The translations under genes and the position numbers were made by a program. Of a stretch of 64,000 bases of DNA, positions 1 through 64,000 are shown in pieces. Source of the stretch: Lentzea guizhouensis (GTDB lineage: Bacteria > Actinomycetota > Actinomycetes > Mycobacteriales > Pseudonocardiaceae); assembly GCF_001701025.1 (NCBI RefSeq), contig NZ_CP016793.1, positions 620,001-684,000 on the forward strand, read 5' to 3'. Every line of letters starts with the position of its first letter. Within the stretch, counting starts at the first letter, position 1. The notes below the pieces were generated by a model. It did no database searches. It was not told where the DNA came from and was given only the letters and a program-made list of their open reading frames with translations.

Positions 1-541
1 CCTTGGAACCGTTCTTGCCGAACATGTCGCGGGCGGTGGCCTGGAACAGCTCCTGGTGCTCCGGGGGAACGCCCAGCAGCTCCGCGATCACCAGTGACGG
101 CAGCGGCAGGCACAGCGAGGTGACCAGGTCGACCGGCCCGCCCTTGGCCTCCATCACGTCGAGGTGCTCGTCGACGATCTGCTGGATGCGCGGCCGCAGC
201 TGGTTCATCCGCTTGACCATGAAGCCACGCGCGAGAGGACGCCGCAGCCGCATGTGCTCGGGGCCGTCGATGGCGTTGATGTTGCCCGGCTGGTCGGCGT
301 CGAGCACGGGTTCGCCGTCGTCGGTGCGCATCTCCGGCTGGCCGCCCTTGCGGGTGGTGAAGCGCGGGTCGGAGAGCACCTGCCGGACGCCGGCGTAGCT
401 CGCGACGACCCAGGCCTCGACGCCGTTGGGCCACACCATCTTCACCGGTCCGTCGCTGACGGCCTCCGCGAAGCCGGTCGGGCCGTTCAGCAGGGGGTGG
501 TCGCGTTCGTGGTGGACGGGGCAGACAGCAGCTTCGGTCAC
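1..541 (-). CDS. Cytochrome P450, N-terminal part (cut by window start)
   Basis: The reverse strand reads from a GTG at 541-539 to the left window edge without a stop, giving about 180 residues of a soluble bacterial class I cytochrome P450, a heme monooxygenase that would need ferredoxin and reductase partners. The N-terminal fold is clear: an early YAGVRQVLSDPRFT segment (B-helix region) and GPEHMRLRRPLARGF, the C-helix His/Arg motif that contacts the heme propionates. The I-helix and the Cys heme loop lie outside the window. A purine-rich AAGGGAAG sits just before the GTG. The gene lies downstream of a TetR gene on the same strand, with a palindrome between them. The substrate cannot be inferred. 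Confidence 0.9.
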   Translation of the reverse strand, partial: MTEAAVCPVHHERDHPLLNGPTGFAEAVSDGPVKMVWPNGVEAWVVASYAGVRQVLSDPRFTTRKGGQPEMRTDDGEPVLDADQPGNINAIDGPEHMRLRRPLARGFMVKRMNQLRPRIQQIVDEHLDVMEAKGGPVDLVTSLCLPLPSLVIAELLGVPPEHQELFQATARDMFGKNGSK

Positions 542-552
542 GGTGCTTCCCT

Positions 553-578
553 TCAACAGAACAGAATTGTTCTTTTGA
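553..578. promoter_or_regulatory. Imperfect palindrome between TetR and P450 genes
   Basis: Two 11-base arms around a 4-base spacer: TCAAcAGAACA, GAAT, TGTTCTtTTGA, with one mismatched pair. It lies 12-37 bp upstream of the P450 start and 59 bp beyond the end of the TetR gene. The size and symmetry fit a TetR-family operator, so it is the natural candidate target of the adjacent regulator. Binding is inferred only from position and symmetry. Confidence 0.5.
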
Positions 579-636
579 GCCCATGACCGAACGTAGCGCA
601 GCAGCTACTCCGTGACGAGTGATTTGGGGTGAAAGG

Positions 637-1185
637 TCAGCCGATCAGTGGTCTCAACAGGCCGTCGACGATCCCGTCGACCACGTCCCGTTCCTCCGAG
701 CGCAGCACGAACGTCGAGATCAGCGCCGTCATCAGGAAGTCGGCGTTGAGGTCGCGCGACAGCTCGCCGCGGGCCTTCGCCCGGTCCACCGCCACCCGCA
801 GCTGCTCTGTGTAGGTGCGGTCGACGTGCTCCTCGCGCAGCCGCACCAGGTCGGCGTCCTGCCTGCTGCCCTCCAGCAGGCCCAGGAAGACCCCGGCCAG
901 GTCGAACGGCCGCGGCTCGCCCCACGACCGCATGATCGCCCGCACGTCCTCGGCGAACGACCCCTCGTCCGGCTGGGCGAGCACCGGCATGTTCGCCTTG
1001 AGCGCGTCGACGATCAGCCGCGCTTTCGAGGGCCAGCGCTGGTACAGGCTGGCCTTGCTCGCACGGGCCCTGGATGCGACGAGGTCCATGTTGAACCGGG
1101 CGTAGCCGACGTCGGCGAACACGTGGAGCACGGCGGCGAAGACCTCCTGCTGACGCGCAGGCGTGTCCAATGGCGTGCGCCCCAC
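637..1185 (-). CDS. TetR/AcrR family transcriptional regulator
   Basis: 182 residues, the usual size for TetR regulators. The N-terminal helix-turn-helix (about residues 12-58) is typical: a helix ending in FADVGYARFNMDLVA followed by ASKASLYQRWPSKARL. The C-terminal two thirds are helical and divergent, as expected for ligand binding and dimerisation. It likely represses the downstream P450 gene and/or itself in response to a small hydrophobic ligand. The palindrome at 553-578 is the best operator candidate. Confidence 0.92.
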   Translation of the reverse strand: MGRTPLDTPARQQEVFAAVLHVFADVGYARFNMDLVASRARASKASLYQRWPSKARLIVDALKANMPVLAQPDEGSFAEDVRAIMRSWGEPRPFDLAGVFLGLLEGSRQDADLVRLREEHVDRTYTEQLRVAVDRAKARGELSRDLNADFLMTALISTFVLRSEERDVVDGIVDGLLRPLIG

Positions 1186-1202
1186 CCGCGCTCCCTCCGT
1201 GT

Positions 1203-3100
1203 TCAGGTGCGGGCCACGCTACCGCCGGGTGCGTCCACCAGCCGACCCGTGCGCCGGACCGACATCCACTTGAGCTGCGTTCCGTGCAGGGCCGTGACCA
1301 ACGACTGGATCACCACCGCGTACATCAACTGCCGGTACACGACCTGCTGCAACGGATACGCCCACAACGGCTTCAGCGACTCGCCGTCCAGCCGCAGCGC
1401 ATAGCCCGCACTCGCGGTCTGCAGCAGGAGGAACACCGTCCACACGATGAACGCCAACGGTGCGTCGGCCACGATGAACCCGTACAGCACGTAGAGGTCC
1501 ATCACCGGCGCGAGCAGCGGCAGCAGCAGGTGGAACGCCAACAGGTAGAGCAGCCCGAAGCGCCCCATCGGCCCGTTCTCCAGCAACGCGCCACGGTGCT
1601 TCCACATCGCCTGGAACGTGCCGTAAGACCACCGGTACCGCTGCCGGAACAGCCCCGGCACGGTCACGGGCGCCTCGGTCCACGCCTTGGCTTCCGGCCG
1701 GTACGCCACCCGCCAGCCCGCGCGCGTGACCGCCATCGTCAGGTCGGTGTCCTCGGCCAGCGTGTGCTCCGGCACGCCGCCGACGTCGGTCAGCGCCGAC
1801 CGCCGGAACGCCCCCACCGCACCCGGCACGGTCGGGATGCACCGCAGCGCGTGCAGGATCTGCCTGTCCAGGTTGGACCCCGCGCAGTACTCCAGGTGCT
1901 GCCAGCGGCCGAGCAGCCCCTGCCGGTTGCCGACCTTCGCGTTGCCGGACACCGCGCCGACCCCGCCGTCGGCGAACGGCTGCACGAGCTGGCCGATCGT
2001 GTCCGGCTCGAAGATCGTGTCGCCGTCGAGCAGCACCAGCACGTCGTGCCGCGCGGCGCGGATGCCGGCGTTCAACGCGGCCGGCTTGCCCTGGTTCTCC
2101 TGCCGCAGCACCGTGACGCCGGGCAGGTCCAGCTCTTCCGCGCGGTCGGCGGTGCCGTCGGTCGAGCCGTCGTCAACCACGATCACCTCGACGTCGGCGA
2201 GGTGGTTGTTCGCGGCGATCGACCGGACCGTGGCCGCGATGTTCACGGCCTCGTTGTAGGCCGGGATGATCACCGACACCGGCGGCGCGATCCACGGCGG
2301 TGGCGCGTGCTCGCTCTCCCGGCGCAGGCGGCGGTCGGTGTGGGCGAGGCCGAGCTGCATCAGCGTGCGCAGGATGCCGAGCAGGGCCGCGATGGCGATC
2401 GCCGTGCCCAGCAACGCGAACACGACGCCGCCGTGGCGCTGCGACCACGCGGTGACCGCGCCGGTGAAGCGTTCGGCCGCCCCGGCCTCGACCACGCCGT
2501 CACCCTCGCCGAGCCGCACGAACCGGTAGCCGGGCGTGCGCGCGAGCTCGCGGCGACGTCCGCGCCGATGCTGCCGTCGTCGTGCAGCCGGACCACGCCG
2601 CGGCCCTGCGCGAGCGACATCCGCACCAGCGTGCCGATGTCCTGGTGGTCGCGGTCGCCGCTGTCGACCTCGGCCGGCGCGCCGACGAGTCGCGTGTGGA
2701 CGCCCAGCACGTCGGCCAGCGCGGCCTGCGCGAACGCCAGGTCCAGCGGGTCGGTCCAGTCGCCCTCGGTGCGGAAGCCGTCGATGCCGACGCGGTGCCC
2801 GTCGGCCACGATCCTCCTGGCCACCTCCGGGTTGCGGGTGACCTGCATGCCGAGCACGAAGAAGGTGGCCTTGACGTCGGCCTCCCGCAACGCGTCGAGC
2901 AGGTGCGGTGTCCACTTCGGATCAGGACCGCCGTGGAACGCCAGCGCGAGCGTGCGGTCGGGCAGCTCGTGCGTGGTGCGCGCGCTCGGCACCGGCTCGG
3001 GCTTCAGCGCGGTGTACGCGTGGAACGACACGACGCACATCAGCACCAGGAGCCCGAGCAGGATGGAGACCCAGTGCAACCGTGGCGCGCGCCTCACCAC
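1203..3100 (-). pseudogene. NodB-like/glycosyltransferase family 2 fusion, frameshifted
   Basis: One protein of about 632 residues is split across two frames. From the GTG near 3100 the first frame gives an N-terminal membrane anchor and a NodB-type polysaccharide deacetylase domain, readable to about 2551. The other frame resumes at ELARTPGYRFVRLGE (about 2549) and runs to 1203 with a membrane segment, a GT2 catalytic domain (VSVIIPAYNE, VVDDGSTDGT, LLDGDT, QRYRW) and further membrane helices, as in processive synthases. One added base near 2550 restores a single frame. The NodB part has lost usual metal ligands: AFHGGPDP replaces the TFDDGP motif and the HxxxH segment reads GHRVGIDGF. It is either a real lesion, a sequencing error, or a pseudo-deacetylase fused to an active GT2. 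Confidence 0.75.
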
Positions 3101-3219
3101 ACCGCCAGCAACGTGCCACCGACCACCGCGGCGAACACGAGCAGTCCACTCGCGAGCGCCGCGCTGACCAGCCGCGCCACTACCCGTCTGCCACCGCCGC
3201 CGTCGACGAAGACCTGCAT
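3094..3219 (-). CDS. 41-residue single-span membrane peptide
   Basis: A short reading frame starting at ATG 3219-3217, preceded by a strong GGGGGGAAGTGGAG ribosome-binding region. It encodes a positively charged N-terminus (GGGGRR) and one hydrophobic helix (VSAALASGLLVFAAVVGG). Its start lies inside the 3' end of the DUF6542-like gene, and its stop overlaps the GTG of the NodB/GT2 gene. This gapless layout suggests translational coupling across three envelope genes. No family is recognised; confidence rests on the ribosome-binding site and overlaps. Confidence 0.55.
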   Translation of the reverse strand: MQVFVDGGGGRRVVARLVSAALASGLLVFAAVVGGTLLAVW

Positions 3220-3599
3220 CTCCACTTCCCCCCAGAAACCGTGCGGACGGCCGCGACCACCACGGCCGCGCCGACCGACGCCGCGAGCCACGGGAACCCG
3301 TTGACGAACCACGGGACCGCGTCCGCGACGAACTCCTTGCTGCTGCGCCAGAACGACTGCCCCGTCGCCTGCCGCCGCCAGGCCTCGTCGCCCACCGCGA
3401 GGACGACGAAGACGACCGGTGGCGCCGGTGCCACCGTCCACAGACCCACCCGGCGCACGAGCGCCGAGGCGATCATGGCGCCCATCACCAGCCACACGCC
3501 GAAGTGCGGGCCGAGGTCGTCCCCGTCGACCCAGATCCCCACCTGGACGAACACCGTCAGAACCGCCAGCGCTGCCAGACTCGGCAGCTGAACCCCCAT
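3180..3599 (-). CDS. DUF6542-like membrane protein
   Basis: About 139 residues from ATG 3599 (an in-frame GTG at 3605 is possible). Four hydrophobic helices are visible: an N-terminal LPSLAALAVLTVFVQVGIW, a middle GVWLVMGAMIASALV, then TVAPAPPVVFVVLAV, and a late WLAASVGAAVVVAAV. The layout matches small actinobacterial membrane proteins annotated DUF6542, often near cell-envelope genes. It is divergent from the LCP gene and upstream of the 41-residue peptide and NodB/GT2 genes, so a cell-surface role is plausible. No catalytic motif is seen. Confidence 0.65.
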   Translation of the reverse strand: MGVQLPSLAALAVLTVFVQVGIWVDGDDLGPHFGVWLVMGAMIASALVRRVGLWTVAPAPPVVFVVLAVGDEAWRRQATGQSFWRSSKEFVADAVPWFVNGFPWLAASVGAAVVVAAVRTVSGGKWRCRSSSTAAVADG

Positions 3600-3622
3600 G
3601 ACCACCTAGAATAGTCGAGGGG

Positions 3623-4693
3623 ATGGGGGATCTCATGAGTTCTATCGGCCGCTTCCGGCGTGCGTGCTACGTGATCCTGCGCACGGCGTGGGTGCTGGTG
3701 TGCGCCGCCGTGCTGGTCGTGGCGGGCATCGCGTGGTCGGCGGTGTCCACGATCTCGACCGGGGTGGAGCGCTCCCACGCCATCGCCGCCGACGCGCCGC
3801 GGTCCGCCTCGGGCCGCAACATCCTGGTCATGGGCCTCACCACCCGGCTCGACCTGCACGGCGAGCCGCTGCCCGCCGACGTGCTGCGCCGGCTGCAGGC
3901 CGGCGAGAGCGACCGGGGCGGTTACAACGCGAACACGCTGATCCTGGTGCACATCCCGGCCTCGGGCCCGGCCGTGGCGATGTCGGTGCCGCGCGACAAC
4001 CTCGTGCCGCTGTCCTCCGGCGGCGAGGGCAAGGTCAAGGAGGCCTATGGGCGGGCGAAGGTCGCCGAGGAGGACCGCCTGCGCGCCGCGGGCATGGCGG
4101 ACAAGCGCCAGCTCGAACGTGCCGGGCGCGAGGCCGGCCGCCGCGCCCAGGTGCAGACCGTGTCGGCGTTCCTCGACCAGCCGGTCGACCACCTCGTGGA
4201 GCTCTCGCTGATCGGCTTCTACCACATCGCCGAGGGCCTGGGCGGCGTCGACGTGTGCTTGAAGAACGCCACGGAGGACCCGCTGTCGGGCGCCGACTTC
4301 CCGGCGGGCCCGCAGCACCTCGACGCCGGCCAGGCGCTGTCGTTCGTCCGGCAGCGCCACGGCCTGCCCGGCGGCGACCTCGCCCGCACCCGGCGGCAGC
4401 AGGCGTTCCTGTCGGCCGTGGCGCGGCGGCTGACGGACCCGGCCGCGGTCGCCGCGATGATCGACATGGCCCAGCGGGACGTGGTCCTGGACGCGGGCCT
4501 CGACCTGGCCGAGCTCGCGCGGAACCTGCCGTCCGAGGTCCGGTTCGACACGCTGCCGGTCGAGGGCGGCGCGCACATCGGCGGGCAGGACGTGAACAGG
4601 GTCGACCCGGCCAAGGTGCGGGCGAAGGTGACCGAGCTCGCGACCGCTCCCCCGCCGCCACCTCCGAACGGCGGTGTGCCCTGTGTCGACTAG
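3623..4693 (+). CDS. LytR-CpsA-Psr (LCP) family cell-wall polymer transferase
   Basis: 356 residues (ATG at 3635 is an alternative start). A basic N-terminus and one transmembrane helix (VLVCAAVLVVAGIAW) anchor an extracellular LCP domain. Family features are present: GRNILVMG at the domain start, SVPRDN with the conserved Arg-Asp, the middle HLVELSLIGFYHIAEGLGGVDV, and the late LDAGQALSFVRQRH..GDLARTRRQQ block that lines the polyprenyl-phosphate pocket. LCP enzymes transfer glycopolymers from lipid carriers to peptidoglycan (arabinogalactan or teichoic-type polymers in actinomycetes). A Pro-rich tail precedes the stop. It overlaps the next gene by about 20 bases, implying co-translation. Confidence 0.92.
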   Translation: MGDLMSSIGRFRRACYVILRTAWVLVCAAVLVVAGIAWSAVSTISTGVERSHAIAADAPRSASGRNILVMGLTTRLDLHGEPLPADVLRRLQAGESDRGGYNANTLILVHIPASGPAVAMSVPRDNLVPLSSGGEGKVKEAYGRAKVAEEDRLRAAGMADKRQLERAGREAGRRAQVQTVSAFLDQPVDHLVELSLIGFYHIAEGLGGVDVCLKNATEDPLSGADFPAGPQHLDAGQALSFVRQRHGLPGGDLARTRRQQAFLSAVARRLTDPAAVAAMIDMAQRDVVLDAGLDLAELARNLPSEVRFDTLPVEGGAHIGGQDVNRVDPAKVRAKVTELATAPPPPPPNGGVPCVD

Positions 4694-5258
4694 ACGGACG
4701 TACCTGGTCGTGGCCGGCGTGGTGGTGCTGGCCTGGGGCGAGTGGCTGAACCGGCGCTGGTCCCGAGCCCTCGTGGAACGCGGCGAGGGCGGCTCCGAGG
4801 CGGTGGTCGTGCTGGGCTACCGGAACCCCCGGCCGACGGCGAACGTGGTCAACCGCTGGCGGGTACGCGCCGGCCTGCGCTCGGTCTCCGGCGAGGGCAC
4901 GCGGGTGATCTTCAGCGGTGGCGCGGCCGGTGGTGGCGCCACGGAGGCCCGGTTGATGGCCGACCACGCGAAGTCCGTGCTCGGGTTCACCGGCGAGGTG
5001 CTGCTCGAAGAGGAGAGCAGGACGACCTGGGAGAACATCGCGAACGTCATCCCGCTGCTGGAGGACGCCGGCCGCATCAAGATCGTCTCCCAGCCGGCCC
5101 ACGCGCTCAAGGCCCGCGCCTACCTGCGGCGGCAACGCCCCGACCTGGCCGCCCGGCTCGTGCGCGCGGACGACCACCGTCCCGGCGAGTGGCTGCTCGT
5201 GAAGCCGCTGCTGGCCCTGTGCGGACTTTGGACGCTCCGCAGGATCAGCGAGCGCTAG
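4674..5258 (+). CDS. YdcF/SanA-like DUF218 protein
   Basis: 194 residues, or 191 from GTG 4683. An N-terminal hydrophobic segment is followed by a DUF218 fold: EAVVVLGYRN (conserved start of the Rossmann-like domain), VIFSGGAAGGGATEARLM, and EEESRTTWENIANV, the typical ExxSxTTxEN motif. DUF218 proteins are linked to envelope and polysaccharide metabolism, but the reaction is not established. It overlaps the LCP gene and ends convergently with the LuxR-type gene, the two stop codons sharing a CTAG. Confidence 0.88.
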   Translation: MCPVSTRRTYLVVAGVVVLAWGEWLNRRWSRALVERGEGGSEAVVVLGYRNPRPTANVVNRWRVRAGLRSVSGEGTRVIFSGGAAGGGATEARLMADHAKSVLGFTGEVLLEEESRTTWENIANVIPLLEDAGRIKIVSQPAHALKARAYLRRQRPDLAARLVRADDHRPGEWLLVKPLLALCGLWTLRRISER

Positions 5259-7519
5259 TTTCGGCGCTCGGTCACCCACGTCGCGATCTGCGCCCGTGAT
5301 GTGAACCCGAGCTTCTGCAGGATCCGCTCGACGTGCCCCTCCGCCGTCCGCCGCGCGATCACCAGCCGGGCCGCGATCTCCTTGTTCGACATGCCTCCGG
5401 CGATCAGGTCGGCCACCTGCTGCTCGCGGCGGGTCAGCGGCGTGGGCGGTGCGACCGGTTCCGGCTCGGCCGGCTCCTCGCCGATGGCGAACGAGATCGC
5501 GTCCTCCAGCTCCAGGTCCATGCCGCGCCGGAAGGCCACCCGGAAGTCGGCCTCGCCCAGTGCCGCGACCGCCGCCGACTCGCACTCGCCGTGCGGGGTG
5601 CCGAAGTAGCGCGAGCCGAACATCGGGTAGCCGACCGACTGCCAGATCTCGCTGGTGGCGCCCAGCAGCGTGGCCGCCCGCGCCGCGTTGCCCTGCGAGG
5701 CGGCGATCCAGGCCAGCACCTCCATGCCGAGCACGATGCCGAGCAGGTCGTGGAACGAGCGCTTGATCCTCAGGCAGTCGCGGCCCAGCGCGTCGGCCTT
5801 CGCGAGGTCGCCGCTGACCCACGCGCACAACGCGAGCACGTAGATCGCGTACGCCTGCGCCCACAGCTCACCGTGCTCCTCGCCGACGGCCTTGGCCTCG
5901 ACGCAGAGCCGTTCCGCCCCGGCGAAGTCGTGCTGGAAGGTGGCCGAGATGGCGAGCTCGATGCCGGCGAGCATGGTGTGGCTGTTGACCGTGCCGAGGC
6001 TGCGGTAGCGCGCCATGGCCTCTTCGAACAGCTCGTCGGCGATGGCCAGGTCGTCGCCGACCAGGTGGGTGCACGCCAGCCGGTGCGTGGCGTAGGCGAG
6101 AGCGGACTCGTCGCCTGCCGTGCGCGCGTAGGCGCGGCACTCGTCCAACATGCGCACCGACGCGGAAAGGTCGCCTTGCAGGGTGGCCACGTAGCCGTTG
6201 ACCCACAGGGCCTTCGCTCTGAGCGGGCCCTCCTTCGCGGTCGCCACCGCGCGGTCGAGCCAGTGCCTGCCCTCGCCGAGCATGCCGCAGCCGGCCCAGT
6301 AGAACCACAGCGTGCCGGCGAGGTGGACGCAGTGCTCGCCGTCGCTCGCGAAGCAGAAGTCCAGCGCGGTCCGAAGATTTGCGTTCTCGAGGCGGGTGAG
6401 CGCGAAGATCTGCGGCTGGGCGGGCCCGAACCACTCCTGTTCGCGTCGCTCGGCCCATTCGATGTAGTGGTCGCGGTGCCGTTCGCGCAGCACCTGCTCG
6501 AGGCCGGCGGACCGCAGCTTGTCCACCCCGTACTGGCGCAACGGCTCCAGCAACCGGAACCGGGTGCCCGCCGGGTGCTGTTCGGCGACCACGACCGACT
6601 TGTCGACCAGCCCGCTGAGCGACCGCACGACCTCCGCCGGCGGCACCCCGTCGCCGGAGCAGACCCGTTCGGCGGCCTCCAGGTCGAACGTGCCGGCGAA
6701 CACCGACGCGCGGGCCCACAGCGTCTGCTCGGAGCGGGTGCACAGGCGGAAGCTCCAGTCCACCGCCGCCTGCAGCGTCTGGTGCCGCGGGTCGCCGCCG
6801 CGCTTGCCGTCCTGCAGCACCCGGAACGTGTCGTCCAATCTGGACAACAGGTGGTCGAGCGTCAGGACGCGCAGCCGCACCGCCGCCAGTTCGATGGCCA
6901 GTGGAATGCAGCCCAGCAGCGCGCAGATCTGGCTCACCTTGCCGTGGTTTCCACCGGAAAGGGTGAATCCGGGCTCGACCGCGGCCGCCCGTTCCGCGAA
7001 CAGCACCAGCGCCGGGTCCTGCTCCAGCGGCACCACCTGCCACAGGTGCTCACCGTCCACGCCGAGCCGTTCCCTGCTGGTCGCGAGCACGCGCAGGCCG
7101 GGCACCCCGCGCAGCAAGGCGTCCACCAGGTCGGCGGTCGCCCCGACGACGTGCTCGCAGTTGTCGAGCACCATCAGCAGCTGCCGGTCGCGCAGGTGTT
7201 CCACCAGGACGGTGCGGTGCTGGCGGACGGTGTCGTCGTGCACGCCCAACGACTCCAGCACGGTGTGCACCACCAGCTCCGGGTCGGTCACCCCGCCCAG
7301 CTCGACGAACCACACGCCGTCGCGGAACGCCCTGCGCAGCTCGCCCGCGGCCCGCAGCGCCAGCCTGGTCTTGCCGACCCCGCCGACCCCCGTCAGGGTC
7401 ACCAGGCGCGAGTCCGCCAGGAGTCTCCTGACCTCGGCGACATCCTGTTTCCTGCCCACAAGAGTAGTTGTGTCGGCAGGCAAATTGCCTTTGCGACCTG
7501 GGGAAAGCGCGCGGCCCAC
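5255..7519 (-). CDS. NB-ARC-type ATPase with C-terminal LuxR helix-turn-helix
   Basis: 754 residues as drawn; the true start may be further in, near PADTTTLVGRK. Order: LVGR sensor start, Walker A GVGGVGKT (residues 44-51), Walker B LLMVLDNCEHV, an ATSRERLGVDGE sensor motif, then a long helical TPR-like middle, and a LuxR/GerE helix-turn-helix in the last 60 residues (PLTRREQQVADLIAGGMSNK). This layout is that of large ATP-dependent actinobacterial regulators that sense an unknown input with the TPR part. No target operon is evident; it is divergent from the STAS gene across a 150-bp gap. Confidence 0.9.
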   Translation of the reverse strand: MGRALSPGRKGNLPADTTTLVGRKQDVAEVRRLLADSRLVTLTGVGGVGKTRLALRAAGELRRAFRDGVWFVELGGVTDPELVVHTVLESLGVHDDTVRQHRTVLVEHLRDRQLLMVLDNCEHVVGATADLVDALLRGVPGLRVLATSRERLGVDGEHLWQVVPLEQDPALVLFAERAAAVEPGFTLSGGNHGKVSQICALLGCIPLAIELAAVRLRVLTLDHLLSRLDDTFRVLQDGKRGGDPRHQTLQAAVDWSFRLCTRSEQTLWARASVFAGTFDLEAAERVCSGDGVPPAEVVRSLSGLVDKSVVVAEQHPAGTRFRLLEPLRQYGVDKLRSAGLEQVLRERHRDHYIEWAERREQEWFGPAQPQIFALTRLENANLRTALDFCFASDGEHCVHLAGTLWFYWAGCGMLGEGRHWLDRAVATAKEGPLRAKALWVNGYVATLQGDLSASVRMLDECRAYARTAGDESALAYATHRLACTHLVGDDLAIADELFEEAMARYRSLGTVNSHTMLAGIELAISATFQHDFAGAERLCVEAKAVGEEHGELWAQAYAIYVLALCAWVSGDLAKADALGRDCLRIKRSFHDLLGIVLGMEVLAWIAASQGNAARAATLLGATSEIWQSVGYPMFGSRYFGTPHGECESAAVAALGEADFRVAFRRGMDLELEDAISFAIGEEPAEPEPVAPPTPLTRREQQVADLIAGGMSNKEIAARLVIARRTAEGHVERILQKLGFTSRAQIATWVTERRN

Positions 7520-7669
7520 AGCGGCACCCTAGGTCGGCGCGATCTACCTCTGCAACGCGGTCCCCCGGAGGTACTAACGCCGAAACACGGGTAGTTACCC
7601 CCTAGGTCGGCTGTGCCGGCGCGGCGAAAGTGGGAAGAAGGGAGGCACGTGTTCTGGGGAGGACTGATC

Positions 7670-8458
7670 ATGACCGCTGACATCGCCACGCACGGCCTCG
7701 ACGTCGATGTCCGGGAGCAGAACGGTGTTCTGGTCGTGCGCTTCACCGGTCGCCTGGACTGGTCCACCTACCTGCGCGTGCAGGACGTGCTGCTCGACTG
7801 CGCCACGAAGGAGCTCGTCGGTGTCGTCGTCGAGCTCGACGACCTCGTCGCCGAGTCACCCGCGCTGCTCGTGGTGTTCGACGTCGTGTGGCTGTCGGCG
7901 GCGCGCTGGCCGGGCATCTCGCTCAGCCTCGTCGTGAGCGACCACCGGCTGCGGTCGACGCTGGAGGCACGTGGTCTGCCCCGGCACATTCCACTGCACG
8001 CCACCACGCAGGCCGCCCTCGCCAGCGTGGTGCGGTTGCGGCACGAAGACCGCGTGGACGCCGTGCTGCCGACGTGCCGATGTGCGCCACACGTGGCCGA
8101 GCGGGTCACCGAGCGCGCGTGCGAACGGTGGGGCGTGCAGGCGTTGCTGGACGTGGCGCCGCAGCTGGCCGTTGAGCTCGTGTCGCACGTCGAAGACGAG
8201 CAGCCGGTCTCACTGCTGCTGCGCATGCGTGACGACAAGTTCTCCGTTGCCGTGCGCACGACAGCACGGCTGGACCTCAAGCAGTGGAACATCATGCGTC
8301 GCAACGTGGCATCGATTGCCGTCTGCAACTTCACCATGGGTGAGACGCCCGCGGGCGGTGGCCGGCACATCATCTGGGCGTTGCTCGACGTGCCGCAGGA
8401 CAGCCGGCGGCCCCCGATCCCGTTTCCGGAAGCCGCCGTGTTCACCCACCAGGCTTAG
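7670..8458 (+). CDS. STAS-domain protein with degenerate ATPase-like C-terminus
   Basis: 262 residues from ATG 7670, chosen because GGGGAGGA lies just upstream. The first 100 residues resemble anti-sigma factor antagonists: VLVVRFTGRLDWSTYLRVQDVLLDCA, VVVELDDLV, then a sheet/helix pattern. The usual phospho-Ser segment (DSSG type) reads DDLVAESPALLVVF, so phospho-regulation is doubtful. The rest (WGVQALLDVAPQLAVELVSHV, RHIIWALLD) resembles the HATPase fold of RsbW-like kinases but lacks clear ATP-lid glycines. It may act in sigma-factor partner switching; function is inferred. Confidence 0.7.
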   Translation: MTADIATHGLDVDVREQNGVLVVRFTGRLDWSTYLRVQDVLLDCATKELVGVVVELDDLVAESPALLVVFDVVWLSAARWPGISLSLVVSDHRLRSTLEARGLPRHIPLHATTQAALASVVRLRHEDRVDAVLPTCRCAPHVAERVTERACERWGVQALLDVAPQLAVELVSHVEDEQPVSLLLRMRDDKFSVAVRTTARLDLKQWNIMRRNVASIAVCNFTMGETPAGGGRHIIWALLDVPQDSRRPPIPFPEAAVFTHQA

Positions 8459-8473
8459 CCTTTCCGGGTCGTT

Positions 8474-8740
8474 CTACTGGGCGCGGCTCGCCGCGAAACT
8501 CGTCCGGCAGGCCATCTCGACCTGCGGGTCGGACGTTCCCGCGCGGAACCGGACGTGGTCCGGCCAGCCGACGCAGTGGTGCGACCAGCAGCGGTGCCGG
8601 CCGCACGTGATCCGGGCTTTGGGGTCGAGCCCCAGGTCAACGGCCAGGTCTTCGGCGGTGAGCACGGCGGCCAACGTCGTGTCCTCGGCTTCGAAGGAGG
8701 TCACCAGCCGCAAGTGCGCGCGTCGCCTCATGAGCACCAC
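8474..8740 (-). CDS. Small Cys/His-rich hypothetical protein
   Basis: 88 residues from ATG 8740 (ATG 8731 is an alternative). The visible signature is CGRHRCWSHHC with MAC near the end, which could bind a metal. An acidic middle, DLAVDLGL, precedes it. It lies between the STAS gene, with which it is convergent, and the TPR gene, from which it is divergent. No family is recognised. An overlapping frame at 8455-8640 is considered a shadow. Confidence 0.5.
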   Translation of the reverse strand: MVLMRRRAHLRLVTSFEAEDTTLAAVLTAEDLAVDLGLDPKARITCGRHRCWSHHCVGWPDHVRFRAGTSDPQVEMACRTSFAASRAQ

Positions 8741-8891
8741 TCTGCTCTTCCTGATCGGGCGTGCCTACCCGGATTAATACCTGCCCAATCCGCTACCTGC
8801 GCCGCATTCCACCTGGCCCGGAAGCCCCTTCTCACCCGTTCACGCGCACCTTACGCTCGGATTTCACCGGCGCGGAGCAGAGGTATTCCAC

Positions 8892-9764
8892 ATGGCAGAT
8901 CCCGCGTACTTCCCGCCCCCGCACTCCGCCCGCATCGGCATGAACGATGTGGAACAGCTGGAGGCCCAGACCCGGTCGCTGCGGTCCGTCGACTACCAGT
9001 TCGGCGGAGGCACCTGCCGGGACGCGGTCGTGGTCCGGATCTACTGGGCGCAGCAGCTGCTGAACGCCGAAGCCACCGACCAGGTGCGGGCGCGGCTGCA
9101 CTCGGCCGTGGCCGACCTGCACAACCTCGCGGGCTGGACGTCGTTCGACAGCGGCCAGGTCGGGGCGGCCTACCACCACTTCGACCGGGCGTTGGAGTTC
9201 GCGCGGCACGACGAGGACCTGACGACGAACATCGTGTACCGGCGTGGGCGCGTGCACCTGCATCACGGCGCACCAGGCGATGCGCTGGCGTACTTCCAGA
9301 GGGGCGCGCTGTCGCCGTTGGCGTCGAGCATCATGCACGCGAACGAGGCTTGGGCGTATGCGCGTCAGGGCCGTGCGGAGGAAGCGTTGCGCACGTTGGG
9401 AAAGGCCAAGGACGCGTTCGCGCGCGCAGACGACGAGCACGTGCCGGACTGGGCGCGGTTCCACGACGAGACCGACCTGACGGCGATGATCGGCATCGTG
9501 CACACGGAGCTGGGTGACACCGGGCCCGCGATCTCGGCGTTGACCGTGGCGATCGAGCAGTTTGGACCGGCGATGGCGCGCAGCTGGACGTTCTGCCTGA
9601 TCGCGCTGGCCTCGTGCCACTTCATGGACGGCGACAGCGATGTCGGGCGGACCGTGGGCGTGCAGGCGATGGGCGCGGCCGAGGGGCTGCGGTCGGAGCG
9701 GGTGTGGGACCGGATGCGGCCGATGGCGCACCTGGCGGCCAGCCGTGGAGTGGGCCTGAGCTGA
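8892..9764 (+). CDS. TPR-repeat protein resembling a regulator sensor domain
   Basis: 290 residues made almost entirely of helix pairs with TPR spacing: AAYHHFDRALEFAR, NIVYRRGRVHLHHGAPGDAL, HANEAWAYARQGRAEEALRT, IGIVHTELGDTGPAISALTVAI. It resembles the C-terminal half of actinobacterial XRE-TPR regulators but has no DNA-binding domain of its own, so it may act as a partner protein. There is no signal peptide. It appears to be a single-gene unit. Confidence 0.7.
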   Translation: MADPAYFPPPHSARIGMNDVEQLEAQTRSLRSVDYQFGGGTCRDAVVVRIYWAQQLLNAEATDQVRARLHSAVADLHNLAGWTSFDSGQVGAAYHHFDRALEFARHDEDLTTNIVYRRGRVHLHHGAPGDALAYFQRGALSPLASSIMHANEAWAYARQGRAEEALRTLGKAKDAFARADDEHVPDWARFHDETDLTAMIGIVHTELGDTGPAISALTVAIEQFGPAMARSWTFCLIALASCHFMDGDSDVGRTVGVQAMGAAEGLRSERVWDRMRPMAHLAASRGVGLS

Positions 9765-9842
9765 TCCGTTCCGGCTGGTCTTTGCAGAACCCGAACATTC
9801 GGCGGACCTGTCTCTGATCGTGGACCGCCATCGTTTCGTGCC

Positions 9843-10205
9843 ATGAACATTTCGCGAATCGGCGTGGTGGTGGCCGGACTGCTGCTGCTCGGCACGGGCA
9901 CCGCGGCGGCTCAGGAACCGATCACGATCAGCCCGGAGAAGGTGCGGAAGATCTGCGAGCAGCGCGTGCCGCGGATCGAGACCAAGGTCAAGGCGCTGAC
10001 CGACAAGATCAACGGCTCGCCGGAGACGTTCGGCTCCACCAAGTGGCTGGAGCAGAGGGCGGCCGACGCGCGCAAGGCCGGCAACACGGCGCGTGCGGAC
10101 GTGCTGGACGCACGGGTGAAGCTGCGTGCGGCTCAGCTCGTGAAGATCGGCAAAGCCGGCGAGAGGGTGGCCAAGTTCAAGTCCGAGCACTGCGGTGCCA
10201 AGTGA
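9843..10205 (+). CDS. Small secreted protein
   Basis: 120 residues with a clean signal peptide (VVVAGLLLLGTGTAAAQ, likely cleaved after AAA). The mature part is a charged helical protein with two cysteines (KICEQRV and SEHCGAK) that could form a disulfide. The stop overlaps the GTG of the lipoprotein gene, and a two-component system follows directly, an arrangement suggesting an extracytoplasmic module sensed by that system. Confidence 0.72.
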   Translation: MNISRIGVVVAGLLLLGTGTAAAQEPITISPEKVRKICEQRVPRIETKVKALTDKINGSPETFGSTKWLEQRAADARKAGNTARADVLDARVKLRAAQLVKIGKAGERVAKFKSEHCGAK

Positions 10206-10334
10206 GGTGGATGGCCGCGCTCGTGCTGCTGGTCTCGCTGACGGCGTGCCGGGGCGAGGCGCCGGCAGCGGACCTCGGATGATGTGGAATCAACGCTGAA
10301 CAGCATCGAGTCCGAGATCAACCAGCCGGGGTGA
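10202..10334 (+). pseudogene. Small lipoprotein, frameshifted
   Basis: From GTG 10202 (or ATG 10211) the frame encodes MAALVLLVSLTACRG, a lipoprotein signal with an LTAC lipobox, but stops at 10280. Shifting by one base at about 10277 continues the protein as DDVESTLNSIESEINQPG to TGA 10332-10334, three bases before the response-regulator start. The second part is coherent helical sequence in the right place, so a one-base insertion or sequencing error is likely. Intact, it would be a lipoprotein of about 43 residues co-transcribed with the two-component genes. Confidence 0.55.
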
Positions 10335-10337
10335 GCC

Positions 10338-11015
10338 GTGGAACGTGGCCTGGTGCTCGTCGTGGAGGACGAACCGGCGATCGCCGAGCTCGTCGCGCTG
10401 TACCTGCGGCGCGACGGGTTCGGCGTGCACCTGGAGTCCTCGGGGGACGCGGCGCTGGCCGCGGTCCGCTCGCTCGCGCCGGTCGCGGTCGTGCTGGACG
10501 TCGGCCTGCCGGGGATGAGCGGCATCGAGGTCTGCCGCGCGCTGCGGGCGGCCGGTGACTGGACGCCGGTGCTGTTCGTGACCGCCCGCGACGACGAGGT
10601 CGACCGGCTGCTCGGCCTGGAACTGGGCGCCGACGACTACGTCACGAAGCCGTTCAGCCCGCGCGAGCTCGCGCTGCGGGTGCGGACGGTGCTGCGCAGG
10701 GCCACCCCCGCCGCCACCGCCCAGGAGGCGCTGCGGATGGGTGACGTGCGGCTGGACGTCGGGCAACGCCGCGCGTGGGCCGGCTCCGCCGAGGTCTCGC
10801 TGACCTCGACGGAGTTCGGCCTGCTCGCCCACCTGATGAGGCACCCGCGCCAGGTGTTCTCGCGGGAGCGGCTGCTGAGCGCGGTGTGGGGCTACGCGTC
10901 GGTGGCCGGCACCAGGACCGTGGACGTGCACATCGCCCAGCTGCGCGCGAAGTTCGGTGCGTCGAGTCCTATTCGGACGGTGCGCGGCGTCGGTTACTCG
11001 GCGGACGCGTCATGA
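10338..11015 (+). CDS. OmpR/PhoB-family response regulator
   Basis: 225 residues. The receiver domain has acidic pocket E10/D11, phospho-acceptor D54 (VVLDVGLPGMSG), T82 and K104 (YVTKPFSP). The winged-helix effector starts near residue 128 and shows the hallmark LTSTEFGLLAHLMRHP..VFSRERLL and TVDVHIAQLRAKF recognition helix, then RTVRGVGY. The GTG start follows GGGGTGAG. Its last codons overlap the kinase start (TCATGA), so the two form a coupled operon with the secreted protein and lipoprotein upstream. Confidence 0.95.
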   Translation: MERGLVLVVEDEPAIAELVALYLRRDGFGVHLESSGDAALAAVRSLAPVAVVLDVGLPGMSGIEVCRALRAAGDWTPVLFVTARDDEVDRLLGLELGADDYVTKPFSPRELALRVRTVLRRATPAATAQEALRMGDVRLDVGQRRAWAGSAEVSLTSTEFGLLAHLMRHPRQVFSRERLLSAVWGYASVAGTRTVDVHIAQLRAKFGASSPIRTVRGVGYSADAS

Positions 11016-12370
11016 GCCTCGCCACCCGGATCGCGTTGCTGTGCCTGGGAGTCGCGTTCGTCGCGGTCCTCGTCGCCGGGTTCGTGTCCACCCGGCTGGT
11101 GCTCAACACCTCGCGCGAGGTGAGCCGCGAGATCCTCGCGAACCAGGCCGACGTGGTCGCCGGGCAGGTGTCGAACAACCGGATCGAGCAGGTGCTGGAG
11201 GGGCAGGGCATCGCGATCGTCAAGGTCTCCGCCGCCGGTGAGATCTCCGGGCAGGACCGAGCTGCCGTGCGAGCCGCACGCGCCGTGCACGCCGAGGACG
11301 TGTTGTCCGGTCAGCGGGTCTCAAAAATGAGCGGGCGGCTGCTGGTGGAGGCGCGGCCGTCGGGTGATGCCGGTTTCGCGCTGGTGCAGGAGACCGAGAC
11401 GGGCGGCAACGCGCGTGCGTTGATCCGCAACATCCTGTTCGCGCTGGCCGTCGGGCTCATCGTGGCGTGCGTGGCCGGGTTGGCGCTGGGCACGTTGCTG
11501 GCGCGGCCGTTGCGCCGGGTCGCCGGGGTCGCGCACTCGATGAGCGGCGGCAGGCGCGACCTGCGCGTGCCGGTGTCCGGGCCCTCCGAGCTGGCCGAGG
11601 TGTCGAAGTCGGTGAACAACCTCGCGGACGCGTTGCAGCGCAGCGAGTCCCGCCAGCGCGACTTCCTGCTGTCGGTCTCGCACGAGCTGCGCACGCCGTT
11701 GACCGCGGTGACCGGGTTCGCCGAGTCGCTGGCCGACGGCGTGGTGTCCGGCGAGCAGGTGGCGCCGGTCGGCACGGTGATCCTGTCCGAGGCCCGCCGC
11801 CTGGACCGCCTGGTATCGGACCTGCTCGACCTGGCCCGCCTGGGCGCCGACGACTTCCGCCTCGACCTCGCCGCCGTCGAACTGGCCCCCGTCGCCCGCT
11901 CGGCCGCCGAGGTGTGGCACGCCCGCTGCAACGCCGCCGGGGTGCTGTTCTCGTTGGACGTCAAGGGTTCTCCCGTGGTGCGCGCCGACGCCCGGCGGTT
12001 GCGCCAGGTGATCGACGGCCTGCTGGAGAACGCCCTGCGCGTCACCCCGCCGGGCCGCCCGGTCGTGCTGGCGGTGTCGTCCGTGCTGGAGGTGCGCGAC
12101 GGCGGTCCCGGCCTGGCGCCGGAGGACTACGCCGTGGCGTTCGACCGCGGCGTGCTGCACGCCCGTTACCAGCAGACCCGCCCGGTCGGCACCGGTGTGG
12201 GCCTGGCGCTGGTGCACGGCCTGGTGACGCGGATGGGCGGCACGATCAAGGCGGGCCCCGCGCCGGAGGGAGGCGCCGCGTTCACCGTGACGCTGCCCGT
12301 CACTTCGCCTGCTGCTGCTACCTCGCCTGGTGCTACTTCGCCTGGTGCTACTTCGCCTGGGGGAGCTTGA
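11012..12370 (+). CDS. Sensor histidine kinase
   Basis: 452 residues from ATG 11012. Two transmembrane helices (about 8-30 and 138-163) flank a short extracytoplasmic sensor. A HAMP linker follows (ARPLRRVAGVAHSM), then the H-box FLLSVSHELRTPLTA with phospho-His H224, an N-box (DGLLENALRVTPPG) and G-boxes (VRDGGPGLAPED, GTGVGLALVHGLV). It presumably phosphorylates the response regulator just upstream. The C-terminus carries a tandem ATSPG repeat encoded by 15-bp direct repeats, and its last 23 bases overlap the convergent exonuclease gene. Confidence 0.95.
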   Translation: MSLATRIALLCLGVAFVAVLVAGFVSTRLVLNTSREVSREILANQADVVAGQVSNNRIEQVLEGQGIAIVKVSAAGEISGQDRAAVRAARAVHAEDVLSGQRVSKMSGRLLVEARPSGDAGFALVQETETGGNARALIRNILFALAVGLIVACVAGLALGTLLARPLRRVAGVAHSMSGGRRDLRVPVSGPSELAEVSKSVNNLADALQRSESRQRDFLLSVSHELRTPLTAVTGFAESLADGVVSGEQVAPVGTVILSEARRLDRLVSDLLDLARLGADDFRLDLAAVELAPVARSAAEVWHARCNAAGVLFSLDVKGSPVVRADARRLRQVIDGLLENALRVTPPGRPVVLAVSSVLEVRDGGPGLAPEDYAVAFDRGVLHARYQQTRPVGTGVGLALVHGLVTRMGGTIKAGPAPEGGAAFTVTLPVTSPAAATSPGATSPGATSPGGA

Positions 12371-13208
12371 CCTTCTTCTTCGCACCCGGCGCCGACGGCG
12401 GCGGTACGACGGGCCCGATGTCCCCGTCCGGCGCCTCGTCGAGGTCCACGATGACCGGCGCGTGGTCACTCGGCCCGGTGCCCTTGCGCGCGTGCCGGTC
12501 GACCCACGCCGCCTTCGCCCGCGGCGCCACGCTGTCGCTGGCCAGGATCAGGTCGATCCGCATGCCCAGGTCCCGGTGGAACATCCCGGCCCGGTAGTCC
12601 CAGTAGCTGAACACCCGCTCGTCCGGCCACCGGTCGCGCACCACGTCGTGGAACCCGAGCGCCTGGATCGCCCGCAGCGCAGCGCGTTCCGGCTCCGTCA
12701 CGTGCGTGTGCCCGGCATACGCCTGCGGGTCGAACACGTCGGCGTCCGCGGGAGCGATGTTGATGTCACCGCAGACAAGCGCGTCCTCGGGCCCGGCCTC
12801 AAGCACGTCCTTCAACGCGTTGAGCCACTCCAGCTTGTACTTGTAATGGTCCGACTCCGGCTCACGCCCGTTTGGCACGTACAGCGAGTGCACCCGCACA
12901 CCACCACACGTCGCCGCCACGGCCCGTGCCTCCTGATGCGGAAACCCCGGCGCGTTGGCCACACCGACCGTGACGTCCTCAAGCCCGACCCGCGACAGGA
13001 TGGCGACACCATTCCACTGCGTCTCACCGAACAACGCGACCTCATACCCGCGCTTGTCCAGCTCCTCGCCGAGCAGGGCGGTGAAGGCCTCGTCGGCCAG
13101 CTTGGTCTCCTGCAGGCACACCACGTCCGGCCGCCGCTGGTCCAGCCACGGCAACAGCCTCGGCACGCGCTGCTTGACGGAGTTCACGTTCCACGTCGCC
13201 ACTCGCAC
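12348..13208 (-). CDS. xthA: Exodeoxyribonuclease III
   Basis: 286 residues from GTG 13208, chosen because homologues begin MRVATWNVNSVKQR; a longer in-frame start at 13244 is possible. This is an EEP-superfamily AP endonuclease/3'-exonuclease for base-excision repair. Key motifs: WNVNS, LQETK (metal Glu near residue 34), YVPNGREPES, CGDINIAP, and the catalytic SDHAP near the C-terminus. The tail GAKKKVKLPQAK is basic. The gene is convergent with the histidine kinase and shares 23 bases with it. Confidence 0.95.
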   Translation of the reverse strand: MRVATWNVNSVKQRVPRLLPWLDQRRPDVVCLQETKLADEAFTALLGEELDKRGYEVALFGETQWNGVAILSRVGLEDVTVGVANAPGFPHQEARAVAATCGGVRVHSLYVPNGREPESDHYKYKLEWLNALKDVLEAGPEDALVCGDINIAPADADVFDPQAYAGHTHVTEPERAALRAIQALGFHDVVRDRWPDERVFSYWDYRAGMFHRDLGMRIDLILASDSVAPRAKAAWVDRHARKGTGPSDHAPVIVDLDEAPDGDIGPVVPPPSAPGAKKKVKLPQAK

Positions 13209-13363
13209 GCCCACCACGGTAGTCACCCGGCCTGGAGTCCGCATGGAGCCGCGTGACGGCCGACGCGTACACACCGCGCACACATCGGTCCCAGCTACCG
13301 GCTCAACAGGGCCGGAAGTGGCCGTCGTGTTGCTGCCCACCTGCCCCGGCTGCTCAAAAGGAG

Positions 13364-13438
<75 letters not shown>

Positions 13439-13544
13439 CGCGCAGCGGCCGACCGCAAGGCTTCACACTGCGTGAGGGGAGGATACCGATCACGCCGACC
13501 GGCCCTTGCGCGCCCCCGTGGCGAGCGACACATAGGCTGCACGC

Positions 13545-14006
13545 GTGCGTTTGACCCTCCGCGACTTCACCCCGGCGGACGAGCCCGAGGTACTGCGGCT
13601 GTTCGCCGACTGCGACGACTGGTTCCAGGCCGCCACCGGTCATCCGTCCGGGCCGGGTGATGTGCAGGGGCTGTTCTACGCGTTGCCGGAGGGGGCGGCG
13701 TTCGAGCAGAAGCACCTGCTGGTCGCGGAGGCCGAGGGGATGATCGGGTTCGTGGACCTGGTCGTGGACCACCCGGAGCCGGGGCACGCGAGCATCGGGT
13801 TCTTCCTGGTGCCGAAGGACCTGCGGCGGTGGGGCATCGGCAGCGAGATGGTGCGGGCGTTGCGGGAGCGGTTTCCGGCGGTCACGCGGGTGCAGGTCGG
13901 GCTCAGCGACTTCAAGCCCGGCATCGAGTTCCTCCGGACGATGGGCTTCGTGCTGAACGGTCAGCGCGCGGTGCTGGAGCTCGCGCCGAGGTCCGACGGC
14001 CGGTAG
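13545..14006 (+). CDS. GNAT family N-acetyltransferase
   Basis: 153 residues with a full GNAT fold: N-terminal LRDFTPADEPEVLRLF, beta4 AEGMIGFVDLVV, beta5 ASIGFFLVPKDLRRWGIGSEMVRAL carrying a Q/RxxGxG/A-like acetyl-CoA loop (RRWGIG), and FLRTMGFVL at the end. The acceptor substrate cannot be told from sequence. The gene is convergent with the MpaB-like oxygenase gene, with which it overlaps 46 bases. Confidence 0.88.
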   Translation: MRLTLRDFTPADEPEVLRLFADCDDWFQAATGHPSGPGDVQGLFYALPEGAAFEQKHLLVAEAEGMIGFVDLVVDHPEPGHASIGFFLVPKDLRRWGIGSEMVRALRERFPAVTRVQVGLSDFKPGIEFLRTMGFVLNGQRAVLELAPRSDGR

Positions 14007-14818
14007 CCGTTCGGGTAGCCGGGGTAGGTGCGGTTGCGGGCGTTGGTCAGTTTCAACGTTCGGCGCACGGGCAGACGGCGCACCACGGCCGCACGGGCGC
14101 GCAAGGCGAGACGGCCGAGCGTGCTCAGCCACGGCGGTGCGGCGGTGAAGCCGAACGCGCGGATCATCGGAGGGTCGAGCAGGGCGATCACGGCCCGTGT
14201 GACGACCGGGCGTGCCACGGACGGGTACCACGAGCAGAACAGGTCGAGGGTGTACTGGCCGATGCGGCGGTTCGAGTCCGCGAACACGAAGTGCTGCTGC
14301 TCGTAGGCGTCCTTGAAGGCGCGGTACTCGCCGAAGTCCGCGGGGATGTCACGGATGCCCATGCGCGCGCCGACCGCACGGTAGAAGTGGAACGCGGCGA
14401 GCTGTTCGTTGCGCGAGAGAGGACGCCAGCCGTACTGGTTGACCCAGTCGATCGGGTCGTAGATGAACGTGGCGAGCACGTACCGCATGTCGTCGTTGGA
14501 GATGTCATAGCGACCGTGCTGGCGGTTGACGACCCGTAGCGCCTCACGGCCGCGCGGGGAGTCGTAGCCGTGTTCAACGAGTTCGGTCATCAGCACGGCG
14601 GTGTCGTCATAGCGCTTCTGCGGGCGGCGTTCGAACTCGCCGGTGCGCTCCAGCAGGCCGGAGATCGTCGGGACGCAGTACGTGCGGAACAGCGCGAACT
14701 CCAACGCCTTCTGGTAGTCCCACGGGAACTCCAGGCCGGCGGAGATGCGCAGGATCTCCTCGTGGTCGGCGACCGGGTCGAGCTCGGTGATGCGGCGGAG
14801 GTTCGCGAGGCGCGGCAT
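13961..14818 (-). CDS. MpaB-like (DUF2236) oxygenase family protein
   Basis: 285 residues from ATG 14818; an upstream ATG at 14851 is possible but lies in the tRNA-Asn terminator. The all-helical protein has the family pattern FALFRTYCVPTISGLLERTG, RPQKRYDDTAVLMTEL, DSPRGREALRVVNRQHGRY (His expected to be a heme ligand in related enzymes) and DDMRYVLATFIYDPI. DUF2236/MpaB proteins are putative heme oxygenases acting on hydrophobic substrates. It is the last chromosomal gene before the prophage. Confidence 0.75.
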   Translation of the reverse strand: MPRLANLRRITELDPVADHEEILRISAGLEFPWDYQKALEFALFRTYCVPTISGLLERTGEFERRPQKRYDDTAVLMTELVEHGYDSPRGREALRVVNRQHGRYDISNDDMRYVLATFIYDPIDWVNQYGWRPLSRNEQLAAFHFYRAVGARMGIRDIPADFGEYRAFKDAYEQQHFVFADSNRRIGQYTLDLFCSWYPSVARPVVTRAVIALLDPPMIRAFGFTAAPPWLSTLGRLALRARAAVVRRLPVRRTLKLTNARNRTYPGYPNGYRPSDLGASSSTAR

Positions 14819-14848
14819 CGGTCCAACGTCGCCCAAGGCCCCCGAAAC

Positions 14849-14880
14849 CAAAAGACCCCAGTCGGATGACTAGGGTCTTG
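14849..14880 (-). terminator. Hairpin downstream of the tRNA-Asn remnant
   Basis: A 7-bp stem (AAGACCC at 14852-14858 with GGGTCTT at 14873-14879), followed on the reverse strand by TTTTGGTTT. It sits just past the 3' end of the tRNA-Asn remnant, as expected for the original tRNA terminator, which would confirm the left side of the junction is native chromosome. Confidence 0.6.
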
Positions 14881-14885
14881 GGAAG

Positions 14886-14926
14886 CTCCCCCAACTGGAC
14901 TCGAACCAGTAACCCTGCGATTAACG
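14886..14926 (-). other. attL: 3' half of a tRNA-Asn gene
   Basis: The reverse strand has the anticodon-side GTTAATC, variable region, T-arm ACTGGTTCGAGTCCAGT (14894-14910), acceptor strand TGGGGGA (14887-14893) and discriminator G, matching tRNA-Asn(GTT). Upstream of the anticodon loop the tRNA sequence ends and unrelated sequence begins, so the D-arm and 5' acceptor strand are missing. This is what tyrosine integrases leave at one end after recombining into a tRNA 3' half; the complete tRNA-Asn should be rebuilt at the right end, outside the window. Confidence 0.82.
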
Positions 14927-14932
14927 ATCATA

Positions 14933-15021
14933 GGTGCTGTTAGTTGCTGATAGTTGCTGTCATGTGCACGAATCCACCTAGCAGGTTGCTGCTGGTTGCT
15001 GATACTTGCTGGGGGTTGCTG
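14933..15021 (+). repeat. Seven GTTGCTG repeats with 10-bp phasing
   Basis: GTTGCTG or one-base variants start at 14933, 14943, 14953 and, after a 32-bp step, at 14985, 14995, 15005 and 15015. All point the same way and repeat at one helical turn. They abut the tRNA-Asn attachment core, the expected place for integrase or excisionase arm-type binding sites. Replication iterons are a less likely alternative. Confidence 0.7.
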
Positions 15022-15308
15022 TCAGAAGTGCAGACTAAGTGCATGCCCGACCGCGAGAGACGCCTGAAGACGTTGATCCGTTTGGGTGGACTCGATGACT
15101 GAGCCGAACGGGTGGCCGCTCCTAGCACGCGACCGCACTGCACCGAACGACGAGCCGCAGCAGCACGTCCTCAGTGGACGGTTCAGGTCCCGGCGTCGGT
15201 CCGGGATCGTCGACCGCAGCCACAGTTGCACGCCGAGTCTGAACCCTTGAAAGCGCTTCAGGAGAGCACGTAGTTTCACCCGTGCGCACCCAAGGGCGCG
15301 CTGCGTAC
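15022..15308. other. Gap with no convincing gene
   Basis: Between the repeats and the long hairpin only two tiny overlapping plus-strand frames are seen: 15043-15102 (19 residues, starting MPDRERRLKTLIR) and 15095-15250 (51 residues, starting MTEPNGWPLLARD), joined by an ATGA overlap. Neither has a clear ribosome-binding site or family. The region may simply be part of the phage attachment site. Confidence 0.4.
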
Positions 15309-15362
15309 AAAGAGGACGGAGGCCGTGCCCACCTGTTTTGGGCACGGCCTCCGTCCTCTTTT
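15309..15362. terminator. 22-bp perfect hairpin, bidirectional terminator
   Basis: Arms at 15309-15330 and 15340-15361 are exact reverse complements over 22 bases, with a 9-base loop. The stem is flanked by an A-run on one side and TTTT on the other, so it can terminate in either direction. It lies just beyond the stop of the DUF397 gene and ends the leftward XRE-DUF397 operon before the attachment site. Confidence 0.85.
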
Positions 15363-15370
15363 GGCAGTGG

Positions 15371-15559
15371 CTACTGCTTGTTCAGTGCGTCGATGAAGCT
15401 GCGGTATGCCTCACGACTGAACACCAGAACGCCACCACTCGGGTTTTTCGAATCACGGAATGCGTTCTTCCCGTCGGTTTCCACGCAGTCATTGTCACTG
15501 CCATTTGCGGATCTCGACGACTTCCGCCAGACCGCTCCCTCCGGGCTCCATGGGGTCAT
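15371..15559 (-). CDS. DUF397 domain protein
   Basis: 62 residues with the full DUF397 signature: a VWRKSSRSANGSDNDCVET start, then FRDSKNPSGGVLVFSREAYRSFIDALN. DUF397 genes accompany XRE-DUF5753 regulators throughout actinomycetes, sometimes as toxin-like partners in development (the BldB/WhiJ/Scr1 context). Here it follows the XRE gene by 20 bases on the same strand, so the two form an operon. Confidence 0.93.
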   Translation of the reverse strand: MTPWSPEGAVWRKSSRSANGSDNDCVETDGKNAFRDSKNPSGGVLVFSREAYRSFIDALNKQ

Positions 15560-15579
15560 TCCTGACTCCTCTCATCGCG

Positions 15580-16434
15580 TCACAGTTCCGACGCAACCTT
15601 AGACAGGAGCCGGAGGCTGGCGTCCAGCGGCAACGCCGCCTCCTCAAGAGACTTGAAGCAGGTCTCGTAGTCGGCAACACGATCGGGGTCGTCCACGAAG
15701 ATCCCCTCGTGCTGATTGTCCATGTGCACGATCGTTCTCTGCCCTGGAGTGGTCACGAGCACGAAGGGCGTCGCGACCTTCTGGTAGGCGCGCTTCGCAG
15801 CCTTGAACGGCACGATGCGTACCTCCACGCCATTTTCCTCGGCGAGTCGAACGAGGTGCAGCAGCTGCCCCTTCAGGACGTCCGGCGCACCGTGATCGAT
15901 GTACAGGACGCTTTCGAGGATCAGCAGCACCAGCCGCGGCGCTCGCTGCCTGCGCAGGAAGTCCAGTCGAGCCAGCCTCGCGTCCACCAGCTGCTCGCGT
16001 TCTTTGGCGGAACGACCAGGAGTGGTCAGGATGAGATCAGCCATCTCGCGGGTCTGCGCCGGCCCGTACACCAGGGTCGTGTGGAAGCTCCTGATCAAGC
16101 TGGCTGCGCTCTCGAACCGATAGAGCCTGCGGACCGGCTCTGGGATGACCTTGCCCCACGGCCGCTTGGGCTGGCGAACTCGCGCGTCCCGGTAGAGCTG
16201 CTCCAGCTCCGGCCGATCGTTCGCCGGGACCTTGTACAGGTCGAACAGAGCCCGGATGGTCGGTAGCGCCGGAAGCGAACGTCCGCGCTCCCACGTGCGG
16301 ACCGTCGGCTCCTTGACGCCCATGGCGTGGGCGACCTCGTCCGTCGAGAGCCTGAGCTTCTCGCGGGTCGCCCGCAGGAAGTCGGCGAGCTGGGACTTGT
16401 AGTCGATCGGGCTTTGCTCCCGCTCGTCGCTCAT
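15580..16434 (-). CDS. XRE helix-turn-helix / DUF5753 regulator (repressor candidate)
   Basis: 284 residues. The N-terminal XRE domain (about 15-70) reads FLRATREKLRLSTDEVAHAM, VKEPTVRTWERGRSLPALPT; the rest is DUF5753 (YRFESAASLIRSFHTTLVYG, REQLVDARLARLDFL, GVEVRIVPFKAA, VFVDDPDRVADY). Such pairs are usually chromosomal, but here the pair sits beside the attachment site with a perfect palindrome in its divergent promoter. It is therefore the best candidate for the prophage immunity repressor, by position only. Confidence 0.88.
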   Translation of the reverse strand: MSDEREQSPIDYKSQLADFLRATREKLRLSTDEVAHAMGVKEPTVRTWERGRSLPALPTIRALFDLYKVPANDRPELEQLYRDARVRQPKRPWGKVIPEPVRRLYRFESAASLIRSFHTTLVYGPAQTREMADLILTTPGRSAKEREQLVDARLARLDFLRRQRAPRLVLLILESVLYIDHGAPDVLKGQLLHLVRLAEENGVEVRIVPFKAAKRAYQKVATPFVLVTTPGQRTIVHMDNQHEGIFVDDPDRVADYETCFKSLEEAALPLDASLRLLSKVASEL

Positions 16435-16527
16435 GTGCTGTTCCCTTCTGATCGGGCCTCAGTCTGCCGTCACGCGCACAGAGCGCCTGCCCCGGCTCAC
16501 CCGATTGGGCCCGTAGCAACACGTAGC

Positions 16528-16547
16528 AAACTGTTCCGGAACAGTTT
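16528..16547. promoter_or_regulatory. 20-bp perfect palindrome AAACTGTTCCGGAACAGTTT
   Basis: The sequence is its own reverse complement over 20 bases and is centred in the 261-bp gap between the XRE-DUF5753 gene and the rightward early gene at 16696. A direct repeat CGTAGCAA lies just left (16512 and 16522). It is a strong candidate operator for the adjacent regulator, possibly controlling both directions. Confidence 0.7.
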
Positions 16548-16695
16548 AGTGTGACAGTTGCCCAACGGCCCCAGGTTCGCCCGGAGCCCGCGGACCCAGA
16601 CCCGCCCCACGTACGCGTCGCAGTTCCAAACTCTGACTCGACGTGGGGTGGGGACGGGACCACTACGAAGGCGACACCTGGGGAGATGGCGCGCC

Positions 16696-17025
16696 GTGGC
16701 AGACAACAGCGTTCGAGACATCCAGCTCGTGACCGGACGAGATGAGCACGGGCAGTCCGCCAACGTGGGCGTCGGCATCGCAGCCGGGCTTCTCGTCCTG
16801 ATCTCCCCAGGCGCCGATCCGCACGCCAGCACCGAGGAGCTGCGACGCAAGCTCCGACGCGTGATTGAGGAGGAGCTGGGCGCCTCGGCCACCGACGGGT
16901 TCGTGCAGAAGCTGGTGACCGTCATGACCGATCACTACATGCAACAGGGCGCCCGCGAGATCCGCCTCGATCCAGACACGGCCCGCAGGTACCAAATGCT
17001 CGTCCGCAGGGTCAACAACACCTGA
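16696..17025 (+). CDS. Hypothetical early phage protein
   Basis: 109 residues from GTG 16696; upstream codons in frame look non-coding. The start is MADNSVRDIQLVTGRDEHGQ. The helical second half (LRRKLRRVIEEELGASATDG, FVQKLVTVMTDHYMQQG) closely resembles the small protein at 25875, so the prophage holds two copies of this unknown domain. It is the first gene rightward from the XRE operator. Confidence 0.65.
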   Translation: MADNSVRDIQLVTGRDEHGQSANVGVGIAAGLLVLISPGADPHASTEELRRKLRRVIEEELGASATDGFVQKLVTVMTDHYMQQGAREIRLDPDTARRYQMLVRRVNNT

Positions 17026-17161
17026 TGGATCTGTCCACCGAACCAGGCCTCGGCCGCGCGGAGACCCCCCTCACGCGCGTCCGACGGAGGCGGCAGGCCC
17101 CGGCACCCTTCCCCCCGACTCGGGGCCTGCCGCTGCTACCCCAGCATCAGAAAGATCTGCC

Positions 17162-17401
17162 ATGACCCCATCAACAAGCCTCGCCGACGTCGAGCAGGCG
17201 GTCTGGGTTGGCGTGCACGACGAGCAGCGCCACAGCATCCGCCCGGACGAGCGTCTCCACCGGTACCCCGACGACACCCCCTGGGCCTTCGCCCGCTGCC
17301 AACGCGCCGCCTGGCAGGTATCGGAAGGTCGCGAGAGGGCCGCTCAACTCTGGCCCACATGCGAGGAGTGCGCCTCACTGAAGGCCGAGGAAGCCTCGTG
17401 A
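17162..17401 (+). CDS. Hypothetical protein, Cys pair near C-terminus
   Basis: 79 residues, beginning MTPSTSLADVEQAVWVGVHD and ending with a CEEC motif inside LWPTCEECASLKAEEAS. No family is recognised. Its stop overlaps the GTG of the next gene (GTGA), so the two are translationally coupled. Confidence 0.6.
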   Translation: MTPSTSLADVEQAVWVGVHDEQRHSIRPDERLHRYPDDTPWAFARCQRAAWQVSEGRERAAQLWPTCEECASLKAEEAS

Positions 17402-17673
17402 CCGAGTGGCAGCTGCGCCTCAGCGCCTACGACCGGCAGGTCCACGCGTTCGACTCCGGGCAGCGCGAAGACTTCTGGGAGGCACTGTGCTCACACACGG
17501 TGCCGGCGAACTTCATGGCCGAGTGCCCGGAGAAGCAGCCCTCCTGCCTGCCTTGCCTCATCAAGATCGGCGAGCTGGTCGCGACCCGACAGGAAGGCCG
17601 TCGCGCCGAGATCGCCGCCGACGTACGCGAGCAGCTCTCCGCGTTCGACGGCGACAAGACCTTCGGTCAGTGA
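17398..17673 (+). CDS. Hypothetical protein with CxxC
   Basis: 91 residues from GTG 17398. Features: an aromatic/charged start (TEWQLRLSAYDRQVHAF), four cysteines including CLPC, and a charged helical tail. It may bind a metal. It is coupled to the upstream gene and ends 7 bases into the convergent HTH gene. Confidence 0.6.
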   Translation: MTEWQLRLSAYDRQVHAFDSGQREDFWEALCSHTVPANFMAECPEKQPSCLPCLIKIGELVATRQEGRRAEIAADVREQLSAFDGDKTFGQ

Positions 17674-17903
17674 TCGCCCGGCCCGCTCTCCGCTTCGCCA
17701 GGGGAGCGGGCTTCGTCGTCTTCGTAGACCTCGCGCCCGTGCTCGATCACCCAGCGGCGGATGACTTCGGTGCGCCACACCTTCCCCATCGCCAAGGTCG
17801 CCTCGGGGGCCGGGAAGTCCTCCCTGCTCACGAGCTGCTGCACCCGCTGTCGGCCGACGCGCAGCATCTGGCCGATCTCGGCTGCGCCGACGAGGTGCTC
17901 CAT
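17667..17903 (-). CDS. Helix-turn-helix DNA-binding protein, excisionase-like
   Basis: 78 residues from ATG 17903 (ATG 17915 adds four residues). It has the AlpA/excisionase-type winged helix: MEHLVGAAEIGQMLRVGRQR, VQQLVSREDFPAPEATLAMGKVW, RTEVIRRWVIEHGRE. Proteins of this type act as phage excisionases or small transcription factors. Four near-identical palindromic sites lie directly upstream, one touching the upper start codon, implying autoregulation. The charged C-terminal tail is dispensable in appearance. Confidence 0.72.
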   Translation of the reverse strand: MEHLVGAAEIGQMLRVGRQRVQQLVSREDFPAPEATLAMGKVWRTEVIRRWVIEHGREVYEDDEARSPGEAESGPGDH

Positions 17904-17914
17904 GCCGAGGATCA

Positions 17915-17982
17915 TAGTCACAAGACTACTAGTCACTTGCCTAGTAGTCACGTGACTAGTACCGTCGGTAGTCACGTGACTA
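17915..17982. promoter_or_regulatory. Four tandem 14-bp operators, consensus TAGTCACGTGACTA
   Basis: Perfect palindromes TAGTCACGTGACTA occupy 17945-17958 and 17969-17982. Degenerate copies TAGTCACAAGACTA (17915-17928) and TAGTCACTTGCCTA (17930-17943) lie beside them. Spacings are 15, 15 and 24 bp. The cluster fills the gap between the leftward HTH gene and the rightward gene at 18009 and is the likely binding array of the HTH protein. Confidence 0.8.
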
Positions 17983-18008
17983 GTCGCTCACCGAGAGGAC
18001 GGCACACC

Positions 18009-18227
18009 ATGTCCACCAGCTGGCAGATCTTCAACGCTGTTGCGGACGCCCTGATCCAGGCGGGAGCCACGGAACAGGAGAAGAAGCGGATCCTCGCGGG
18101 CACGATGGACGTCGTCGGTGTGCCGCTCCCTTCGTTCAGCCGGTACAGCGGAGACGCGACGATCGTCGAGCTGTTCGGAGAGCGGGGCGTGCAGCAGGCC
18201 ACGCCCGAGCGGAAGCAGCGTGGCTGA
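18009..18227 (+). CDS. Hypothetical early phage protein
   Basis: 72 residues from ATG 18009, preceded by GAGAGGAC. Starts MSTSWQIFNAVADALIQAGA, helical, with a short hydrophobic middle VVGVPLPSFSRY. No family is recognised. It is the first of a tightly packed rightward operon (18009-19647) controlled from the operator cluster; its stop overlaps the next GTG. Confidence 0.6.
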   Translation: MSTSWQIFNAVADALIQAGATEQEKKRILAGTMDVVGVPLPSFSRYSGDATIVELFGERGVQQATPERKQRG

Positions 18228-18645
18228 CGAGCCCGCGGTCACGATGCATCCGACGCCGTGGACCGCGTTCTTCGAGCCGGACGACCGCCAATGGCACCTG
18301 CTCGACGTCAACGGCGACAGCGCGGCGACGGTCGGCGACCAAGCGGTGGCGCAGACCATCGCACGCCTGGTGAACGAAGCGGCACGACGGTGCGCGGCTC
18401 ACGCGCCTCTGGCGGTTGTCCTGCCGCTCGCGGACCGGCGCACCGTCGACGCCCCTCCCGCGCCGAACCCGAGCAACGGCGCGGCGACGCAGTGGGACGA
18501 GCTGTTCGACCACCTGATCTTCCTGCTGGAGACGGGCGCCCACGGACTTCTGCGCACGCGCCTCTTCGACTACGCCGGCGCGACGGTCGGCCTGCCGTTG
18601 CCGAGCTGCTTCCGCACCGGCTCGAACCGGGGGAGTAGCGCATGA
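18220..18645 (+). CDS. Hypothetical protein
   Basis: 141 residues from GTG 18220. Contains WTAFFEPDDRQWHLLDVNGD, a sequence that looks like a small beta domain, then a helical region. The C-terminal LPLPSCFRTG recalls the VPLPSFSRY of the preceding gene, hinting at a shared short motif. No function is evident. Overlaps both neighbours by a few bases. Confidence 0.55.
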   Translation: MADEPAVTMHPTPWTAFFEPDDRQWHLLDVNGDSAATVGDQAVAQTIARLVNEAARRCAAHAPLAVVLPLADRRTVDAPPAPNPSNGAATQWDELFDHLIFLLETGAHGLLRTRLFDYAGATVGLPLPSCFRTGSNRGSSA

Positions 18646-18851
18646 ACCCGGACGACCTCGACGCCCACGTGTTGGTGTGGGGCGTAGCCACCTGCGAGGG
18701 CAACACCTGGAGCGTCCGGGCACACAAGCACCATCGCGCAGCCTCGGAAGCCGCCCGCGCCGCGAACGGCTCGGTCGCCTACTACGACCCCGACAACGGC
18801 TGGACCGACGTCCGGACCAAGCAGCCGATCCCGTACGGAGCGAACGCGTGA
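18642..18851 (+). CDS. Hypothetical protein
   Basis: 69 residues starting MNPDDLDAHVLVWGVATCEG. Aromatic and histidine rich (HKHHRAASEAA, YYDPDNGW), resembling small phage proteins of unknown role. It overlaps the genes on both sides by four bases, so translation is coupled. Confidence 0.55.
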   Translation: MNPDDLDAHVLVWGVATCEGNTWSVRAHKHHRAASEAARAANGSVAYYDPDNGWTDVRTKQPIPYGANA

Positions 18852-19102
18852 AGCATCCACCAGTCGAAACCGACGCCACCCGCCGCGCCGAGCAGAACGG
18901 CCGCATCCTCCTCACCCAGCTGCTGCGGGAGGGCCGCACCAACACGGAGATCGCCCGCTTGCTCCGTATGAGCCGCGGGCACCTCGTCGCGCCGCTGAAC
19001 GAACTTCGCCGCGAGCTGATCGAGCTCGGCGCGCCGGGGGTCCGCCCGGTCGACCTCGACAGCCTGCAGGGCGCTTGCGACCGCTCCAGGACAGCCCGAT
19101 GA
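18848..19102 (+). CDS. Small helix-turn-helix protein
   Basis: 84 residues from GTG 18848. A predicted helix-turn-helix is visible in ILLTQLLREGRTNTEIARLL followed by RMSRGHLVAPLNELRREL, so it may bind DNA. The tail is polar. It overlaps the metallopeptidase-like gene start by four bases. Confidence 0.6.
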   Translation: MKHPPVETDATRRAEQNGRILLTQLLREGRTNTEIARLLRMSRGHLVAPLNELRRELIELGAPGVRPVDLDSLQGACDRSRTAR

Positions 19103-19647
19103 GCGGCCGCATCGCGGCACCGCCGCGTGCACAGGTTGCCCGCCTCAAGCAGCAACTGCACGCGACAGCGATGCACGAGGCGGGACATGCGGTCGCCGGC
19201 GTGTTGCTCGACATCCCGCTGCGTGAGGTCTGGATCGGCTACCAGAAGCACGGGTGGTCGAGCTGGTCTGTCGTCGGACGCACCGAGACCGTGATCGACG
19301 GGGACGAGCCGCCACCGGGTGAGCTGAGCACCGATGACCTGAACGACGCAATCTTGTTCGTCTGGGCGGGCCTCGAGGCTGAGGCGATGTGGCTCGAAGA
19401 GCAGACCGGCGTCCGGCTGCCTGCGGCCCGGCGCACGGTGGCGTCCGTGTCCGTGCACCAGCAGGGGGATCTTGCGGCCTTGCGCGGCTACCACAAGGAC
19501 AGGCGGGCCAGGTGGCCCGAACGTCGAGCGCAGGACGTCGCCCGTCAGCTGGTGCTCACCAGGCGGGACCGCGTCGAGGACGTGGCCAGAGCGCTCGTGG
19601 AGCGCGGCTGCATCTCCGGGCGTGAGGTTCACGCCCTCGTGAAGTGA
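19099..19647 (+). CDS. Stand-alone HEAGH metallopeptidase-like protein (copy 1)
   Basis: 182 residues from ATG 19099. An M41/FtsH-like zinc motif MHEAGHAVAG lies at residues 25-34 (His26, Glu27, His30). A later AGLEAEAMWLE segment matches the helix that supplies the third ligand in M41 peptidases. No AAA ATPase, membrane segment or signal peptide is present, so it is a soluble minimal peptidase-like protein. A second family member sits at 23317. Substrate unknown; regulator cleavage is only a possibility. Confidence 0.75.
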   Translation: MSGRIAAPPRAQVARLKQQLHATAMHEAGHAVAGVLLDIPLREVWIGYQKHGWSSWSVVGRTETVIDGDEPPPGELSTDDLNDAILFVWAGLEAEAMWLEEQTGVRLPAARRTVASVSVHQQGDLAALRGYHKDRRARWPERRAQDVARQLVLTRRDRVEDVARALVERGCISGREVHALVK

Positions 19648-19665
19648 TCATCTACGGAGGGGTCC

Positions 19666-20124
19666 ATGGGTGCCGTGTCGTTGGTCGCCGATCTGGCGGT
19701 GTTCGCGCCGGTCGATGACGAGTTGTGCGTCTTGCTGGTGAAGCGCAAGTACCGGCCGTACAAGGGCTGGTGGGCGCTGCCTGGCGGCGAGGCCGAGGCG
19801 AACGAGAGAAGCCGCGATGCCGCCGTTCGCGAGCTGAAGGAGGAAACCGGCGTGCACCTGACGGAGGTGCGCCGGGTCGACGCCTTCGACGAGCCGGAGC
19901 GTGACCCGCGGGGCCGCTTCGTGTCGATCGCCTACACCGCGCGGCTGAACGACGCGCCCAAGCCAACGGCGGGCGACGACGCGGCCGAAGCCCGCTGGCG
20001 CCCGGTCAGCTCGCTGCTTCACGACGACGTCGCGTTCGACCACCGGCAGATCATCGGGGCCGCCTTACAGGTCTGGGGCCTCGACTGGGAGCACGTCGGA
20101 ACCAGCACTTCGGCTCGAAAATGA
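19666..20124 (+). CDS. Nudix hydrolase
   Basis: 152 residues. The Nudix box is clear: GGEAEANERSRDAAVRELKE then ETGV, matching Gx5Ex7REUxEExGU, preceded by LLVKRKYRPYKGWWALPG. The domain hydrolyses nucleoside diphosphate-linked compounds; the substrate cannot be specified (nucleotide sanitation or ADP-ribose-type). A preceding GGAGG supports the ATG start. The operon ends at the hairpin that follows. Confidence 0.92.
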   Translation: MGAVSLVADLAVFAPVDDELCVLLVKRKYRPYKGWWALPGGEAEANERSRDAAVRELKEETGVHLTEVRRVDAFDEPERDPRGRFVSIAYTARLNDAPKPTAGDDAAEARWRPVSSLLHDDVAFDHRQIIGAALQVWGLDWEHVGTSTSARK

Positions 20125-20129
20125 GTTCG

Positions 20130-20165
20130 AGTAACCCTCGATAACCTTCCTTATCGAGGGTTACT
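20130..20165 (+). terminator. 15-bp hairpin terminator
   Basis: AGTAACCCTCGATAA at 20130-20144 pairs perfectly with TTATCGAGGGTTACT at 20151-20165, with loop CCTTCC, then TTC. It lies 5 bases beyond the Nudix stop and likely ends the 18009-20124 operon. Confidence 0.8.
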
Positions 20166-20200
20166 TTCGCTGGTCAAATTCATCAACCGAAGGACACGAG

Positions 20201-20389
20201 ATGGGCCTTTTCAGCAGCAAGCCCGACCCTCACGTACTGCCACCTCCCGCCCCGCGGCCTTCGCTGCGCGAGCAGGCAAGAGCAGCAGCTGCCGCCCGCC
20301 AGGTCGACGACGCCGAGGCCCACTGGAACCGACGAAAGGGCGCGCCGATCGTCGAGTACAAGGTCATCGAGGACAAGCGAATCAAGTAG
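20201..20389 (+). CDS. Small hypothetical protein
   Basis: 62 residues starting MGLFSSKPDPHVLPPPAPRP, with an Ala/Gln/Arg-rich helical middle and a basic C-terminus. A GAAGGAC ribosome-binding region precedes it. No family is recognised; it is a typical small phage early gene. Confidence 0.55.
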   Translation: MGLFSSKPDPHVLPPPAPRPSLREQARAAAAARQVDDAEAHWNRRKGAPIVEYKVIEDKRIK

Positions 20390-20425
20390 CCCCTCCCCCA
20401 TCAAGATCAAAACCGAAAGGCAGCC

Positions 20426-20854
20426 ATGAGCAGCGAATCCCCTACCACCGAGACCGACATCCAGGAGGCCCACAAGCCCTACATCGAGAGAGTCATCTGG
20501 GCGCTCAACGACGCTGGCATTCCGACCCCGGACCACGAGGTCCACCGCGACGACCCGCGCTCGGCGTACATCCAACTCGGCGAGACCGATCCCAACACCG
20601 GTCGCGAGATCGGCTTGGTCTGGCACGAGGAGTCGGGTTGGTACCGCGGCATCGACCAGGCCGGGTCGGGTGAGCTCAACCTGATCCGGTGGATGCACGA
20701 CCTCCTGCCCACGCCCGGCGAGGTCGCCGCCTGGGTTCGTGCGATGGAGACCGACGCGACCAAGCACGGCGGCATCGAGCGACCGCGGTTCCGGGACTTC
20801 GACGACACCGACGACGGCTTCGAGGCCGAGCTTGCAGAGGCTGGCGCCGAGTGA
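20426..20854 (+). CDS. Hypothetical protein, DUF6292-like
   Basis: 142 residues with an acidic composition. The pattern HKPYIERVIWALNDAGI, then IGLVWHEESGWYRGID and LIRWMHDLLPTPGEVAAWVR, resembles actinobacterial DUF6292 proteins found in phages and mobile elements. An AAAGG sits before the ATG. The gene overlaps the start of the next by four bases. Confidence 0.6.
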   Translation: MSSESPTTETDIQEAHKPYIERVIWALNDAGIPTPDHEVHRDDPRSAYIQLGETDPNTGREIGLVWHEESGWYRGIDQAGSGELNLIRWMHDLLPTPGEVAAWVRAMETDATKHGGIERPRFRDFDDTDDGFEAELAEAGAE

Positions 20855-21252
20855 CGCTGTCCGATCTTGTCGAACTGGTGCTGGCGGCGATCGAAGAGAC
20901 TGAGCACTGCGCCCTCGCTGTGCAGGAAGGCCGCAGACAGTGGCGGGTGGGCGAGGTTGGCTTCGAGGGCTACGCAGTTGTGGATAGCAAGGGCGGGCGC
21001 GTTCTACGTTCCGATCAGCTGGGCGTCGACCACCACATCGCCCGCAACGACCCCGCCACCACTCTCCGCCGCTGCGCAGCTGACCGAAAGCTGCTCGCCC
21101 GCGGAGGCCCCTTCTGCGACTGCGATGAGCGTCGACAGCCGACCAACCCGACCACTGGTCTCCCCATCCCCCACCACTACGACTGCTCCGCCTATGAAGC
21201 GGCAGCCGTGCTCGCCGAGAGCTACGGCATCGACACCGACATCCAGATCTAG
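20851..21252 (+). CDS. DUF6221-like protein
   Basis: 133 residues from GTG 20851. The family pattern is visible: LSDLVELVLAAIEETE, then VDHHIARNDPATTLRRCAAD RKLL, followed by a Cys/His region (CDCDE...HHYDCSAYE). DUF6221 proteins are common in actinophages, function unknown. Other members lie at 41533 and, as a fragment, 42417. Confidence 0.75.
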   Translation: MTLSDLVELVLAAIEETEHCALAVQEGRRQWRVGEVGFEGYAVVDSKGGRVLRSDQLGVDHHIARNDPATTLRRCAADRKLLARGGPFCDCDERRQPTNPTTGLPIPHHYDCSAYEAAAVLAESYGIDTDIQI

Positions 21253-21264
21253 GAGACAACACCG

Positions 21265-21618
21265 ATGACGACCGACGACCACTCCTGGCCGACCGCGCAC
21301 ACGTTCGGCGGCCAGGTGGCTACCGACCACGGCATGGTGCCCGGCTGCAAGATGAAGACGTGCCCGCACGCCTTCATCGCCCACGACGTCTGGGACGACG
21401 AGGACCCGATGCCGATGTGTGGCGCGCCGGGGTGCCGGTGCAGGAAGCCGCCGGTCGGCTGGGAGCGCACGAACCAGTACTTCCGGCGCGGTGACACCAT
21501 CCCGGCCCACGTGCACGTCCAGGCCCTCGACGGTGTCGTCCACCAGGCCGACGCCGCGTGGAGGAACACGGACTTCGAGTGGCTCGTCGAGATCGAGGAG
21601 ATCGGAACCGCGCGATGA
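21265..21618 (+). CDS. Hypothetical Cys-rich protein
   Basis: 117 residues. Two cysteine clusters (CKMKTC and CGAPGCRC) suggest metal binding; the C-terminal half is acidic with VHVQALDGVVHQADAAW. GGAGACAAC precedes the ATG. No family recognised. Overlaps the next gene by four bases. Confidence 0.55.
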   Translation: MTTDDHSWPTAHTFGGQVATDHGMVPGCKMKTCPHAFIAHDVWDDEDPMPMCGAPGCRCRKPPVGWERTNQYFRRGDTIPAHVHVQALDGVVHQADAAWRNTDFEWLVEIEEIGTAR

Positions 21619-22319
21619 AAGACGTGTTCCTCAGCGAGCTCGGCGACGAGGTGCCGTGCGAACACCCGCACTGCGAGTACGTCCTGAAGGTCACCGAGCC
21701 GCCTGACGGCACTGCACTGGACCAGCACATTTCCGACAAGCTGCGGGTCCAGCACAACTCCTGGCTTGGGCATTGCCCGATGTGGCCTACGGGAATCGAG
21801 CCCGAGACCGCAGTGGCGGGTGCGCGAATGGCGTGGGCGATGGACCGGCGCGGCTATCTTCCTCGTGTCCACACAGGAGTGTGGGTGCCGCACACGCGAG
21901 GCTGGCTGACGCTCATCCTTCTCAACGAGGTCGAATCAGCCACCGAGGGCGAACTCGCTGAGATGGTCCGGCACGAGGTCGACGCACCGCGGTCCGGTGA
22001 TCCGGTTCGACTGGCCATGGCACTGGACGCCGACCTCAACCGCGGCAAGGGCGGCGACGTCAAGGGGACGCTGATCAGCTTCGGTCAAGGCCGGCCGAAC
22101 CAGTGGGCGAAGTGCGCCCAGTGGGAGCGCCGAGAAGGACGATCCCGGTGGACCATCACCGGACAGGGCCGCGCCGCGATTGAGGCGCTTTCGTCGATCG
22201 ACCTCAACGGGACCGAGCCGGGGCCCCGGAACATCGCGGCGAGTTACTACGCAACGACGCAGGCCGAGATGCTGGCTTCGTTGCGCGCAGATGCCCAAGC
22301 GACGCTGAAGGACAGCTGA
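21615..22319 (+). CDS. Hypothetical protein with winged-helix-like C-terminus
   Basis: 234 residues from ATG 21615. The N-terminal part has CEHPHCEYVLKV, a possible metal site. The C-terminal half, GELAEMVRHEVDAP through RWTITGQGRAAIEALSS, has the helix/turn pattern of winged-helix DNA-binding domains. It directly precedes and overlaps the integrase gene by one base, so it is co-expressed and might be a recombination directionality or control factor; this is inference. Confidence 0.55.
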   Translation: MKDVFLSELGDEVPCEHPHCEYVLKVTEPPDGTALDQHISDKLRVQHNSWLGHCPMWPTGIEPETAVAGARMAWAMDRRGYLPRVHTGVWVPHTRGWLTLILLNEVESATEGELAEMVRHEVDAPRSGDPVRLAMALDADLNRGKGGDVKGTLISFGQGRPNQWAKCAQWERREGRSRWTITGQGRAAIEALSSIDLNGTEPGPRNIAASYYATTQAEMLASLRADAQATLKDS

Positions 22320-23320
22320 TGGCTGGACTCGAACAGGTGCCGCAGCACCACGTCGTTCCGCATGACGTGGTGCTGCCCGACACCCAGCGCCGGATCGCCG
22401 AGGCGCTGTCACCCAACACCGAGCGCGCGTACCGGCGAGTAGCCGCCGACTTCGACGCGTGGTGTCGAAGTAACGACCGGGCGCCGCTGCCCTGCTCCCC
22501 CGCCACGCTCGCCGACTACGTCGCGCACCTGTGCGACGAAGGCAAGGCGCCCAAGTCGATCCAGCAGGCCATCGCGGCGATCAGCACGCTGCACCGCCGC
22601 GCCGGCCACCCGAAGGGCACACCGGATAGCCAGGCCGCGCTGCTCGTCCTCCGCGGCCACAAGAAGGCGCTGGCCGCCGCGGGGAAGGGAAACAAACAGG
22701 CACCGCCGATCACCGTGTCCGTGTTGCAGAAGATGGTGGCCCGCACCCCGGCCGACACCCTCGCGGGCAAACGAGACCGACTCGTTCTCGTGCTCGGCAT
22801 GGCCCTCGCGGGCCGCCGCTCCGAGCTCGCCGCGCTCGACATCGACGACGTCCAGCCGGACGGCGACGGCGGCATCGACATCCTGATCCGCGCCTCGAAG
22901 ACCGACCAGGACGCCGTCGGCGAGGTCGTCAACGTGCCAGCCGGCGCGAACCCAGACACCAACGCCGTGCAACTCCTGCACGACTACCTCGCAGCACTGG
23001 CGGAGCGGGGCGTCACATCCGGACGCCTGCTGCGCGCGGTCTCGAAGCTCGACAAGCTGTTCCGGTACGAGCGGCTGTCGGGCGCCGCGATCAACGAGAT
23101 CGTGCGCCGCGCCGCCGTGCGCACCCAACTGCCGAACGCCGCCCAGTACACCGCGCACAGCCTCCGAGCTGGCTTCGCCACCCAGGCGGCGCTCGACGGT
23201 GTGCCGCTCGGTCACTGGGCGCGGCACGGTCGCTGGAACCCGACCTCGCCCGTGCCGCACGGCTACGTGCGAGCAGCAGAGAAGAAGACGCATAACCCGC
23301 TCAAGAAGATGGGACTGTGA
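22319..23320 (+). CDS. int: Tyrosine recombinase / phage integrase
   Basis: 333 residues. The N-terminal SAM-like domain (LSPNTERAYRRVAADFDAWC, about 30-120) precedes a tyrosine-recombinase catalytic domain: Arg166 in AGRRSELAALDIDD, Lys194, His280-Ser-Leu-Arg283, His299/His303 in GHWARHGRW, nucleophile Tyr316 in PHGYVRAAEKKT. All catalytic positions are present. It should integrate the element at tRNA-Asn. Unusually, the gene lies about 7.4 kb from the attachment core, and it is embedded in a rightward early operon. Confidence 0.93.
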   Translation: MAGLEQVPQHHVVPHDVVLPDTQRRIAEALSPNTERAYRRVAADFDAWCRSNDRAPLPCSPATLADYVAHLCDEGKAPKSIQQAIAAISTLHRRAGHPKGTPDSQAALLVLRGHKKALAAAGKGNKQAPPITVSVLQKMVARTPADTLAGKRDRLVLVLGMALAGRRSELAALDIDDVQPDGDGGIDILIRASKTDQDAVGEVVNVPAGANPDTNAVQLLHDYLAALAERGVTSGRLLRAVSKLDKLFRYERLSGAAINEIVRRAAVRTQLPNAAQYTAHSLRAGFATQAALDGVPLGHWARHGRWNPTSPVPHGYVRAAEKKTHNPLKKMGL

Positions 23321-23805
23321 TGTTGAACGTCAGCCGCCGCCAGTCCCGCCAAATCGAGTTGCTCACCCCTGCGCACCACGAAGCTGGGCACGCCGTGATC
23401 CTGGTCGATGGCGGGATCAGCGTCGAGTCGGTGCAGCTGTTCAAAAGCGAACGAGGAGCCAGCCGCCCGTACTGGGGGCACGTCAGCACTGGGCTGGAGG
23501 TCGAGGAGTGCTCGCGGCAACAGCTTGAGGTCTGCGGTGTGTGCGCGTTCGCCGGCGCGGAAGCCGAAGCCTTCTACCTCATGCTCGTCGGGTTTACGCA
23601 AGCCGAAGCCCTCGACTTGGCATACAGCGGCGCTGAGGACGACTTGGCGACGCTGTTCCGCGAGGTGCTTCCCAGGCTGCGGCTGCAACCCGAATATCTG
23701 CGGTCGTCTGCAGCGAACGCCGTGCACGCACAGTGGCCACGGATCGAGCGGATTGCTGCGGTACTCGCCGTGCGGATGCAAGTCGGTCCACGCGACCTTG
23801 GCTAG
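23317..23805 (+). CDS. Stand-alone HEAGH metallopeptidase-like protein (copy 2)
   Basis: About 162 residues (GTG 23317 or ATG 23320). TPAHHEAGHAVILVDGG gives the HEAGH zinc motif near residue 21. A later FAGAEAEAFYLM segment matches the third-ligand helix seen in the 19099 protein. Length and organisation are alike, though overall sequence identity is low. It overlaps the integrase stop, so it is expressed with int. The function may relate to protein turnover during induction, which is inference. Confidence 0.72.
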   Translation: MMLNVSRRQSRQIELLTPAHHEAGHAVILVDGGISVESVQLFKSERGASRPYWGHVSTGLEVEECSRQQLEVCGVCAFAGAEAEAFYLMLVGFTQAEALDLAYSGAEDDLATLFREVLPRLRLQPEYLRSSAANAVHAQWPRIERIAAVLAVRMQVGPRDLG

Positions 23806-23851
23806 CGGCCCTCATCTCTCATGCTCTTCTTGACGCGGGCGTACGTCGCGA

Positions 23852-24253
23852 TTAACGCCTGCCTCGGATGTCGACGATCTCGTAGCCCTCATCGCGCAGC
23901 GCCCGAACAGCGTCGAACGGGGTGTGCGACTCCAGCCAGCGCACCGCGTGTACGGCATGCGTCATGGGTACCGACGCCGCCTTCCCGTGTCGGAATACCC
24001 GCACGAGCCCCCGCTGTGGCACGGGGTCAACCCACAGGCCGCCGAGCAGGTCCGCTTCGATGCCGACCAGTTCGAACGGCGGGTCGTACTTCAGAGCCGC
24101 GGTGACGCCGTCCGGTTCGAGGATCTGCACCCGGCCGTCGAGCACGCGGACGGTGCGCACCTCGCCACCGATCTTCATCAGCAGACCGCTGGAGCGGACC
24201 TCGGGCAGGGCCATCTCGATCGTGTCGCCCACCGCGACCCTCCGGCGACCCAC
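23852..24253 (-). CDS. Hypothetical protein
   Basis: 133 residues. The first half looks like a small beta-barrel (VGDTIEMALPEVRSSGLLMK, VRVLDGRVQILEPDGV); the second half has helices ending THAVHAVRWLESHTPFD AVRALRDEGYEIVDI. No family recognised. It is the last gene of a leftward operon from 25515. Confidence 0.55.
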   Translation of the reverse strand: MGRRRVAVGDTIEMALPEVRSSGLLMKIGGEVRTVRVLDGRVQILEPDGVTAALKYDPPFELVGIEADLLGGLWVDPVPQRGLVRVFRHGKAASVPMTHAVHAVRWLESHTPFDAVRALRDEGYEIVDIRGRR

Positions 24254-24257
24254 GGCT

Positions 24258-25157
24258 TCAGTCCTTCAGCAGACCGCAGGACACGGCGCCGATGGCGTCG
24301 TTGTCGCTCATCGCCGACACCTCCTCGGCCGTGTACGACTCGGGCAGCGCGGTGAGGAGCTTGTGGCGGGCGATCTCGGCCAGGCTGGTGGACAGCAGGT
24401 GCGGTGCCAGCTGCGTCAGCCAACCCGCGCAGTCCTCGCAGAACCGCGTCGGGTGCGGGTCGCCCGGCAGGCGGGCCTCGTAGAACGGCACCCACACCTG
24501 GGTGATGTGGTCGGCGCCGTAGGTGTCGGAGTACTCGTGCTCCCGCCAGCCGACGATGCCGTCGTACTCGCTGTTGTGGCGCAATCCGCACTGGTAGGAC
24601 ACGGCCAGGTCCCAAACCTCCCCCGGCCCGAGGTCCTCGTCCATCACGGTCTTCAGGGCTGGCTCCTCGTGCAACACCAGCACCGGGATCGTCGCGTCGA
24701 CTGGAGCGGCCCGCAGCGGGGAGTCCTGGCGCACGCGTGTCGCGGTGGCGTTCCAGGCGGCTTGGAGCCCGCCCTCCAGCACCAGGTCGGCGATGTCACG
24801 GGCGCTGTAGCGCTGCCCGTCCACGACGAACTTCGGGACGACGGAGTGCTGCCAGCCGTCCTCCAGCGTAAGCCCGAGTTGCGCGCATGCCTCGGCGATC
24901 TGCTGGGCGACGCTCGGCCGGGTGCGCGGCGTGCGGCGACCGGTGTGGGCGACGCCAGCGGCCTTGCCGCAGCCGGGGTCGTCACAGCCGGTCGGGCTGG
25001 GGCACTCCTCACCGTCCGCGTGGTGGTCGCGGGCGTACGCCTCGGCGGTCTTCCACACGGTGTGGCCGTCGTAGGTCACCTCACTGCTGCCCGCGCAGTG
25101 GCGGTCTCCACAGAGGCCGCCGGTGCGGTGCGGGAAGCCGATGGTGCTGTTCTGCAT
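24258..25157 (-). CDS. Hypothetical Cys-rich protein
   Basis: 299 residues. A Cys/His-rich N-terminus (CGDRHCAGS, CPSPTGCDDPGCGKAAG) suggests metal binding. The middle (VVPKFVVDGQRYSARDIADL) and acidic C-terminus (VWVPFYEARLPGDPHPTRFC) have no recognised domain. It is located between the SWIM-finger gene and the 133-residue gene, on the same strand with short spacers. Confidence 0.55.
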   Translation of the reverse strand: MQNSTIGFPHRTGGLCGDRHCAGSSEVTYDGHTVWKTAEAYARDHHADGEECPSPTGCDDPGCGKAAGVAHTGRRTPRTRPSVAQQIAEACAQLGLTLEDGWQHSVVPKFVVDGQRYSARDIADLVLEGGLQAAWNATATRVRQDSPLRAAPVDATIPVLVLHEEPALKTVMDEDLGPGEVWDLAVSYQCGLRHNSEYDGIVGWREHEYSDTYGADHITQVWVPFYEARLPGDPHPTRFCEDCAGWLTQLAPHLLSTSLAEIARHKLLTALPESYTAEEVSAMSDNDAIGAVSCGLLKD

Positions 25158-25170
25158 GCAAACTCCTTGG

Positions 25171-25515
25171 TCAGGCAGCGGCGAGGATCTGCGCGGCGGC
25201 GAGGTGGTAGCAGCGGATGCCGCGCTCCCCCGCCTTGCAGGTGCAGGTGTGGGCGGCGACGTCGGTCGCGTAGGTGGCGGTGCCGTCGGAGGACACGGCG
25301 GCGAAGGCGGTCGGGGCCGTGCGGACGATGGCGCGCAGCTCGATCAGCTCCTGCGCCTTGGCGACCTGGTTCGCCTTGTAGGCGGCGAGGTCGACGACCT
25401 TGGCGGCCTGCTGGATCTTGGCGAAGCATCGGGGGCCGTAGCCGCGGGCGACCGACTTCGCCGCGCGGAGCGTGCGGCCGCAGATGCACTTGGTGGTGGT
25501 CTGCGTGACGGTCAT
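25171..25515 (-). CDS. SWIM zinc-finger protein
   Basis: 114 residues. An N-terminal CICGRTLRAAKSVARGYGPR segment (treble-clef style, DUF6011-like) is followed by a SWIM finger, CTCKAGERGIRCYHLAAAQI, with spacing CxC-x8-CxH. SWIM domains bind DNA or proteins. It starts 22 bp from the first of four operators shared with the divergent RHH-like gene. Confidence 0.78.
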   Translation of the reverse strand: MTVTQTTTKCICGRTLRAAKSVARGYGPRCFAKIQQAAKVVDLAAYKANQVAKAQELIELRAIVRTAPTAFAAVSSDGTATYATDVAAHTCTCKAGERGIRCYHLAAAQILAAA

Positions 25516-25537
25516 CCCGGCCCCCTCCTCGTCGTTT

Positions 25538-25630
25538 GTGTAGGTACACGATAAGCCTTCGTGTACCTACACGTCAAGCACTGGTGTACCCACACGTCCG
25601 ACTCTGCTACCTTCCCTCATGTAAAGACAC
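25538..25630. promoter_or_regulatory. Operator cluster, consensus GTGTACCTACAC
   Basis: GTGTAGGTACAC (25538-25549) and its exact reverse complement GTGTACCTACAC (25561-25572) form a large inverted repeat. GTGTACCCACAC lies at 25584-25595 and ATGTAAAGACAC at 25619-25630. Spacings are 23, 23 and 35 bp. The cluster spans the divergent promoters of the SWIM gene and the RHH-like gene and is probably recognised by one of them. Confidence 0.75.
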
Positions 25631-25644
25631 GTGGAGGTGATGAA

Positions 25645-25878
25645 GTGGCAGCACGAGCACGCGGCGAAGGCAAGACGCCGATCAAGAACATCCGAGTCGA
25701 GACCGATGAGTGGGACGCGTTCGGCGCGGCCTGCAAGCTGGCTGGCGCCGACCGATCAGCTGTGATCCGCGATTTTGCGCGCTGGTACACACGTCAGCCC
25801 GGCTCGACAATGCCGAAGCGTCCCGATCCGGACCTGCTGATCGCGGCTAAGCAGGCGCGGGATGGCGGCCAGTCGTGA
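25645..25878 (+). CDS. Ribbon-helix-helix-like DNA-binding protein
   Basis: 77 residues from GTG 25645, with a strong GGAGGTGA upstream. After a basic start (AARARGEGKTPIKN) comes IRVETDEWDAFGAACKLAGA, then DRSAVIRDFARWYTRQ: one strand and two helices in RHH (Arc/MetJ/CopG) order. It is the likely autorepressor that binds the GTGTACCTACAC array just upstream. Confidence 0.72.
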   Translation: MAARARGEGKTPIKNIRVETDEWDAFGAACKLAGADRSAVIRDFARWYTRQPGSTMPKRPDPDLLIAAKQARDGGQS

Positions 25879-26060
25879 CCACGCCGCCAGCGCCCCGCAG
25901 CACCGACGGCGAGCGACCTTACGCTGACAGCGACCAGCTCAAGCAGAAGCTGTGGGCCGTGGTCAACGCCGAGCTGGGTCCCAACGCCGCCGACAACCTG
26001 GTGGGCAAGCTGCACCAGGCGGTCGTCGACCACATCATGAAGGGCGGTGTGCGAGCGTGA
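25875..26060 (+). CDS. Small hypothetical protein, paralogue of the 16696 product
   Basis: 61 residues starting MTTPPAPRSTDGERPYADSD. LKQKLWAVVNAELGPNAADN then LVGKLHQAVVDHIMKGG aligns with LRRKLRRVIEEELGASATDG of the gene at 16696. It overlaps the RHH-like gene by four bases and the next gene by four. Confidence 0.62.
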   Translation: MTTPPAPRSTDGERPYADSDQLKQKLWAVVNAELGPNAADNLVGKLHQAVVDHIMKGGVRA

Positions 26061-26317
26061 GCAGCGACGAACAACGCAAGGCCGGCGAGGATTTCGCCGC
26101 CGCGCTGGGCGAAGCCGCCAAGAAGCTCCAGCAGGGCTTGGAGAACACCGGGCACATCCTCACGGCGCAGGGCGCGATGGGCTGGGTCTACCGCGGTGAC
26201 CTGCCGAAGGCGCGGCAGGCCTTGGGGAAGCTGCCGGTCGACAAGCTGGCCGAGCTGTCCGCGGTGGCGGCCGCGCTGTCGTCGCTCGCGGACGAGGTCG
26301 CGGCGGCGAAGTCGTGA
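26057..26317 (+). CDS. Hypothetical helical protein
   Basis: 86 residues from GTG 26057. Predicted helices: AGEDFAAALGEAAKKLQQGL, RGDLPKARQALGKLPVDKLA, ELSAVAAALSSLADEVAAA. No family; coupled by overlaps with both neighbours in the RHH operon. Confidence 0.58.
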   Translation: MSSDEQRKAGEDFAAALGEAAKKLQQGLENTGHILTAQGAMGWVYRGDLPKARQALGKLPVDKLAELSAVAAALSSLADEVAAAKS

Positions 26318-26607
26318 CCGCACTCCACGACGCTCTTACCGAATCCGCCGCAGCCGCCCGTGAACGGTTCGCGGGCAACCGGAACGGCTACCTCGACGGC
26401 TCGGACACCGTGCACGCCGTCCAGCTCCAGTCCTGGCTCGGCCTGAAGGTGCCCGGCCCCGGTTGCCACGTCGGCACGGGCAGCTGGGACTTCACCCGTT
26501 TCAAGCCGACCACCTCGGCCGTGACGTGCGGCAGGTGCTTCTCGGCGGGACTCCGCTCGAGCACCGGCGGCGGGCTTGAGCAGCTCGTGCTGGACGTCGA
26601 CGCGTGA
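26314..26607 (+). CDS. Hypothetical protein
   Basis: 97 residues from GTG 26314. Mixed composition with a Cys-rich middle (VTCGRCFSAG) and a glycine-rich tail. It ends the RHH operon at the convergent boundary with the epimerase gene. Confidence 0.5.
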   Translation: MTALHDALTESAAAARERFAGNRNGYLDGSDTVHAVQLQSWLGLKVPGPGCHVGTGSWDFTRFKPTTSAVTCGRCFSAGLRSSTGGGLEQLVLDVDA

Positions 26608-27579
26608 TCAGGCAGCCGCCGCGCCCGCGCGGGTGAGCGCGCGGCGGATGCCCTCCTCAAGTTCGATGCGCGGCCGGTAGAAGCTGTGCAGCTTGGTCGG
26701 GTCGCCGACGCGGTAGTGCACGCCGGTCGGCGCGTCCGGCAGTACCTGGACGGCCGCGCTGTAGCCAGCGCCGTGCATGACGAGCCGCGCCAGATCGAGG
26801 AAGCTGGTCGGCCGCCCGGTGCACAGGTTGGTCGGGCCCGGCACGTCCTGCTCAACCGCGGCCAGCGTCGCCGCCACGACGTCGTCGATGTGGATCCAGT
26901 CGCGCACCTGAAGGCCGCTGCCCCACACCTCGAACGGGTCGTCGCGCTGCACCGCGCGCTGGATGAACGCGGGGAACGGGTACGAGAGGTCCTGGTCCTC
27001 GCCGTAGCCGCTGAAGGGCCGGAACACGTGCACGCGGAGGCCTTCGGATTCGGCGTGCTGAGCCAGCATCTCCCCGGTCAGCTTCGCCCAACCGTAGGTG
27101 AGGTCGGGCGAGCCGATCCAGTCGAACGCGAGGTCGTCCTCACGCAGCCGGTAGGTGTTCTCCAGCTCAACCAACCGTCCGCCGCTGGTCTCCGTGCTGA
27201 CGAGCTTCGTCTTCTCCTGCAACCCGACCGGGTATGCGGCCGAGCTGGAGTAGTAGACGATCCGACCGGGCCGGGTGCGAAGTGCCCACTGGAACAGCTC
27301 GGCGTCGATCGCAAGGTCCACGGCGACCTTGAGCGGGGCGCCCTCGATCGTCGCGCGGCCACCGACCACGGCGGCCAGGTGGATGACGAGGTCGAAGTGG
27401 TCCTCGTTCCGGCGGAAGAAGTCCCGCACGTCCGCCCTGAACTCAAGCGCATTCCACACGGGTCCCTGACTCCACGGAACTGCGATGTCGATGCCGGTCA
27501 GGTCATGGCCCTGCTCGGCGAGAACGCGCCAGAAATGACGGCCGACGAACCCCTTGTGGCCGGTGATCAGGACTCGCAC
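26608..27579 (-). CDS. NAD-dependent epimerase/dehydratase (nucleotide-sugar)
   Basis: 323 residues of an extended short-chain dehydrogenase. The dinucleotide loop GHKGFVGRHF (GxxGxxG) is at the N-terminus, VIHLAAVVGG follows, and the active-site Tyr-x-x-x-Lys is YGWAKLTGEM, with Ser in YSSSAAYPVG. FRPFSGYGED and the substrate-side WGSGLQVRDWIHIDDVV are typical of UDP/GDP-sugar epimerases. It would supply a modified sugar for the phage glycosyltransferases encoded upstream in the same operon. Confidence 0.92.
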   Translation of the reverse strand: MRVLITGHKGFVGRHFWRVLAEQGHDLTGIDIAVPWSQGPVWNALEFRADVRDFFRRNEDHFDLVIHLAAVVGGRATIEGAPLKVAVDLAIDAELFQWALRTRPGRIVYYSSSAAYPVGLQEKTKLVSTETSGGRLVELENTYRLREDDLAFDWIGSPDLTYGWAKLTGEMLAQHAESEGLRVHVFRPFSGYGEDQDLSYPFPAFIQRAVQRDDPFEVWGSGLQVRDWIHIDDVVAATLAAVEQDVPGPTNLCTGRPTSFLDLARLVMHGAGYSAAVQVLPDAPTGVHYRVGDPTKLHSFYRPRIELEEGIRRALTRAGAAAA

Positions 27580-27797
27580 GACGCCTCCTCGGTGTTCCTC
27601 TGCGCGTCGACCGCACTGACCTCGATGGTCACTCCGGACTCGCCACGACGAAGCAAGACCGCCGTGTCCGGGGTGAACGCGGCCAGCTCGTCATCGGTGA
27701 GCTCGACGCTCTCGCCGCCGAGACGCCGCACCAGCGCGGCGATGATCGACGCGGACTCCTGCACGGCCTCGTCGCACCCAGCGCAGTCCCCGCTCAC
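27567..27797 (-). CDS. Hypothetical protein
   Basis: 76 residues, MSGDCAGCDEAVQESASIIA at the start and an acidic body (VELTDDELAAFTPDTAVLL). The C-terminus overlaps the epimerase start. A CxxC might bind a metal. No family is recognised. Confidence 0.55.
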   Translation of the reverse strand: MSGDCAGCDEAVQESASIIAALVRRLGGESVELTDDELAAFTPDTAVLLRRGESGVTIEVSAVDAQRNTEEASCES

Positions 27798-28390
27798 CGC
27801 CGCACCCCCGTGATCACCTGGAACATGTCCGTCGTCTCATGCGCGACGACTTCGAACCCGCTCTGCTCTAGCAGGTCGTGATAGCCCTCCAGGTCGAACG
27901 CCCAGGTGTGAAACTCGTAGGCGTTGCCGGGCCGTTCGGTGTGCGGCGACGACGCGACGAGCACCCGCGAGTGCTCGGCGATCCGGCGCACGAGCGCGTG
28001 CGGGTCAACGAGGTGCTCCAGCATCTCGGTCGCCACCGCGATCTCCGCCCACTCGACCTCGCCGTGCACGACGTCGCCGTACCGGACGTCCACTCCGCGC
28101 TCGGCCACCGCGGGCCCGACGTTGGACTGCTGCAAGTCGTAGCCCCAGGCGTCCAGCGGCGGCCGAACCTGGTCGAGCAACCACAGCAGCCCGCCGTCAC
28201 CGCAGCCGAGGTCGGCGACAGTCGACAGGCCGAGCTCACGGGCCGCGTGTCGCACCATCCTGGCCGCGATGTCGAGCCGATCGCGGTGTACGGCCTCGTC
28301 GACGTGAGGAGCGCGGTCGCGGCCGGCGTACCACTCGGCGGTGGTCCAGGCCGGGATCGTGCCCTCCTCGAACAACCGCCACGCGGTCAC
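27794..28390 (-). CDS. Class I SAM-dependent methyltransferase
   Basis: 198 residues from GTG 28390, overlapping the glycosyltransferase stop. Motif I is VADLGCGDGGLLWLLDQ, then an acidic motif (GYDLQQ), VATEMLEHLVDP and VLVASSPHTE. The fold is that of small-molecule or sugar O/N-methyltransferases. In a glycosylation cassette it may methylate the transferred sugar. Confidence 0.88.
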   Translation of the reverse strand: MTAWRLFEEGTIPAWTTAEWYAGRDRAPHVDEAVHRDRLDIAARMVRHAARELGLSTVADLGCGDGGLLWLLDQVRPPLDAWGYDLQQSNVGPAVAERGVDVRYGDVVHGEVEWAEIAVATEMLEHLVDPHALVRRIAEHSRVLVASSPHTERPGNAYEFHTWAFDLEGYHDLLEQSGFEVVAHETTDMFQVITGVRR

Positions 28391-29115
28391 GACCTGGCCG
28401 CCGGCGCGAGCAGGGCCCGCAGCTTCGCAAGGTCCTGATCGAGGCCTCCGTTCACCCAGTCCTCGTAGGATTTCCGGTCCGCGAGGTACTGCTGCTCGGA
28501 GTTGACCTCGCGGTAGCCGTCGTCTTGCGGCGCCTTCCCGGCGAGCGGGTGCATGTGCTCGATCACGACCTCGGGCAGGTACCGGATGCGGCCGATGCCT
28601 TCGCCGATGCTGAGCCACGCGTTGTCGAGGTACAGGTGCACCAAGCCGGGCGGCACCATGTAACCGAGGGCGGCGATGACGTCGGCGGTCATCGCGACGG
28701 CTGTCGGCAGCGCGGCGCCCTGGATGAGGTCGTTGCCGTACACCACACCGGTGCCGAGGTCGGCGAGCGCGGTGCTGAACGCCGCGTCCCAGCCGCGGGT
28801 GCGCGGACGGTGGTCGTCGCCCATGAACCCGATCGCCTTGTGCCGACCACCCTGCGCCTCTGCGACCGCGAGTGCGTTGAGGGTGCCCGCGAGCCGCAGC
28901 CGCGACTGGGAGATCCACCGCGGCGGGTGCACAGGCGCCGGCGGCCACTCCATCTCCGGCTTGATCGTGAGGTACTCGCTGAGCGCGGGGTCGTCGTCAT
29001 CGAGCGCGATCAGGAGCTCGGTGTCGCCGACGGTCGTTTCGCTCCACGCTTCGAGCAGCGCGGCGATGTTGTGGGGTCGCCCGCGGGTCGGGACGATCAT
29101 GAGCAAGTCAGCCAT
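28387..29115 (-). CDS. GT-A fold glycosyltransferase
   Basis: 242 residues from ATG 29115, with GGAGG upstream. LLMIVPTRGRPHNIAALLEA begins the nucleotide-sugar fold, with LIALDDDDPAL, IGFMGDDHRPRTRGWD (the DxD-like metal motif is GDDHR) and a YLDNAWLSIGEG acceptor-side segment. It resembles glycosyltransferase-like proteins found in actinophages. Overlaps both neighbours by short stretches. Confidence 0.82.
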   Translation of the reverse strand: MADLLMIVPTRGRPHNIAALLEAWSETTVGDTELLIALDDDDPALSEYLTIKPEMEWPPAPVHPPRWISQSRLRLAGTLNALAVAEAQGGRHKAIGFMGDDHRPRTRGWDAAFSTALADLGTGVVYGNDLIQGAALPTAVAMTADVIAALGYMVPPGLVHLYLDNAWLSIGEGIGRIRYLPEVVIEHMHPLAGKAPQDDGYREVNSEQQYLADRKSYEDWVNGGLDQDLAKLRALLAPAARS

Positions 29116-29446
29116 GGGGGGCCTCCTTCGAAAGCAGGACATCGGTGGTCGCGAACACTCGCGCGGCCCGTTCCAGCTGGCCGCCGAGGCGGTAGAAGGC
29201 GTTCTGCACGACCCGTGGCGGCACGCCGGCGGCGAAGGAGTGCCCGACCTCGACGCAGGCCTCGCCGAGCTCGTGCAGCAGGAAGCCGACGTTCACGGGC
29301 TCGGTGCCCGGCGGGAACACTTGGCCGTAGCGCTGGCCGCAGCTCGGATCGGGGCAGACCCAGCTTTCTCCAGGCCCCAGCTCGGGAACGGCGCACCGGT
29401 GCGCGGCGTCCACGACGACCACGTCGTCGTTGGTCTCCTCGGTCAC
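29108..29446 (-). CDS. Hypothetical protein
   Basis: 112 residues. Two Cys/His patches (HRCAVP and CPDPSCGQRYGQ) look like a zinc ribbon; the helical C-terminus (VNVGFLLHELGEACVEVGHS) may mediate contacts. It sits between the two glycosyltransferase genes and overlaps the next gene. Confidence 0.52.
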   Translation of the reverse strand: MTEETNDDVVVVDAAHRCAVPELGPGESWVCPDPSCGQRYGQVFPPGTEPVNVGFLLHELGEACVEVGHSFAAGVPPRVVQNAFYRLGGQLERAARVFATTDVLLSKEAPHG

Positions 29447-29757
29447 GACCCCTCCCTGCTGCCGGAGCCTTCCGGCGCGAGCGTCGCCAGAAGGTCAGCG
29501 AGGTGCTCTGCTTCGAACAGGCGCTCGTCGGCGTACAGCGGATGCTCAGGCGGCAAGGTCTTGACCCGAAAGTGGTCGAGCCTCGTGGTGTCCTCCCACT
29601 TGAGCGCCCAGCGGGCGCCATGACTGCGCACCAGCACTCTGATGCGGTCGTGGCCGTTGCCCTTGTTCGGCAGCGAGACATAAGCACGTGCACCTGCGGG
29701 TGCCACCTTGGTGCTCTCCACGTAGTTGCACTGCACGACTTTCCTGTCGTTGCTCAT
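29443..29757 (-). CDS. Hypothetical protein
   Basis: 104 residues with a beta-rich N-terminal half (VQCNYVESTKVAPAGARAYV, IRVLVRSHGARWALKWED) and a helical tail. Its position inside the sugar cassette suggests a related role, but no family is recognised. Confidence 0.52.
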   Translation of the reverse strand: MSNDRKVVQCNYVESTKVAPAGARAYVSLPNKGNGHDRIRVLVRSHGARWALKWEDTTRLDHFRVKTLPPEHPLYADERLFEAEHLADLLATLAPEGSGSREGS

Positions 29758-30800
29758 GATGCTGCCCGTGAGCCGGTGAGTTGCGACAGAAGGGCCTGCT
29801 CCCAGAGGTGCCCGTTGCCTTCGATCGTGTTGCGTGTTGCGAGATCACGGGCCGCAGCACCCATCTCCGCGCGCATGCCGGCGTCGAGCACCAGATCCCG
29901 CAGGACCGTCGGCCACTCGTGCGGGGCGCGCAGCAGGAACCCGGTCTCGCCGTGCACCACGAAGTCCGGGTAGGGACCGACGTCGGACGCAACGATCGGC
30001 ACGCCCCGCGCAGCGGCCTCCAACGCCTTGATCCAGGACTTCGACCGGTTGAACACGTGTGGGGTCAGCGGCGCCGTCGCGATGTCGAACCGGCCGAGCG
30101 CCCGGTAGTACTCCCACAGGTCGTCGAACCAGTCCTCCACCGTCCACTGGTCGCGGTCGACGCGCTTGGCCCAGCTGAACCGCTCTTGGAACGCCTGCCG
30201 GCTGCCGCCGATCGTGTGCAGCATCGCCGCCGAGTTGCGCTCCAAGAACCGGGCGAACTGAGGCCCGATCTCCTCGAAGTCCATCACGTGCGTATCGCTG
30301 CCCGCCCAGCCGATAACGACCCGCTGGTCCGTGCGCTCCGGGGCCTCGAGGTCGAGCATCGCCTGCGGCACGAAGTTCGGGATCACCACGACGTTCGGGT
30401 TGAGCGCGCGGACCTTGTCGGCGAGCGTCTCGGTCGTGACCGTGACGAGGTCGGCGACCGTGATGTTGCGCCGTAGCCGCTCCTGCACGTCCGGTCGGCT
30501 GAACCAGGCGTAGGAGACCGGCGACCGCGGGTCGACCTCCCAGAGGTCGTCGTCGATGTCGAACACCATGAGCGGCCGCTTCGGGTGCACCGCGATCCGC
30601 TGCCACGCTGTGGACGGCCCCGGTTCGCAGATCCGCTGCCCGAGCAGCACGTCGCACGTGTCGAGCCACTCGTCCGGCATGATCGTGTTGGCCATGGTCT
30701 CATGGCCACGGCGCGCCAGCTCGTTGAGCGGCATGCGCACGCGGTACCAGCCGCAGCCCATGTTGTCGGCCGCCCAGCCGAAGATCTTCACGTCGAGCAC
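29754..30800 (-). CDS. Glycosyltransferase family 4 / GT-B type
   Basis: 348 residues. It begins with DVKIFGWAADNMGCGWYRVR, has an internal VVIGWAGSDTHVMDFE typical of the second Rossmann domain, and ends with the EX7E-like EAAARGVPIVASDVGPYPDF VVHGETGFLL block that binds the nucleotide diphosphate. It reads leftward from a gap shared with the divergent tail-fibre-like gene, which is the likely acceptor protein or its partner. Confidence 0.88.
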   Translation of the reverse strand: MLDVKIFGWAADNMGCGWYRVRMPLNELARRGHETMANTIMPDEWLDTCDVLLGQRICEPGPSTAWQRIAVHPKRPLMVFDIDDDLWEVDPRSPVSYAWFSRPDVQERLRRNITVADLVTVTTETLADKVRALNPNVVVIPNFVPQAMLDLEAPERTDQRVVIGWAGSDTHVMDFEEIGPQFARFLERNSAAMLHTIGGSRQAFQERFSWAKRVDRDQWTVEDWFDDLWEYYRALGRFDIATAPLTPHVFNRSKSWIKALEAAARGVPIVASDVGPYPDFVVHGETGFLLRAPHEWPTVLRDLVLDAGMRAEMGAAARDLATRNTIEGNGHLWEQALLSQLTGSRAAS

Positions 30801-30840
30801 CTAGCCGACCGCGGCGAGAGGTGGTGGTTCACAGCCCCTC

Positions 30841-30890
30841 CTGACCGAAGATTTTCCTGCGATCAGCGTAAGGCACCGACGAATCACCGA
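30841..30890. promoter_or_regulatory. Intergenic CCGAAGATT and CCGACGAATC elements
   Basis: CCGAAGATT at 30845-30853 and CCGACGAATCACCGA at 30876-30890 lie in the 174-bp gap between divergent glycosyltransferase and tail-fibre genes. They match the element repeated at 34542, 34579, 36773, 47433 and 47495. It is a candidate late-gene control site. Confidence 0.55.
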
Positions 30891-30974
30891 GGACCATGCC
30901 GCGCGGCGCTAGAATCCTTGCTGCCGACGCCACGGCAGGACCACCGCTCCGCTCGCGTGAGACGAGGTCCTGCG

Positions 30975-32864
30975 ATGCCACTCCCCGCTGCCGTCGGCAC
31001 GGTCACGATCGCCTACGACATCCGCCACCCCGCCGGCGGCGCTCCCGGCACCGGCACCGTCGAGGTCACCATCCCCTTCGCCCTGCGGGACAGCACCGAC
31101 AACGTGATCATCGCGCCCGGCGTCATCCGCGGCACCGTCACCGCCGGCGTCGGCCAGGTCGTCATCCCTGACCCGAACGACCCGCAGATCTCCCCACAGG
31201 GCTGGGCCCCACACATCAAGGTCCTGACCGACGTGTGGGCCGCGGAGTTCGACGTGGTCATCCCCGAGGGCTCAGGGGACACGACGATCCAACTCGCGGA
31301 CCTCGCCCCGGCCGAAGCCCCGCCCACGCTGGTCTCCTACGCCCTCGCCGGCCACACCCACTCCGGCGGCGGAGGCGGCGACGTGCCCGACGCGACCACC
31401 TCGACGAAGGGCATCATCCGCCTCGCGGGCGACTTCGGCGGCACCGCGAACGCCCCGACCGTGCCGGCCTTGGCCGACAAGTACGTCAAGCCGGTCGGCG
31501 GCATCCCCCAGATCGACCTCGCCGCAGCCATCCAGGCGCTGCTCGCGCTCGCGGGCACCGCCGTCCAGCCCGGCGCGCTGGCCGCCGTCGCCACCAGCGG
31601 CGCGTACGGCGACCTCGCCGGCCGGCCGTCCATTCCGGACTCCTATGACGACCTCACCGGCACGGTCCCGACCTCCGCTCTACCCGCGATCGCCATCACC
31701 GAGTACCTCGGCGCGGTCGCCAGCCAGGCCGAGATGCTGACGCTGGCCGGCCAGCGGGGCGACTGGTGCACCCGCACCGACCTCGGCACCACCTGGATCA
31801 TCACCGGCGACACTCCAACACAGCTCGCCTCGTGGACCGCCCTGTCCTACCCGACCGCGCCGGTCATCTCCGTCGCCGGGCAGACCGGCGCCGTCACCCT
31901 GGGCAAGGCCGACGTCGGCCTCGGCAACGTCGCCAACCTGGCCCCCGCAGACCTCGGCATCTCGACGGCGACGCAGACCGCGCTGGACGGCAAGCAGGCC
32001 GCCGACACGGACCTGGCCGCGATCGCCGGGCTGGCCCCGGCGGATGGCGCGCTGCTGCAGCGCATCGGCGGTGCCTGGGCAGCCCGCACCCTCGCCGGCC
32101 TGAAGTCGGACCTCACGCTCGACCAGGTCGCCAACCTCGCGCCCGCCGACCTGCCGATCAGCAACGCCACCCAGACTGCCCTCGACGGTAAGGTGCCGCT
32201 CACGCTGGTCGACGCCGCCGGTGACCTGCTGGTCGGCAGCGGCGTGGACACGCTCGCCCGCCTCGCCAAGGGAACCGACGGCCAGGTCCTCACGGTCTCA
32301 GCCGGCGCGGTCACGTGGGGAGCTGCATCGAGCGGCGACCGCGAGCTGTACCAGCCGTCCACGGTCGGCCTGTTGGAGTGGACCGCCGACCCGAAGGACG
32401 TGGAGACCGACTTCAACCACGCGTCCGGCAACCTGCTGATGGTCAGGTTCCGCTACCGCGGCTCTGCGGCGTCGATCTCCGAGATCGGGTTCGCCGTCAC
32501 GAGCGCGGCCAGCGGCCCCGGCGCCTACTCCGGCGTCGCCCTCTACGAGGACGGCACCGGGGTGGTGAACCGCCTCGGCCAGTCCGCAGACGCGGGCGCC
32601 TCGTGGACCAGCCCAGGCGTGAAGTCGATCGCCCTCACCGCCCCGGTCAACGTGACGCCCGGCAACTACTATCGGGCGGCCATCCTGTTCGTCGGCTCCG
32701 GCGCCGGCAAGATCGCGGGCTGCGCCGCCACGATCTCGGACGCGCTGCTCAATCACGGTGTCCGCCGATCCGTCTTCCTGTCCGGCCAGACTGGGTTCCC
32801 CAGCACGCTCACGATCAGCTCGATGTCCACGAACAACGCGTTGTACTGGCTCGCCATGAAATGA
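30975..32864 (+). CDS. Phage tail-fibre / receptor-binding-like protein
   Basis: 629 residues from ATG 30975. The N-terminal quarter is beta-rich (VGTVTIAYDIRHPAGG, PHIKVLTDVWAAEFDVVIPE). A GHTHSGGGGG linker leads into KGIIRLAGDFGGTANAPTVP, a motif common in actinophage fibres, then Ala/Asp repeats (GLGNVANLAPADLGIS and QVANLAPADLPIS) that look like a trimeric shaft, and a jelly-roll-like C-terminus. It is unusual in lying upstream of the terminase genes and apart from the tail module. The divergent glycosyltransferases may decorate it. Confidence 0.78.
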   Translation: MPLPAAVGTVTIAYDIRHPAGGAPGTGTVEVTIPFALRDSTDNVIIAPGVIRGTVTAGVGQVVIPDPNDPQISPQGWAPHIKVLTDVWAAEFDVVIPEGSGDTTIQLADLAPAEAPPTLVSYALAGHTHSGGGGGDVPDATTSTKGIIRLAGDFGGTANAPTVPALADKYVKPVGGIPQIDLAAAIQALLALAGTAVQPGALAAVATSGAYGDLAGRPSIPDSYDDLTGTVPTSALPAIAITEYLGAVASQAEMLTLAGQRGDWCTRTDLGTTWIITGDTPTQLASWTALSYPTAPVISVAGQTGAVTLGKADVGLGNVANLAPADLGISTATQTALDGKQAADTDLAAIAGLAPADGALLQRIGGAWAARTLAGLKSDLTLDQVANLAPADLPISNATQTALDGKVPLTLVDAAGDLLVGSGVDTLARLAKGTDGQVLTVSAGAVTWGAASSGDRELYQPSTVGLLEWTADPKDVETDFNHASGNLLMVRFRYRGSAASISEIGFAVTSAASGPGAYSGVALYEDGTGVVNRLGQSADAGASWTSPGVKSIALTAPVNVTPGNYYRAAILFVGSGAGKIAGCAATISDALLNHGVRRSVFLSGQTGFPSTLTISSMSTNNALYWLAMK

Positions 32865-32868
32865 CAGA

Positions 32869-33531
32869 TCAGGCGGCGGGGCCCGCGCCCTCGACCAGTG
32901 CAGGTGCCCTGCCGCCTACTCGTCGCCAGCGGTAGCCGTCGATGTCAAGGAACGTGAACGTCACCTCGACCACCCCTTCTTCGAGGCGCATCCGCTCTGG
33001 CGTGCCTGCGAAGTTGAGGTGATGCTGTACGGCCTCACCCTGCGGGCCGAGGACATCCGCGAAGCGACGAGCTCCCCGAACCTGGCGTTGCCTGAAGTAC
33101 TCAGGGGTCCCGACCGCAAAGTCGTCGAAGACAGTGCCGTCGCGATGTGTGAACGTCACGGCTTCCAGGTCCACCTCAAGGATCGGCCGCGCGCCATGGT
33201 TGACGATCTTGATGCCAGGGAACCTCGTGGTCGAGCCGGGAATGTCACCTAGCAGCATCGCAAGTCCGCCGACGACCGTCCGCGCTTGATCGAACCGGTG
33301 CTCTAGCTCCGCACGCGCCGTCTCCCGCTCGCGCTCAATGCGTTCGGTCTCGGCTCGACGACGATCCCGAACCAACACCGCGAGCGCGACAATCACGGCC
33401 GCGATGCTTCCGACGCCGCCCGCCCACTGCCCCCAGGCAGCGAACTCGTCGGTGGGCCACGACCACCACAGGAAGTCCACGGTGGACGGTGGCTGCTGGA
33501 AGGCGAGCTCGATGGCGGCGTTGGTCAGCAC
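32869..33531 (-). CDS. Membrane-anchored hypothetical protein
   Basis: 220 residues from GTG 33531 (GTG 33480 is an alternative). One transmembrane helix (GSIAAVIVALAVLV) is followed by a highly charged coiled-coil segment (RRRAETERIERERETARAEL) and a beta-rich C-terminal domain (VDLEAVTFTHRDGTVFDDFA). No family recognised. It is convergent with the tail-fibre gene and may be a lysogeny-expressed surface protein; this is inference. Confidence 0.62.
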   Translation of the reverse strand: MLTNAAIELAFQQPPSTVDFLWWSWPTDEFAAWGQWAGGVGSIAAVIVALAVLVRDRRRAETERIERERETARAELEHRFDQARTVVGGLAMLLGDIPGSTTRFPGIKIVNHGARPILEVDLEAVTFTHRDGTVFDDFAVGTPEYFRQRQVRGARRFADVLGPQGEAVQHHLNFAGTPERMRLEEGVVEVTFTFLDIDGYRWRRVGGRAPALVEGAGPAA

Positions 33532-33596
33532 CGAGGCAGGGTAGACGGGACAGCGCCGCGCAGCGGGCGCGCCACACCCGACAAGGAGAGCCTGCG

Positions 33597-33896
33597 TTGA
33601 GCACCGAGACCGGCCGTCTGCTTGGCGGCCCCCACGACGGCGTCGAGTTCCCGCTCGACCGGTTCTGGCTCGCTCCCGCACCGGGTGCGATGCCCCTGCC
33701 CGCTGAGCGGGTGCTGGTGGATCCCGACGGGCACAGCAACTTCTGGTGGCGCACCCGGTCCGGACACCTGGTGACCCAGCCGGGCCCGCCGTGCAGCAGG
33801 TACGACGTCGACCGCGACGACCCCGGCTGGATGTTCCGCTACGTCGGTGAGGTCGAGATGCCGATCGCCCCAGACGACCCACAGTGGCTCGGCTGA
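33597..33896 (+). CDS. Hypothetical protein
   Basis: 99 residues from TTG 33597, preceded by a good AAGGAGAG. Contains GGPHDGVEFPLDRFWLAP, then FWWRTRSGHLVTQPGPPCSR and acidic tail. Small phage proteins with this GGPxDG pattern are common next to terminase genes. No function known. Confidence 0.62.
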   Translation: MSTETGRLLGGPHDGVEFPLDRFWLAPAPGAMPLPAERVLVDPDGHSNFWWRTRSGHLVTQPGPPCSRYDVDRDDPGWMFRYVGEVEMPIAPDDPQWLG

Positions 33897-33963
33897 CGCG
33901 CTGAACGCCGCATACTCGATCAGGAGGAACGCGGCTGGTCGATGCGAACGGTAGGAGCTGAAC

Positions 33964-34530
33964 ATGACGGCACCCGACACCCCAGAGCCGTCAACGCCCG
34001 CTGCGGTCGAGCGGTACGTACACAAGGCCAGGCTCACGAACGTCGACCTCGCCCAGCAGGAACAGCTCTGCCTCGACCTGCGGCTCCAGCACCACACGAT
34101 CCGCGAGATCTCCGCGATCACTGGCTTGTCGGTCGGCACCGTGCACAAGCGGATCACGGACGCGATCGACCGGAACATTTCTCCGTTCGTGGAGAAGTAC
34201 CGCGTGCTCGAGCGCGAGCGGTTGGACGGGCTGTCGCGGCGGGTGCTGCAGCTGATGGCGAAGCCGCGGTACCTGATGCATGACGGCCAGGTGGTGACGA
34301 TCGACGAGGAGCCGGTCGAGGACATCGCGCTGACGCTGGCGTGCGTCGACAAGCTGCTGAAGATCCAGGAGCGGCGTGCGCGGCTGGAGGGCTTGGACGC
34401 GCCGGTGAAGGTGGATGTGGGGCAGGTTGAGGCGCCGCTTCCGGATGAGGCGTTGTCGATGATCGAGAAGGCTCGGAAGGTGGCCGAGGACGCGGAGCAG
34501 AAGCTGCGGAAGCAGGCCGAGGGCGCTTGA
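33964..34530 (+). CDS. terS: Terminase small subunit-like protein
   Basis: 188 residues. An N-terminal helix-turn-helix (LQHHTIREISAITGLSVGTV then HKRITDAIDRN) precedes a coiled-coil middle (FVEKYRVLERERLDGLSRRV) and a charged C-terminal helix. Length, domain order and location (just before the large subunit) fit a small terminase that recognises packaging sites. Specific DNA sites are not deduced. Confidence 0.72.
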   Translation: MTAPDTPEPSTPAAVERYVHKARLTNVDLAQQEQLCLDLRLQHHTIREISAITGLSVGTVHKRITDAIDRNISPFVEKYRVLERERLDGLSRRVLQLMAKPRYLMHDGQVVTIDEEPVEDIALTLACVDKLLKIQERRARLEGLDAPVKVDVGQVEAPLPDEALSMIEKARKVAEDAEQKLRKQAEGA

Positions 34531-34587
34531 TGGTCGTCTGACCGAAGATTATGACGCAGAATGGTCGTTGAACCGATGATTCTTCGG
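34531..34587. repeat. Direct and inverted repeats containing CCGAAGAWT
   Basis: TGGTCGTCTGACCGAAGATT starting at 34531 is repeated with changes at 34562 (TGGTCGTTGAACCGATGATT), 31 bp apart. The second copy closes as CCGATGATTCTTCGG (34573-34587), a near-palindrome. The elements occupy the gap between the small terminase and the next gene and belong to the recurring intergenic motif. Confidence 0.6.
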
Positions 34588-34638
34588 CGGCCTCGCGGGG
34601 TTGAGCCGGACAATCTTCACCGCGACCGGAGGTGCACG

Positions 34639-34914
34639 ATGACAGCCCAGATGCCCCCGCTCGGCTCGATCGTCCAGTACACGCTCAGCGAGCACGACAT
34701 CCGCAACGCCGAGCGAACCGTGCAGCGGCTCAACACCGCCGCACAGCAGAACCTCAACACCCCGCGTGTGGGCGACGTCTACCCGGCGATGGTCCTCCGC
34801 GACTTCGGCGCGTGCGTGAACCTGCGGGTGCACCTCGACGGAGGCCCCGGCGCCGAGCTGTGGGTGACGTCGGTGTCCGAGGGCGACGGGCCCGGCCACT
34901 GGACGCGGCAGTAA
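34639..34914 (+). CDS. Hypothetical protein
   Basis: 91 residues from ATG 34639, with GGAGGT upstream. Beta-rich small domain: LGSIVQYTLSEHDIRNAERT, then VGDVYPAMVLRDFG and VNLRVHLDGGPGAELWVTSV. No family recognised; lies between small and large terminase. Confidence 0.58.
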   Translation: MTAQMPPLGSIVQYTLSEHDIRNAERTVQRLNTAAQQNLNTPRVGDVYPAMVLRDFGACVNLRVHLDGGPGAELWVTSVSEGDGPGHWTRQ

Positions 34915-34919
34915 ACGAC

Positions 34920-35138
34920 GTGACCACCCATGACGAGGTTTCACGCACGGCGGATGACGACCTGGCTGACGCCGCGCAGTACCTCGCCCGCGCCCGGTCA
35001 GCGACGACCGGGGCCGAGGTGCTCGCGCTCGTCGGTATCGGCCACGCCGTCATCGCCGAGGTGCGGCAGCGGCGCGAGTTCTACCGGGAGGTCGTCGACG
35101 TCCTGACCGCGGCGAGACCCGGCACCCCGGAGGCGTAG
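34920..35138 (+). CDS. Hypothetical helical protein
   Basis: 72 residues from GTG 34920. Predicted helices: DDLADAAQYLARARSA, AEVLALVGIGHAVIAEVRQR, EFYREVVDVLTAAR. It overlaps the previous gene region closely and precedes the large terminase. No function known. Confidence 0.55.
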   Translation: MTTHDEVSRTADDDLADAAQYLARARSATTGAEVLALVGIGHAVIAEVRQRREFYREVVDVLTAARPGTPEA

Positions 35139-35172
35139 CCGCGCCGGGGCCCTCGCCTGCGGAAGGACCACC

Positions 35173-36756
35173 ATGGCGACCGAGGGCTTCAGCCTCGACC
35201 AGTACCTGCTGCAGTTCGACCCCGAGATGCTCTCGGACCCAGAGTGCCGTCGGCAGCTCACCCGGTACGAGCCGCTGTTGTTCGCGCTGCTGTACCTGCC
35301 GCACCACCTGCGCGGAGAAGGCGAGGACGCGCGGATCACCCTGTCCGAGTTCCACGTCCAGCTCGCCGAGGCTGCGAAGCGGTGGGCGCTCCCGACGCGC
35401 GAACCACGGTCGGACCGGGACGCCTACGTGTGCCCGCGCGAGGCCGGCAAGAGCACGTGGCTGTTCCTGATCCTGCCGCTGTGGGCCGCCGCTCACGGGC
35501 ACCGGAAATTCATCGGCGCGTTCGCGCACGCAGGCCCGCAGGCCGAGATGCACCTCGGCAGCTTCAAACACGAACTCGACCGCAACCAACTGCTCCGCGC
35601 GGACTTCCCCGACCTGTGCAGCCCGGGCCGGCGCCCGTCGGGCGTGACCGAGGCCGACACCAAGTCGATGTTGATCGCCGCGTCCGGGTTCGTGTTCGCG
35701 GCGAAGGGCATCGACTCGCAGTCGCTCGGCATGAAGGTCGGCGCCCGCCGGCCGGACCTGCTGATCCTGGACGACATCGAGCCGAACGAGAGCAACTACT
35801 CCGACTACCAGAAGGCGCAGCGGCTCAGCACGCTGCAGAACGCGATCCTACCGCTGAACATCAGGGCCCGAGTCGTCATCGCCGGCACCGTGACCATGCC
35901 CGGATCGATCATCCACGACCTCGTCAAGACGGTGAACATGCCGGGCGAGGAGCAGGCCGAGTGGGTCGCGGACGAGAAGATCCGCGTGCACTACTACCGG
36001 GCGATCATCACCGACGACGAGACCGGTGAGCGGCGCTCGCTGTGGCCGGAGAAGTGGCCGCTCGAGTTCCTGGTGAGCATCGAGCACACCCGGTCGTACA
36101 GGCTGAACTACGACAACAACCCCATGGCCCGCGACGGGGACTACTGGAACGAGGGCGACATCATCGTCCACGAGCTGCCCGCGCAGACGGCGATGCTGTT
36201 GTCGATCGACCCCGCCACGACGTCGAAGAAGACGTCGGACTTCACCGGGCTCGCGGTGATCGCCTACTCGTCCTACCACCGGCGGTGCGTCGTGCTCGCC
36301 GCTTGGGCGATCCGCGTCCCGCCCGGCACGCCGCTGCGGCGCAGGGTGCTGGCAATCCTCAAGGAGTACCCGCGGATCCGGGGCATCGTGGTGGAGGTCA
36401 ACCAGGGCGGCGAGGTATGGGAGAACAGCGTCCTGCACAACATGCCGGTGAAGGTGAAGACCGTGCACCAGGACGAGGCGAAGGAGGTCCGGGCGGCCCG
36501 GCTGCTGGGCTGGTACCAGACGCGGCCGCAGCGGAACCCGGCCAAGCCGGTTGGGCCGATCGACGCCCTGCCGTTCGTGGTGCACGAGCGGCGCATCCCG
36601 GTGGCCGAGGAGCAACTGATCGGCTTCCCGAAGGCGCCGCACGACGACGTGGTCGACGCCATCGGCACTGGGGTGGACCAGTTCCTCAGGCGCCGCCGAC
36701 AGGCCGGAGTGGACGTCTACCGGCCAGGCATGGATGACGAAGACCTGGCGTCATGA
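35173..36756 (+). CDS. terL: Terminase large subunit
   Basis: 527 residues. Walker A is REAGKST at 89-95 (a GKST loop preceded by Arg), Walker B LLILDDIE at 196-203, a motif III coupling segment VVIAGTVTMPG follows. The C-terminal nuclease shows the metal-binding SIDPATTSKKTSDFTGLAV and the late HDDVVDAIGTGVDQ. It is an ATP-driven DNA packaging motor and nuclease that works with portal and small subunit. The sequence is intact, supporting a packaging-competent phage. Confidence 0.95.
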   Translation: MATEGFSLDQYLLQFDPEMLSDPECRRQLTRYEPLLFALLYLPHHLRGEGEDARITLSEFHVQLAEAAKRWALPTREPRSDRDAYVCPREAGKSTWLFLILPLWAAAHGHRKFIGAFAHAGPQAEMHLGSFKHELDRNQLLRADFPDLCSPGRRPSGVTEADTKSMLIAASGFVFAAKGIDSQSLGMKVGARRPDLLILDDIEPNESNYSDYQKAQRLSTLQNAILPLNIRARVVIAGTVTMPGSIIHDLVKTVNMPGEEQAEWVADEKIRVHYYRAIITDDETGERRSLWPEKWPLEFLVSIEHTRSYRLNYDNNPMARDGDYWNEGDIIVHELPAQTAMLLSIDPATTSKKTSDFTGLAVIAYSSYHRRCVVLAAWAIRVPPGTPLRRRVLAILKEYPRIRGIVVEVNQGGEVWENSVLHNMPVKVKTVHQDEAKEVRAARLLGWYQTRPQRNPAKPVGPIDALPFVVHERRIPVAEEQLIGFPKAPHDDVVDAIGTGVDQFLRRRRQAGVDVYRPGMDDEDLAS

Positions 36757-36856
36757 CCGGCAGTCACCAACGATTCTTCAGCGAAACGTCGTTATGGCCG
36801 GAGATACTCCGGTCAGCGGTTACTCTTGACGCAGCCCACCCAGGGGAGGTCGCCGC
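36757..36856. promoter_or_regulatory. Gap with ATTCTTCAG element and small hairpin
   Basis: The 100-bp gap holds ATTCTTCAG at 36773-36781 (recurring element on the reverse strand), a six-base stem CCGGAG-ATA-CTCCGG at 36798-36812 and a TTGACGC near 36827. It may carry a promoter or a regulator site for the portal operon. Confidence 0.45.
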
Positions 36857-38506
36857 GTGAGCACACCGATGCTGTCCGAGTCCGCCGGCGCGGTCGTCGC
36901 CACCATCCTGGAAGAGCGCGCAACCAACCCGGACCTCGAATACGGCCTCGACGAACTGCGCAAGGCGGCAGCGGAGTACCAGAAGGCCGAGGACTACTTC
37001 GAGGACGATGTACCTGAGGTCTTCGCGTCCATCAGGCTGCGGCGGGCGATCGAGCGCACCGGCGTGGACTACAAAGTCAACTTCTCGCGCATCCCGGTCA
37101 CCGCGGTCGTCAACCGCCTGAAGATCACGTCGACCCTGTGCCCCGGCAACGACGAGGCCACCGCATGGATCGAGCGCGAGTGGGAACGCAACCAGCTCGA
37201 TCTGGCCGCCCCGAACATCCACCTACGCGCCGGAGAGTACGGCGATGCGCTCGTCATCGTCTGGCCCGCTGCGGAGGACAACGACGCCGACACCGGCGAC
37301 ATCGACGTGCCCGAAGAGTCTCGTGTCTCGGAAGGATCGGCGAGTCGCGAGAAGATCGACATCACCTACAACTCCCCGTTGTGCACACGGATCATCTACG
37401 ACCCGGAAAACGAACGCGTCAAGGCGTTCGCGATCAAGATGTGGCGCTTGACCGACGGCCGGTCCAGGGTCGACCTGTTCTATCGGGACCGGCTGGAGAA
37501 GTACGTCACCAGGGGCAAGGTCCGGAACCCCACCGCCGCAGACTTCTACGTCTTCCGCGACGACGAGGACGACGAGTGGCCGTACGACAACCCGTACGAC
37601 GAGATCCCGGTGTTCCACTTCCGCACCGACGTCGGCCCATACGGCACCCCTGACCACAAGGGCTTCTACGGCACCCAGCAGATCTTGCGGAAGTTGATCG
37701 TCACCCACATGGGCACGGTCGACTACCAGGGTTTCCAGCAGCGGTACGCGCTCACCGCCGAAGGCAGCGACACCAGCGAGACCGCGGCGGCCGACGAAGA
37801 CGAGTTCTCCTTCGCCGACGACGACACCGGCGCCACCCGCACCCGCGGTGGAAGCGCGCCGTCCCAGCTCACCGCAGACCCTGGCGACCTGTGGTTCATG
37901 CGTGGCGTCAAGGCGGTCGGCCAGTTCGACGAGGCCGACCCTGACGTCTTCATCAAGCCTGCGATGTTCTACCTGCGATTCGGCGCGCAGGCCTGCGAGA
38001 CCCCGGTCCGCTTGTTCGACGCGGTCACCGGCCAGCAGCCGTCCGGTGCGAGCTACTCGCAGCACGACCGCCCGTTCGACCAGAAGTGCGAGAACCGCGT
38101 GCTGTCGTTCAAGGCGACGTGGCGGGAGCTGTGGCAGTTCGCTCTCAAGGTCGCTGGGTTCGGGCGCGTGCCGGTGGTCGTCAACTGGGCCCCCGTGCAG
38201 CGCGTGTCCGGGCTGGAGGCCTGGCAGACCATCAAGCTGCAGATCGAGGCTGGTGTCCCCGTTCGGCAGGCATTCGCGGAGGCCGGCTACACCAACGAGC
38301 AGATCACGGCGTGGCTCGGCGAGGAGGACAACGACCTGCCGGCCCGGCTCGCGCTGCTGGAGCAGATCGGTGGCGTGCTGCAGGCTTTCGCTGGCGTCAC
38401 AGCGTTCGAGCTGATCCCGGCCGAGCAGGTACGCGAGCTGATCAGCGCCGTGCTGGAGGTCGTGCCACAGCTCGCCGCCGGCAGCGCTGATCGGGACGAG
38501 TCGTGA
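36857..38506 (+). CDS. Portal protein (SPP1 Gp6-like)
   Basis: 549 residues. The order is a helical N-terminus, a beta-rich wing (RIPVTAVVNRLKITS, GDALVIVWPAAEDND), FYRDRLEKYVTRGKV, an Asp-rich crown region, and PVFHFRTDVGPYGTPDHKGF, which is typical of actinophage and SPP1-like portals. A C-terminal helical barrel closes the protein. It forms the dodecameric vertex through which DNA is packaged. Overlaps the next gene by four bases. Confidence 0.88.
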   Translation: MSTPMLSESAGAVVATILEERATNPDLEYGLDELRKAAAEYQKAEDYFEDDVPEVFASIRLRRAIERTGVDYKVNFSRIPVTAVVNRLKITSTLCPGNDEATAWIEREWERNQLDLAAPNIHLRAGEYGDALVIVWPAAEDNDADTGDIDVPEESRVSEGSASREKIDITYNSPLCTRIIYDPENERVKAFAIKMWRLTDGRSRVDLFYRDRLEKYVTRGKVRNPTAADFYVFRDDEDDEWPYDNPYDEIPVFHFRTDVGPYGTPDHKGFYGTQQILRKLIVTHMGTVDYQGFQQRYALTAEGSDTSETAAADEDEFSFADDDTGATRTRGGSAPSQLTADPGDLWFMRGVKAVGQFDEADPDVFIKPAMFYLRFGAQACETPVRLFDAVTGQQPSGASYSQHDRPFDQKCENRVLSFKATWRELWQFALKVAGFGRVPVVVNWAPVQRVSGLEAWQTIKLQIEAGVPVRQAFAEAGYTNEQITAWLGEEDNDLPARLALLEQIGGVLQAFAGVTAFELIPAEQVRELISAVLEVVPQLAAGSADRDES

Positions 38507-39525
38507 CCGGGCCTCAGCCTGCTGGCACCGACCGGGTTGTCGAGCATGCGGCGCAGCTGTACGCGCTGGAGGAGGCCGCACGGCTCGCGACCGCCGGGCC
38601 GCTGCGAACCGCGCTCGCCCGCATCGTGAGGGCAATCACCCGCGGGTGGATCACGCGGTTCGGCACGACGAAGAACCGCGCGGACCAGCGTCAGCTGCGG
38701 GTGATTGTCGACGCGGTGCGCGGGGACCTCGGCGAGTTGCGCCCCGACGCGTCTCGCCCGCTGGCCGCGTACGCCGTGCGGGCTTACCGGCTCGGCGTCG
38801 AGCAGGCCGCCGACGAGGTGCTGGTCGACGTTGACCTGGACGCGGCCGAGGCCGACGAGCTTCCCGACGACGTGCTGCGCGCGGTTGACGAGCTCGACGA
38901 CACCATCGGCAGACACCTGGCGGACGCCGACCGGGCGCTGGCCCGCCTCGACGACGACCGGTTCACCGGCCTGATGAACGCGTTCGCGCCCGCCCAGCAG
39001 GCCGCGATCGCAGCGGACACCGCCGCCGCGTGGGTAACCAACCGCGCCGCGAACGCCGGCACCGCCGCCGTGGCGGACGAGCTCGGCGTGGAGCGCATCT
39101 GGATCGCCGAACGCGACGCGTGCGTGCACTGTCTCGGCCTCGCCGGCGAAACCTCGGTGGACGGGGTCTTCGACGCCACCAAGACCTTCGGGATCCGGCC
39201 GCTCGCGGTCTGGCCGGGCCCGGATCTCGTGTCTCCTCCGCGGCACCCGCGTTGCCGGTGCCGCACACAGCCCTGGCTGGGCACCAGGGATAGCGCCGGT
39301 GACACGGACTTCCGTGCGGCGCTGCAGCGCGAGGCGGCCCGCTCGATCTTGACGGGCTGGCGGCTCCCGTCCGAGAGCGAGCGGGTCCGCCTCGACGCCG
39401 CCGAACGGCTTCTGCTGTCCGGCACCACCCTGCTCAGCACCGTCCAGGCCCGCGCCCGCGCAGCCGTGCGCCGCGGCTCCTTCGAGACCTTCCCGCGCAT
39501 CAAGAGCGGGGCCCGCACGAGATGA
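38503..39525 (+). CDS. Phage head morphogenesis protein (MuF-like)
   Basis: 340 residues from GTG 38503. The N-terminal two thirds are helical. The C-terminal MuF signature is plain: IWIAERDACVHCLGLAGE, then PPRHPRCRCRTQPW with clustered Cys/His. MuF proteins are minor capsid components often next to portal and scaffold. Residues after the motif are basic and helical, which may bind DNA or internal head parts. Confidence 0.9.
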   Translation: MTGPQPAGTDRVVEHAAQLYALEEAARLATAGPLRTALARIVRAITRGWITRFGTTKNRADQRQLRVIVDAVRGDLGELRPDASRPLAAYAVRAYRLGVEQAADEVLVDVDLDAAEADELPDDVLRAVDELDDTIGRHLADADRALARLDDDRFTGLMNAFAPAQQAAIAADTAAAWVTNRAANAGTAAVADELGVERIWIAERDACVHCLGLAGETSVDGVFDATKTFGIRPLAVWPGPDLVSPPRHPRCRCRTQPWLGTRDSAGDTDFRAALQREAARSILTGWRLPSESERVRLDAAERLLLSGTTLLSTVQARARAAVRRGSFETFPRIKSGARTR

Positions 39526-40331
39526 GGACCACCATGCAGGACAACACGATCTACCCGGTGCACCCCGTGTGGGGTACGGCCCTCGCGGTGTTCGAGGGCG
39601 AACCGGTGTGGCCGCAGCTCGGCGGCGCCCCGGACGACGATGACGACGGCCCCGAGATCGACCTGGAGAACCCAGGATCGGGTGCGCCCGCGGGCGGCGG
39701 TCAGCGGGACTTCCTCGACGACGAGCCGGACGACGATGACGAGCCCGACGAGGCACCGCAGGACGCGAAGCCCGGGGACAAGTCGAAGCCCGTCAAGGAG
39801 ACGGACAAGCCGGAGCGCACCGCAGAGGACTGGCAGCGCCTCGAGACCGCGATGCAGAAGGAGCGCGAGCTCCGCAAGAAGCGCGAGGGCCAGATCGCGG
39901 AGATGCGCAAGGAGCGCAAGGCCGCGGAGACGTCGGGCGACACCGACGAGGCGGAGCGGATCAGGAAGGCCGAGGAGGCGGCGGCGTCCCGGTACAAGCC
40001 GGTCGCGGTCCGGGCGGCGGCGAAGGCGGCGTTGCTGGAGGCCAACTTCCAGAACCCGACTGAGGAGCGCGTCAAGAAGCTCATCCGCCGGCTCGACCTC
40101 GATGAAATCGACGTGGACGAGGACGGCGACATCACCGGCCTCCAGGACCAGATCGACCAGCTGGTCGACGACTTCCCGGAGTTGTTCACCGCACCGGTCC
40201 GGGCGTCCGAGCCGACGAAGCCGACGCGCCCGACGAAGGTCACGGCGGCGAACAAGCCGCCCGTGAAGCAGGAGCCCACGCGCACGGCCGACCGGATCGT
40301 GGCCAAGATCCACGCCTCCGGGCAGCGCTGA
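39522..40331 (+). CDS. Capsid scaffolding protein
   Basis: 269 residues, ATG 39522 (another at 39535). Very acidic Asp-rich start (DDDDDGPEIDLENP), a long charged coiled-coil middle (MQKERELRKKREGQIAEMRK), and a basic C-terminal helix (KPPVKQEPTRTADRIVAKIH) as in phage scaffolds that drive procapsid assembly. Unlike most siphoviruses, the major capsid gene does not follow directly but lies 7.3 kb downstream. Confidence 0.82.
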   Translation: MRTTMQDNTIYPVHPVWGTALAVFEGEPVWPQLGGAPDDDDDGPEIDLENPGSGAPAGGGQRDFLDDEPDDDDEPDEAPQDAKPGDKSKPVKETDKPERTAEDWQRLETAMQKERELRKKREGQIAEMRKERKAAETSGDTDEAERIRKAEEAAASRYKPVAVRAAAKAALLEANFQNPTEERVKKLIRRLDLDEIDVDEDGDITGLQDQIDQLVDDFPELFTAPVRASEPTKPTRPTKVTAANKPPVKQEPTRTADRIVAKIHASGQR

Positions 40332-40334
40332 ACC

Positions 40335-40745
40335 ATGGAGCCGCGGTTCGCGGTACGCCGCGGAGTCACCCGCACGGTGCTGCTCGCCGGCCGGTGGGCG
40401 TTCAAGTTTCCGTCGCTGCGCTCGCACGGCAAGAGGCTTCGCGGCGTGATGTGGAGTCTCGCCCGCGGGCTGTCCGCGAACCTGTCCGAAGCCGAGTGGT
40501 CCGGGCAGGAAGGCCTCTGCCCTGTCCTCTGGTCGGCGGCCGGGCTCGTCAACGTCTACCCGCGGTGCGAGCCCGCGTCGGAGGACCTGACCGACGACGT
40601 GTACGCCGCCATCGGCTTCAACGGTCCCATGGACAAGAAGCCGGCGAACCTGGGCTGGCTCAACGGGACGCTCGTCTGGGTCGACTACGACATGAACTGG
40701 AACGACCGCCCGCCCTGCATGCACCGCGGCGGTGATCGTGCGTGA
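40335..40745 (+). CDS. Hypothetical phage protein of a conserved family
   Basis: 136 residues. GVTRTVLLAGRWAFKFPSLR, then ANLSEAEWSGQEGLCPVLWS and late LGWLNGTLVWVDYDMNW follow a pattern common in many phages (often annotated only as hypothetical), with a beta-rich kinase-like look. Starts four bases after the scaffold gene; first gene of the inserted accessory island. Confidence 0.68.
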   Translation: MEPRFAVRRGVTRTVLLAGRWAFKFPSLRSHGKRLRGVMWSLARGLSANLSEAEWSGQEGLCPVLWSAAGLVNVYPRCEPASEDLTDDVYAAIGFNGPMDKKPANLGWLNGTLVWVDYDMNWNDRPPCMHRGGDRA

Positions 40746-40956
40746 CCGCGTCAGCATCAGGAAGACCGCGCCGCAGGAGTGGACGGTCACCTGGCCACGC
40801 CTCGGGTTCGGCGACCCGGAGGTCACGTCCTTCGCCAGCTGGGCCGGTGCGCGGGACCACGTCGTCGGGCTGCTCGCCCGGTTGCGCTGGGGCAGCACCG
40901 ACACCGGCACCGAGCCGTGCACGAGCAGATCAGCAGCAAGATGGACGAGTACATGA
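40732..40956 (+). CDS. Small hypothetical protein
   Basis: 74 residues from GTG 40732 (GTG 40738 possible). RVSIRKTAPQEWTVTWPRLG and FASWAGARDHVVGLLARL look like a small alpha/beta domain; the last residues (CTSRSAARWTST) read into the next gene and may be of low quality. Overlaps both neighbours. Confidence 0.5.
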   Translation: MIVRDRVSIRKTAPQEWTVTWPRLGFGDPEVTSFASWAGARDHVVGLLARLRWGSTDTGTEPCTSRSAARWTST

Positions 40957-41198
40957 GGACGCTGCTCGCCAACATGCCGCCGCTGGCGGCCGAGCCGTGG
41001 CCAACGCACGTCTTCATGACGCATCGCCAATTCGACGTGCTGAAGCGGTACACCGCGGCTGCGCCGCCGTTTCTCCAGCGCCCTGACGACCTCGGCGTGG
41101 TGGCCCCTCTTGCTGGCGTGCAGGTCGTGCTGCTGCCAGAGCGCACGTGGTGGCAGCGCTTCCGGGCGCGGCTGCGCAGGTGGAGGTGGTGGCGATGA
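40917..41198 (+). CDS. Small hypothetical protein
   Basis: 93 residues from GTG 40917. Contains MDEYMRTLLANMPPLAAEPW and PTHVFMTHRQFDVLKRYTAA, a sequence that recalls fragments of coat-like proteins in phages, then a tryptophan/arginine-rich tail (WWQRFRARLRRWRWWR) that may contact membranes or nucleic acid. Role unknown. Confidence 0.55.
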   Translation: MHEQISSKMDEYMRTLLANMPPLAAEPWPTHVFMTHRQFDVLKRYTAAAPPFLQRPDDLGVVAPLAGVQVVLLPERTWWQRFRARLRRWRWWR

Positions 41199-41536
41199 TC
41201 GACCACATGACGGCCGGCTTCCACGTCGTCGGCTGCTGGGCCACCCGCAAGCGAGTCGAAGCGAAGTGCGAGCTGATCGCTGAATACTTCACCGACGACT
41301 ACGCACGCCGCTACACCGAGGCCGAGGTGATCGCGCGGGCGAGAAGGGAAACCTTCGACAAGAACCTCGTCATGATCACCACAACCGGTATCCGGTGGAC
41401 CGTTCTCCGGCCTCGCAAAGAGGGCGGCGCTGACGAGATCCCGCTCGCCGAAGCAGGCACGATCCGTCTGCGGGACAGGACGATCTGCTCGATCGCAGGC
41501 GACTGCATCCCCCAACTCCTGGAGGAACCGCGGTGA
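41195..41536 (+). CDS. Hypothetical protein
   Basis: 113 residues from ATG 41195. Features: GFHVVGCWATRKRVEAKCEL, a helix with ARRYTEAEVIARARRE, and a beta-rich end RWTVLRPRKEGGADEIPL. No family recognised. Overlaps both neighbours by four bases in the island operon. Confidence 0.55.
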   Translation: MIDHMTAGFHVVGCWATRKRVEAKCELIAEYFTDDYARRYTEAEVIARARRETFDKNLVMITTTGIRWTVLRPRKEGGADEIPLAEAGTIRLRDRTICSIAGDCIPQLLEEPR

Positions 41537-41976
41537 CGGCGGCGCTCGACGAGCTCGTGGTGTGGCTGCGCGAGCAGATCGCCGAGGATCGACGGATCGC
41601 GGAGGAGTCCTGCGACGGTCCGTGGCATGTGAACGACGCGGGGTACGCCGAGGCGATCTACGGCGCCGACGGAACGTGCGTGATCGGCGGCGGCCGTTGG
41701 GGTGGTGAGGCGCCCGTCTTCGACTCCACCGAGGACGCGCTGCACATTGTCCGTCACGACCCGCGCGTCGTGCTCGCCCAGTGCGCCGCACACGAAGCGC
41801 TCCTCGATGAGCACTGGGACGTCAACGAGGGCGACTGCGCCACCTGCGTCACCGGCAAGTGGGGCTACCCGACGCACGGCGGCAGCTCACCACAGCGATA
41901 CCCCTGCAAGACCATCAGGATCGTCGCGCTCGCCTACCAGCACCGCCCCGGATACCGCGAGGAGTGGCGGCCGTGA
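41533..41976 (+). CDS. DUF6221 family protein
   Basis: 147 residues with the complete DUF6221 signature: LDELVVWLREQIAEDRRIAE at the start, then ALHIVRHDPRVVLAQCAAHE ALLDEH, and a C-terminal Cys pair (CATC) followed by YPCKTIRIVALAYQHRPGYR EEWRP. Function unknown but common in actinophages. It has a truncated second copy at 42417-42559. Confidence 0.88.
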   Translation: MTAALDELVVWLREQIAEDRRIAEESCDGPWHVNDAGYAEAIYGADGTCVIGGGRWGGEAPVFDSTEDALHIVRHDPRVVLAQCAAHEALLDEHWDVNEGDCATCVTGKWGYPTHGGSSPQRYPCKTIRIVALAYQHRPGYREEWRP

Positions 41977-42413
41977 TGGGCCCAACGCTTCGGCACCTGT
42001 GCCCGGTCGACGAGTGCGACTTCTACCTCGACCGCCCGTCACCCCTCGGAGGGCCACCTCAGGGCTCGTTCCTCACGCTCGACGAGTTCGTGGCGGCTGT
42101 GGCGATTCAGGAGGCACAGGACGCGGAGGCCGTCCTCCAGGCGCATGTGGACACCCACACCCCGCTGGAGTACCTGCGCACGATTCAGCGCCTGAACGCG
42201 GAACTCACGAAGGTCACGGAGGCGACGCTCACCGAGCACGCGCTCCGCTTGGCCAGCGGCGGGATGCAGGTCCGCAACCCGCATCCGGACATCGAGCGCG
42301 TCTACCCGCTGGCGGAGTGGATCCGGGACGAGCTGCAGAACGGCAGCAAGGTGTACCGCCGTCGCGTAGTCGTGCTCGAAAACTGGACCGCAGTCGAGGA
42401 GGACACGACGTGA
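41976..42413 (+). CDS. Hypothetical protein
   Basis: 145 residues from ATG 41976 (GTG 41973 also possible). An N-terminal Cys motif CPVDECDFY suggests a zinc ribbon; the middle is a long helix rich in Ala/Glu, and the C-terminus reads YPLAEWIRDELQNGSKVYRR. No family recognised. Confidence 0.55.
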   Translation: MGPTLRHLCPVDECDFYLDRPSPLGGPPQGSFLTLDEFVAAVAIQEAQDAEAVLQAHVDTHTPLEYLRTIQRLNAELTKVTEATLTEHALRLASGGMQVRNPHPDIERVYPLAEWIRDELQNGSKVYRRRVVVLENWTAVEEDTT

Positions 42414-42416
42414 AGC

Positions 42417-42559
42417 TGCGATACCGCGTGGTGCAACGCGTGCAGCCGAGAGCAAGCGATCGGCTTCGAGGACACCAAGTACTTCCCCTGCGGGACGTGG
42501 CGCGACATCGCGCTCGCCTACCAGCACAACGACGGGTACCGCGAGGGATGGCGCCCATG
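42417..42559 (+). pseudogene. C-terminal DUF6221 fragment without a start codon
   Basis: Directly after the stop at 42413, the same frame reads CDTAWCNACSREQAIGFEDT, then WRDIALAYQHNDGYREGWRP to TGA 42557-42559, a clear DUF6221 C-terminus like that at 41860-41976. No in-frame start codon exists between the stop and the fragment, so it is a leftover of a duplication or deletion. A GTG in another frame at 42410 gives unrelated Arg-rich sequence. Confidence 0.65.
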
Positions 42560-42823
42560 ACCGCATCCGAAAGGGCACTCGCCGACGGCCTGCTCCACCT
42601 CGTGCGCGCGGAACCGCGTCTGCTCGAAGAAGCGCCAGCCGACGACCAGGGTGCCGCGACCACGCGCCGTGTCCAGGACGAGGTGCACGGCTGCCTGCGC
42701 TGCGGCGAGCGCGCCCAGGTCGCGTGCATCGCGCACACCAAGCTCGGGCCCCGCTGGGTGGACCTCTGCCACGCGGACCTGCACTGGCTCCGCACCAACG
42801 CATCGTCGGAGGACCCCTCGTGA
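42557..42823 (+). CDS. Hypothetical Cys-rich protein
   Basis: 88 residues from ATG 42557. ERALADGLLHLVRAEPRLLE leads into a CLRCGERAQVACIAHTKLG patch and WVDLCHADLHWLRTN, giving a Cys/His arrangement likely to bind zinc. No family recognised. Confidence 0.58.
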   Translation: MTASERALADGLLHLVRAEPRLLEEAPADDQGAATTRRVQDEVHGCLRCGERAQVACIAHTKLGPRWVDLCHADLHWLRTNASSEDPS

Positions 42824-43284
42824 CCGATCCTCAGCAATTCGGCGGCACGTTCGCGCTGCACGCAGACGACGCAGAACAACCGCTCGTCGTGGACGCCCTC
42901 AAGCACGAGGCGCGGCGAGCCCTCAAGCAGGCCGTGGCACGGGACGGCAGGCGCATCACCACACCGCTCCACGAGACCTGGACGCTGGAACGCCGCGGTG
43001 AGGACGACCAGATCGTCCGGGAACCGTGGGAACCGGGTCAGCCGTCAGCCGGCGCGCTGCGGGTGGTGTACCGGACCAATGTGGTGGCCGAGCGCCGCGC
43101 CGACGAGTTCCCGCCGCCCTACCCCGGCATGCCCGGCCTCGGACCGCACATCCCCGTCCTGCACGACCAGCTCGACGCCATCATCCCCCGCTGCTGCACG
43201 TTGCCGCTCCACCACGGCGAGCCCCAGGGCCGCATGGACGTCAACGGCCGCTGCATCTGCGACTGCCACGTGGAGCTGCCATGA
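42820..43284 (+). CDS. Hypothetical protein
   Basis: 154 residues from GTG 42820. ALKQAVARDGRRITTPLHET, then GALRVVYRTNVVAERRADEF PPPYPG and a Cys/His end (GRCICDCHVELP). Some sequence resembles beta-rich small phage domains. No family recognised. Confidence 0.55.
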   Translation: MTDPQQFGGTFALHADDAEQPLVVDALKHEARRALKQAVARDGRRITTPLHETWTLERRGEDDQIVREPWEPGQPSAGALRVVYRTNVVAERRADEFPPPYPGMPGLGPHIPVLHDQLDAIIPRCCTLPLHHGEPQGRMDVNGRCICDCHVELP

Positions 43285-43547
43285 CCAGGTCCTTGAGTGA
43301 CGTGACCGTCGAGCAGTTCCGTGCCGTGCTTCTTGATGCCGTCGAGCACGTCGACGTTATCCAACCGCCGGCGCTCCGGAAGCCGATCGGTCTCTGGCTG
43401 CGCAGCGTCGAAGAGCAAGCCCGCCGCGAGAACTGGCGGGTTCTCCTGAGCAGGCCCGTCATGTACGTCTGGGAAGCCGCCCAGGCCATCCTCGCAACCG
43501 AGACTGGCCGCCGCTGCGGCTGCTCCTGCCACCAGGAACAGCCGTGA
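43281..43547 (+). CDS. Hypothetical protein
   Basis: 88 residues from ATG 43281, beginning LSDVTVEQFRAVLLDAVEHV and ending CGCSCHQEQP. Helical body with a Cys cluster at the end similar to the preceding gene's tail. Function unknown. Confidence 0.52.
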   Translation: MTRSLSDVTVEQFRAVLLDAVEHVDVIQPPALRKPIGLWLRSVEEQARRENWRVLLSRPVMYVWEAAQAILATETGRRCGCSCHQEQP

Positions 43548-43759
43548 GCCAACGCGCCCGTAAGGCCCGGATCGTCATCGCGTGGGTACTGCTCGTCGGT
43601 TCGGCCATCGGCTGGCCCATCACCGCGCTCACCGTCGCAAACGACGAACCGCAGTTCGTCCTCGGCCTGAGCTGGCTGGCGATCATCCTGTCCTCGGCCG
43701 AGCTCCTCACATCAAGCCAGGTCCACGCCGAACAGGGCAAGGAGAACAACGGTGGCTGA
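43544..43759 (+). CDS. Small two-helix membrane protein
   Basis: 71 residues from GTG 43544. A basic N-terminus (SQRARKARIVI) precedes two hydrophobic helices (AWVLLVGSAIGWPITAL and FVLGLSWLAIILSSAEL), then a polar tail. It could be a superinfection-exclusion or membrane accessory protein; no family is recognised. Confidence 0.58.
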   Translation: MSQRARKARIVIAWVLLVGSAIGWPITALTVANDEPQFVLGLSWLAIILSSAELLTSSQVHAEQGKENNGG

Positions 43760-44423
43760 ACCTCACAGGTTCTACCTCGACCGCCGCACTGACGTCACCG
43801 GCGCGTCCGGCACCGGCCGGGTCGCGGACGGCGTCCTGTGGCCGGACGGAACGGTCACGATTCGGTGGCGCGGCGAGCACCAGTCCACAGTGAACTGGGA
43901 CGACCTCGCGAGCGCCGAGACCGTGCACGGCCACGACGGCGCGACCCGCCTCGTGTTCCTCGACCTGGACGACGACGAGCACGCCGCCGAGCTGGAGCGG
44001 CTGCGCGCGGAGGTGGCGTGGCTCCGCGCCGGCGAGGACCCGTCGACGGAGCCGGTCGAGGGCGTGCGTCCGACGCCTGGCCAGTGGCTGGCGCGCTGGA
44101 ACCAGACGCCCGTCGATCAGCGCCTGGAACAGATCGGCATGTTGTTCGCCGCGGCGGCCGCCGGTGCCGCGTGCGAGCAAGCGGGGCACGCGACGTTGCA
44201 GGAGGAGCTCGTCGCGATGGCCCGTCGCGCCGGCGGCGCTGAGGCGAAGCTGCTGCGCGCGGCGTCCGTGCTGAAGCACGCGCCCAAGTCCTGCCAGTAC
44301 CACGGCACCGAGTTCGAGAGGTCCGGCATGCGCCGGGGGCTTCCGAGGTGCGAGTCGTGCCAGCAGCCGTATCGAGTCACGAAGGTCCTCGCCGCGATCG
44401 AAGGGACCGAGCCGCCGTGCTGA
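43752..44423 (+). CDS. Hypothetical protein
   Basis: 223 residues from GTG 43752. Beta-rich N-terminus (DGVLWPDGTVTIRWRGEHQS, DGATRLVFLDLDDDEHAAEL) runs into a helix and an Arg/Ala-rich middle; the C-terminus has CQYHGTEFERSGMRRGLPRC and ESCQQPY, a Cys/His pattern. Function unknown; overlaps the JAMM gene. Confidence 0.55.
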   Translation: MAEPHRFYLDRRTDVTGASGTGRVADGVLWPDGTVTIRWRGEHQSTVNWDDLASAETVHGHDGATRLVFLDLDDDEHAAELERLRAEVAWLRAGEDPSTEPVEGVRPTPGQWLARWNQTPVDQRLEQIGMLFAAAAAGAACEQAGHATLQEELVAMARRAGGAEAKLLRAASVLKHAPKSCQYHGTEFERSGMRRGLPRCESCQQPYRVTKVLAAIEGTEPPC

Positions 44424-44833
44424 CCATGCCCCGCCACCTGTTCGACGCGATGCTCGCGCACTGCCGCGCCGAGCACCCGATCGAGGCCTGCGGTGTTATG
44501 CCCGGCCCGCGCGCTGGCGACGTGCCGGACCGGATCGTGCCGATGCGCAACGCCGAGCGCTCGACCGTGGCGTACCGGTTTAACCCGGACGAACAGATCG
44601 AGGTGTGGCAGGAGATGGCCGAGAAGCGGGAACGGCCGGTCGTCATCTACCACTCGCACACGGCGACGCACGCGTACCCGTCCAGGCTGGACATCCAGCA
44701 CGCCACGATTCCCGAGGCGCACTGGGTGATCGTGGCGACGCGCGACCGCGGCAACGTCCGGATGCCGCCGGATGTGAAGTCGTTTCGCATCGTGAGCGGC
44801 GAGGTGGCGGAGGAGACCGTCACCGTCGTGTGA
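44417..44833 (+). CDS. JAB/MPN+ (JAMM) metalloprotease-like protein
   Basis: 138 residues from GTG 44417 (ATG 44426 possible). A full JAMM motif is visible: Glu23 (HPIEACG), His79-Ser-His81, seven residues, Ser89, two residues, Asp92 (HSHTATHAYPSRLD). Such zinc peptidases include bacterial deconjugases and the JAB domain of phage tail-assembly proteins. It sits directly before the Y RNA/Ro module and away from the tail genes, so a tail role is not obvious. Catalytic residues are complete. Confidence 0.88.
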   Translation: MLTMPRHLFDAMLAHCRAEHPIEACGVMPGPRAGDVPDRIVPMRNAERSTVAYRFNPDEQIEVWQEMAEKRERPVVIYHSHTATHAYPSRLDIQHATIPEAHWVIVATRDRGNVRMPPDVKSFRIVSGEVAEETVTVV

Positions 44834-44837
44834 ATGG

Positions 44838-44867
44838 TTCAAAGCAGTGGCACAGCTGGGTTACAGT
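44838..44867 (+). promoter_or_regulatory. Possible promoter for the Y RNA/Ro unit
   Basis: TTCAAA at 44838-44843 and TACAGT at 44862-44867 are separated by 18 bp, resembling -35 and -10 hexamers. They lie in the first bases after the JAMM gene and would start transcription near 44874, ahead of both the hairpin and the Y RNA fold. Weak evidence from hexamer similarity only. Confidence 0.35.
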
Positions 44868-44889
44868 GGACGTGCACTCCCGGTGCGAA

Positions 44890-44938
44890 GCCGACGGTTA
44901 CTTCTCTCGTAAAGAAACCCACCGTCGGCGCCCTGATC
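44890..44938 (+). ncRNA. Hairpin upstream of the Y RNA core, alternative pairing partner
   Basis: GCCGACGGT (44890-44898) pairs perfectly with ACCGTCGGC (44930-44938) around a 31-nt loop. The same left strand, extended as GAAGCCGACGG at 44887-44897, is also a perfect 11-base complement of CCGTCGGCTTC (45023-45033) in the Y RNA tRNA-like part. The loop contains GGTTACTTCTCTCG, similar to GGTTACTTCCTCTG inside the Y RNA. It may be part of the same transcript. Confidence 0.5.
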
Positions 44939-44955
44939 TCGGGAGCCAACAACTT

Positions 44956-45100
44956 CACACGGCCCGGTGCGCAGGCGAGGGTTACTTCCTCTGCAAAAGG
45001 TGAGGCGCAGGTTCGAATCCTGCCGTCGGCTTCATGTCGACGTGGTCTAGCGGCCCAGGACGCATTGTCACCTTCACCGACTTGACCTCGGGCCCGTGTG
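44956..45100 (+). ncRNA. yrlA: YrlA-type Y RNA with permuted tRNA-like module
   Basis: The RNA folds as a closed structure. Outer helix: CACACGGCCCG (44956-44966) with CGGGCCCGTGTG (45089-45100), 11 bp with one bulged C. Side hairpin GAGG-GTTACTT-CCTC (44977-44991). Inner helix: AAGGTGA (44997-45003) with TCACCTT (45068-45074). Then, in permuted tRNA order: T-arm GCAGG-TTCGAAT-CCTGC (45007-45023), a closed acceptor-like stem CGTCG/CGACG with a 9-nt loop (45024-45042), and a D-arm GTCTAGCGGCCCAGGAC (45045-45061). T-loop TTCGAAT and D-loop GG are kept. Known YrlA RNAs share this layout (Ro-binding stem replacing the anticodon arm) and lie beside Ro genes, as here. CTTGACC at 45081 resembles a Y RNA Ro-site strand. 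Confidence 0.8.
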
Positions 45101-45101
45101 A

Positions 45102-45134
45102 GGCTGTAGCTCCCTCTCGCAGAGAGGTTGAGCC
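45102..45134 (+). promoter_or_regulatory. Leader hairpin covering the Ro ribosome-binding site
   Basis: CCTCTC (45113-45118) pairs with GAGAGG (45122-45127) around a 3-base loop, and GGCT/AGCC (45102-45105 with 45131-45134) closes the outside. GAGAGG is the only good Shine-Dalgarno for the Ro GTG at 45136, eight bases away, so the hairpin would hide it. This suggests translational control, perhaps linked to Y RNA processing just upstream. Confidence 0.55.
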
Positions 45135-45135
45135 T

Positions 45136-46779
45136 GTGGCACGATTCAACACCCAAGGGGTCCGACCGGCTGTCTCCAGCCCGGTCGTCAGCACGCCCAC
45201 GATCGCCCGCAATCACCAGGGCGGCGAGGCCTTCGCGCGCGACACCAAGTCCGAGCTGTTCCTGCACGCCGTGTCCAACATGGTCGGCACCGACACCTTC
45301 TACGAGTCCGCCGAGAAGCGCGACGTCCGCTACGCCGACCTCGTGCGCACCGTCGCGCTGGAGGATCCGGCGTGGACGGCCCGGTTCCTGCTCTGGCTGC
45401 GCACCGAGGCGAACATGCGCACGGCATCGCTCGTCGGCGCGGCCGAGTACGTGCACGCCCGCCTCGCCGCCGCCGGCACGCGCCCGGCCGACCAGCACGA
45501 GACGCAGGCGCTCGACGGCACGTTCGACGGCGACCACCTCAACTACGTGCTGGCCGCCAACCGCAACGTCATCGAGTCCGTGCTGCAGCGCGCCGACGAG
45601 CCCGGCGAACTCCTCGCCTACTGGACCGCGGTGCACGGACGCAAGGTGCCCAAGCCCGTGAAGCGCGGCATCGCCGACGCCATCCAGCGCCTGTGGGACG
45701 AGCGCGCGGTGCTGAAGTGGGACAGCACCGCCCGCGGCTTCCGCATGGCCGACGTGCTGAACCTCGCGCACCCGTCACCGAAGGCGGACTGGCAGGGCGA
45801 CCTGTTCCAGCACATGCTCGACCGGCGACGCGACAACGAAGCCGCCATCCCCGCCCGGCTCGAGATGATGGCTGCGCGCGCCGAGCTGATGAAGTGGCCG
45901 GTCGAGAAGCGCCGTGCCCTGTTCGACCGTGACCGCGACGCCGTCTCCTCGGTGCTGCGGCAGGCAGGCATGACGTGGGAGTCGGTCGCCGGGTGGCTGC
46001 AGGGCCCGATGACCGCGCAGGTGTGGGAGGCGCTCGTCCCGACCATGGGCTACATGGCGTTGCTCCGTCAGCTCAGGAACTTCGACGAGGCCGGCGTCTC
46101 GGACGAGGTCGCAGCAGAGGTCGCGGCGAAGCTGGCGGACCCCGCGCAGGTGGAGCGGTCGCAGCAGTTCCCGTTCCGGTTCCTGGCCGCGTACCGGGCC
46201 GCGCCGTCGCTGCGGTGGGGGCACACACTGGAGAAGGCGCTGCAGGCGTCCCTGCGGAACGTGCCCGCGCTGCCGGGGCGGACGCTCGTGCTGATCGACC
46301 GGTCGCCGTCGATGTTCCCCGGCTACCACTTCTCGACGCCGTCCAAGTCGGACATCACGTGCGCGGACCAGGCGGCGGTGTTCGGTTGCGCGGTTGCGAT
46401 GCGCGCGGCCAACGCCACGACCGTGCTGTTCGGTGGCACGAGCCGCAAGGTCGACCCGCCCCGCGGCGGGTCGTTGCTGAAGTTCGTCGACGGCCTCGGC
46501 GACCCGATCAGCTACACGGACACGGCAGCTGCGGTGCGCGAGCACTTCGCCGGCCACGACCGCGTGATCATCGTGACCGACGAGCAGTCGGCCTCGGCTG
46601 ACGCTGCCGCCTCGGTGCCGGGCAGCACGCCGGTGTACGTGTGGAACCTGGGTGGCTACCAGCACGGCAACACCCGCTCCGGAGCGCGGAACCGGCACAC
46701 CTTCGGCGGCCTGACCGACGCGGCCTTCAAGATGATCCCGTGGCTCGAGTCCGGCCGAGACGCCACCTGGCCGTTCTGA
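45136..46779 (+). CDS. Ro60-like TROVE domain protein
   Basis: 547 residues from GTG 45136. The TROVE domain (about 25-330) is a HEAT-like ring: GGEAFARDTKSELFLHAVSN, DPAWTARFLLWLRTEANMRT, then PVKRGIADAIQRLWDERAVL. The C-terminal vWA domain has an intact MIDAS: DRSPS at 388-392 (LVLIDRSPSMF), TDTAA, and IIVTDEQSAS. Bacterial Ro proteins bind Y RNAs on the outer ring and misfolded RNA ends in the central hole, and work with exoribonucleases such as PNPase in RNA quality control and stress survival. The Y RNA is 36 bp upstream on the same strand, making this a complete Ro-Y RNP module in a prophage. Confidence 0.93.
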   Translation: MARFNTQGVRPAVSSPVVSTPTIARNHQGGEAFARDTKSELFLHAVSNMVGTDTFYESAEKRDVRYADLVRTVALEDPAWTARFLLWLRTEANMRTASLVGAAEYVHARLAAAGTRPADQHETQALDGTFDGDHLNYVLAANRNVIESVLQRADEPGELLAYWTAVHGRKVPKPVKRGIADAIQRLWDERAVLKWDSTARGFRMADVLNLAHPSPKADWQGDLFQHMLDRRRDNEAAIPARLEMMAARAELMKWPVEKRRALFDRDRDAVSSVLRQAGMTWESVAGWLQGPMTAQVWEALVPTMGYMALLRQLRNFDEAGVSDEVAAEVAAKLADPAQVERSQQFPFRFLAAYRAAPSLRWGHTLEKALQASLRNVPALPGRTLVLIDRSPSMFPGYHFSTPSKSDITCADQAAVFGCAVAMRAANATTVLFGGTSRKVDPPRGGSLLKFVDGLGDPISYTDTAAAVREHFAGHDRVIIVTDEQSASADAAASVPGSTPVYVWNLGGYQHGNTRSGARNRHTFGGLTDAAFKMIPWLESGRDATWPF

Positions 46780-46792
46780 ACGGCATGTGACA

Positions 46793-46826
46793 AAGGGCCC
46801 GCCCGGTGACATCCGGGCGGGCCCTT
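46793..46826. terminator. 14-bp hairpin between Ro gene and tRNA cluster
   Basis: AAGGGCCCGCCCGG (46793-46806) pairs perfectly with CCGGGCGGGCCCTT (46813-46826); loop TGACAT. Flanking A and T runs allow termination in both directions. It ends the Ro transcript and the opposing tRNA cluster transcript. Confidence 0.85.
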
Positions 46827-46833
46827 CTCGTTG

Positions 46834-46906
46834 TAGCGCCGGCGGGACTTGAACCCGCGACCTCTGGGTTATGAGCCCAGCGAGCTACCGACTGCTCCAC
46901 GGCGCA
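46834..46906 (-). tRNA. Initiator tRNA-fMet (CAT), phage-encoded
   Basis: The reverse strand gives a 73-nt tRNA: D-arm GAGCAGTCGGTAGCTC, anticodon arm CTGGG-CTCATAA-CCCAG, T-arm GCGGGTTCAAGTCCCGC. Two initiator hallmarks are present: three consecutive G:C pairs at the base of the anticodon stem and an unpaired position 1-72 (T opposite T). CCA is not encoded. Initiator tRNAs are rare in phages. Confidence 0.88.
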
Positions 46907-47002
46907 CCGCGGCTGCCACGGGCTGTCCCGCATCTCTGACGGGACCCTGCTGCCTCTCGACTCGACGTGGGGCGCCACGCCTCTTTCGACTTCGCCGAGC
47001 TG
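46907..47002 (-). other. Spacer with two hairpins in the tRNA cluster
   Basis: On the reverse strand the gap holds a GTCCCG...CGGGAC stem (9-nt loop) and a CGTGG-CGCC-CCACG stem. No complete tRNA arms are recognised; these could be processing spacers or decayed tRNA parts. Confidence 0.4.
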
Positions 47003-47074
47003 TAGCCGATCCGGGAATCGAACCCGGTTCCCCGCCTTGAAAGGGCGGTGCCTCAACCGTATGGCTCACCGGCC
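47003..47074 (-). tRNA. tRNA-Glu (TTC)
   Basis: Reverse strand: acceptor GGCCGGT with ATCGGCT (two G-U pairs), anticodon arm CCGCC-CTTTCAA-GGCGG, T-arm ACCGGGTTCGATTCCCGG. 72 nt without encoded CCA. The D-loop is short but consistent with actinobacterial tRNA-Glu. Confidence 0.87.
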
Positions 47075-47082
47075 TTGCTGCG

Positions 47083-47166
47083 CGGAAGACGAAGGGATCG
47101 AACCCTCGGGCTCTCGCCCGGCGACCGGTTAGCAACCGATCTGGCGCACCAGCGCCGCCGTCTTCC
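47083..47166 (-). tRNA. tRNA-Ser (GCT)
   Basis: Reverse strand, 84 nt with a class II long variable arm (CCGGGCGAGAGCCCG). Acceptor GGAAGAC/GTCTTCC, anticodon loop with GCT (GTTGCTAA region), T-arm GAGGGTTCGATCCCTTC. Discriminator G is typical of serine tRNAs. Confidence 0.85.
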
Positions 47167-47179
47167 AGTCGAGCATCAG

Positions 47180-47263
47180 CAGAAGGCGGAGGTATCGAAC
47201 CCCCAGGCTGTTAGGCCCGGCCCGGTTTTCAAGACCGGTTTGCCGACCTCGGCGCCGCCTTCC
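47180..47263 (-). tRNA. tRNA-Ser (TGA)
   Basis: Reverse strand, 84 nt with a long variable arm (GCCGGGCCTAACAGCCTGG). Acceptor GGAAGGC/GCCTTCT, anticodon arm CCGGT-CTTGAAA-ACCGG, discriminator G, T-arm GGGGGTTCGATACCTCC. Anticodon TGA reads UCN codons. Confidence 0.83.
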
Positions 47264-47266
47264 ATG

Positions 47267-47349
47267 TCCCGCCGACCGGATTTGAACCGGCGCTTCCGCG
47301 ATCGGTGTCACTCCCCTTGCCGGGGTTCGCGGGGTGCTGGATCAACGGG
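47267..47349 (-). tRNA. Degenerate tRNA-like element
   Basis: The reverse strand keeps an acceptor-like pair CCCGTTG/CGGCGGG (two G-U pairs) and a T-arm CCGGTTCAAATCCGG, but the middle folds as CCGCGA...TCGCGG around a CCCC-GGCAA-GGGG hairpin and has no normal D-arm or anticodon loop (a possible GCA lacks U33). It is a decayed class II-like tRNA or a tRNA mimic. Confidence 0.4.
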
Positions 47350-47411
47350 TCCCCGCAGGAGACTCGATCTCCACGATCGCGGCGTCTTAGGCCGCTGAAC
47401 TACTAGCAGGA
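47350..47411 (-). tRNA. Shortened tRNA-like element
   Basis: About 62 nt on the reverse strand with a D-arm like GTTCAGCGGCCTAAGAC, a four-base-loop stem CCGC-GATC-GTGG where an anticodon arm should be, and a T-arm GGAG-ATCGAGT-CTCC. The acceptor pairs only partly. It cannot decode, so it is a relic or a mimic; it is the first element of the cluster transcript. Confidence 0.38.
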
Positions 47412-47629
47412 CATGGGCGCATCGTACCGACGAATCTTCGGTAGCGCGATCTATCTTCCGCCGTTTCGTCGTAGCTTTGCCTGACTAAGCGTGTATTCTT
47501 CGGCCAGGTGTACGGCCCGTGATGGGCGTCCACCGCATCCGGTGATCGGACCCAGCAAGACCTCCGACCCGCGTGCCCGTGATGGGGCGCAGGTGCCAGC
47601 CACCTCCCCATCGCCTGAAGGGCACGACC
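47412..47629. promoter_or_regulatory. Divergent control gap with CCGAAGAWT elements
   Basis: CCGACGAATCTTCGG at 47427-47441 (near-palindrome) and ATTCTTCGG at 47495-47503 lie between the leftward tRNA cluster and the rightward major capsid gene. This is the largest concentration of the recurring element and precedes the most strongly expressed late gene. No other structure is evident apart from AT-richer segments near 47445-47490. Confidence 0.5.
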
Positions 47630-48706
47630 ATGGGCGGCACTCTGCTGCGCAACAGCGACCTGTTCACCGACCGCGACCGCGAGCTCTTCGACTCCCGCGT
47701 CCCGGCTCACGACGTCGGCGACATCCTCGGCTTCGCCCCGGACGGTTCCCCGATTCGCGCCCTCGGCGGCGGCGCGCGGAACACGTACGAGCCGTGGCTC
47801 TGGGAGGAGTTCGGCGCCGACGTCATCCAGAAGATCCGCCAGAACTCCGCGGTGGAGGCGGTCGCACACCGCGTCCCCATGAAGTCGCAGACCCGGTCCA
47901 CCCCGCGGTCGGGCGGCATCGACATGGACATCGTCGCCAAGGGCGGTGCCTACGGCGAGGACACCAACGTCAACGACGAGGTGATCCTGAGCGCGCAGAA
48001 GTTCGGTCGCGCGGTCCGGATCGCCGAGGAGGACATCGACGACTCCCTCGCCGACGTCGTCGAGACCAAGCTGAGCGACTGGGCCACCGCGTACGCGAAG
48101 GGCCTCGACAACGCCTGCTTGGCGGTCACCGCGTCCAAGTCGAGCACGGGCTGCAAGTTCGACAGCCTGTACTACACGCTGACGCAGACCAACGCGGACA
48201 CCAACTACACCGCGAACAGCAACATCACGAAGACCGGTTCGGGCGGCACCAGCTACGCCAGCCTGTCGGCCACGCTCGGCAAGGTCGAGACCTCCGACTA
48301 CTGGGTCGACGGCGCCGGCGTGTGGATCGTGCACCCGGCGTACAAGCAGATCCTGCGCGACATCGTCGACGCGAACGACCGGCCGATCTTCGCCGAGTCG
48401 TCCAGCGGTGACTCCGCCGGTGCCGCGTCGGTTCCGGACCGCATCATGGGCTACCCGGTGCGCTGGTCGCTCGGTGCGCGCACGAGCGCCACGCCGACCG
48501 CGCGGCCGACCGGCAACCCGCTCGCGGTGTTCGCCATCCCCCAGTTCATGCTGCTGGGCATCCGCTCCGGCCCGGAGTCGATCTACATCGACGGCCGAAA
48601 CGGCCTCGCCGCGCTTACCGACGAGTCGATCCTGAAGCTCCGCGCACGCCGCGGCTTCGCCGTCGGCATCGAGCACGCGTTCGCCATCCACGAGGACAAC
48701 TCCTGA
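47630..48706 (+). CDS. Major capsid protein (HK97-like)
   Basis: 358 residues from ATG 47630, with GAAGGG upstream. A helical N-arm (LLRNSDLFTDRDRELFDSRV) leads to a HK97-type fold: VEAVAHRVPMKSQTRSTPRS in the E-loop/N-arm area, the spine-helix region (DIDDSLADVVETKLSDWATA), P-domain strands and the C-terminal GARTSATPTARPTGNPLAVFA. VPDRIMGYPV and DRPIFAESSS are typical of actinophage coat proteins. It is intact. Its scaffold is far upstream. Confidence 0.85.
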   Translation: MGGTLLRNSDLFTDRDRELFDSRVPAHDVGDILGFAPDGSPIRALGGGARNTYEPWLWEEFGADVIQKIRQNSAVEAVAHRVPMKSQTRSTPRSGGIDMDIVAKGGAYGEDTNVNDEVILSAQKFGRAVRIAEEDIDDSLADVVETKLSDWATAYAKGLDNACLAVTASKSSTGCKFDSLYYTLTQTNADTNYTANSNITKTGSGGTSYASLSATLGKVETSDYWVDGAGVWIVHPAYKQILRDIVDANDRPIFAESSSGDSAGAASVPDRIMGYPVRWSLGARTSATPTARPTGNPLAVFAIPQFMLLGIRSGPESIYIDGRNGLAALTDESILKLRARRGFAVGIEHAFAIHEDNS

Positions 48707-48721
48707 CCCACCCCCTGGACC

Positions 48722-48761
48722 GCGGTAGGGCGCCCAGCGTGGTGGTCCGGTGCCCTACCGC
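48722..48761 (+). terminator. 10-bp stem after the capsid gene
   Basis: GCGGTAGGGC (48722-48731) pairs with GCCCTACCGC (48752-48761) around a 20-nt loop. It could be a processing or attenuating structure limiting transcription past the capsid gene; T-run is weak. Confidence 0.5.
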
Positions 48762-48791
48762 TCCCCAGACGAACTGTGAGGAGCACATCCC

Positions 48792-49448
48792 GTGGCGAAC
48801 AACGACGACACCGCGAAGGACAACGCGGACGAGGTCGAGCTGCAGAACGACGGCCCCGACGAGTCCCAGGCGCAGCCGAAGCGCACCGAGCAGTTCCCGT
48901 CCCTGAAGGGCACCGAGGAGGGCCGTGAGCAGGAGGTCGAGCAGCGTTCGGCCGACGGCTCCGACGGCACGCGCTTCGAGAAGAAGTTCATCGTCGACAA
49001 GGGCGCGGAGAACAGCGAGCCGCAGCACGAGGCGAACCGCGCCAACGTGCTGGAGGACGCGATCCAGCGCGGCCTGCACCCGCGCGGCGAGGTGCGGTTC
49101 GACGGCGCCGAGGACATCACGAGGGAGCCGGCCGAGCCCGGTCGCCGGTTCTTCCCGCTGGTCGAGCTGACCTACTCGGTGGAGACCATCCCGGCCGCAG
49201 TCGACACGCAGCCAGCTGAGACCACGACGCCGCGCGACCAGATCGAGTCGGACGACGGCAGCACCAGCACGCCGACGGACAAGCCGGCGGCCGGTGCCAC
49301 GCGGCGCGCCGAGGCCGCGAAGGCGGAGAAGTCCGCCACGGCGAAGACCAGCTCCCGCACCAGCTCGGCCACGGCGAAGTCGAGCACCTCGAAGACCAGC
49401 ACCAAGTCCACGGCCGCGGCGAAGCCGGCCACGACGAAGAAGGAGTGA
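48792..49448 (+). CDS. Low-complexity charged protein, head-associated candidate
   Basis: 218 residues. The N-terminal half is acidic and polar (NDDTAKDNADEVELQNDGPD); the C-terminal half is a long Ala/Lys/Ser/Thr-rich repeat tail (TAKTSSRTSSATAKSSTSKT). It may be a head-decoration or capsid-associated protein by position between capsid and connector genes. No fold recognised. Confidence 0.55.
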   Translation: MANNDDTAKDNADEVELQNDGPDESQAQPKRTEQFPSLKGTEEGREQEVEQRSADGSDGTRFEKKFIVDKGAENSEPQHEANRANVLEDAIQRGLHPRGEVRFDGAEDITREPAEPGRRFFPLVELTYSVETIPAAVDTQPAETTTPRDQIESDDGSTSTPTDKPAAGATRRAEAAKAEKSATAKTSSRTSSATAKSSTSKTSTKSTAAAKPATTKKE

Positions 49449-49452
49449 GGTG

Positions 49453-49905
49453 ATGACGCAGCCGACGCGGACGACGTGGGCCATGCCGGTTGACGTCCTC
49501 TCCCTCACCGGCATCGCCGACGCGACGGACGCCGAGGTCGTTCAGGCGAACGCGATCATCGAGATCATCGGCGGTCGCCTGTACACGACCTCGGCGGACC
49601 GGACCGGCCGGAAGGACACCGAGTGGCTGCGCCGCGCGGTCGCCTACCAGGTGCCGTGGATGCGGGCCCAGCCGGACTTCTTCGAGCGTCTCGACCTCGC
49701 GACGCTCGAAGGGTTGGAGCTCAAGGAACTCGCGCTCATCCTCGCGCCGATGACGCGGCTCGTGCTGAACAGGCTGTCGTGGCGCCGAACCAGGTCGCTG
49801 CACGTGCGGTCGACGTTTCAGGACGGTCCGGGCCCTGTGTCGAGTAACCCGCTCGCCGAGGTCAACGACGCGTACGAGTCGTGGACCCCGCTGGGGGGTG
49901 GCTGA
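49453..49905 (+). CDS. Head-tail connector protein candidate
   Basis: 150 residues from ATG 49453. A helical start (TWAMPVDVLSLTGIADATDA) and QANAIIEIIGGRLYTTSADR, then EWLRRAVAYQVPWMRAQPDF; size, helical content and position right after the head genes match gp6-like connectors. Identification rests mainly on synteny. Confidence 0.65.
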   Translation: MTQPTRTTWAMPVDVLSLTGIADATDAEVVQANAIIEIIGGRLYTTSADRTGRKDTEWLRRAVAYQVPWMRAQPDFFERLDLATLEGLELKELALILAPMTRLVLNRLSWRRTRSLHVRSTFQDGPGPVSSNPLAEVNDAYESWTPLGGG

Positions 49906-50248
49906 TGTGTACGCGGTCGCCACGTGCCGGGGCTCGATCCTCCGTGGCAGCACGGAGTCCGAGTTCGGCGACGAGGAGGACAACGAGACCGTCGCCGCGT
50001 CCGGCGTGCTGGCCCGGATCAAGAGCGAGCGCCGCCGGGTCTTCGACTCCGCGACGCAGACCGCGCGGACGGTGCGCGTGCCGATGGCGCGCGTGCAGTC
50101 CGACACGGACATCAAGGCCGGTGACCGGTTCCGCGACGACACCCACGGCGGCGTGATCTACGCCGTGATCGACGTGGACCAGCCCGACCAGCAAGGACGC
50201 CAGTCAGACCTAGTGATCGAACTCAGGAAGCTCAAGCCGGCCGAGTAG
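49898..50248 (+). CDS. Head-closure protein candidate
   Basis: 116 residues from GTG 49898. Beta-rich (YAVATCRGSILRGSTESEFG, VRVPMARVQSDTDIKAGDRF, GVIYAVIDVDQPDQQGRQSD) in the typical place of a head-closure/stopper protein. It overlaps the connector gene by eight bases. Confidence 0.62.
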   Translation: MADVYAVATCRGSILRGSTESEFGDEEDNETVAASGVLARIKSERRRVFDSATQTARTVRVPMARVQSDTDIKAGDRFRDDTHGGVIYAVIDVDQPDQQGRQSDLVIELRKLKPAE

Positions 50249-50303
50249 ATCGGCCGATCTCCCTGAGCCAGCCGAGCCGTAGAGGCGAGGAAGGCGGTGA
50301 ACC

Positions 50304-50636
50304 ATGGGCGAGTTCCGCGAAGTCGCGGGCTGGCAGGCGCACGTCGCCGTCAGCAAGCGCGAACTGCTGGAGGCCAAGCTCTGTCCCGCCATCCTCGCTG
50401 ACATGGTCGGTGGCGTCCCCGTCGACTCCGGCGAGCTCCGTGACTCGCTGGACTTCGAGGTCATCGGCGACGACGTCGGCCGCATCGGCTCCCGCGACGC
50501 GAAGCACTCGGGCCCCGTCGAGGAGGGCCACGAGATCGTCTACCGCGACGCGAACGGCGCGAAGGTCCACACCGGACGCATGGTTCCCGCCCAGCCGTAC
50601 ATGAAGCCCGCTCTGTACCGGAAGCGGGGCGGCTGA
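50304..50636 (+). CDS. HK97 gp10-like neck protein
   Basis: 110 residues. The pattern VGGVPVDSGELRDSLDFEVI, DAKHSGPVEEGHEIVYRDAN and AQPYMKPALYRKRGG is characteristic of the HK97 gp10/neck family. It lies between head-closure and tail-terminator genes, its usual position. Confidence 0.78.
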   Translation: MGEFREVAGWQAHVAVSKRELLEAKLCPAILADMVGGVPVDSGELRDSLDFEVIGDDVGRIGSRDAKHSGPVEEGHEIVYRDANGAKVHTGRMVPAQPYMKPALYRKRGG

Positions 50637-51103
50637 TGGCCACGATCCTGCGCGCGAACACGGGGCTCGTCGCCGCTGCCTGGCTCGGCGGCGTAACCGG
50701 GTTGAACCCGGCGATGGTGGCGTCACGGCTTCCCAGCGACAACACGACCTGGGCGGCATCCGGGTTCGTCACGGTGCGCACGACGGGCGGCTCGTCGGCA
50801 GTCGACTACGCGCTGCGGCAGCCCGTCGTCACGGTCGACTGCTGGGCCTGCACGCTCAACAGCAGCAAGCCGCCGTGGGGCAAGGCGTGGCACCTCGCCG
50901 AGACCATCCACGCCGCTACCAATCCAGCGGACGACGCCGCGCGCCGTGCGGTGTACCGCGACCTCGCGCTGCCCGGCAACTACCCGCAGGCCCGCGTCAT
51001 GGGCGCGACCGCACGCAGCGAGCCGCGCGAGGCCTACGGCGACGCCGGCGGCTACGCACACGTGCTGCTGGACGTCGAGTTCGACTGGGTGGAGCTGCCA
51101 TGA
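50636..51103 (+). CDS. Tail terminator protein candidate
   Basis: 155 residues. The position (between gp10-like and major tail genes) and a mixed alpha/beta pattern (DYALRQPVVTVDCWACTLNS, VMGATARSEPREAYGDAGGY, HVLLDVEFDWVELP at the end) fit gpU-like tail terminators. Supported by synteny more than sequence. Confidence 0.6.
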   Translation: MATILRANTGLVAAAWLGGVTGLNPAMVASRLPSDNTTWAASGFVTVRTTGGSSAVDYALRQPVVTVDCWACTLNSSKPPWGKAWHLAETIHAATNPADDAARRAVYRDLALPGNYPQARVMGATARSEPREAYGDAGGYAHVLLDVEFDWVELP

Positions 51104-51351
51104 GCCGAAAGCGCTTCGGCCTCTACGGCCCGAACAGCAGGGACTTTCTCACCTACGGCGGCCGGATCCTCGTCCACCACGACCGCGCACAGCTGGAGTT
51201 CCTCGTCGTCGGCGTGCCGGTGCGCGAGCTGCCGCCGGACATCCCCGAGGACCAGACGTTGCCGATCCGGTTCCACCCCGAGATGTGCGGGGTGCAGTTC
51301 ACCGCCGACGGAGACGTCGCCGGGAAGGAGCAGTTCCGATGCACAACGTGA
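51100..51351 (+). CDS. Hypothetical tail-region protein
   Basis: 83 residues from ATG 51100. FGLYGPNSRDFLTYGGRILV, HHDRAQLEFLVVGVPVRELP and FHPEMCGVQFTADGDVAGKE. Often genes of this type lie before the major tail gene in actinophages; function unknown. Confidence 0.58.
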   Translation: MSRKRFGLYGPNSRDFLTYGGRILVHHDRAQLEFLVVGVPVRELPPDIPEDQTLPIRFHPEMCGVQFTADGDVAGKEQFRCTT

Positions 51352-51509
51352 GGACGACCTTCCAGCCGGACAAGCCGATCGAAATCGGCGACGCCGAGTA
51401 CGAGGACCTGCAGCGCCAGGGCCTGCTCGTCGAGGACGGCAAGGCCACGAAGAAGAAGTCCACTCCGGACGACAACAAGGACGGCGGCGACGCCGGGACC
51501 GAGAAGTAA
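51339..51509 (+). CDS. Small charged hypothetical protein
   Basis: 56 residues from ATG 51339, overlapping the preceding gene. TFQPDKPIEIGDAEYEDLQR, then a Lys/Asp-rich tail. No family; likely a small tail or regulatory protein by location. Confidence 0.52.
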   Translation: MHNVRTTFQPDKPIEIGDAEYEDLQRQGLLVEDGKATKKKSTPDDNKDGGDAGTEK

Positions 51510-51521
51510 GGGAGACAGGAC

Positions 51522-52085
51522 ATGTCGGTCACCGTGACCAACCTGGCCCAGGGCCCCGGCACGCTCTACACGGGCGTGTTCGGCACGGCGGAGCCCGCCG
51601 ACTCTGCGGTGAACACCACGCCTGCCGCATCCGGGTGGACGGACCGCGGCGGCACGGACGGCGGCATCAAGCTCGTGATGACGCAGACGTTCTCCGAGTT
51701 GAAGGTCGACCAGATCGTCGACAGCCCCGGCCGACGGCTGGTGAAGCGCGACTTCAACATCCAGACCAACCTCGCCGAGGTGACGCTGGAGAACCTCGCG
51801 TTGGCCATGAATGGCGGCACCGCAGCGAGCGGCTCCGGGTTCAAGACCCTCACGCCTCAGACGGCGAGCTCGGCAACTCAGCCGAACTACATCGCCAGCC
51901 TGCTCGACGCGTGGGGGCCGAACCAGAAGCGGCGCCGGGTGATCGCCCGCAAGGTGCTGAACATCAGCAACGTCGAGTCGGCATACCAGAAGGACGCGCA
52001 GACGTTCATCCCGGTCGACTTCGCCGCGCACTACGTCAGCGAGAGCGTCGCGCCCTTCTACATCCAGGACGAGGTCGCCGCCTGA
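51522..52085 (+). CDS. Major tail protein
   Basis: 187 residues. Beta-rich fold with VTVTNLAQGPGTLYTGVFGT, VMTQTFSELKVDQIVDSPGR and VTLENLALAMNGGTAASGSG, characteristic of actinophage major tail subunits. Ends in a strong hairpin and is followed by the chaperone genes, the canonical order. Confidence 0.85.
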   Translation: MSVTVTNLAQGPGTLYTGVFGTAEPADSAVNTTPAASGWTDRGGTDGGIKLVMTQTFSELKVDQIVDSPGRRLVKRDFNIQTNLAEVTLENLALAMNGGTAASGSGFKTLTPQTASSATQPNYIASLLDAWGPNQKRRRVIARKVLNISNVESAYQKDAQTFIPVDFAAHYVSESVAPFYIQDEVAA

Positions 52086-52091
52086 CCTTCT

Positions 52092-52121
52092 GCCGGGCGC
52101 GAGCTCTCCCTCGCGCCCGGC
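52092..52121 (+). terminator. 12-bp hairpin after the major tail gene
   Basis: GCCGGGCGCGAG (52092-52103) pairs perfectly with CTCGCGCCCGGC (52110-52121); 6-base loop. Such hairpins are common after the highly expressed major tail gene and may attenuate reading into the chaperone genes. Confidence 0.75.
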
Positions 52122-52161
52122 GCCCTCTCCCGTTGTTCTCCGGACCACCAAAGGACATGCC

Positions 52162-52572
52162 ATGGGTGCAACCTCCCCGACCCGCAAGCGCGCGCCGCGC
52201 AAGGCCACAGCACCGAAGCCACGCGCGGTCGCCGTGCCGCTCGACGGGTTCGAGCCGATTCGGATGGTTACTCCGGCCGAGCCAGCGCCGGTCGAGATGG
52301 TCGAGATTTTCTCAATCGACGACAAGTCGTACTGCGTGCCGAAGGACGTCAGCCCGTCGGTCTCCCTCCGTTTCATGCGGCTCGCTCGCCAGGAGGGCAT
52401 GGAGATCGCGATGGCGGGTCTGCTGGAGGAGATGCTCGGAACGGAGGCCTACGACGCACTCGCCAACTACCCACACCTCACGAAGGAGCAGTTTGCCGAC
52501 GTGATGGACCTGTTGCGGCGGCAAGCGATGGGCGCCGTGGAAGCCCCAAAAGAGCGTTCGAAGAGCGCCTGA
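52162..52572 (+). CDS. Tail assembly chaperone, short form (gpG-like)
   Basis: 136 residues. Basic N-terminus (SPTRKRAPRKATAPKPRAVA), then FEPIRMVTPAEPAPVEMVEI and VSPSVSLRFMRLARQEGMEI, typical of gpG-like chaperones. Near the end, C-CCA-AAA at 52545-52551 provides a -1 slippery site that fuses it to the next frame. The short form ends at TGA 52570-52572. Confidence 0.88.
   Translation: MGATSPTRKRAPRKATAPKPRAVAVPLDGFEPIRMVTPAEPAPVEMVEIFSIDDKSYCVPKDVSPSVSLRFMRLARQEGMEIAMAGLLEEMLGTEAYDALANYPHLTKEQFADVMDLLRRQAMGAVEAPKERSKSA
52545..52551 (+). promoter_or_regulatory. Programmed -1 frameshift site C CCA AAA
   Basis: In the frame of the short chaperone the bases read GCC CCA AAA GAG; the heptamer C-CCA-AAA fits X XXY YYZ. 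A one-base backward slip leads to AAA AGA GCG TTC and on to the second chaperone frame, giving the coherent segment RAFEERLKEISWVLGYLDDL. It is the canonical gpG/gpGT strategy. Confidence 0.85.
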
Positions 52573-52904
52573 AGGAAATCAGTTGGGTGCTCGGCTACCT
52601 CGATGATCTCCACGCCGACTTTTTGGCGATCTGGGGCATCGACATCCACCGGGACACCACGCTGACCGGCCCGGAGTTCTTCGCGCTGGCGATGCGGACG
52701 TTCGCGTTCGACGGGGTCATGACAGCGAGGGCTCGCGCGGAAGACAAGGCCCAGCAACCGATCCAGGCGCCAGCAACGCCTGCCGCAGCGCAGCCCGCGG
52801 CGCGACCGGCAGCGCAGCAGGGACCAGCGCAGGTGGTGGAGCTCTCGGCGTTCCGGGCGATGTACCCCGGCGTCGTCGAGATGAGCAGCGACAAGCAGGA
52901 CTGA
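52551..52904 (+). CDS. Tail assembly chaperone, frameshift extension (gpT part)
   Basis: Reached only by the -1 shift, this frame adds RAFEERLKEISWVLGYLDDL, then HADFLAIWGIDIHRDTTLTG, FALAMRTFAFDGVMTARARA and an Ala/Gln-rich tail ending MYPGVVEMSSDKQD. It makes a fusion of about 247 residues with the short chaperone. The gpGT product scaffolds the tail tube before the tape measure. Confidence 0.83.
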   Translation, partial: RAFEERLKEISWVLGYLDDLHADFLAIWGIDIHRDTTLTGPEFFALAMRTFAFDGVMTARARAEDKAQQPIQAPATPAAAQPAARPAAQQGPAQVVELSAFRAMYPGVVEMSSDKQD

Positions 52905-52926
52905 ACGCGGAAGGAGGTGGGCAGCA

Positions 52927-55900
52927 GTGGCCGAAGGCTTCAAGATCGCCGAGGCGTTCGTCGACGTCGTCTTGCGGGATCACACCGACGACGAGATGCA
53001 GCGGATGCGGGACCGCATCAAGAACTCGAAGCCGTTCGAGCTGCCTACCACCACAACCCTCAAGCCGCCGTCACCCTCCGAGCAGAAGAAGAACAAGGAG
53101 CAGACCGAGAAGCAGACGTCGAAGGACCCGGTCGAGGTCCCGACGAAACTGAAGGACCCGGTCAACGACGCGTGGAAAGCAAAGGTCGACGCGGACATCC
53201 GCGCCGCAGCCAAGGACCTCGCCCAACTCCCGGTCGACGCCGACACGGAGCGAATCCGGCAGCACATCGCCGCGCAGATCCAAGAGATCCAGCAGACGAT
53301 GAAGGCCGACATCCCGCTGGACGTCGCCGAAGCCGCGGAGTGGCGGCGCAAGATCCGCAGCGAGGTCGACCTCGTCGCCATGACCGTCAAGGCCAAGATC
53401 CCCGTCGAGGTCGACGAGTCCAAGCTGGACCGCGCCAAGGACAAGGTGCGCGACGGCGCGCGCGACATGGAACGCGACATGCGCTCCGCGTCGAACTCGA
53501 TCCGCCAGTCCACGGGCGCCGCGGCGAACGACGTCGAGACCCGGATGGGCGGCGCAGCAACCCGTTCTGGCGTGCACCTTGGATCGCTCGGCCGCTACGC
53601 CGCGATCGGTCTCGGCGTCGTGCCGCCGCTCGCGATCGCCGGCGCGGGCGCGATCGCCGCCATCGCTCCCGCCGCGTTCGCTGCCGCCGCGGGCATCGCC
53701 TCGATCGGGCTGGCGTTCGGCCCGGTCATCGGCGCGCTCAAGGGCTACGCGGCCGACCAGAAGGCCGCTGGTGCCGCCTCGGGTTCTTCGGCGGCGAGCC
53801 AGTTGGCGGACGCGATGGCGATCCGGGACGCGAACCGTGCGATCACCGACGCGAAGCGGGACCAGGTCGAGGCCTACGAGGACGCCGCTGACCAGATCGC
53901 CGCGGCGGAGCGCCGCGTGGAGGACGCGAACCGGTCTGCGGCGGACGCACAGGACGCGCTCACCGACGCGCGCCGGCGCGCCACCGAGCAGTTGGAGGAC
54001 CTGCAGCGCCGGGTGGAGGACGCGTCGCTGTCCGAAGAGGGCGCGACGCTCTCGCTGGAGACGGCGAAGGAGCGGCTCAAGGAGGTGATGGGCAGCCCGC
54101 TGTCGACCGACCTGGAGAAGCGGCGCGCCGAGTACGACGTGAAGCAGGCCGAGAACCGGCTGAAGCGCCTGCAGGAGGAGAACGCCCGCACCCGCCGCGA
54201 CCTCGAGGAGGCAACCGCCGCCGGCATCGAGGGCGACGAGCAGGTGATCGACGCGCGGGAGCGGCTCGCCGACGCGAACCGGGACGTCGCGGATGCGCAG
54301 AAGGCGCTGGCGGACGCGCACGAGGATGCCGCCGAGCGACGTCGCCAGGCCGACGAGCGGGTCGCGCGCGCGATCGAGCACCTCGCCGATGTGCAGGCTC
54401 AGCAGGCTGCTTCGGCGGGCGCTGCTGGTGGGGCGACGTCGAAGTTCGCCGAGGCGATGGCCAAGCTCACCCCGGAGGGGCGTGCGTTCGTCGAGCAGCT
54501 GATCTCGATGAAGCCGCTGCTGGACGACCTGTCCAAGACGGCGCAGCAGGAAATGCTGCCCGGCTTCACGAAGATGCTCAAGGACAGCGAGACGCTGTTC
54601 CCGATCTTCAAGCAGGCCATCGGCGACGCCAGCGGCATCATCGGTGACCTCGCCGCACGGGCCGGAGACCTGTTCCGGGACCCGGTGTTCCAAGGGGAAC
54701 TCGCACAGAACTTCGCCAACGGCATGACCATGTTCAAGGCAGCCGGTGACGTCGGGTTGCAGCTGTTCCGGGACTGGGTTGAGCTTGGCGCGCAGGCGAA
54801 GCCGGTCACGGACGCGCTAGCGGACGGGCTGCACTTCCTCGGTGACGGCGTGAGCGCGATGTTCGATGCGCTGGCGCCGCACATGGGTTCGATCGGCAGT
54901 GTGCTGCGGTCCGTGTTCCAGATCGCGGGCGAGCTGCTGGGGCCGATCGGCGAGCTGACGGGCATGTTCGCGGACGGACTCGCGCCGATCCTAGACGCCC
55001 TGGTTCCGGTAGTGCGGTCGCTGGCGAGGGGCTTCCTCTCGGTCGCGGAGCCGCTGATCGACGCCCTGTCGCCCGCGCTGACCCACATCATCGAGCACGG
55101 CCTTCGGCCACTCACGGACCTGCTCGGCGGCGACCAGTTCCAAGAGCTGATGACGGCCGCCGGCGAGGCCTTCGGCGAGTGGTGGATGGTGCTCGCGAAG
55201 CTGTCTGAGCCGCTGTCCAACCTCGTCGTCCAGCTCCTGCCGTTGCTTCTGGACCTGGCCATGCGGTGGCTCGAAGCCCTGGAGCCGATCTGGCCTGAGG
55301 TGCAGAACCTGGCGTCGGTGATCGCCGACGAGCTGAGCAAGGCGATCATCGATCTGGCGCCTCACCTGCCGTTCTTGATCGAGAGCTTCGTCAAGCTGGT
55401 CGAGGCCGTAGCACCTCACATCCCCCAGCTGATCGAGCTGGCGGCGGTCATCGCTGGGGTCGTCATCCCGGCCGTCGCGTGGCTCGTGACGTCCTTCATC
55501 CAGGTCAACAACACCGTGTTCGGGCCGCTCGCTGACGCCATCGCCTGGGCCCTGACCAACATCCCCGCCGCCTGGGAGTGGATCAAGAACAAGACGCGGG
55601 AGAACATCGACCTGATCCGCGAAGGGCTGGAGTGGTTCGGCAGTCTGCACATCCGGTTCTACGAGTGGATCAACCGCGCGAAGGACGCCGCGATCGACCG
55701 CTTCTGGGCGCTGGTCGACTGGGTCCGCGGCCTGCCAGGGCGGCTACTTGAAGCTGCGGGCAACTTCGGAGACCTGTTGTGGGGCAAGGGACAGGACTTC
55801 GTGCGGGGCCTGTGGAACGGCATCAGCTCCATGGGCTCGTGGCTGCGCGACAAGATTTGGAATTGGGTGAAGGCGCAGATTCCCGCACCCGTCAAGGACG

Positions 55901-56274
55901 CCCTCGGCATCCACTCGCCCTCCAAGGTCGCCGAGGAGATCGCGCGCGAGGTGCCCGCCGGCATGGTCATCGGCCTCGATGCTGGCAGCAAGGATCTTGA
56001 GCGCGCGTCCCTGCGGCTCGCGAGCACCATCCAAAGCGGAATCACGGTCGGCGGTGACGGTGCCGCGGCACCGACCTCCGGTCCGGTGCCACTCGACCTT
56101 GGTGCGGCCGGCCTTTCCTCTGGCGGCGGCTCCACGATCACCATCCAGCAGCTGATCGTGCAGGTGCAGGGCGTTGTCGACCTCACCGATCCGTACGCCA
56201 TGACCACTGCCGCACGCGAGTTCGTCGTGCGTCTCCGTGAGGCCCTGCGGCAGGTGGAGGCGAGCCAGGCATGA
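52927..56274 (+). CDS. Tape measure protein
   Basis: 1115 residues from GTG 52927, by far the longest gene. It has a charged N-terminus, then a hydrophobic region rich in Ala/Gly (LAIAGAGAIAAIAPAAFAAA) at about 235-255, long Ala/Glu/Arg coiled coil (about 280-490), a second hydrophobic section with VVQLLPLLLDLAMRW and AVIAGVVIPAVAWLVTSF, and a C-terminal soluble domain. Length sets tail length; these helices are typical of siphovirus tape measure proteins that also help DNA entry. Confidence 0.93.
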   Translation: MAEGFKIAEAFVDVVLRDHTDDEMQRMRDRIKNSKPFELPTTTTLKPPSPSEQKKNKEQTEKQTSKDPVEVPTKLKDPVNDAWKAKVDADIRAAAKDLAQLPVDADTERIRQHIAAQIQEIQQTMKADIPLDVAEAAEWRRKIRSEVDLVAMTVKAKIPVEVDESKLDRAKDKVRDGARDMERDMRSASNSIRQSTGAAANDVETRMGGAATRSGVHLGSLGRYAAIGLGVVPPLAIAGAGAIAAIAPAAFAAAAGIASIGLAFGPVIGALKGYAADQKAAGAASGSSAASQLADAMAIRDANRAITDAKRDQVEAYEDAADQIAAAERRVEDANRSAADAQDALTDARRRATEQLEDLQRRVEDASLSEEGATLSLETAKERLKEVMGSPLSTDLEKRRAEYDVKQAENRLKRLQEENARTRRDLEEATAAGIEGDEQVIDARERLADANRDVADAQKALADAHEDAAERRRQADERVARAIEHLADVQAQQAASAGAAGGATSKFAEAMAKLTPEGRAFVEQLISMKPLLDDLSKTAQQEMLPGFTKMLKDSETLFPIFKQAIGDASGIIGDLAARAGDLFRDPVFQGELAQNFANGMTMFKAAGDVGLQLFRDWVELGAQAKPVTDALADGLHFLGDGVSAMFDALAPHMGSIGSVLRSVFQIAGELLGPIGELTGMFADGLAPILDALVPVVRSLARGFLSVAEPLIDALSPALTHIIEHGLRPLTDLLGGDQFQELMTAAGEAFGEWWMVLAKLSEPLSNLVVQLLPLLLDLAMRWLEALEPIWPEVQNLASVIADELSKAIIDLAPHLPFLIESFVKLVEAVAPHIPQLIELAAVIAGVVIPAVAWLVTSFIQVNNTVFGPLADAIAWALTNIPAAWEWIKNKTRENIDLIREGLEWFGSLHIRFYEWINRAKDAAIDRFWALVDWVRGLPGRLLEAAGNFGDLLWGKGQDFVRGLWNGISSMGSWLRDKIWNWVKAQIPAPVKDALGIHSPSKVAEEIAREVPAGMVIGLDAGSKDLERASLRLASTIQSGITVGGDGAAAPTSGPVPLDLGAAGLSSGGGSTITIQQLIVQVQGVVDLTDPYAMTTAAREFVVRLREALRQVEASQA

Positions 56275-57476
56275 GCTACGGCACCGTTCAGGTGGGACGC
56301 CTCGGGTTGACCGAGGCGCTGTCGGCGTTCGACGACAAGGTCAACGCGACGACCGACGTGCGCACGGTGACGATCACCGGCCAGGAGTCGCTGCCACCGC
56401 TCACGGCCGTGCAGATCGCGCGTATCCAGGACGACGTTCCTGGCCTGCTGGGCGCGATCGTTCCGGTGACGTTCACCGACAAGGATGACCGCAACGGCTA
56501 CTACCAGGTGCGCGACACCGGGGCGAAGCTCTTCAGCTGGACCGGCGAGGTCATCACCTGCGACTGGAACCTCACCCTCACCAGGCTCGGCACCGACACC
56601 GAGGTCGACCTGGAGTCCCGGCTCACTGGTGCCTCCGCGCGCAACAACAGCTTCGCCGCCAGCGGCGAGCGGTGGCACGCGCCGCCCATCGGCCACTACG
56701 GGTACTGGACATCCAGCACCCAACCCTCGTCGGTCACCCGCAGCGGGGCCGACGGCGCGATGACCGTGTACCGCGGGCTGCCGCTGACGGTGAACCCGCG
56801 GTGGGGCTGCCCGGTGGGCTCGTACCTGGCCGGCCGCGTGCGGGTCCTCGACGCGAACAACCTGGAGCGCGTCGGCACCGGCTTCAGCACCCCGGCGTCC
56901 AGCTGGGAGCTCAACAACGCACTCGTCCGCGTCCGGCCGCTGGCCTCGTCCGGGGTTCTGGAGATCTCCGCGTACACCGGGGGCGGCTGGCAGGCGAAGA
57001 GCTGGGACATCCTCTCGGGCGGCGTGAGCATCGGCGCGTTCGACACGGTGTCCGTGCTGCACAACGAGCCCGAGCTGGTCGTCCTCCGGCTTCTGCGGTC
57101 GCAGTCACCGGGTCGGTTCACCGTGGACGTGACGCTGCGTCGCGGCTCCCGCCTCGTCGAGCTGTACGTGCAGGCGGCGTTCAGCTCGACGCTGAAGGTC
57201 GTCCGCGCCTCCGCTGAGGCTGGGACCGCCGGAACCGGCTACGTGCGCGCCACGGCCAACGACGGGGCCGGGAACCGGTACATAGTCGGCTCCGCCCTCA
57301 CGCACACTGCGGACACCGTCAACGGAGGCCTCTCCCTCGCCACCACGACGACGCTCGACGCGTTCATCGGCGTCATCGTGAGCGGCTCCGGAGCGGTGGC
57401 CGGTGACCAGGCGGGCGACCTCTACGCGCAGTACCTCGGGGCCCCGGCCGAGCTCGTGCAGGCGGTGAGACGGTGA
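56271..57476 (+). CDS. Distal tail-like protein
   Basis: 401 residues starting ATG 56271, overlapping the tape measure stop. Beta-rich throughout: RLGLTEALSAFDDKVNATTD, VTFTDKDDRNGYYQVRDTG, SWTGEVITCDWNLTLTRLGT. Position after the tape measure matches the distal tail/baseplate hub. Specific family not confirmed. Confidence 0.72.
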   Translation: MSYGTVQVGRLGLTEALSAFDDKVNATTDVRTVTITGQESLPPLTAVQIARIQDDVPGLLGAIVPVTFTDKDDRNGYYQVRDTGAKLFSWTGEVITCDWNLTLTRLGTDTEVDLESRLTGASARNNSFAASGERWHAPPIGHYGYWTSSTQPSSVTRSGADGAMTVYRGLPLTVNPRWGCPVGSYLAGRVRVLDANNLERVGTGFSTPASSWELNNALVRVRPLASSGVLEISAYTGGGWQAKSWDILSGGVSIGAFDTVSVLHNEPELVVLRLLRSQSPGRFTVDVTLRRGSRLVELYVQAAFSSTLKVVRASAEAGTAGTGYVRATANDGAGNRYIVGSALTHTADTVNGGLSLATTTTLDAFIGVIVSGSGAVAGDQAGDLYAQYLGAPAELVQAVRR

Positions 57477-60349
57477 CCGTCAACGAGGCGCTGATGAAGC
57501 TCGGCCGGTGGGGGTTCAAGCTCACCGCCGAGACCCCGCGCGAGGTTCTCGACGCGATCGACTACTTCGGCCACGTCGCGATCAGCACCGGTCGCGTCGA
57601 CCCCCGCGTGGCCGGCGACAGCCTGCTCCGGTCCGCCCGGTACGTCGGCGTCGTCCGCGTCCGCCAGCTCGCCGAGGTCGACAGCGGCGCCGAGAGCACC
57701 CTCGGCGGCCCTGGCATGGCGATGTGGCTCGGCGACGAGGACAAGAAGGGATCCGTCCTCGAGAACGCCACGCCGTTCGCGTCCGGGTCCTTCACGTCCA
57801 CCGTGCGGGCGCTGCTGCCGTACTCCGGTGCCGTCACCGAAGGCACGCTTCACTCGGTCACTGGCGCCTACACCAACACGCACGTCTACCAAGACCCGCG
57901 CACGGCGATCGACTACGTGTGCGGCTACTTCACCGCGGACACGTCCGACCCGGTGGAGTGGCGGGTCAACGGCGACGGCACGCTCGACGCTGGCCACGTC
58001 TCGGACCTGTACGAGTCGACGCCGCGGTGCGCGATCGTCCGGCGTTCCGAGGGCGTCGACATGGCGCTGCGGGCGCTCGCCGGCAAGGCGTCCACCGCGC
58101 GCGACGTCGACGACTTCACCACGCGGGTGGTTCTCCTCGCGTCCGGTACCGGCGGGTCGGTCGCGACCGGTGACGCCGACATCGCACCCGGCCTCAACGG
58201 GTACCTGGACCTGCACGGCAACCCGCTCGTCATGACCCGGCTCGTGTCCGAGTCCGCCACCAGCGGAGGGAACGCGGCCGCCCGCGCACAGCTCGCCCTC
58301 AACCAGTTCACGAAGCCCCGCACCCAGCTGACGCTGTCGACCAACGAGTACGACGTCCGCGGCGACGTCGCGGTCGGCGACGCTGTGTGGGTCTGGTCCC
58401 CCGACGTCGGCCTGGAGGACCAAAACAACCAGATCATCCACCGCGGTCTGCGCCTGCACCCAGTGAAGCTGCGCCTGATCGAGATGACCTGGCCGATCAG
58501 CTCCGGTATGTCGGTCGCCTACCGGGACAAGACCGGCCGCTGGTGGGACCTCACCGACTACGTCCGGTTCGAGAACGGCTCCACCTCGCTGGTCGTCGGC
58601 GGCTACGACCGGTCCCTGACCAACAGCGGCGGCGAGCCTGTCGGCTCCCGCCCGGTGCCGGACACCAGCGTGCCCGCGGCACCGGTGTTCGTCACTCCGT
58701 TCGTGCAGGCCGTGTACCAGTCGGCAATCTCGGGCATCACGAAGGCCCAGGTGCAGGTGCAGTGGGTCAAGCCCAACAACACCGACGGCAGCCTGGTGCT
58801 CGACGGCGACCACTACGAGATCCAGTACCGCACCGGCTCGACGCCGATCTTCCCCGCCACGCACGGGCAGATGTCCGCGTACACCCACGGCCAGCTCGCC
58901 GCGGGCACGCACGCACAGCCGATCACGTACGAGCCGGGTCCCTGGCAGTCCGCGTACGCGAGCTTCGACGACACCGCGCAGCTGCTGCAGGAGCTGACGC
59001 CAGGAGTGCCGTACGACCTGCGGATCCGGGCTTTCGACAACGCAACCCCGCCGAACGTGTCGGCCTGGTCCGCCACGACGACGATCCAGACCAACGGCGA
59101 CACCATCGCGCCGTCCACACCGGCAGCACCGGAGGTCGCGGCGTCGCGGATCGCCGTGCAGATCACCCACACCCTCGGCCGCTCCGACGGCGGCGAGTGG
59201 AACCTGGAAGCCGACCTCAACCACCTGGAGATCCACGCCCAGTACACGCCCAGCTTCTTCCCTGACGACACCACACGCATCGGGAAGTTGTTGGCCAACA
59301 ACGGCATGATGCTCGGCGAGATCCCCGCCGTCGGCACGTTCCCCGTGGAATTTGTCGACGACGTCTACATCAAGATCATTGCCGTAGACGACGCCGGCAA
59401 CAAGTCCTCGCCGAGCGTGGCGGCGCAGTCGAGCGTGCTGCTGATCGACGACGCGCACATCTCCGACCTCACCGTCAGCAAGATCACCGCAGGCACCATG
59501 ACCGCGCAGGTGGTGAACGCCGGCCGCATCTGGTCCGGCACCGACGGCGGCGCCCGCATGCAGCTCGTTGCGGCTGGACTCGAGGCCTACAACGCCAGCA
59601 ACACGAAGACGGTCGCGATCAACGCCTCAGACGGCACGATCGAAGCCGTCGGCACCATCACCACCGGCCTGACCGGCAAGCGCATCGTGCTCAACCCGGT
59701 CGACAGCGGCCGCGTGCCGGAGATCAGGTTCTTCCCAGACGCCGGTTCGTCCTACGGCTACATCAACTCGCCGGCCGCGGGATCGACGGCGACCCTCGGC
59801 ATGAACTCTGGCGCGTCTGGTGGGTTCCAGACGACGGTGTGGTTGTTCCCAGGCGACGGTCGGCTCTCCTACTCACAGGTCGGCACAGGCACCGCCGCGG
59901 GCGGTTCGTGCAGCGTCAACAGCGGTGGCGCGCACGTCGAGAACCTTTCTCTCGCGACAGGTCAACGCAACGGCGGCTTCCTGTGGGCGCTGAGCAGCGA
60001 AGCCTACTTCGGCGTGCACTACCCCGGCGGGGTCGACGCCTTCCACCACGTCGACGGTTCGAACGGCCGGCACGGTTTCAAGGGCGCACTGGAGCAGGGG
60101 AACTCGTACAGCGGACAGGCCGCCCTGTGGTGGAACTACACGGTGGCTGGCGGTGGCGCAGCCAACTTCGCCTACGGCGCAACGATGACCGGGACCATGA
60201 TCGTCCTTGCGTCTTGGACCGACCACACCAGCTACCTCAAAGACACCGTGTGCAACGTCTACAACAACGCGTCCACCGGGTTCAGCGTCGGGAACTCCGT
60301 CGGCGCACGCAACGGCCACTACGGCGTGCAGGCCATGAGGTTCGTCTAA
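57473..60349 (+). CDS. Minor tail / tail-tip protein with FnIII-like domain
   Basis: 958 residues from GTG 57473. The N-terminal part (about 1-400) resembles tail-tip hub proteins; an FnIII-like module is seen around 400-545 (QVQWVKPNNTDGSLVLDGDH and YDLRIRAFDNATPPNVSAWS). The C-terminal third is beta-rich with GAGSTATLGMNSG-type repeats and a final GNSVGARNGHYGVQAMRF that may bind the host surface. It is the main tail-tip protein of the cluster. Confidence 0.78.
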   Translation: MTVNEALMKLGRWGFKLTAETPREVLDAIDYFGHVAISTGRVDPRVAGDSLLRSARYVGVVRVRQLAEVDSGAESTLGGPGMAMWLGDEDKKGSVLENATPFASGSFTSTVRALLPYSGAVTEGTLHSVTGAYTNTHVYQDPRTAIDYVCGYFTADTSDPVEWRVNGDGTLDAGHVSDLYESTPRCAIVRRSEGVDMALRALAGKASTARDVDDFTTRVVLLASGTGGSVATGDADIAPGLNGYLDLHGNPLVMTRLVSESATSGGNAAARAQLALNQFTKPRTQLTLSTNEYDVRGDVAVGDAVWVWSPDVGLEDQNNQIIHRGLRLHPVKLRLIEMTWPISSGMSVAYRDKTGRWWDLTDYVRFENGSTSLVVGGYDRSLTNSGGEPVGSRPVPDTSVPAAPVFVTPFVQAVYQSAISGITKAQVQVQWVKPNNTDGSLVLDGDHYEIQYRTGSTPIFPATHGQMSAYTHGQLAAGTHAQPITYEPGPWQSAYASFDDTAQLLQELTPGVPYDLRIRAFDNATPPNVSAWSATTTIQTNGDTIAPSTPAAPEVAASRIAVQITHTLGRSDGGEWNLEADLNHLEIHAQYTPSFFPDDTTRIGKLLANNGMMLGEIPAVGTFPVEFVDDVYIKIIAVDDAGNKSSPSVAAQSSVLLIDDAHISDLTVSKITAGTMTAQVVNAGRIWSGTDGGARMQLVAAGLEAYNASNTKTVAINASDGTIEAVGTITTGLTGKRIVLNPVDSGRVPEIRFFPDAGSSYGYINSPAAGSTATLGMNSGASGGFQTTVWLFPGDGRLSYSQVGTGTAAGGSCSVNSGGAHVENLSLATGQRNGGFLWALSSEAYFGVHYPGGVDAFHHVDGSNGRHGFKGALEQGNSYSGQAALWWNYTVAGGGAANFAYGATMTGTMIVLASWTDHTSYLKDTVCNVYNNASTGFSVGNSVGARNGHYGVQAMRFV

Positions 60350-60362
60350 GGAGGACAGAGCG

Positions 60363-60893
60363 ATGGCCCTGACACGAGTGGTCGTCCAAAGTGTGACGTT
60401 GAGGCAGAAGCCGGTGGCGTGCTGGGAAGTTGTCGTGCACGAGCACCACGACGACCAGCCCAAGCCCGCGGTCGTCGTCAACGTGCTGCCGTACGAGATG
60501 CCGATCTGGCGGGCCGCCGAGTACGGCATCGACCCAGGTGACCTCAACACCCTCGTCGACATCATGCTCTGCGAGCGCTACGTCGACCCGAGCGTGATGC
60601 AGCCGGAAAACATCGCGCTGTTCAACAAGCCGACGATCGCCGAGGCCCGTGAAGAGTTCCTCGGCCACATCGTCGCGACGAAGCTCAAGTACAGGATGTC
60701 GACCCGCAACGCGGAGATGAACAAGATCCGACAGGAGACGACCGTCCATCCCGCTGACCTCGCACTGAAGACCATGGGCGTGATCTTGCACAGGCATACC
60801 ACCGGTGTGCAGAAGCTCGACCCTGACGTCGCGAAGGCCTTCCAGTACATGCAGGTCGCGGTCGACGCCTTCGAGCAGAAGCAGGGGGCCTGA
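60363..60893 (+). CDS. Hypothetical tail-associated protein
   Basis: 176 residues. VVVQSVTLRQKPVACWEVVV then VVVNVLPYEMPIWRAAEYGI, and helices KLKYRMSTRNAEMNKIRQET and DLALKTMGVILHRHTTGVQK. A preceding AGGAGGACAG supports the ATG. No family is recognised. Confidence 0.62.
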   Translation: MALTRVVVQSVTLRQKPVACWEVVVHEHHDDQPKPAVVVNVLPYEMPIWRAAEYGIDPGDLNTLVDIMLCERYVDPSVMQPENIALFNKPTIAEAREEFLGHIVATKLKYRMSTRNAEMNKIRQETTVHPADLALKTMGVILHRHTTGVQKLDPDVAKAFQYMQVAVDAFEQKQGA

Positions 60894-61891
60894 TGTCGAC
60901 CCTCACCACGCGTCTCCAGCTCGTCAAGGAGACCAACGCCGAGAACTACTCCGTCGGAACCGTCAACAACAACAGCGACAAGATCGACGCTGCCGTCGGA
61001 TTCGAGGAGTGCACGTCCAGCACCCGGCCGAGCAGCCCCTACAACGGCAAGGGCATCCGCGAGTCCGACACCGGGTCCGTGCTGCTGTCCAACGGAACCG
61101 TGCCGGCGTCGGGCAGCTGGAAGTACCTGTGGTCCGCTGACGGCCCAGTCATCGTCGGTGCGGTCGGCGCGTCCGCACCGCTGCGCGGCCAGACCACCGG
61201 CTTCCTCACCGGCACCCGACTGCTCGACGCACGCAAGTACGGCGAGGCCAACCCCGGCTTCACCATCGACTTCGACGGCAAGCACCAGTGGGGGCCAGGT
61301 GGTGTCACCGCGCCGGACACCAACCTGTACCGCTCGACCACCGACCTGCTGCGCACCGACGACTCCTTCTACGTTGGCGGCGCACTCACGGTCGTCGGTG
61401 CGGTGACGCTGACCGGCGCCGTCTCGGGACCGGTCGCCCGCGGCCTGGTTCGCCGCGGGCGCCGCTCCACATCGAGCACGGGAACCACCTCGATCGTCGG
61501 GGTGCTGCGACTGGGCGACAGTCCCAACACGATCCCCGTGGTCAGCGGGCGCGCCTATCGGATCAGCGCAGTCGTGCATCCCCGCTCGACGATTGCGGGT
61601 GACCGGATCCTGACCGAGATCCGCTACACCACGGATGGCTCCGCACCGTCGACGTCCAGCACCGTGCTGGCGCAGAAGTACTCCACCGCCTTTGCGGTGT
61701 CCTCTGCGGACTCTGACCCGTTCGAGACCGTGTATGAGCCGGCGACCTCACACAACCTGCGGCTGCTGTTGACGATCTCCCGCGGTGCCGGCACGGGCAC
61801 GGTCGAGGCGTACGCGGACGCGACCGCCTCCACCGAACTGGTCGTCGAAGACGTCGGCCTGGCCGTCACGAACACGGGGGTCTCCGTCTGA
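60893..61891 (+). CDS. Minor tail / fibre-like protein
   Basis: 332 residues, ATG at 60893 overlapping the previous stop. The N-terminus (LTTRLQLVKETNAENYSVGT VNNNSDKID) is seen in phage tail-tip proteins; the middle is Gly/Ser/Thr rich and the C-terminus beta-rich (YRISAVVHPRSTIAGDRILT, EIRYTTDGSAPSTSSTVLAQ). Likely a receptor-contacting accessory. Confidence 0.68.
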   Translation: MSTLTTRLQLVKETNAENYSVGTVNNNSDKIDAAVGFEECTSSTRPSSPYNGKGIRESDTGSVLLSNGTVPASGSWKYLWSADGPVIVGAVGASAPLRGQTTGFLTGTRLLDARKYGEANPGFTIDFDGKHQWGPGGVTAPDTNLYRSTTDLLRTDDSFYVGGALTVVGAVTLTGAVSGPVARGLVRRGRRSTSSTGTTSIVGVLRLGDSPNTIPVVSGRAYRISAVVHPRSTIAGDRILTEIRYTTDGSAPSTSSTVLAQKYSTAFAVSSADSDPFETVYEPATSHNLRLLLTISRGAGTGTVEAYADATASTELVVEDVGLAVTNTGVSV

Positions 61892-61951
61892 TGGCCGCCA
61901 CCTTCCGCCGCTGCCGCACGCAGCACCAGCACAACCTGGGAGGTCGATTCG

Positions 61952-62332
61952 ATGCTTTCACCGGTCGCCCGCTACATCCTCGCCGTGCACGCCCTGGTGC
62001 TCGGCCTGGGCTACCTGCTCGGGCCACCCCAGTGGTACAGCGGCGGCACCTTCTCTGTCGTGCGGAGCCTGGGTGTGCCGATCTCCGTGTGGGGCGTGGC
62101 GTTCCTCATCGTCGGCCTACTGCTTCTGGCACGCAAACACACCGCGGGCCACGCGATGGGGGTGCTCGTCTTCGTGTTCTGGGGCCTCGGGCTGGCAGCG
62201 TCGCTGAAGTCCGGTCAGTTGTCGGGCTGGGGCTCACCAATCCACAACCTTCTGCTGGCGGCCCCGCTGCACGCCCTGGGGCTCTGGCGACGCGCGCAGT
62301 CCCGAGTGGACGCGAGAACGGACCACGAATGA
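61952..62332 (+). CDS. Small multi-span membrane protein, holin-like
   Basis: 126 residues with about four hydrophobic helices (ARYILAVHALVLGLGYLLG, VWGVAFLIVGLLLLARK, AMGVLVFVFWGLGLAASL, IHNLLLAAPLHALGLW) and a charged tail. Placed in the lysis region before the endolysin, so a holin is likely, but class cannot be assigned. Starts right after GGGAGGTCGATTCG. Confidence 0.65.
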   Translation: MLSPVARYILAVHALVLGLGYLLGPPQWYSGGTFSVVRSLGVPISVWGVAFLIVGLLLLARKHTAGHAMGVLVFVFWGLGLAASLKSGQLSGWGSPIHNLLLAAPLHALGLWRRAQSRVDARTDHE

Positions 62333-62742
62333 TCCGGCTGCTTCTCGCGCCGGCCACACACCGCGACGCGATCGTCTACCTGGCGCAAGCCTCGGCGACC
62401 GGGCCGCCGTGGCTCGCCATCGCGCTGGCCGCCATTGCCACCCTCAGCGCCATCGGCGTCGCGCTGGCCCCAGCGCTCGTCGAGCGGGTCAAGCGCGGTC
62501 ACACCTCGGCCGCGTCCACCGCCACACCACCAGCGCCTGCCGTCGAGGGCTCGGTCGACCTGGTGCGCGAAGCCCTCGCCGACGCCCGGCGGGAACGGGA
62601 CGAAGCGCAGCAGGAGGCCAAGGACCTTTCACGAGAGCTGACCAACGCGCACCGCGAGATCGCGGAACGCGACGTCGTCATCGCCCGGCGAGACGCACAG
62701 ATCGAGGCGCTGATCAACCGGCTCGGAGGTGGCTCGGCATGA
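62329..62742 (+). CDS. Membrane protein with coiled coil, spanin- or holin-like
   Basis: 137 residues from ATG 62329. One or two hydrophobic helices (WLAIALAAIATLSAIGVAL) are followed by a long coiled coil (VDLVREALADARRERDEAQQ EAKDL) and RDAQIEALINRLGGGS. The arrangement suits a cell-envelope lysis accessory (spanin-like) or a holin partner in the lysis cassette. Confidence 0.6.
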   Translation: MIRLLLAPATHRDAIVYLAQASATGPPWLAIALAAIATLSAIGVALAPALVERVKRGHTSAASTATPPAPAVEGSVDLVREALADARRERDEAQQEAKDLSRELTNAHREIAERDVVIARRDAQIEALINRLGGGSA

Positions 62743-63551
62743 CGCGGCACCAGGAAGACGACGACCCGATCGACATCCTCAAGGGCGCCGTCCAGGAAGA
62801 GACCGCTGCTGCCGCAGAGCAGGCCGCCGAAGCGACCGTCGCGCGGTCCAACCGGCGCTGGCTGCCGGTCATCATGGGCGGGGTCTTGGTGGTCTCGCTG
62901 CTGATCTCCGCCGCGGTGGCCCTCGCCGTGGTCGACCTGTACTCGAAGCAGACGCAGGTGGCCGCGGCGGTGTCGGAGATCCGGCAGCTCGCCGAAGACG
63001 CCAAGACTGCCGGCGACGTCGCGAACGCCCAGCTGGAGCGCCGCGGCCAGCAGCCGGTGCCGATCCCGCAACCGGGCGAAGCACAGGACTCCGATGTGCT
63101 CGTCGCGGCGGCCACCGCGCGGGTTCTGGCGTCGCTGCCCGATAGCCGGCCGACGGCGGACCAGGTCGTTGCGGCGGTCGCGGCCTATGTGGCAGCGAAC
63201 ATGTCGCTGTTCGGGCCGTCGCCACAGCAGATCAGGACCGAGGTCGCCGCATATTTCCAGGCGAATCCGCCGCCGTCTGGACCACCCGGAGTGGATGGCC
63301 AGCCAGGACGCGACGGCGAGAAGGGCGACAAGGGCGAGAAGGGCGATCCGCCTACCGCCGCAGAGATCGAGGCCGTGTGGGTCGCCTACCTGCGCGACAA
63401 CCCGGACGCCCTGTGTCCCCGCGGCGGTTCGTTCGCGCAGCTGCGCGTCCAGCTCGCTGACGGTGGCACGGCCGACACGTGGCAGTGCGTCGTCGCTGTG
63501 ACGCCGCCCAGCTCATCGACCACACGAACCCCTGTGGTCCCAACGTTTTGA
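62739..63551 (+). CDS. Membrane protein with collagen-like triplets
   Basis: 270 residues from ATG 62739. After a polar N-terminus and one transmembrane helix (LPVIMGGVLVVSLLISAAV) comes a coiled-coil section, then a short collagen-like stretch of Gly-X-Y triplets (GPPGVDGQPGRDGEKGDKGE) and a C-terminal domain with one Cys pair. Its position between holin-like and endolysin genes suggests a surface stalk or lysis protein. Confidence 0.7.
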   Translation: MTRHQEDDDPIDILKGAVQEETAAAAEQAAEATVARSNRRWLPVIMGGVLVVSLLISAAVALAVVDLYSKQTQVAAAVSEIRQLAEDAKTAGDVANAQLERRGQQPVPIPQPGEAQDSDVLVAAATARVLASLPDSRPTADQVVAAVAAYVAANMSLFGPSPQQIRTEVAAYFQANPPPSGPPGVDGQPGRDGEKGDKGEKGDPPTAAEIEAVWVAYLRDNPDALCPRGGSFAQLRVQLADGGTADTWQCVVAVTPPSSSTTRTPVVPTF

Positions 63552-63563
63552 GGAGGTGGATCC

Positions 63564-64000
63564 ATGGGCGTGTACGGGCTCGACATCAGCAACTACCAGT
63601 CGCGGCTCACGGACTACGGCGGGATCGTCCGCGACGGCTTCGAGTTCGTGTTCATCCTCGCGTCGGACGGCGAGTGGCGGCAGCCCTTCTTCCGGCAGCA
63701 GCTGGACGGCTGCCGGACTCGAGGTCTGCTGGTGGCGGCATACCACTACCAGCGGGAGCACGTATCTGCGGCACGGCAAGTCGAGATCATCGCGTCTCAG
63801 GTACCGAAGGACGTCCCGGTCGTTATCGACGTCGAGCACCACTCCGGGCGCGGCAAGGCCGGCGTCGACCTGTGCCGGGCGATCGTCGACGGCTTGCGCG
63901 CCCGCGGCTACCTGGTGCCGCTGGTGTACATCCCGCGCTGGTACTGGTCGGCCCCAGCCGACGCCCCGAAGGGCGGACTCGGCTACGCCGACCTCTCCGG
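63564..64000 (+). CDS. Endolysin, GH25-type muramidase (cut by window end)
   Basis: Starts ATG 63564 after AGGAGG and runs beyond the window. The GH25 fold is recognisable: VYGLDISNYQSR (catalytic Asp at the start), FVFILASDG, LLVAAYHYQREHVSAARQV and VPVVIDVEHHSGRGK with the acidic pair expected in GH25 lysozymes. It would cleave cell-wall glycan strands. The C-terminal binding domain is not visible. Confidence 0.85.
   Translation, partial: MGVYGLDISNYQSRLTDYGGIVRDGFEFVFILASDGEWRQPFFRQQLDGCRTRGLLVAAYHYQREHVSAARQVEIIASQVPKDVPVVIDVEHHSGRGKAGVDLCRAIVDGLRARGYLVPLVYIPRWYWSAPADAPKGGLGYADLS

Follow-up and report, generated by a model that had tools for sequence, protein, structure and literature searches.

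A gene for Ro60 accompanied by RNAs that imitate tRNA, lying among the structural genes of a prophage, poses the question of what a phage gains from such a module. Bacterial Ro proteins with their Y RNAs, the tRNA mimicry of the latter and examples from mycobacteriophages have been published (Chen 2014, as described in passages of PMC12282133 and PMC8394870). Ro-Y modules in phages are thus already known, and the module analyzed here, in a stretch of 64,000 nucleotides from the actinomycete Lentzea guizhouensis (the window; features are located in Table 1), belongs to that kind. What is new relative to the known modules is, as far as we have found, an anticodon arm and its display on two RNAs. 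The literature searched lay outside the primary papers on Y RNA, which may hold a prior description, and contained none of such an arm in bacterial Y RNAs.

Table 1. Features of the prophage and its Ro-Y module (window coordinates; single numbers give the position recorded for a gene or nucleotide)
Feature	Position	Strand	Basis or remark
Prophage end: 41-bp repeat of tRNA-Asn end	14885..14925	+	second copy outside the window
Phage integrase, tyrosine-type	22319..23320	+	
Terminase gene	35173		
Portal gene	36857		
Scaffold gene	39522		
JAB-domain protein	44348-44833		
TACAGT, -10-like hexamer immediately 5' of Ya	44862..44867	+	weak
Ya, compact Y RNA	44873..44949	+	R2 model built without the window
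Ya closing helix	44877-44882/44940-44945		
Ya inner helix, 9 bp	44890-44898/44921-44929		
Ya anticodon-arm mimic UUCU-CUCGUAA-AGAA	44902..44916	+	also in single-sequence fold
Yb, tRNA-like Y RNA	44956..45100	+	R1 model built without the window; covariation on 25 relatives
Yb closing helix, C45095 bulged	44956-44966/45089-45100		
Yb inner helix, 8 of 9 positions paired	44974-44982/45070-45078		
Yb anticodon-arm mimic CCU-CUGCAAA-AGG (tRNA positions 29-41)	44988..45000	+	absent from naked minimum-energy fold
Yb tRNA positions 42-43 (UG)	45001..45002	+	pair with 45063-45064 (CA, positions 27-28)
Yb T arm GCAGG-UUCGAAU-CCUGC	45007..45023	+	
Yb acceptor stem, 7 bp, CGUCGGC/GUCGACG, loop UUCAU	45024..45042	+	
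Yb U8	45043		
Yb D arm GUCU-AGCGGCCCA-GGAC, GG in loop	45045..45061	+	
Ro60 (TROVE + vWA), GTG start, MIDAS D388-x-S390-x-S392	45136..46779	+	
G+C-rich inverted repeat 3' of Ro, possible terminator	46795..46824	+	read from sequence
Four tRNA genes: Met, Glu, Ser(gct), Ser(tga)	46833..47263	-	
Major capsid gene	47573		
Tape measure gene	52927		

The window is part of an 87-kb prophage with an integrase and a 41-bp att repeat, the second copy of which lies beyond the window at a tRNA-Asn gene, 87,140 bp on from position 14885. The plus strand carries, in this order, Ya, Yb and Ro60; the minus-strand tRNA genes and then the capsid gene follow. An earlier, sequence-only reading of this DNA had placed a Ro-Y pair inside a prophage, between scaffold and capsid genes and next to a tRNA cluster, and that placement is borne out. 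It is not general: Ro is flanked by a minor tail gene at locus L001, by holin, tail and integrase genes at L003 and by holin and exonuclease genes at L005. The terminase shares ~50% identity with its counterparts in Streptomyces phages such as Yara. The capsid protein occurs in one of 298 genomes of the order, namely its own, and has two relatives among viral contigs, at 37-39% identity, which makes this phage one of a little-sampled type. The search for phages with the same capsid and with Ro at the same place led no further than these two contigs and to no other of the 298 genomes. At L101 the Y motif does not rise above chance.

The signals that might delimit a transcript are weakly marked. 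TANNNT is found within 20 nt 5' of the compact Y RNAs at 20 of 49 loci (mean of shuffles 9.1, maximum 17); a sigma-70 promoter scan called no promoter, and a terminator scan, which needs a run of T, did not call the inverted repeat downstream of Ro. Ya, Yb and Ro are co-directional and probably form one transcription unit.

The protein had been read as a TROVE/vWA Ro, and the lines of evidence agree. Its Pfam TROVE match (E 6e-17) is confined to residues 292-353, but PHROG 850, "RNA-binding protein", is matched at E 1.5e-48 and the solved TROVE proteins at E 4e-19 in sequence. The AlphaFold model (mean pLDDT 85.8, pTM 0.85) has the TROVE ring and vWA fold of Ro60/Rsr, and its 13 best PDB matches, among them human, frog, Deinococcus and Thermus-phage entries, are all Ro60/TROVE proteins (E 1e-16 to 2e-11; TM 0.56-0.74, by query length). 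The fold is that of the Ro60 of Thermus phage phiLo (PDB 9l5y), on which the literature searched had nothing relevant, and of Deinococcus Rsr (PDB 2nvo), at 18-21% identity. The MIDAS residues D388, S390 and S392 are invariant in 88 Ro rows, some of them near-duplicates.

Of 297 genomes of the family, 69 have a Ro homologue, as do 29 of 298 in the order and 15 of 396 in the phylum; among phage records the count is 84 of 50,697. The "Ro-like RNA binding protein" of Streptomyces, Gordonia and Arthrobacter phages is 40-47% identical to the window's Ro, and Y motifs lie upstream of it in 11 of 12 phage Ro records when the motif filter is relaxed (none in Atuin); the window phage differs from these in type, as an integrated prophage with the module between scaffold and capsid. 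The same genome encodes a distant third Ro and, in its chromosome, a second that is 63% identical to the prophage protein and is accompanied by four Y RNAs; chromosomal Ro loci of related actinomycetes likewise have the same kind of Y array as the prophage. Recent capture of the present host's own Ro is ruled out: on a midpoint-rooted tree of 81 Ro proteins, the prophage Ro and the 41 rows that include the chromosomal one lie on opposite sides of a branch with 100/99 support, so the prophage protein is not a recent copy of the chromosomal one. The label "phage" requires at least five changes on this tree, which implies repeated movement of Ro between phages and hosts.

The RNA just 5' of Ro had been proposed to fold with a closing helix, an inner helix, a T arm, an acceptor-like stem and a D arm, and the sequence and a tRNA parse both yield these elements, the acceptor stem with 7 bp. 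The 3' end of Yb is 35 nt upstream of the Ro start codon, beside Ro as expected of a bacterial Y RNA. Ro with a tRNA-like Y RNA was the right reading, but "complete" understated the module: the second Y RNA, Ya, and the anticodon arms of both had been missed. With its arm included, Yb parses as a complete circularly permuted tRNA: since positions 42-43 pair with 27-28, the stem that binds Ro comes in after position 28 and before 29.

Covariance models built without the window recover both RNAs. R1, made from 25 relatives, finds Yb at 44958-45098 with 93.0 bits (E 1.8e-22) and also matches Ya (48.6 bits), the best score in the window outside both being 15.2 bits; R2 finds Ya with 75.0 bits (E 1.5e-12). 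A scan of the entire 10-Mb genome with R1 gives seven matches: two at the prophage Ro, four at the chromosomal Ro, and a weak, partial one that spans two tandem tRNA genes. Among 344 genomes of the class, 45 have a full-length match of 80 bits or more (table count). The compensatory changes that the sequence-only reading called for are evident in the 25 Yb relatives, window excluded: 94.1% of cells in six helices are standard pairs, against 38-49% when the partners are slid by 1-3 columns, and 192 cells in 36 pairs are changed on both sides as against 64 on shuffling. The basal stem formed from the 5' and 3' ends is 91.6% paired, with 8 of its 10 pairs changed on both sides, and the T, acceptor and D arms are 100, 95.4 and 98.0% paired. 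The alignments A1 (25 rows) and A2 (28 rows) each contain one row from the same genome's chromosomal Ro locus. Comparison thus supports the predicted anatomy of the Y RNAs, and selection on it.

The architecture common to these RNAs is CCGGUGCG..GGUUACUUC on the 5' side and UUGAUCUCGG or variants on the 3' side. One to four of them stand upstream of Ro and on its strand in 78 of 86 loci examined (two pairs of loci being copies of one locus, or nearly). Eight loci are without the strict motif; two of these (L051 and L057) start near a contig end and at least one (L031) has a motif variant. The sites number 171, or 168 once coding matches are removed.

The same comparisons bear on the family to which Yb belongs, and on the notion that Ya and Yb are no more than decayed tRNA genes shed by the adjacent phage tRNA cluster. 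The tRNA-like domain of YrlA resembles D, T and acceptor arms, according to part of a review (PMC8394870); Yb has these three arms of the YrlA (RF02553) module, and enterobacterial YrlA, as with Rsr in Salmonella, is likewise adjacent to Ro and has a basal stem made of both ends. Beyond that described domain, Yb adds the anticodon arm and the compact Ya carries that arm alone. An Rfam covariance search, proposed earlier as a check, gives Yb 13.9 bits with RF02553, whose gathering score is 69. Thus the earlier designation "YrlA-type" stands for the helices and arms and falls for membership: Yb is YrlA-like but outside RF02553 as modeled. Decay from tRNA draws on an Rfam tRNA (RF00005) score of 28.2, slightly below the cut-off of 29, and on ARAGORN's labeling of some relatives as tRNA. 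The D arm is absent from that Rfam match, however, ARAGORN makes no call at 44870-45100, the closing and inner helices covary, and both chromosomes and phages repeat the arrangement next to Ro; we have rejected this origin as extremely improbable.

The anticodon arm has the same position in both RNAs, as a small hairpin with a 7-nt loop directly 3' of the UAC of GGUUACUUC. The loop of Ya, CUCGUAA, is identical to that of the host tRNA-Thr(CGU), and the loop of Yb, CUGCAAA, to that of the host tRNA-Cys(GCA). In relatives, too, the arm has a 7-nt loop, often CUNNNAA, atop a covarying stem. At 40 of the 168 sites a 7-nt hairpin loop equals a tRNA loop of the host genome (500 shuffles: mean 0.25, maximum 2), as judged against 48 distinct loops of host-genome tRNAs, taken from part of 66 tRNA matches and inclusive of prophage tRNAs; the matches extend to loops other than CUNNNAA (tRNA-His at L071, tRNA-Gln at L047). 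When CUNNNAA sites are picked by sequence alone (67 sites, 49 of them unique), the flanks are complementary at positions 1, 2 and 3 in 42, 45 and 46 of the 49 unique sites; shuffles have means of 18.7, 23.8 and 38.4, and none of 2000 reaches what is observed. The closing pairs are UA (16), AU (14), CG (9), GC (2) and UG (1). These sites have 25 different triplets, of which GCA, present in the window and in three phage lineages, is the commonest (7 of 49 unique sites).

In Yb the stem below this hairpin is completed at long range. In 33 of 37 non-redundant Yb, positions 27-28 are paired with 42-43 (mean of shuffles 13.3, maximum 22), which indicates that the anticodon stem is present, with the Ro-binding stem breaking it between 28 and 29. 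The 37 were drawn from 63 of 85 parsed Yb, with weak parses and TCAGG-type RNAs left out and seven rows, every one of them pairing, added back by hand; the count is 29 of 33 without those seven (mean 11.8, maximum 19) and 36 of 45 when all 85 parsed rows are used (mean 16.7, maximum 26). The pairs in arm-bearing Yb are CC/GG, GC/GC, CU/AG, UC/GA and AC/GU, with CA/UG in the window. Sixteen of the 37 have the arm, 16 have the long-range anticodon stem and no loop, and five have neither; in lineages such as L023, L058, L071 and L072 all of the 27-31/39-43 stem forms at long range, with the Ro stem in place of the loop. The Rfam YrlA consensus reads like that latter class.

Hold-out genomes behave in the same way: the 27-28 pairing is found in 24 of 24 (mean of shuffles 12.4, maximum 18), a host-loop match at 10 of 40 sites (mean 0.06, maximum 1), and complementary CUNNNAA flanks in 9 of 9 at each of the three positions, a number small enough that some shuffles reach it. 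The hold-out regions were hand-picked from R1 matches, and R1 contains 27-28/42-43 as two of its 36 pairs; four of 20 regions had no site, one (G1112) had been partly seen beforehand, and two of the 24 parses have very short 5' parts. Relatedness among sequences inflates all such shuffle tests. Below 75% identity the 27-28 pairing persists in 12 of 15 (mean 4.7, maximum 10); the count of intact arms does not stand by itself there (5 of 15, a value that 20 of 2000 shuffles reach).

By comparison, then, the 27-31/39-43 stem and 7-nt loop that make a permuted tRNA complete are present, but the naked fold is contrary. The minimum-energy fold of Yb (-59.8 kcal/mol) differs in structure from the comparative fold (-41.9 kcal/mol), and energy folding therefore failed as support for the latter. 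The probability of the arm exceeds 0.5 in two of 14 arm-bearing Yb tested, and the 27-28 pairing has a probability of at most 0.14 in all of 18 hand-chosen Yb. The single-sequence fold of Ya keeps the inner helix and the arm and loses the closing helix. The fold of Yb may need Ro; real tRNA folds also rely on tertiary contacts.

Gene order, helices, covariation, loop identity and the Ro fold are established computationally; the transcription of the Y RNAs, their binding to Ro and their partners are inferred. Close relatives differ in the triplet but mostly retain C32, U33, A37, A38 and the stem, which suggests that the arm is recognized by its shape and does not serve as a codon reader. We consider it reasonably probable that this is a phage-borne Ro60 RNP module whose Y RNAs, held on Ro, show a tRNA surface that engages tRNA-acting enzymes. 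Each Y RNA would bind Ro through the stem of its two ends, by analogy with published Ro-Y RNAs, and would turn away from Ro a surface that is a complete permuted tRNA in Yb and an anticodon-like stem-loop alone in Ya. That surface may draw tRNA-acting proteins to Ro, or gate access to it; candidate partners would be modifying enzymes, exonucleases such as PNPase, which the Y RNA of a RYPER-type complex tethers, and tRNA-cleaving enzymes. The role in RNA or tRNA quality control during lytic growth that had been put forward from the sequence is plausible. A Listeria phage paper suggests, in a passage of PMC12282133, an Rsr together with Y RNAs that come from highly transcribed regions, and jumbo-phage authors count TROVE proteins among RNA-repair systems (a passage of PMC7824862).

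A more conservative account makes this an ordinary Ro-Y module, in which the tRNA body, as in Deinococcus, does no more than tether or gate exonucleases, and the 7-nt hairpin is either a relic or a capping loop of a general sort. The arm is indeed missing in 21 of the 37 non-redundant Yb and is mostly ignored by the naked fold. Against this, the loop flanks covary through all four Watson-Crick pairs, and matches of the loops to tRNA anticodon loops far exceed chance, also in Ya, which has no other part of a tRNA; we regard this account as somewhat unlikely, although it is the strongest of the alternatives. The location of the RNAs, upstream of Ro and on its strand in most loci, would also suit a 5' leader of Ro mRNA through which Ro, by binding, controls its own expression. 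Such cis-regulation is compatible with the tRNA-surface reading, but as the explanation of these RNAs it is quite improbable: loci have up to four independently closed copies, and published bacterial Y RNAs are free RNAs.

Less likely than an ordinary module, and still to be taken more seriously than a leader, is the proposal that Ro holds out the arms of Ya and Yb to bait anticodon nucleases of the VapC, PrrC or colicin type, from the host or from rival phages, so that the phage tRNAs are spared. It fits the frequent identity of the loops with real tRNA loops, the variation of the triplets and the prevalence of GCA among them. Ten of 12 phage records have a tRNA gene other than a Y RNA within 1.5-2.5 kb of Ro, seven have at least three, and in Kela and its near-copy JustBecause an RNA ligase gene immediately precedes Ro. 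The Salmonella authors raise, as one possibility, that YrlA competitively inhibits an anticodon nuclease (in part of PMC7790460), and phage tRNAs have been argued to escape anticodon nucleases (a passage of PMC10264068); on VapC4 with tRNA-Cys the literature searched had nothing relevant. Yet chromosomal Ro loci carry the same arms, so the arm is not phage-specific; domain searches of the host yield one PIN-domain match and none to AAA_13 (PrrC/RloC-type); and the same Salmonella study (PMC7790460) reports that YrlA fragments were not found, so YrlA is not cut by the nuclease there.

Rfam's YrlA model does not capture Yb, and some annotated phage "tRNAs" that adjoin Ro are parts of Y RNAs. The presence of the arm in both Y RNAs narrows the partners to recognizers of the anticodon loop: position-37 modifiers, TruA-type enzymes and anticodon nucleases. 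It is a doubtful conjecture that actinobacterial and phage Ro RNPs display real anticodon stem-loops, copies from the tRNA repertoire whose triplets change fast, and so bait or sense proteins that read or cut anticodon loops. Were it true, it would amount in phages to an RNP-based counter-defense, an anticodon-nuclease sponge beside the phage's own tRNAs. The matter bears on why phages carry Ro and on the purpose of the tRNA mimicry of Y RNAs, and the arm makes it testable in phages of laboratory Streptomyces.

Y RNA motifs overlap annotated "tRNA" genes directly upstream of Ro, the Ro60-type (TROVE and vWA) RNA-binding protein, in the records of phages VanLee, JustBecause, Alone3, Frankenweenie and GiJojo. 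ARAGORN also reports as tRNAs some examples of Yb, the tRNA-like, circularly permuted Y RNA (at loci L003, L005, L006 and L069); these "tRNA" labels beside Ro are likely to be misannotations. In the CUNNNAA loop of the anticodon-arm mimic, GCA (Cys) is the commonest triplet, occurring at 7 of the 49 unique sites; besides the one in the window, these lie in phages Kela, JustBecause, VanLee and Quantum and at two chromosomal loci. In two Streptomyces phages, Kela and JustBecause, the gene directly before Ro encodes an RNA ligase.

Two further features of the window were noted. A tRNA-like T-arm piece, recognized by eye, adjoins the tRNA cluster; ARAGORN calls no tRNA for it. The small protein encoded upstream of the terminase gene matches sigma-70 region 4 in Pfam and "RNase E" in PHROGs.

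The host's own Ro is accompanied by four Y RNAs, and same-genus relatives have an extra RNA in which a T arm and also a D-like hairpin can be recognized, though no anticodon arm is clear. The host genome also contains a third, distant Ro-like open frame of 354 aa; the Y motif is absent from loci L010-L012.

Coordinates of RNA and protein features
Feature	Locus	Position	Strand
RNA ligase gene upstream of Ro	L043	1729-2481	
RNA ligase gene upstream of Ro	L096	1729-2481	
Phage "tRNA" overlapping Y RNA motif, before Ro	L044	2204-2275	
Same	L096	1335-1405	
Same	L093	1274-1347	
Same	L094	2245-2335	
Same	L042	2269-2343	
T-arm piece	window	47265-47415	minus
Small protein upstream of terminase	window	33964-34530	
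Four Y RNAs at host Ro	L009	C1:3930562-3931120	minus
Third Ro-like frame	host genome	C1:2095281-2096285	minus
Partial R1 match at tandem tRNA junction	L160	C1:3301869-3301948	

In the host genome, a partial match to R1, the covariance model of Yb, lies across the junction between two tRNA genes in tandem. The order of parts in the permuted Yb is the order across such a junction, which suggests that Yb arose from tandem tRNAs.
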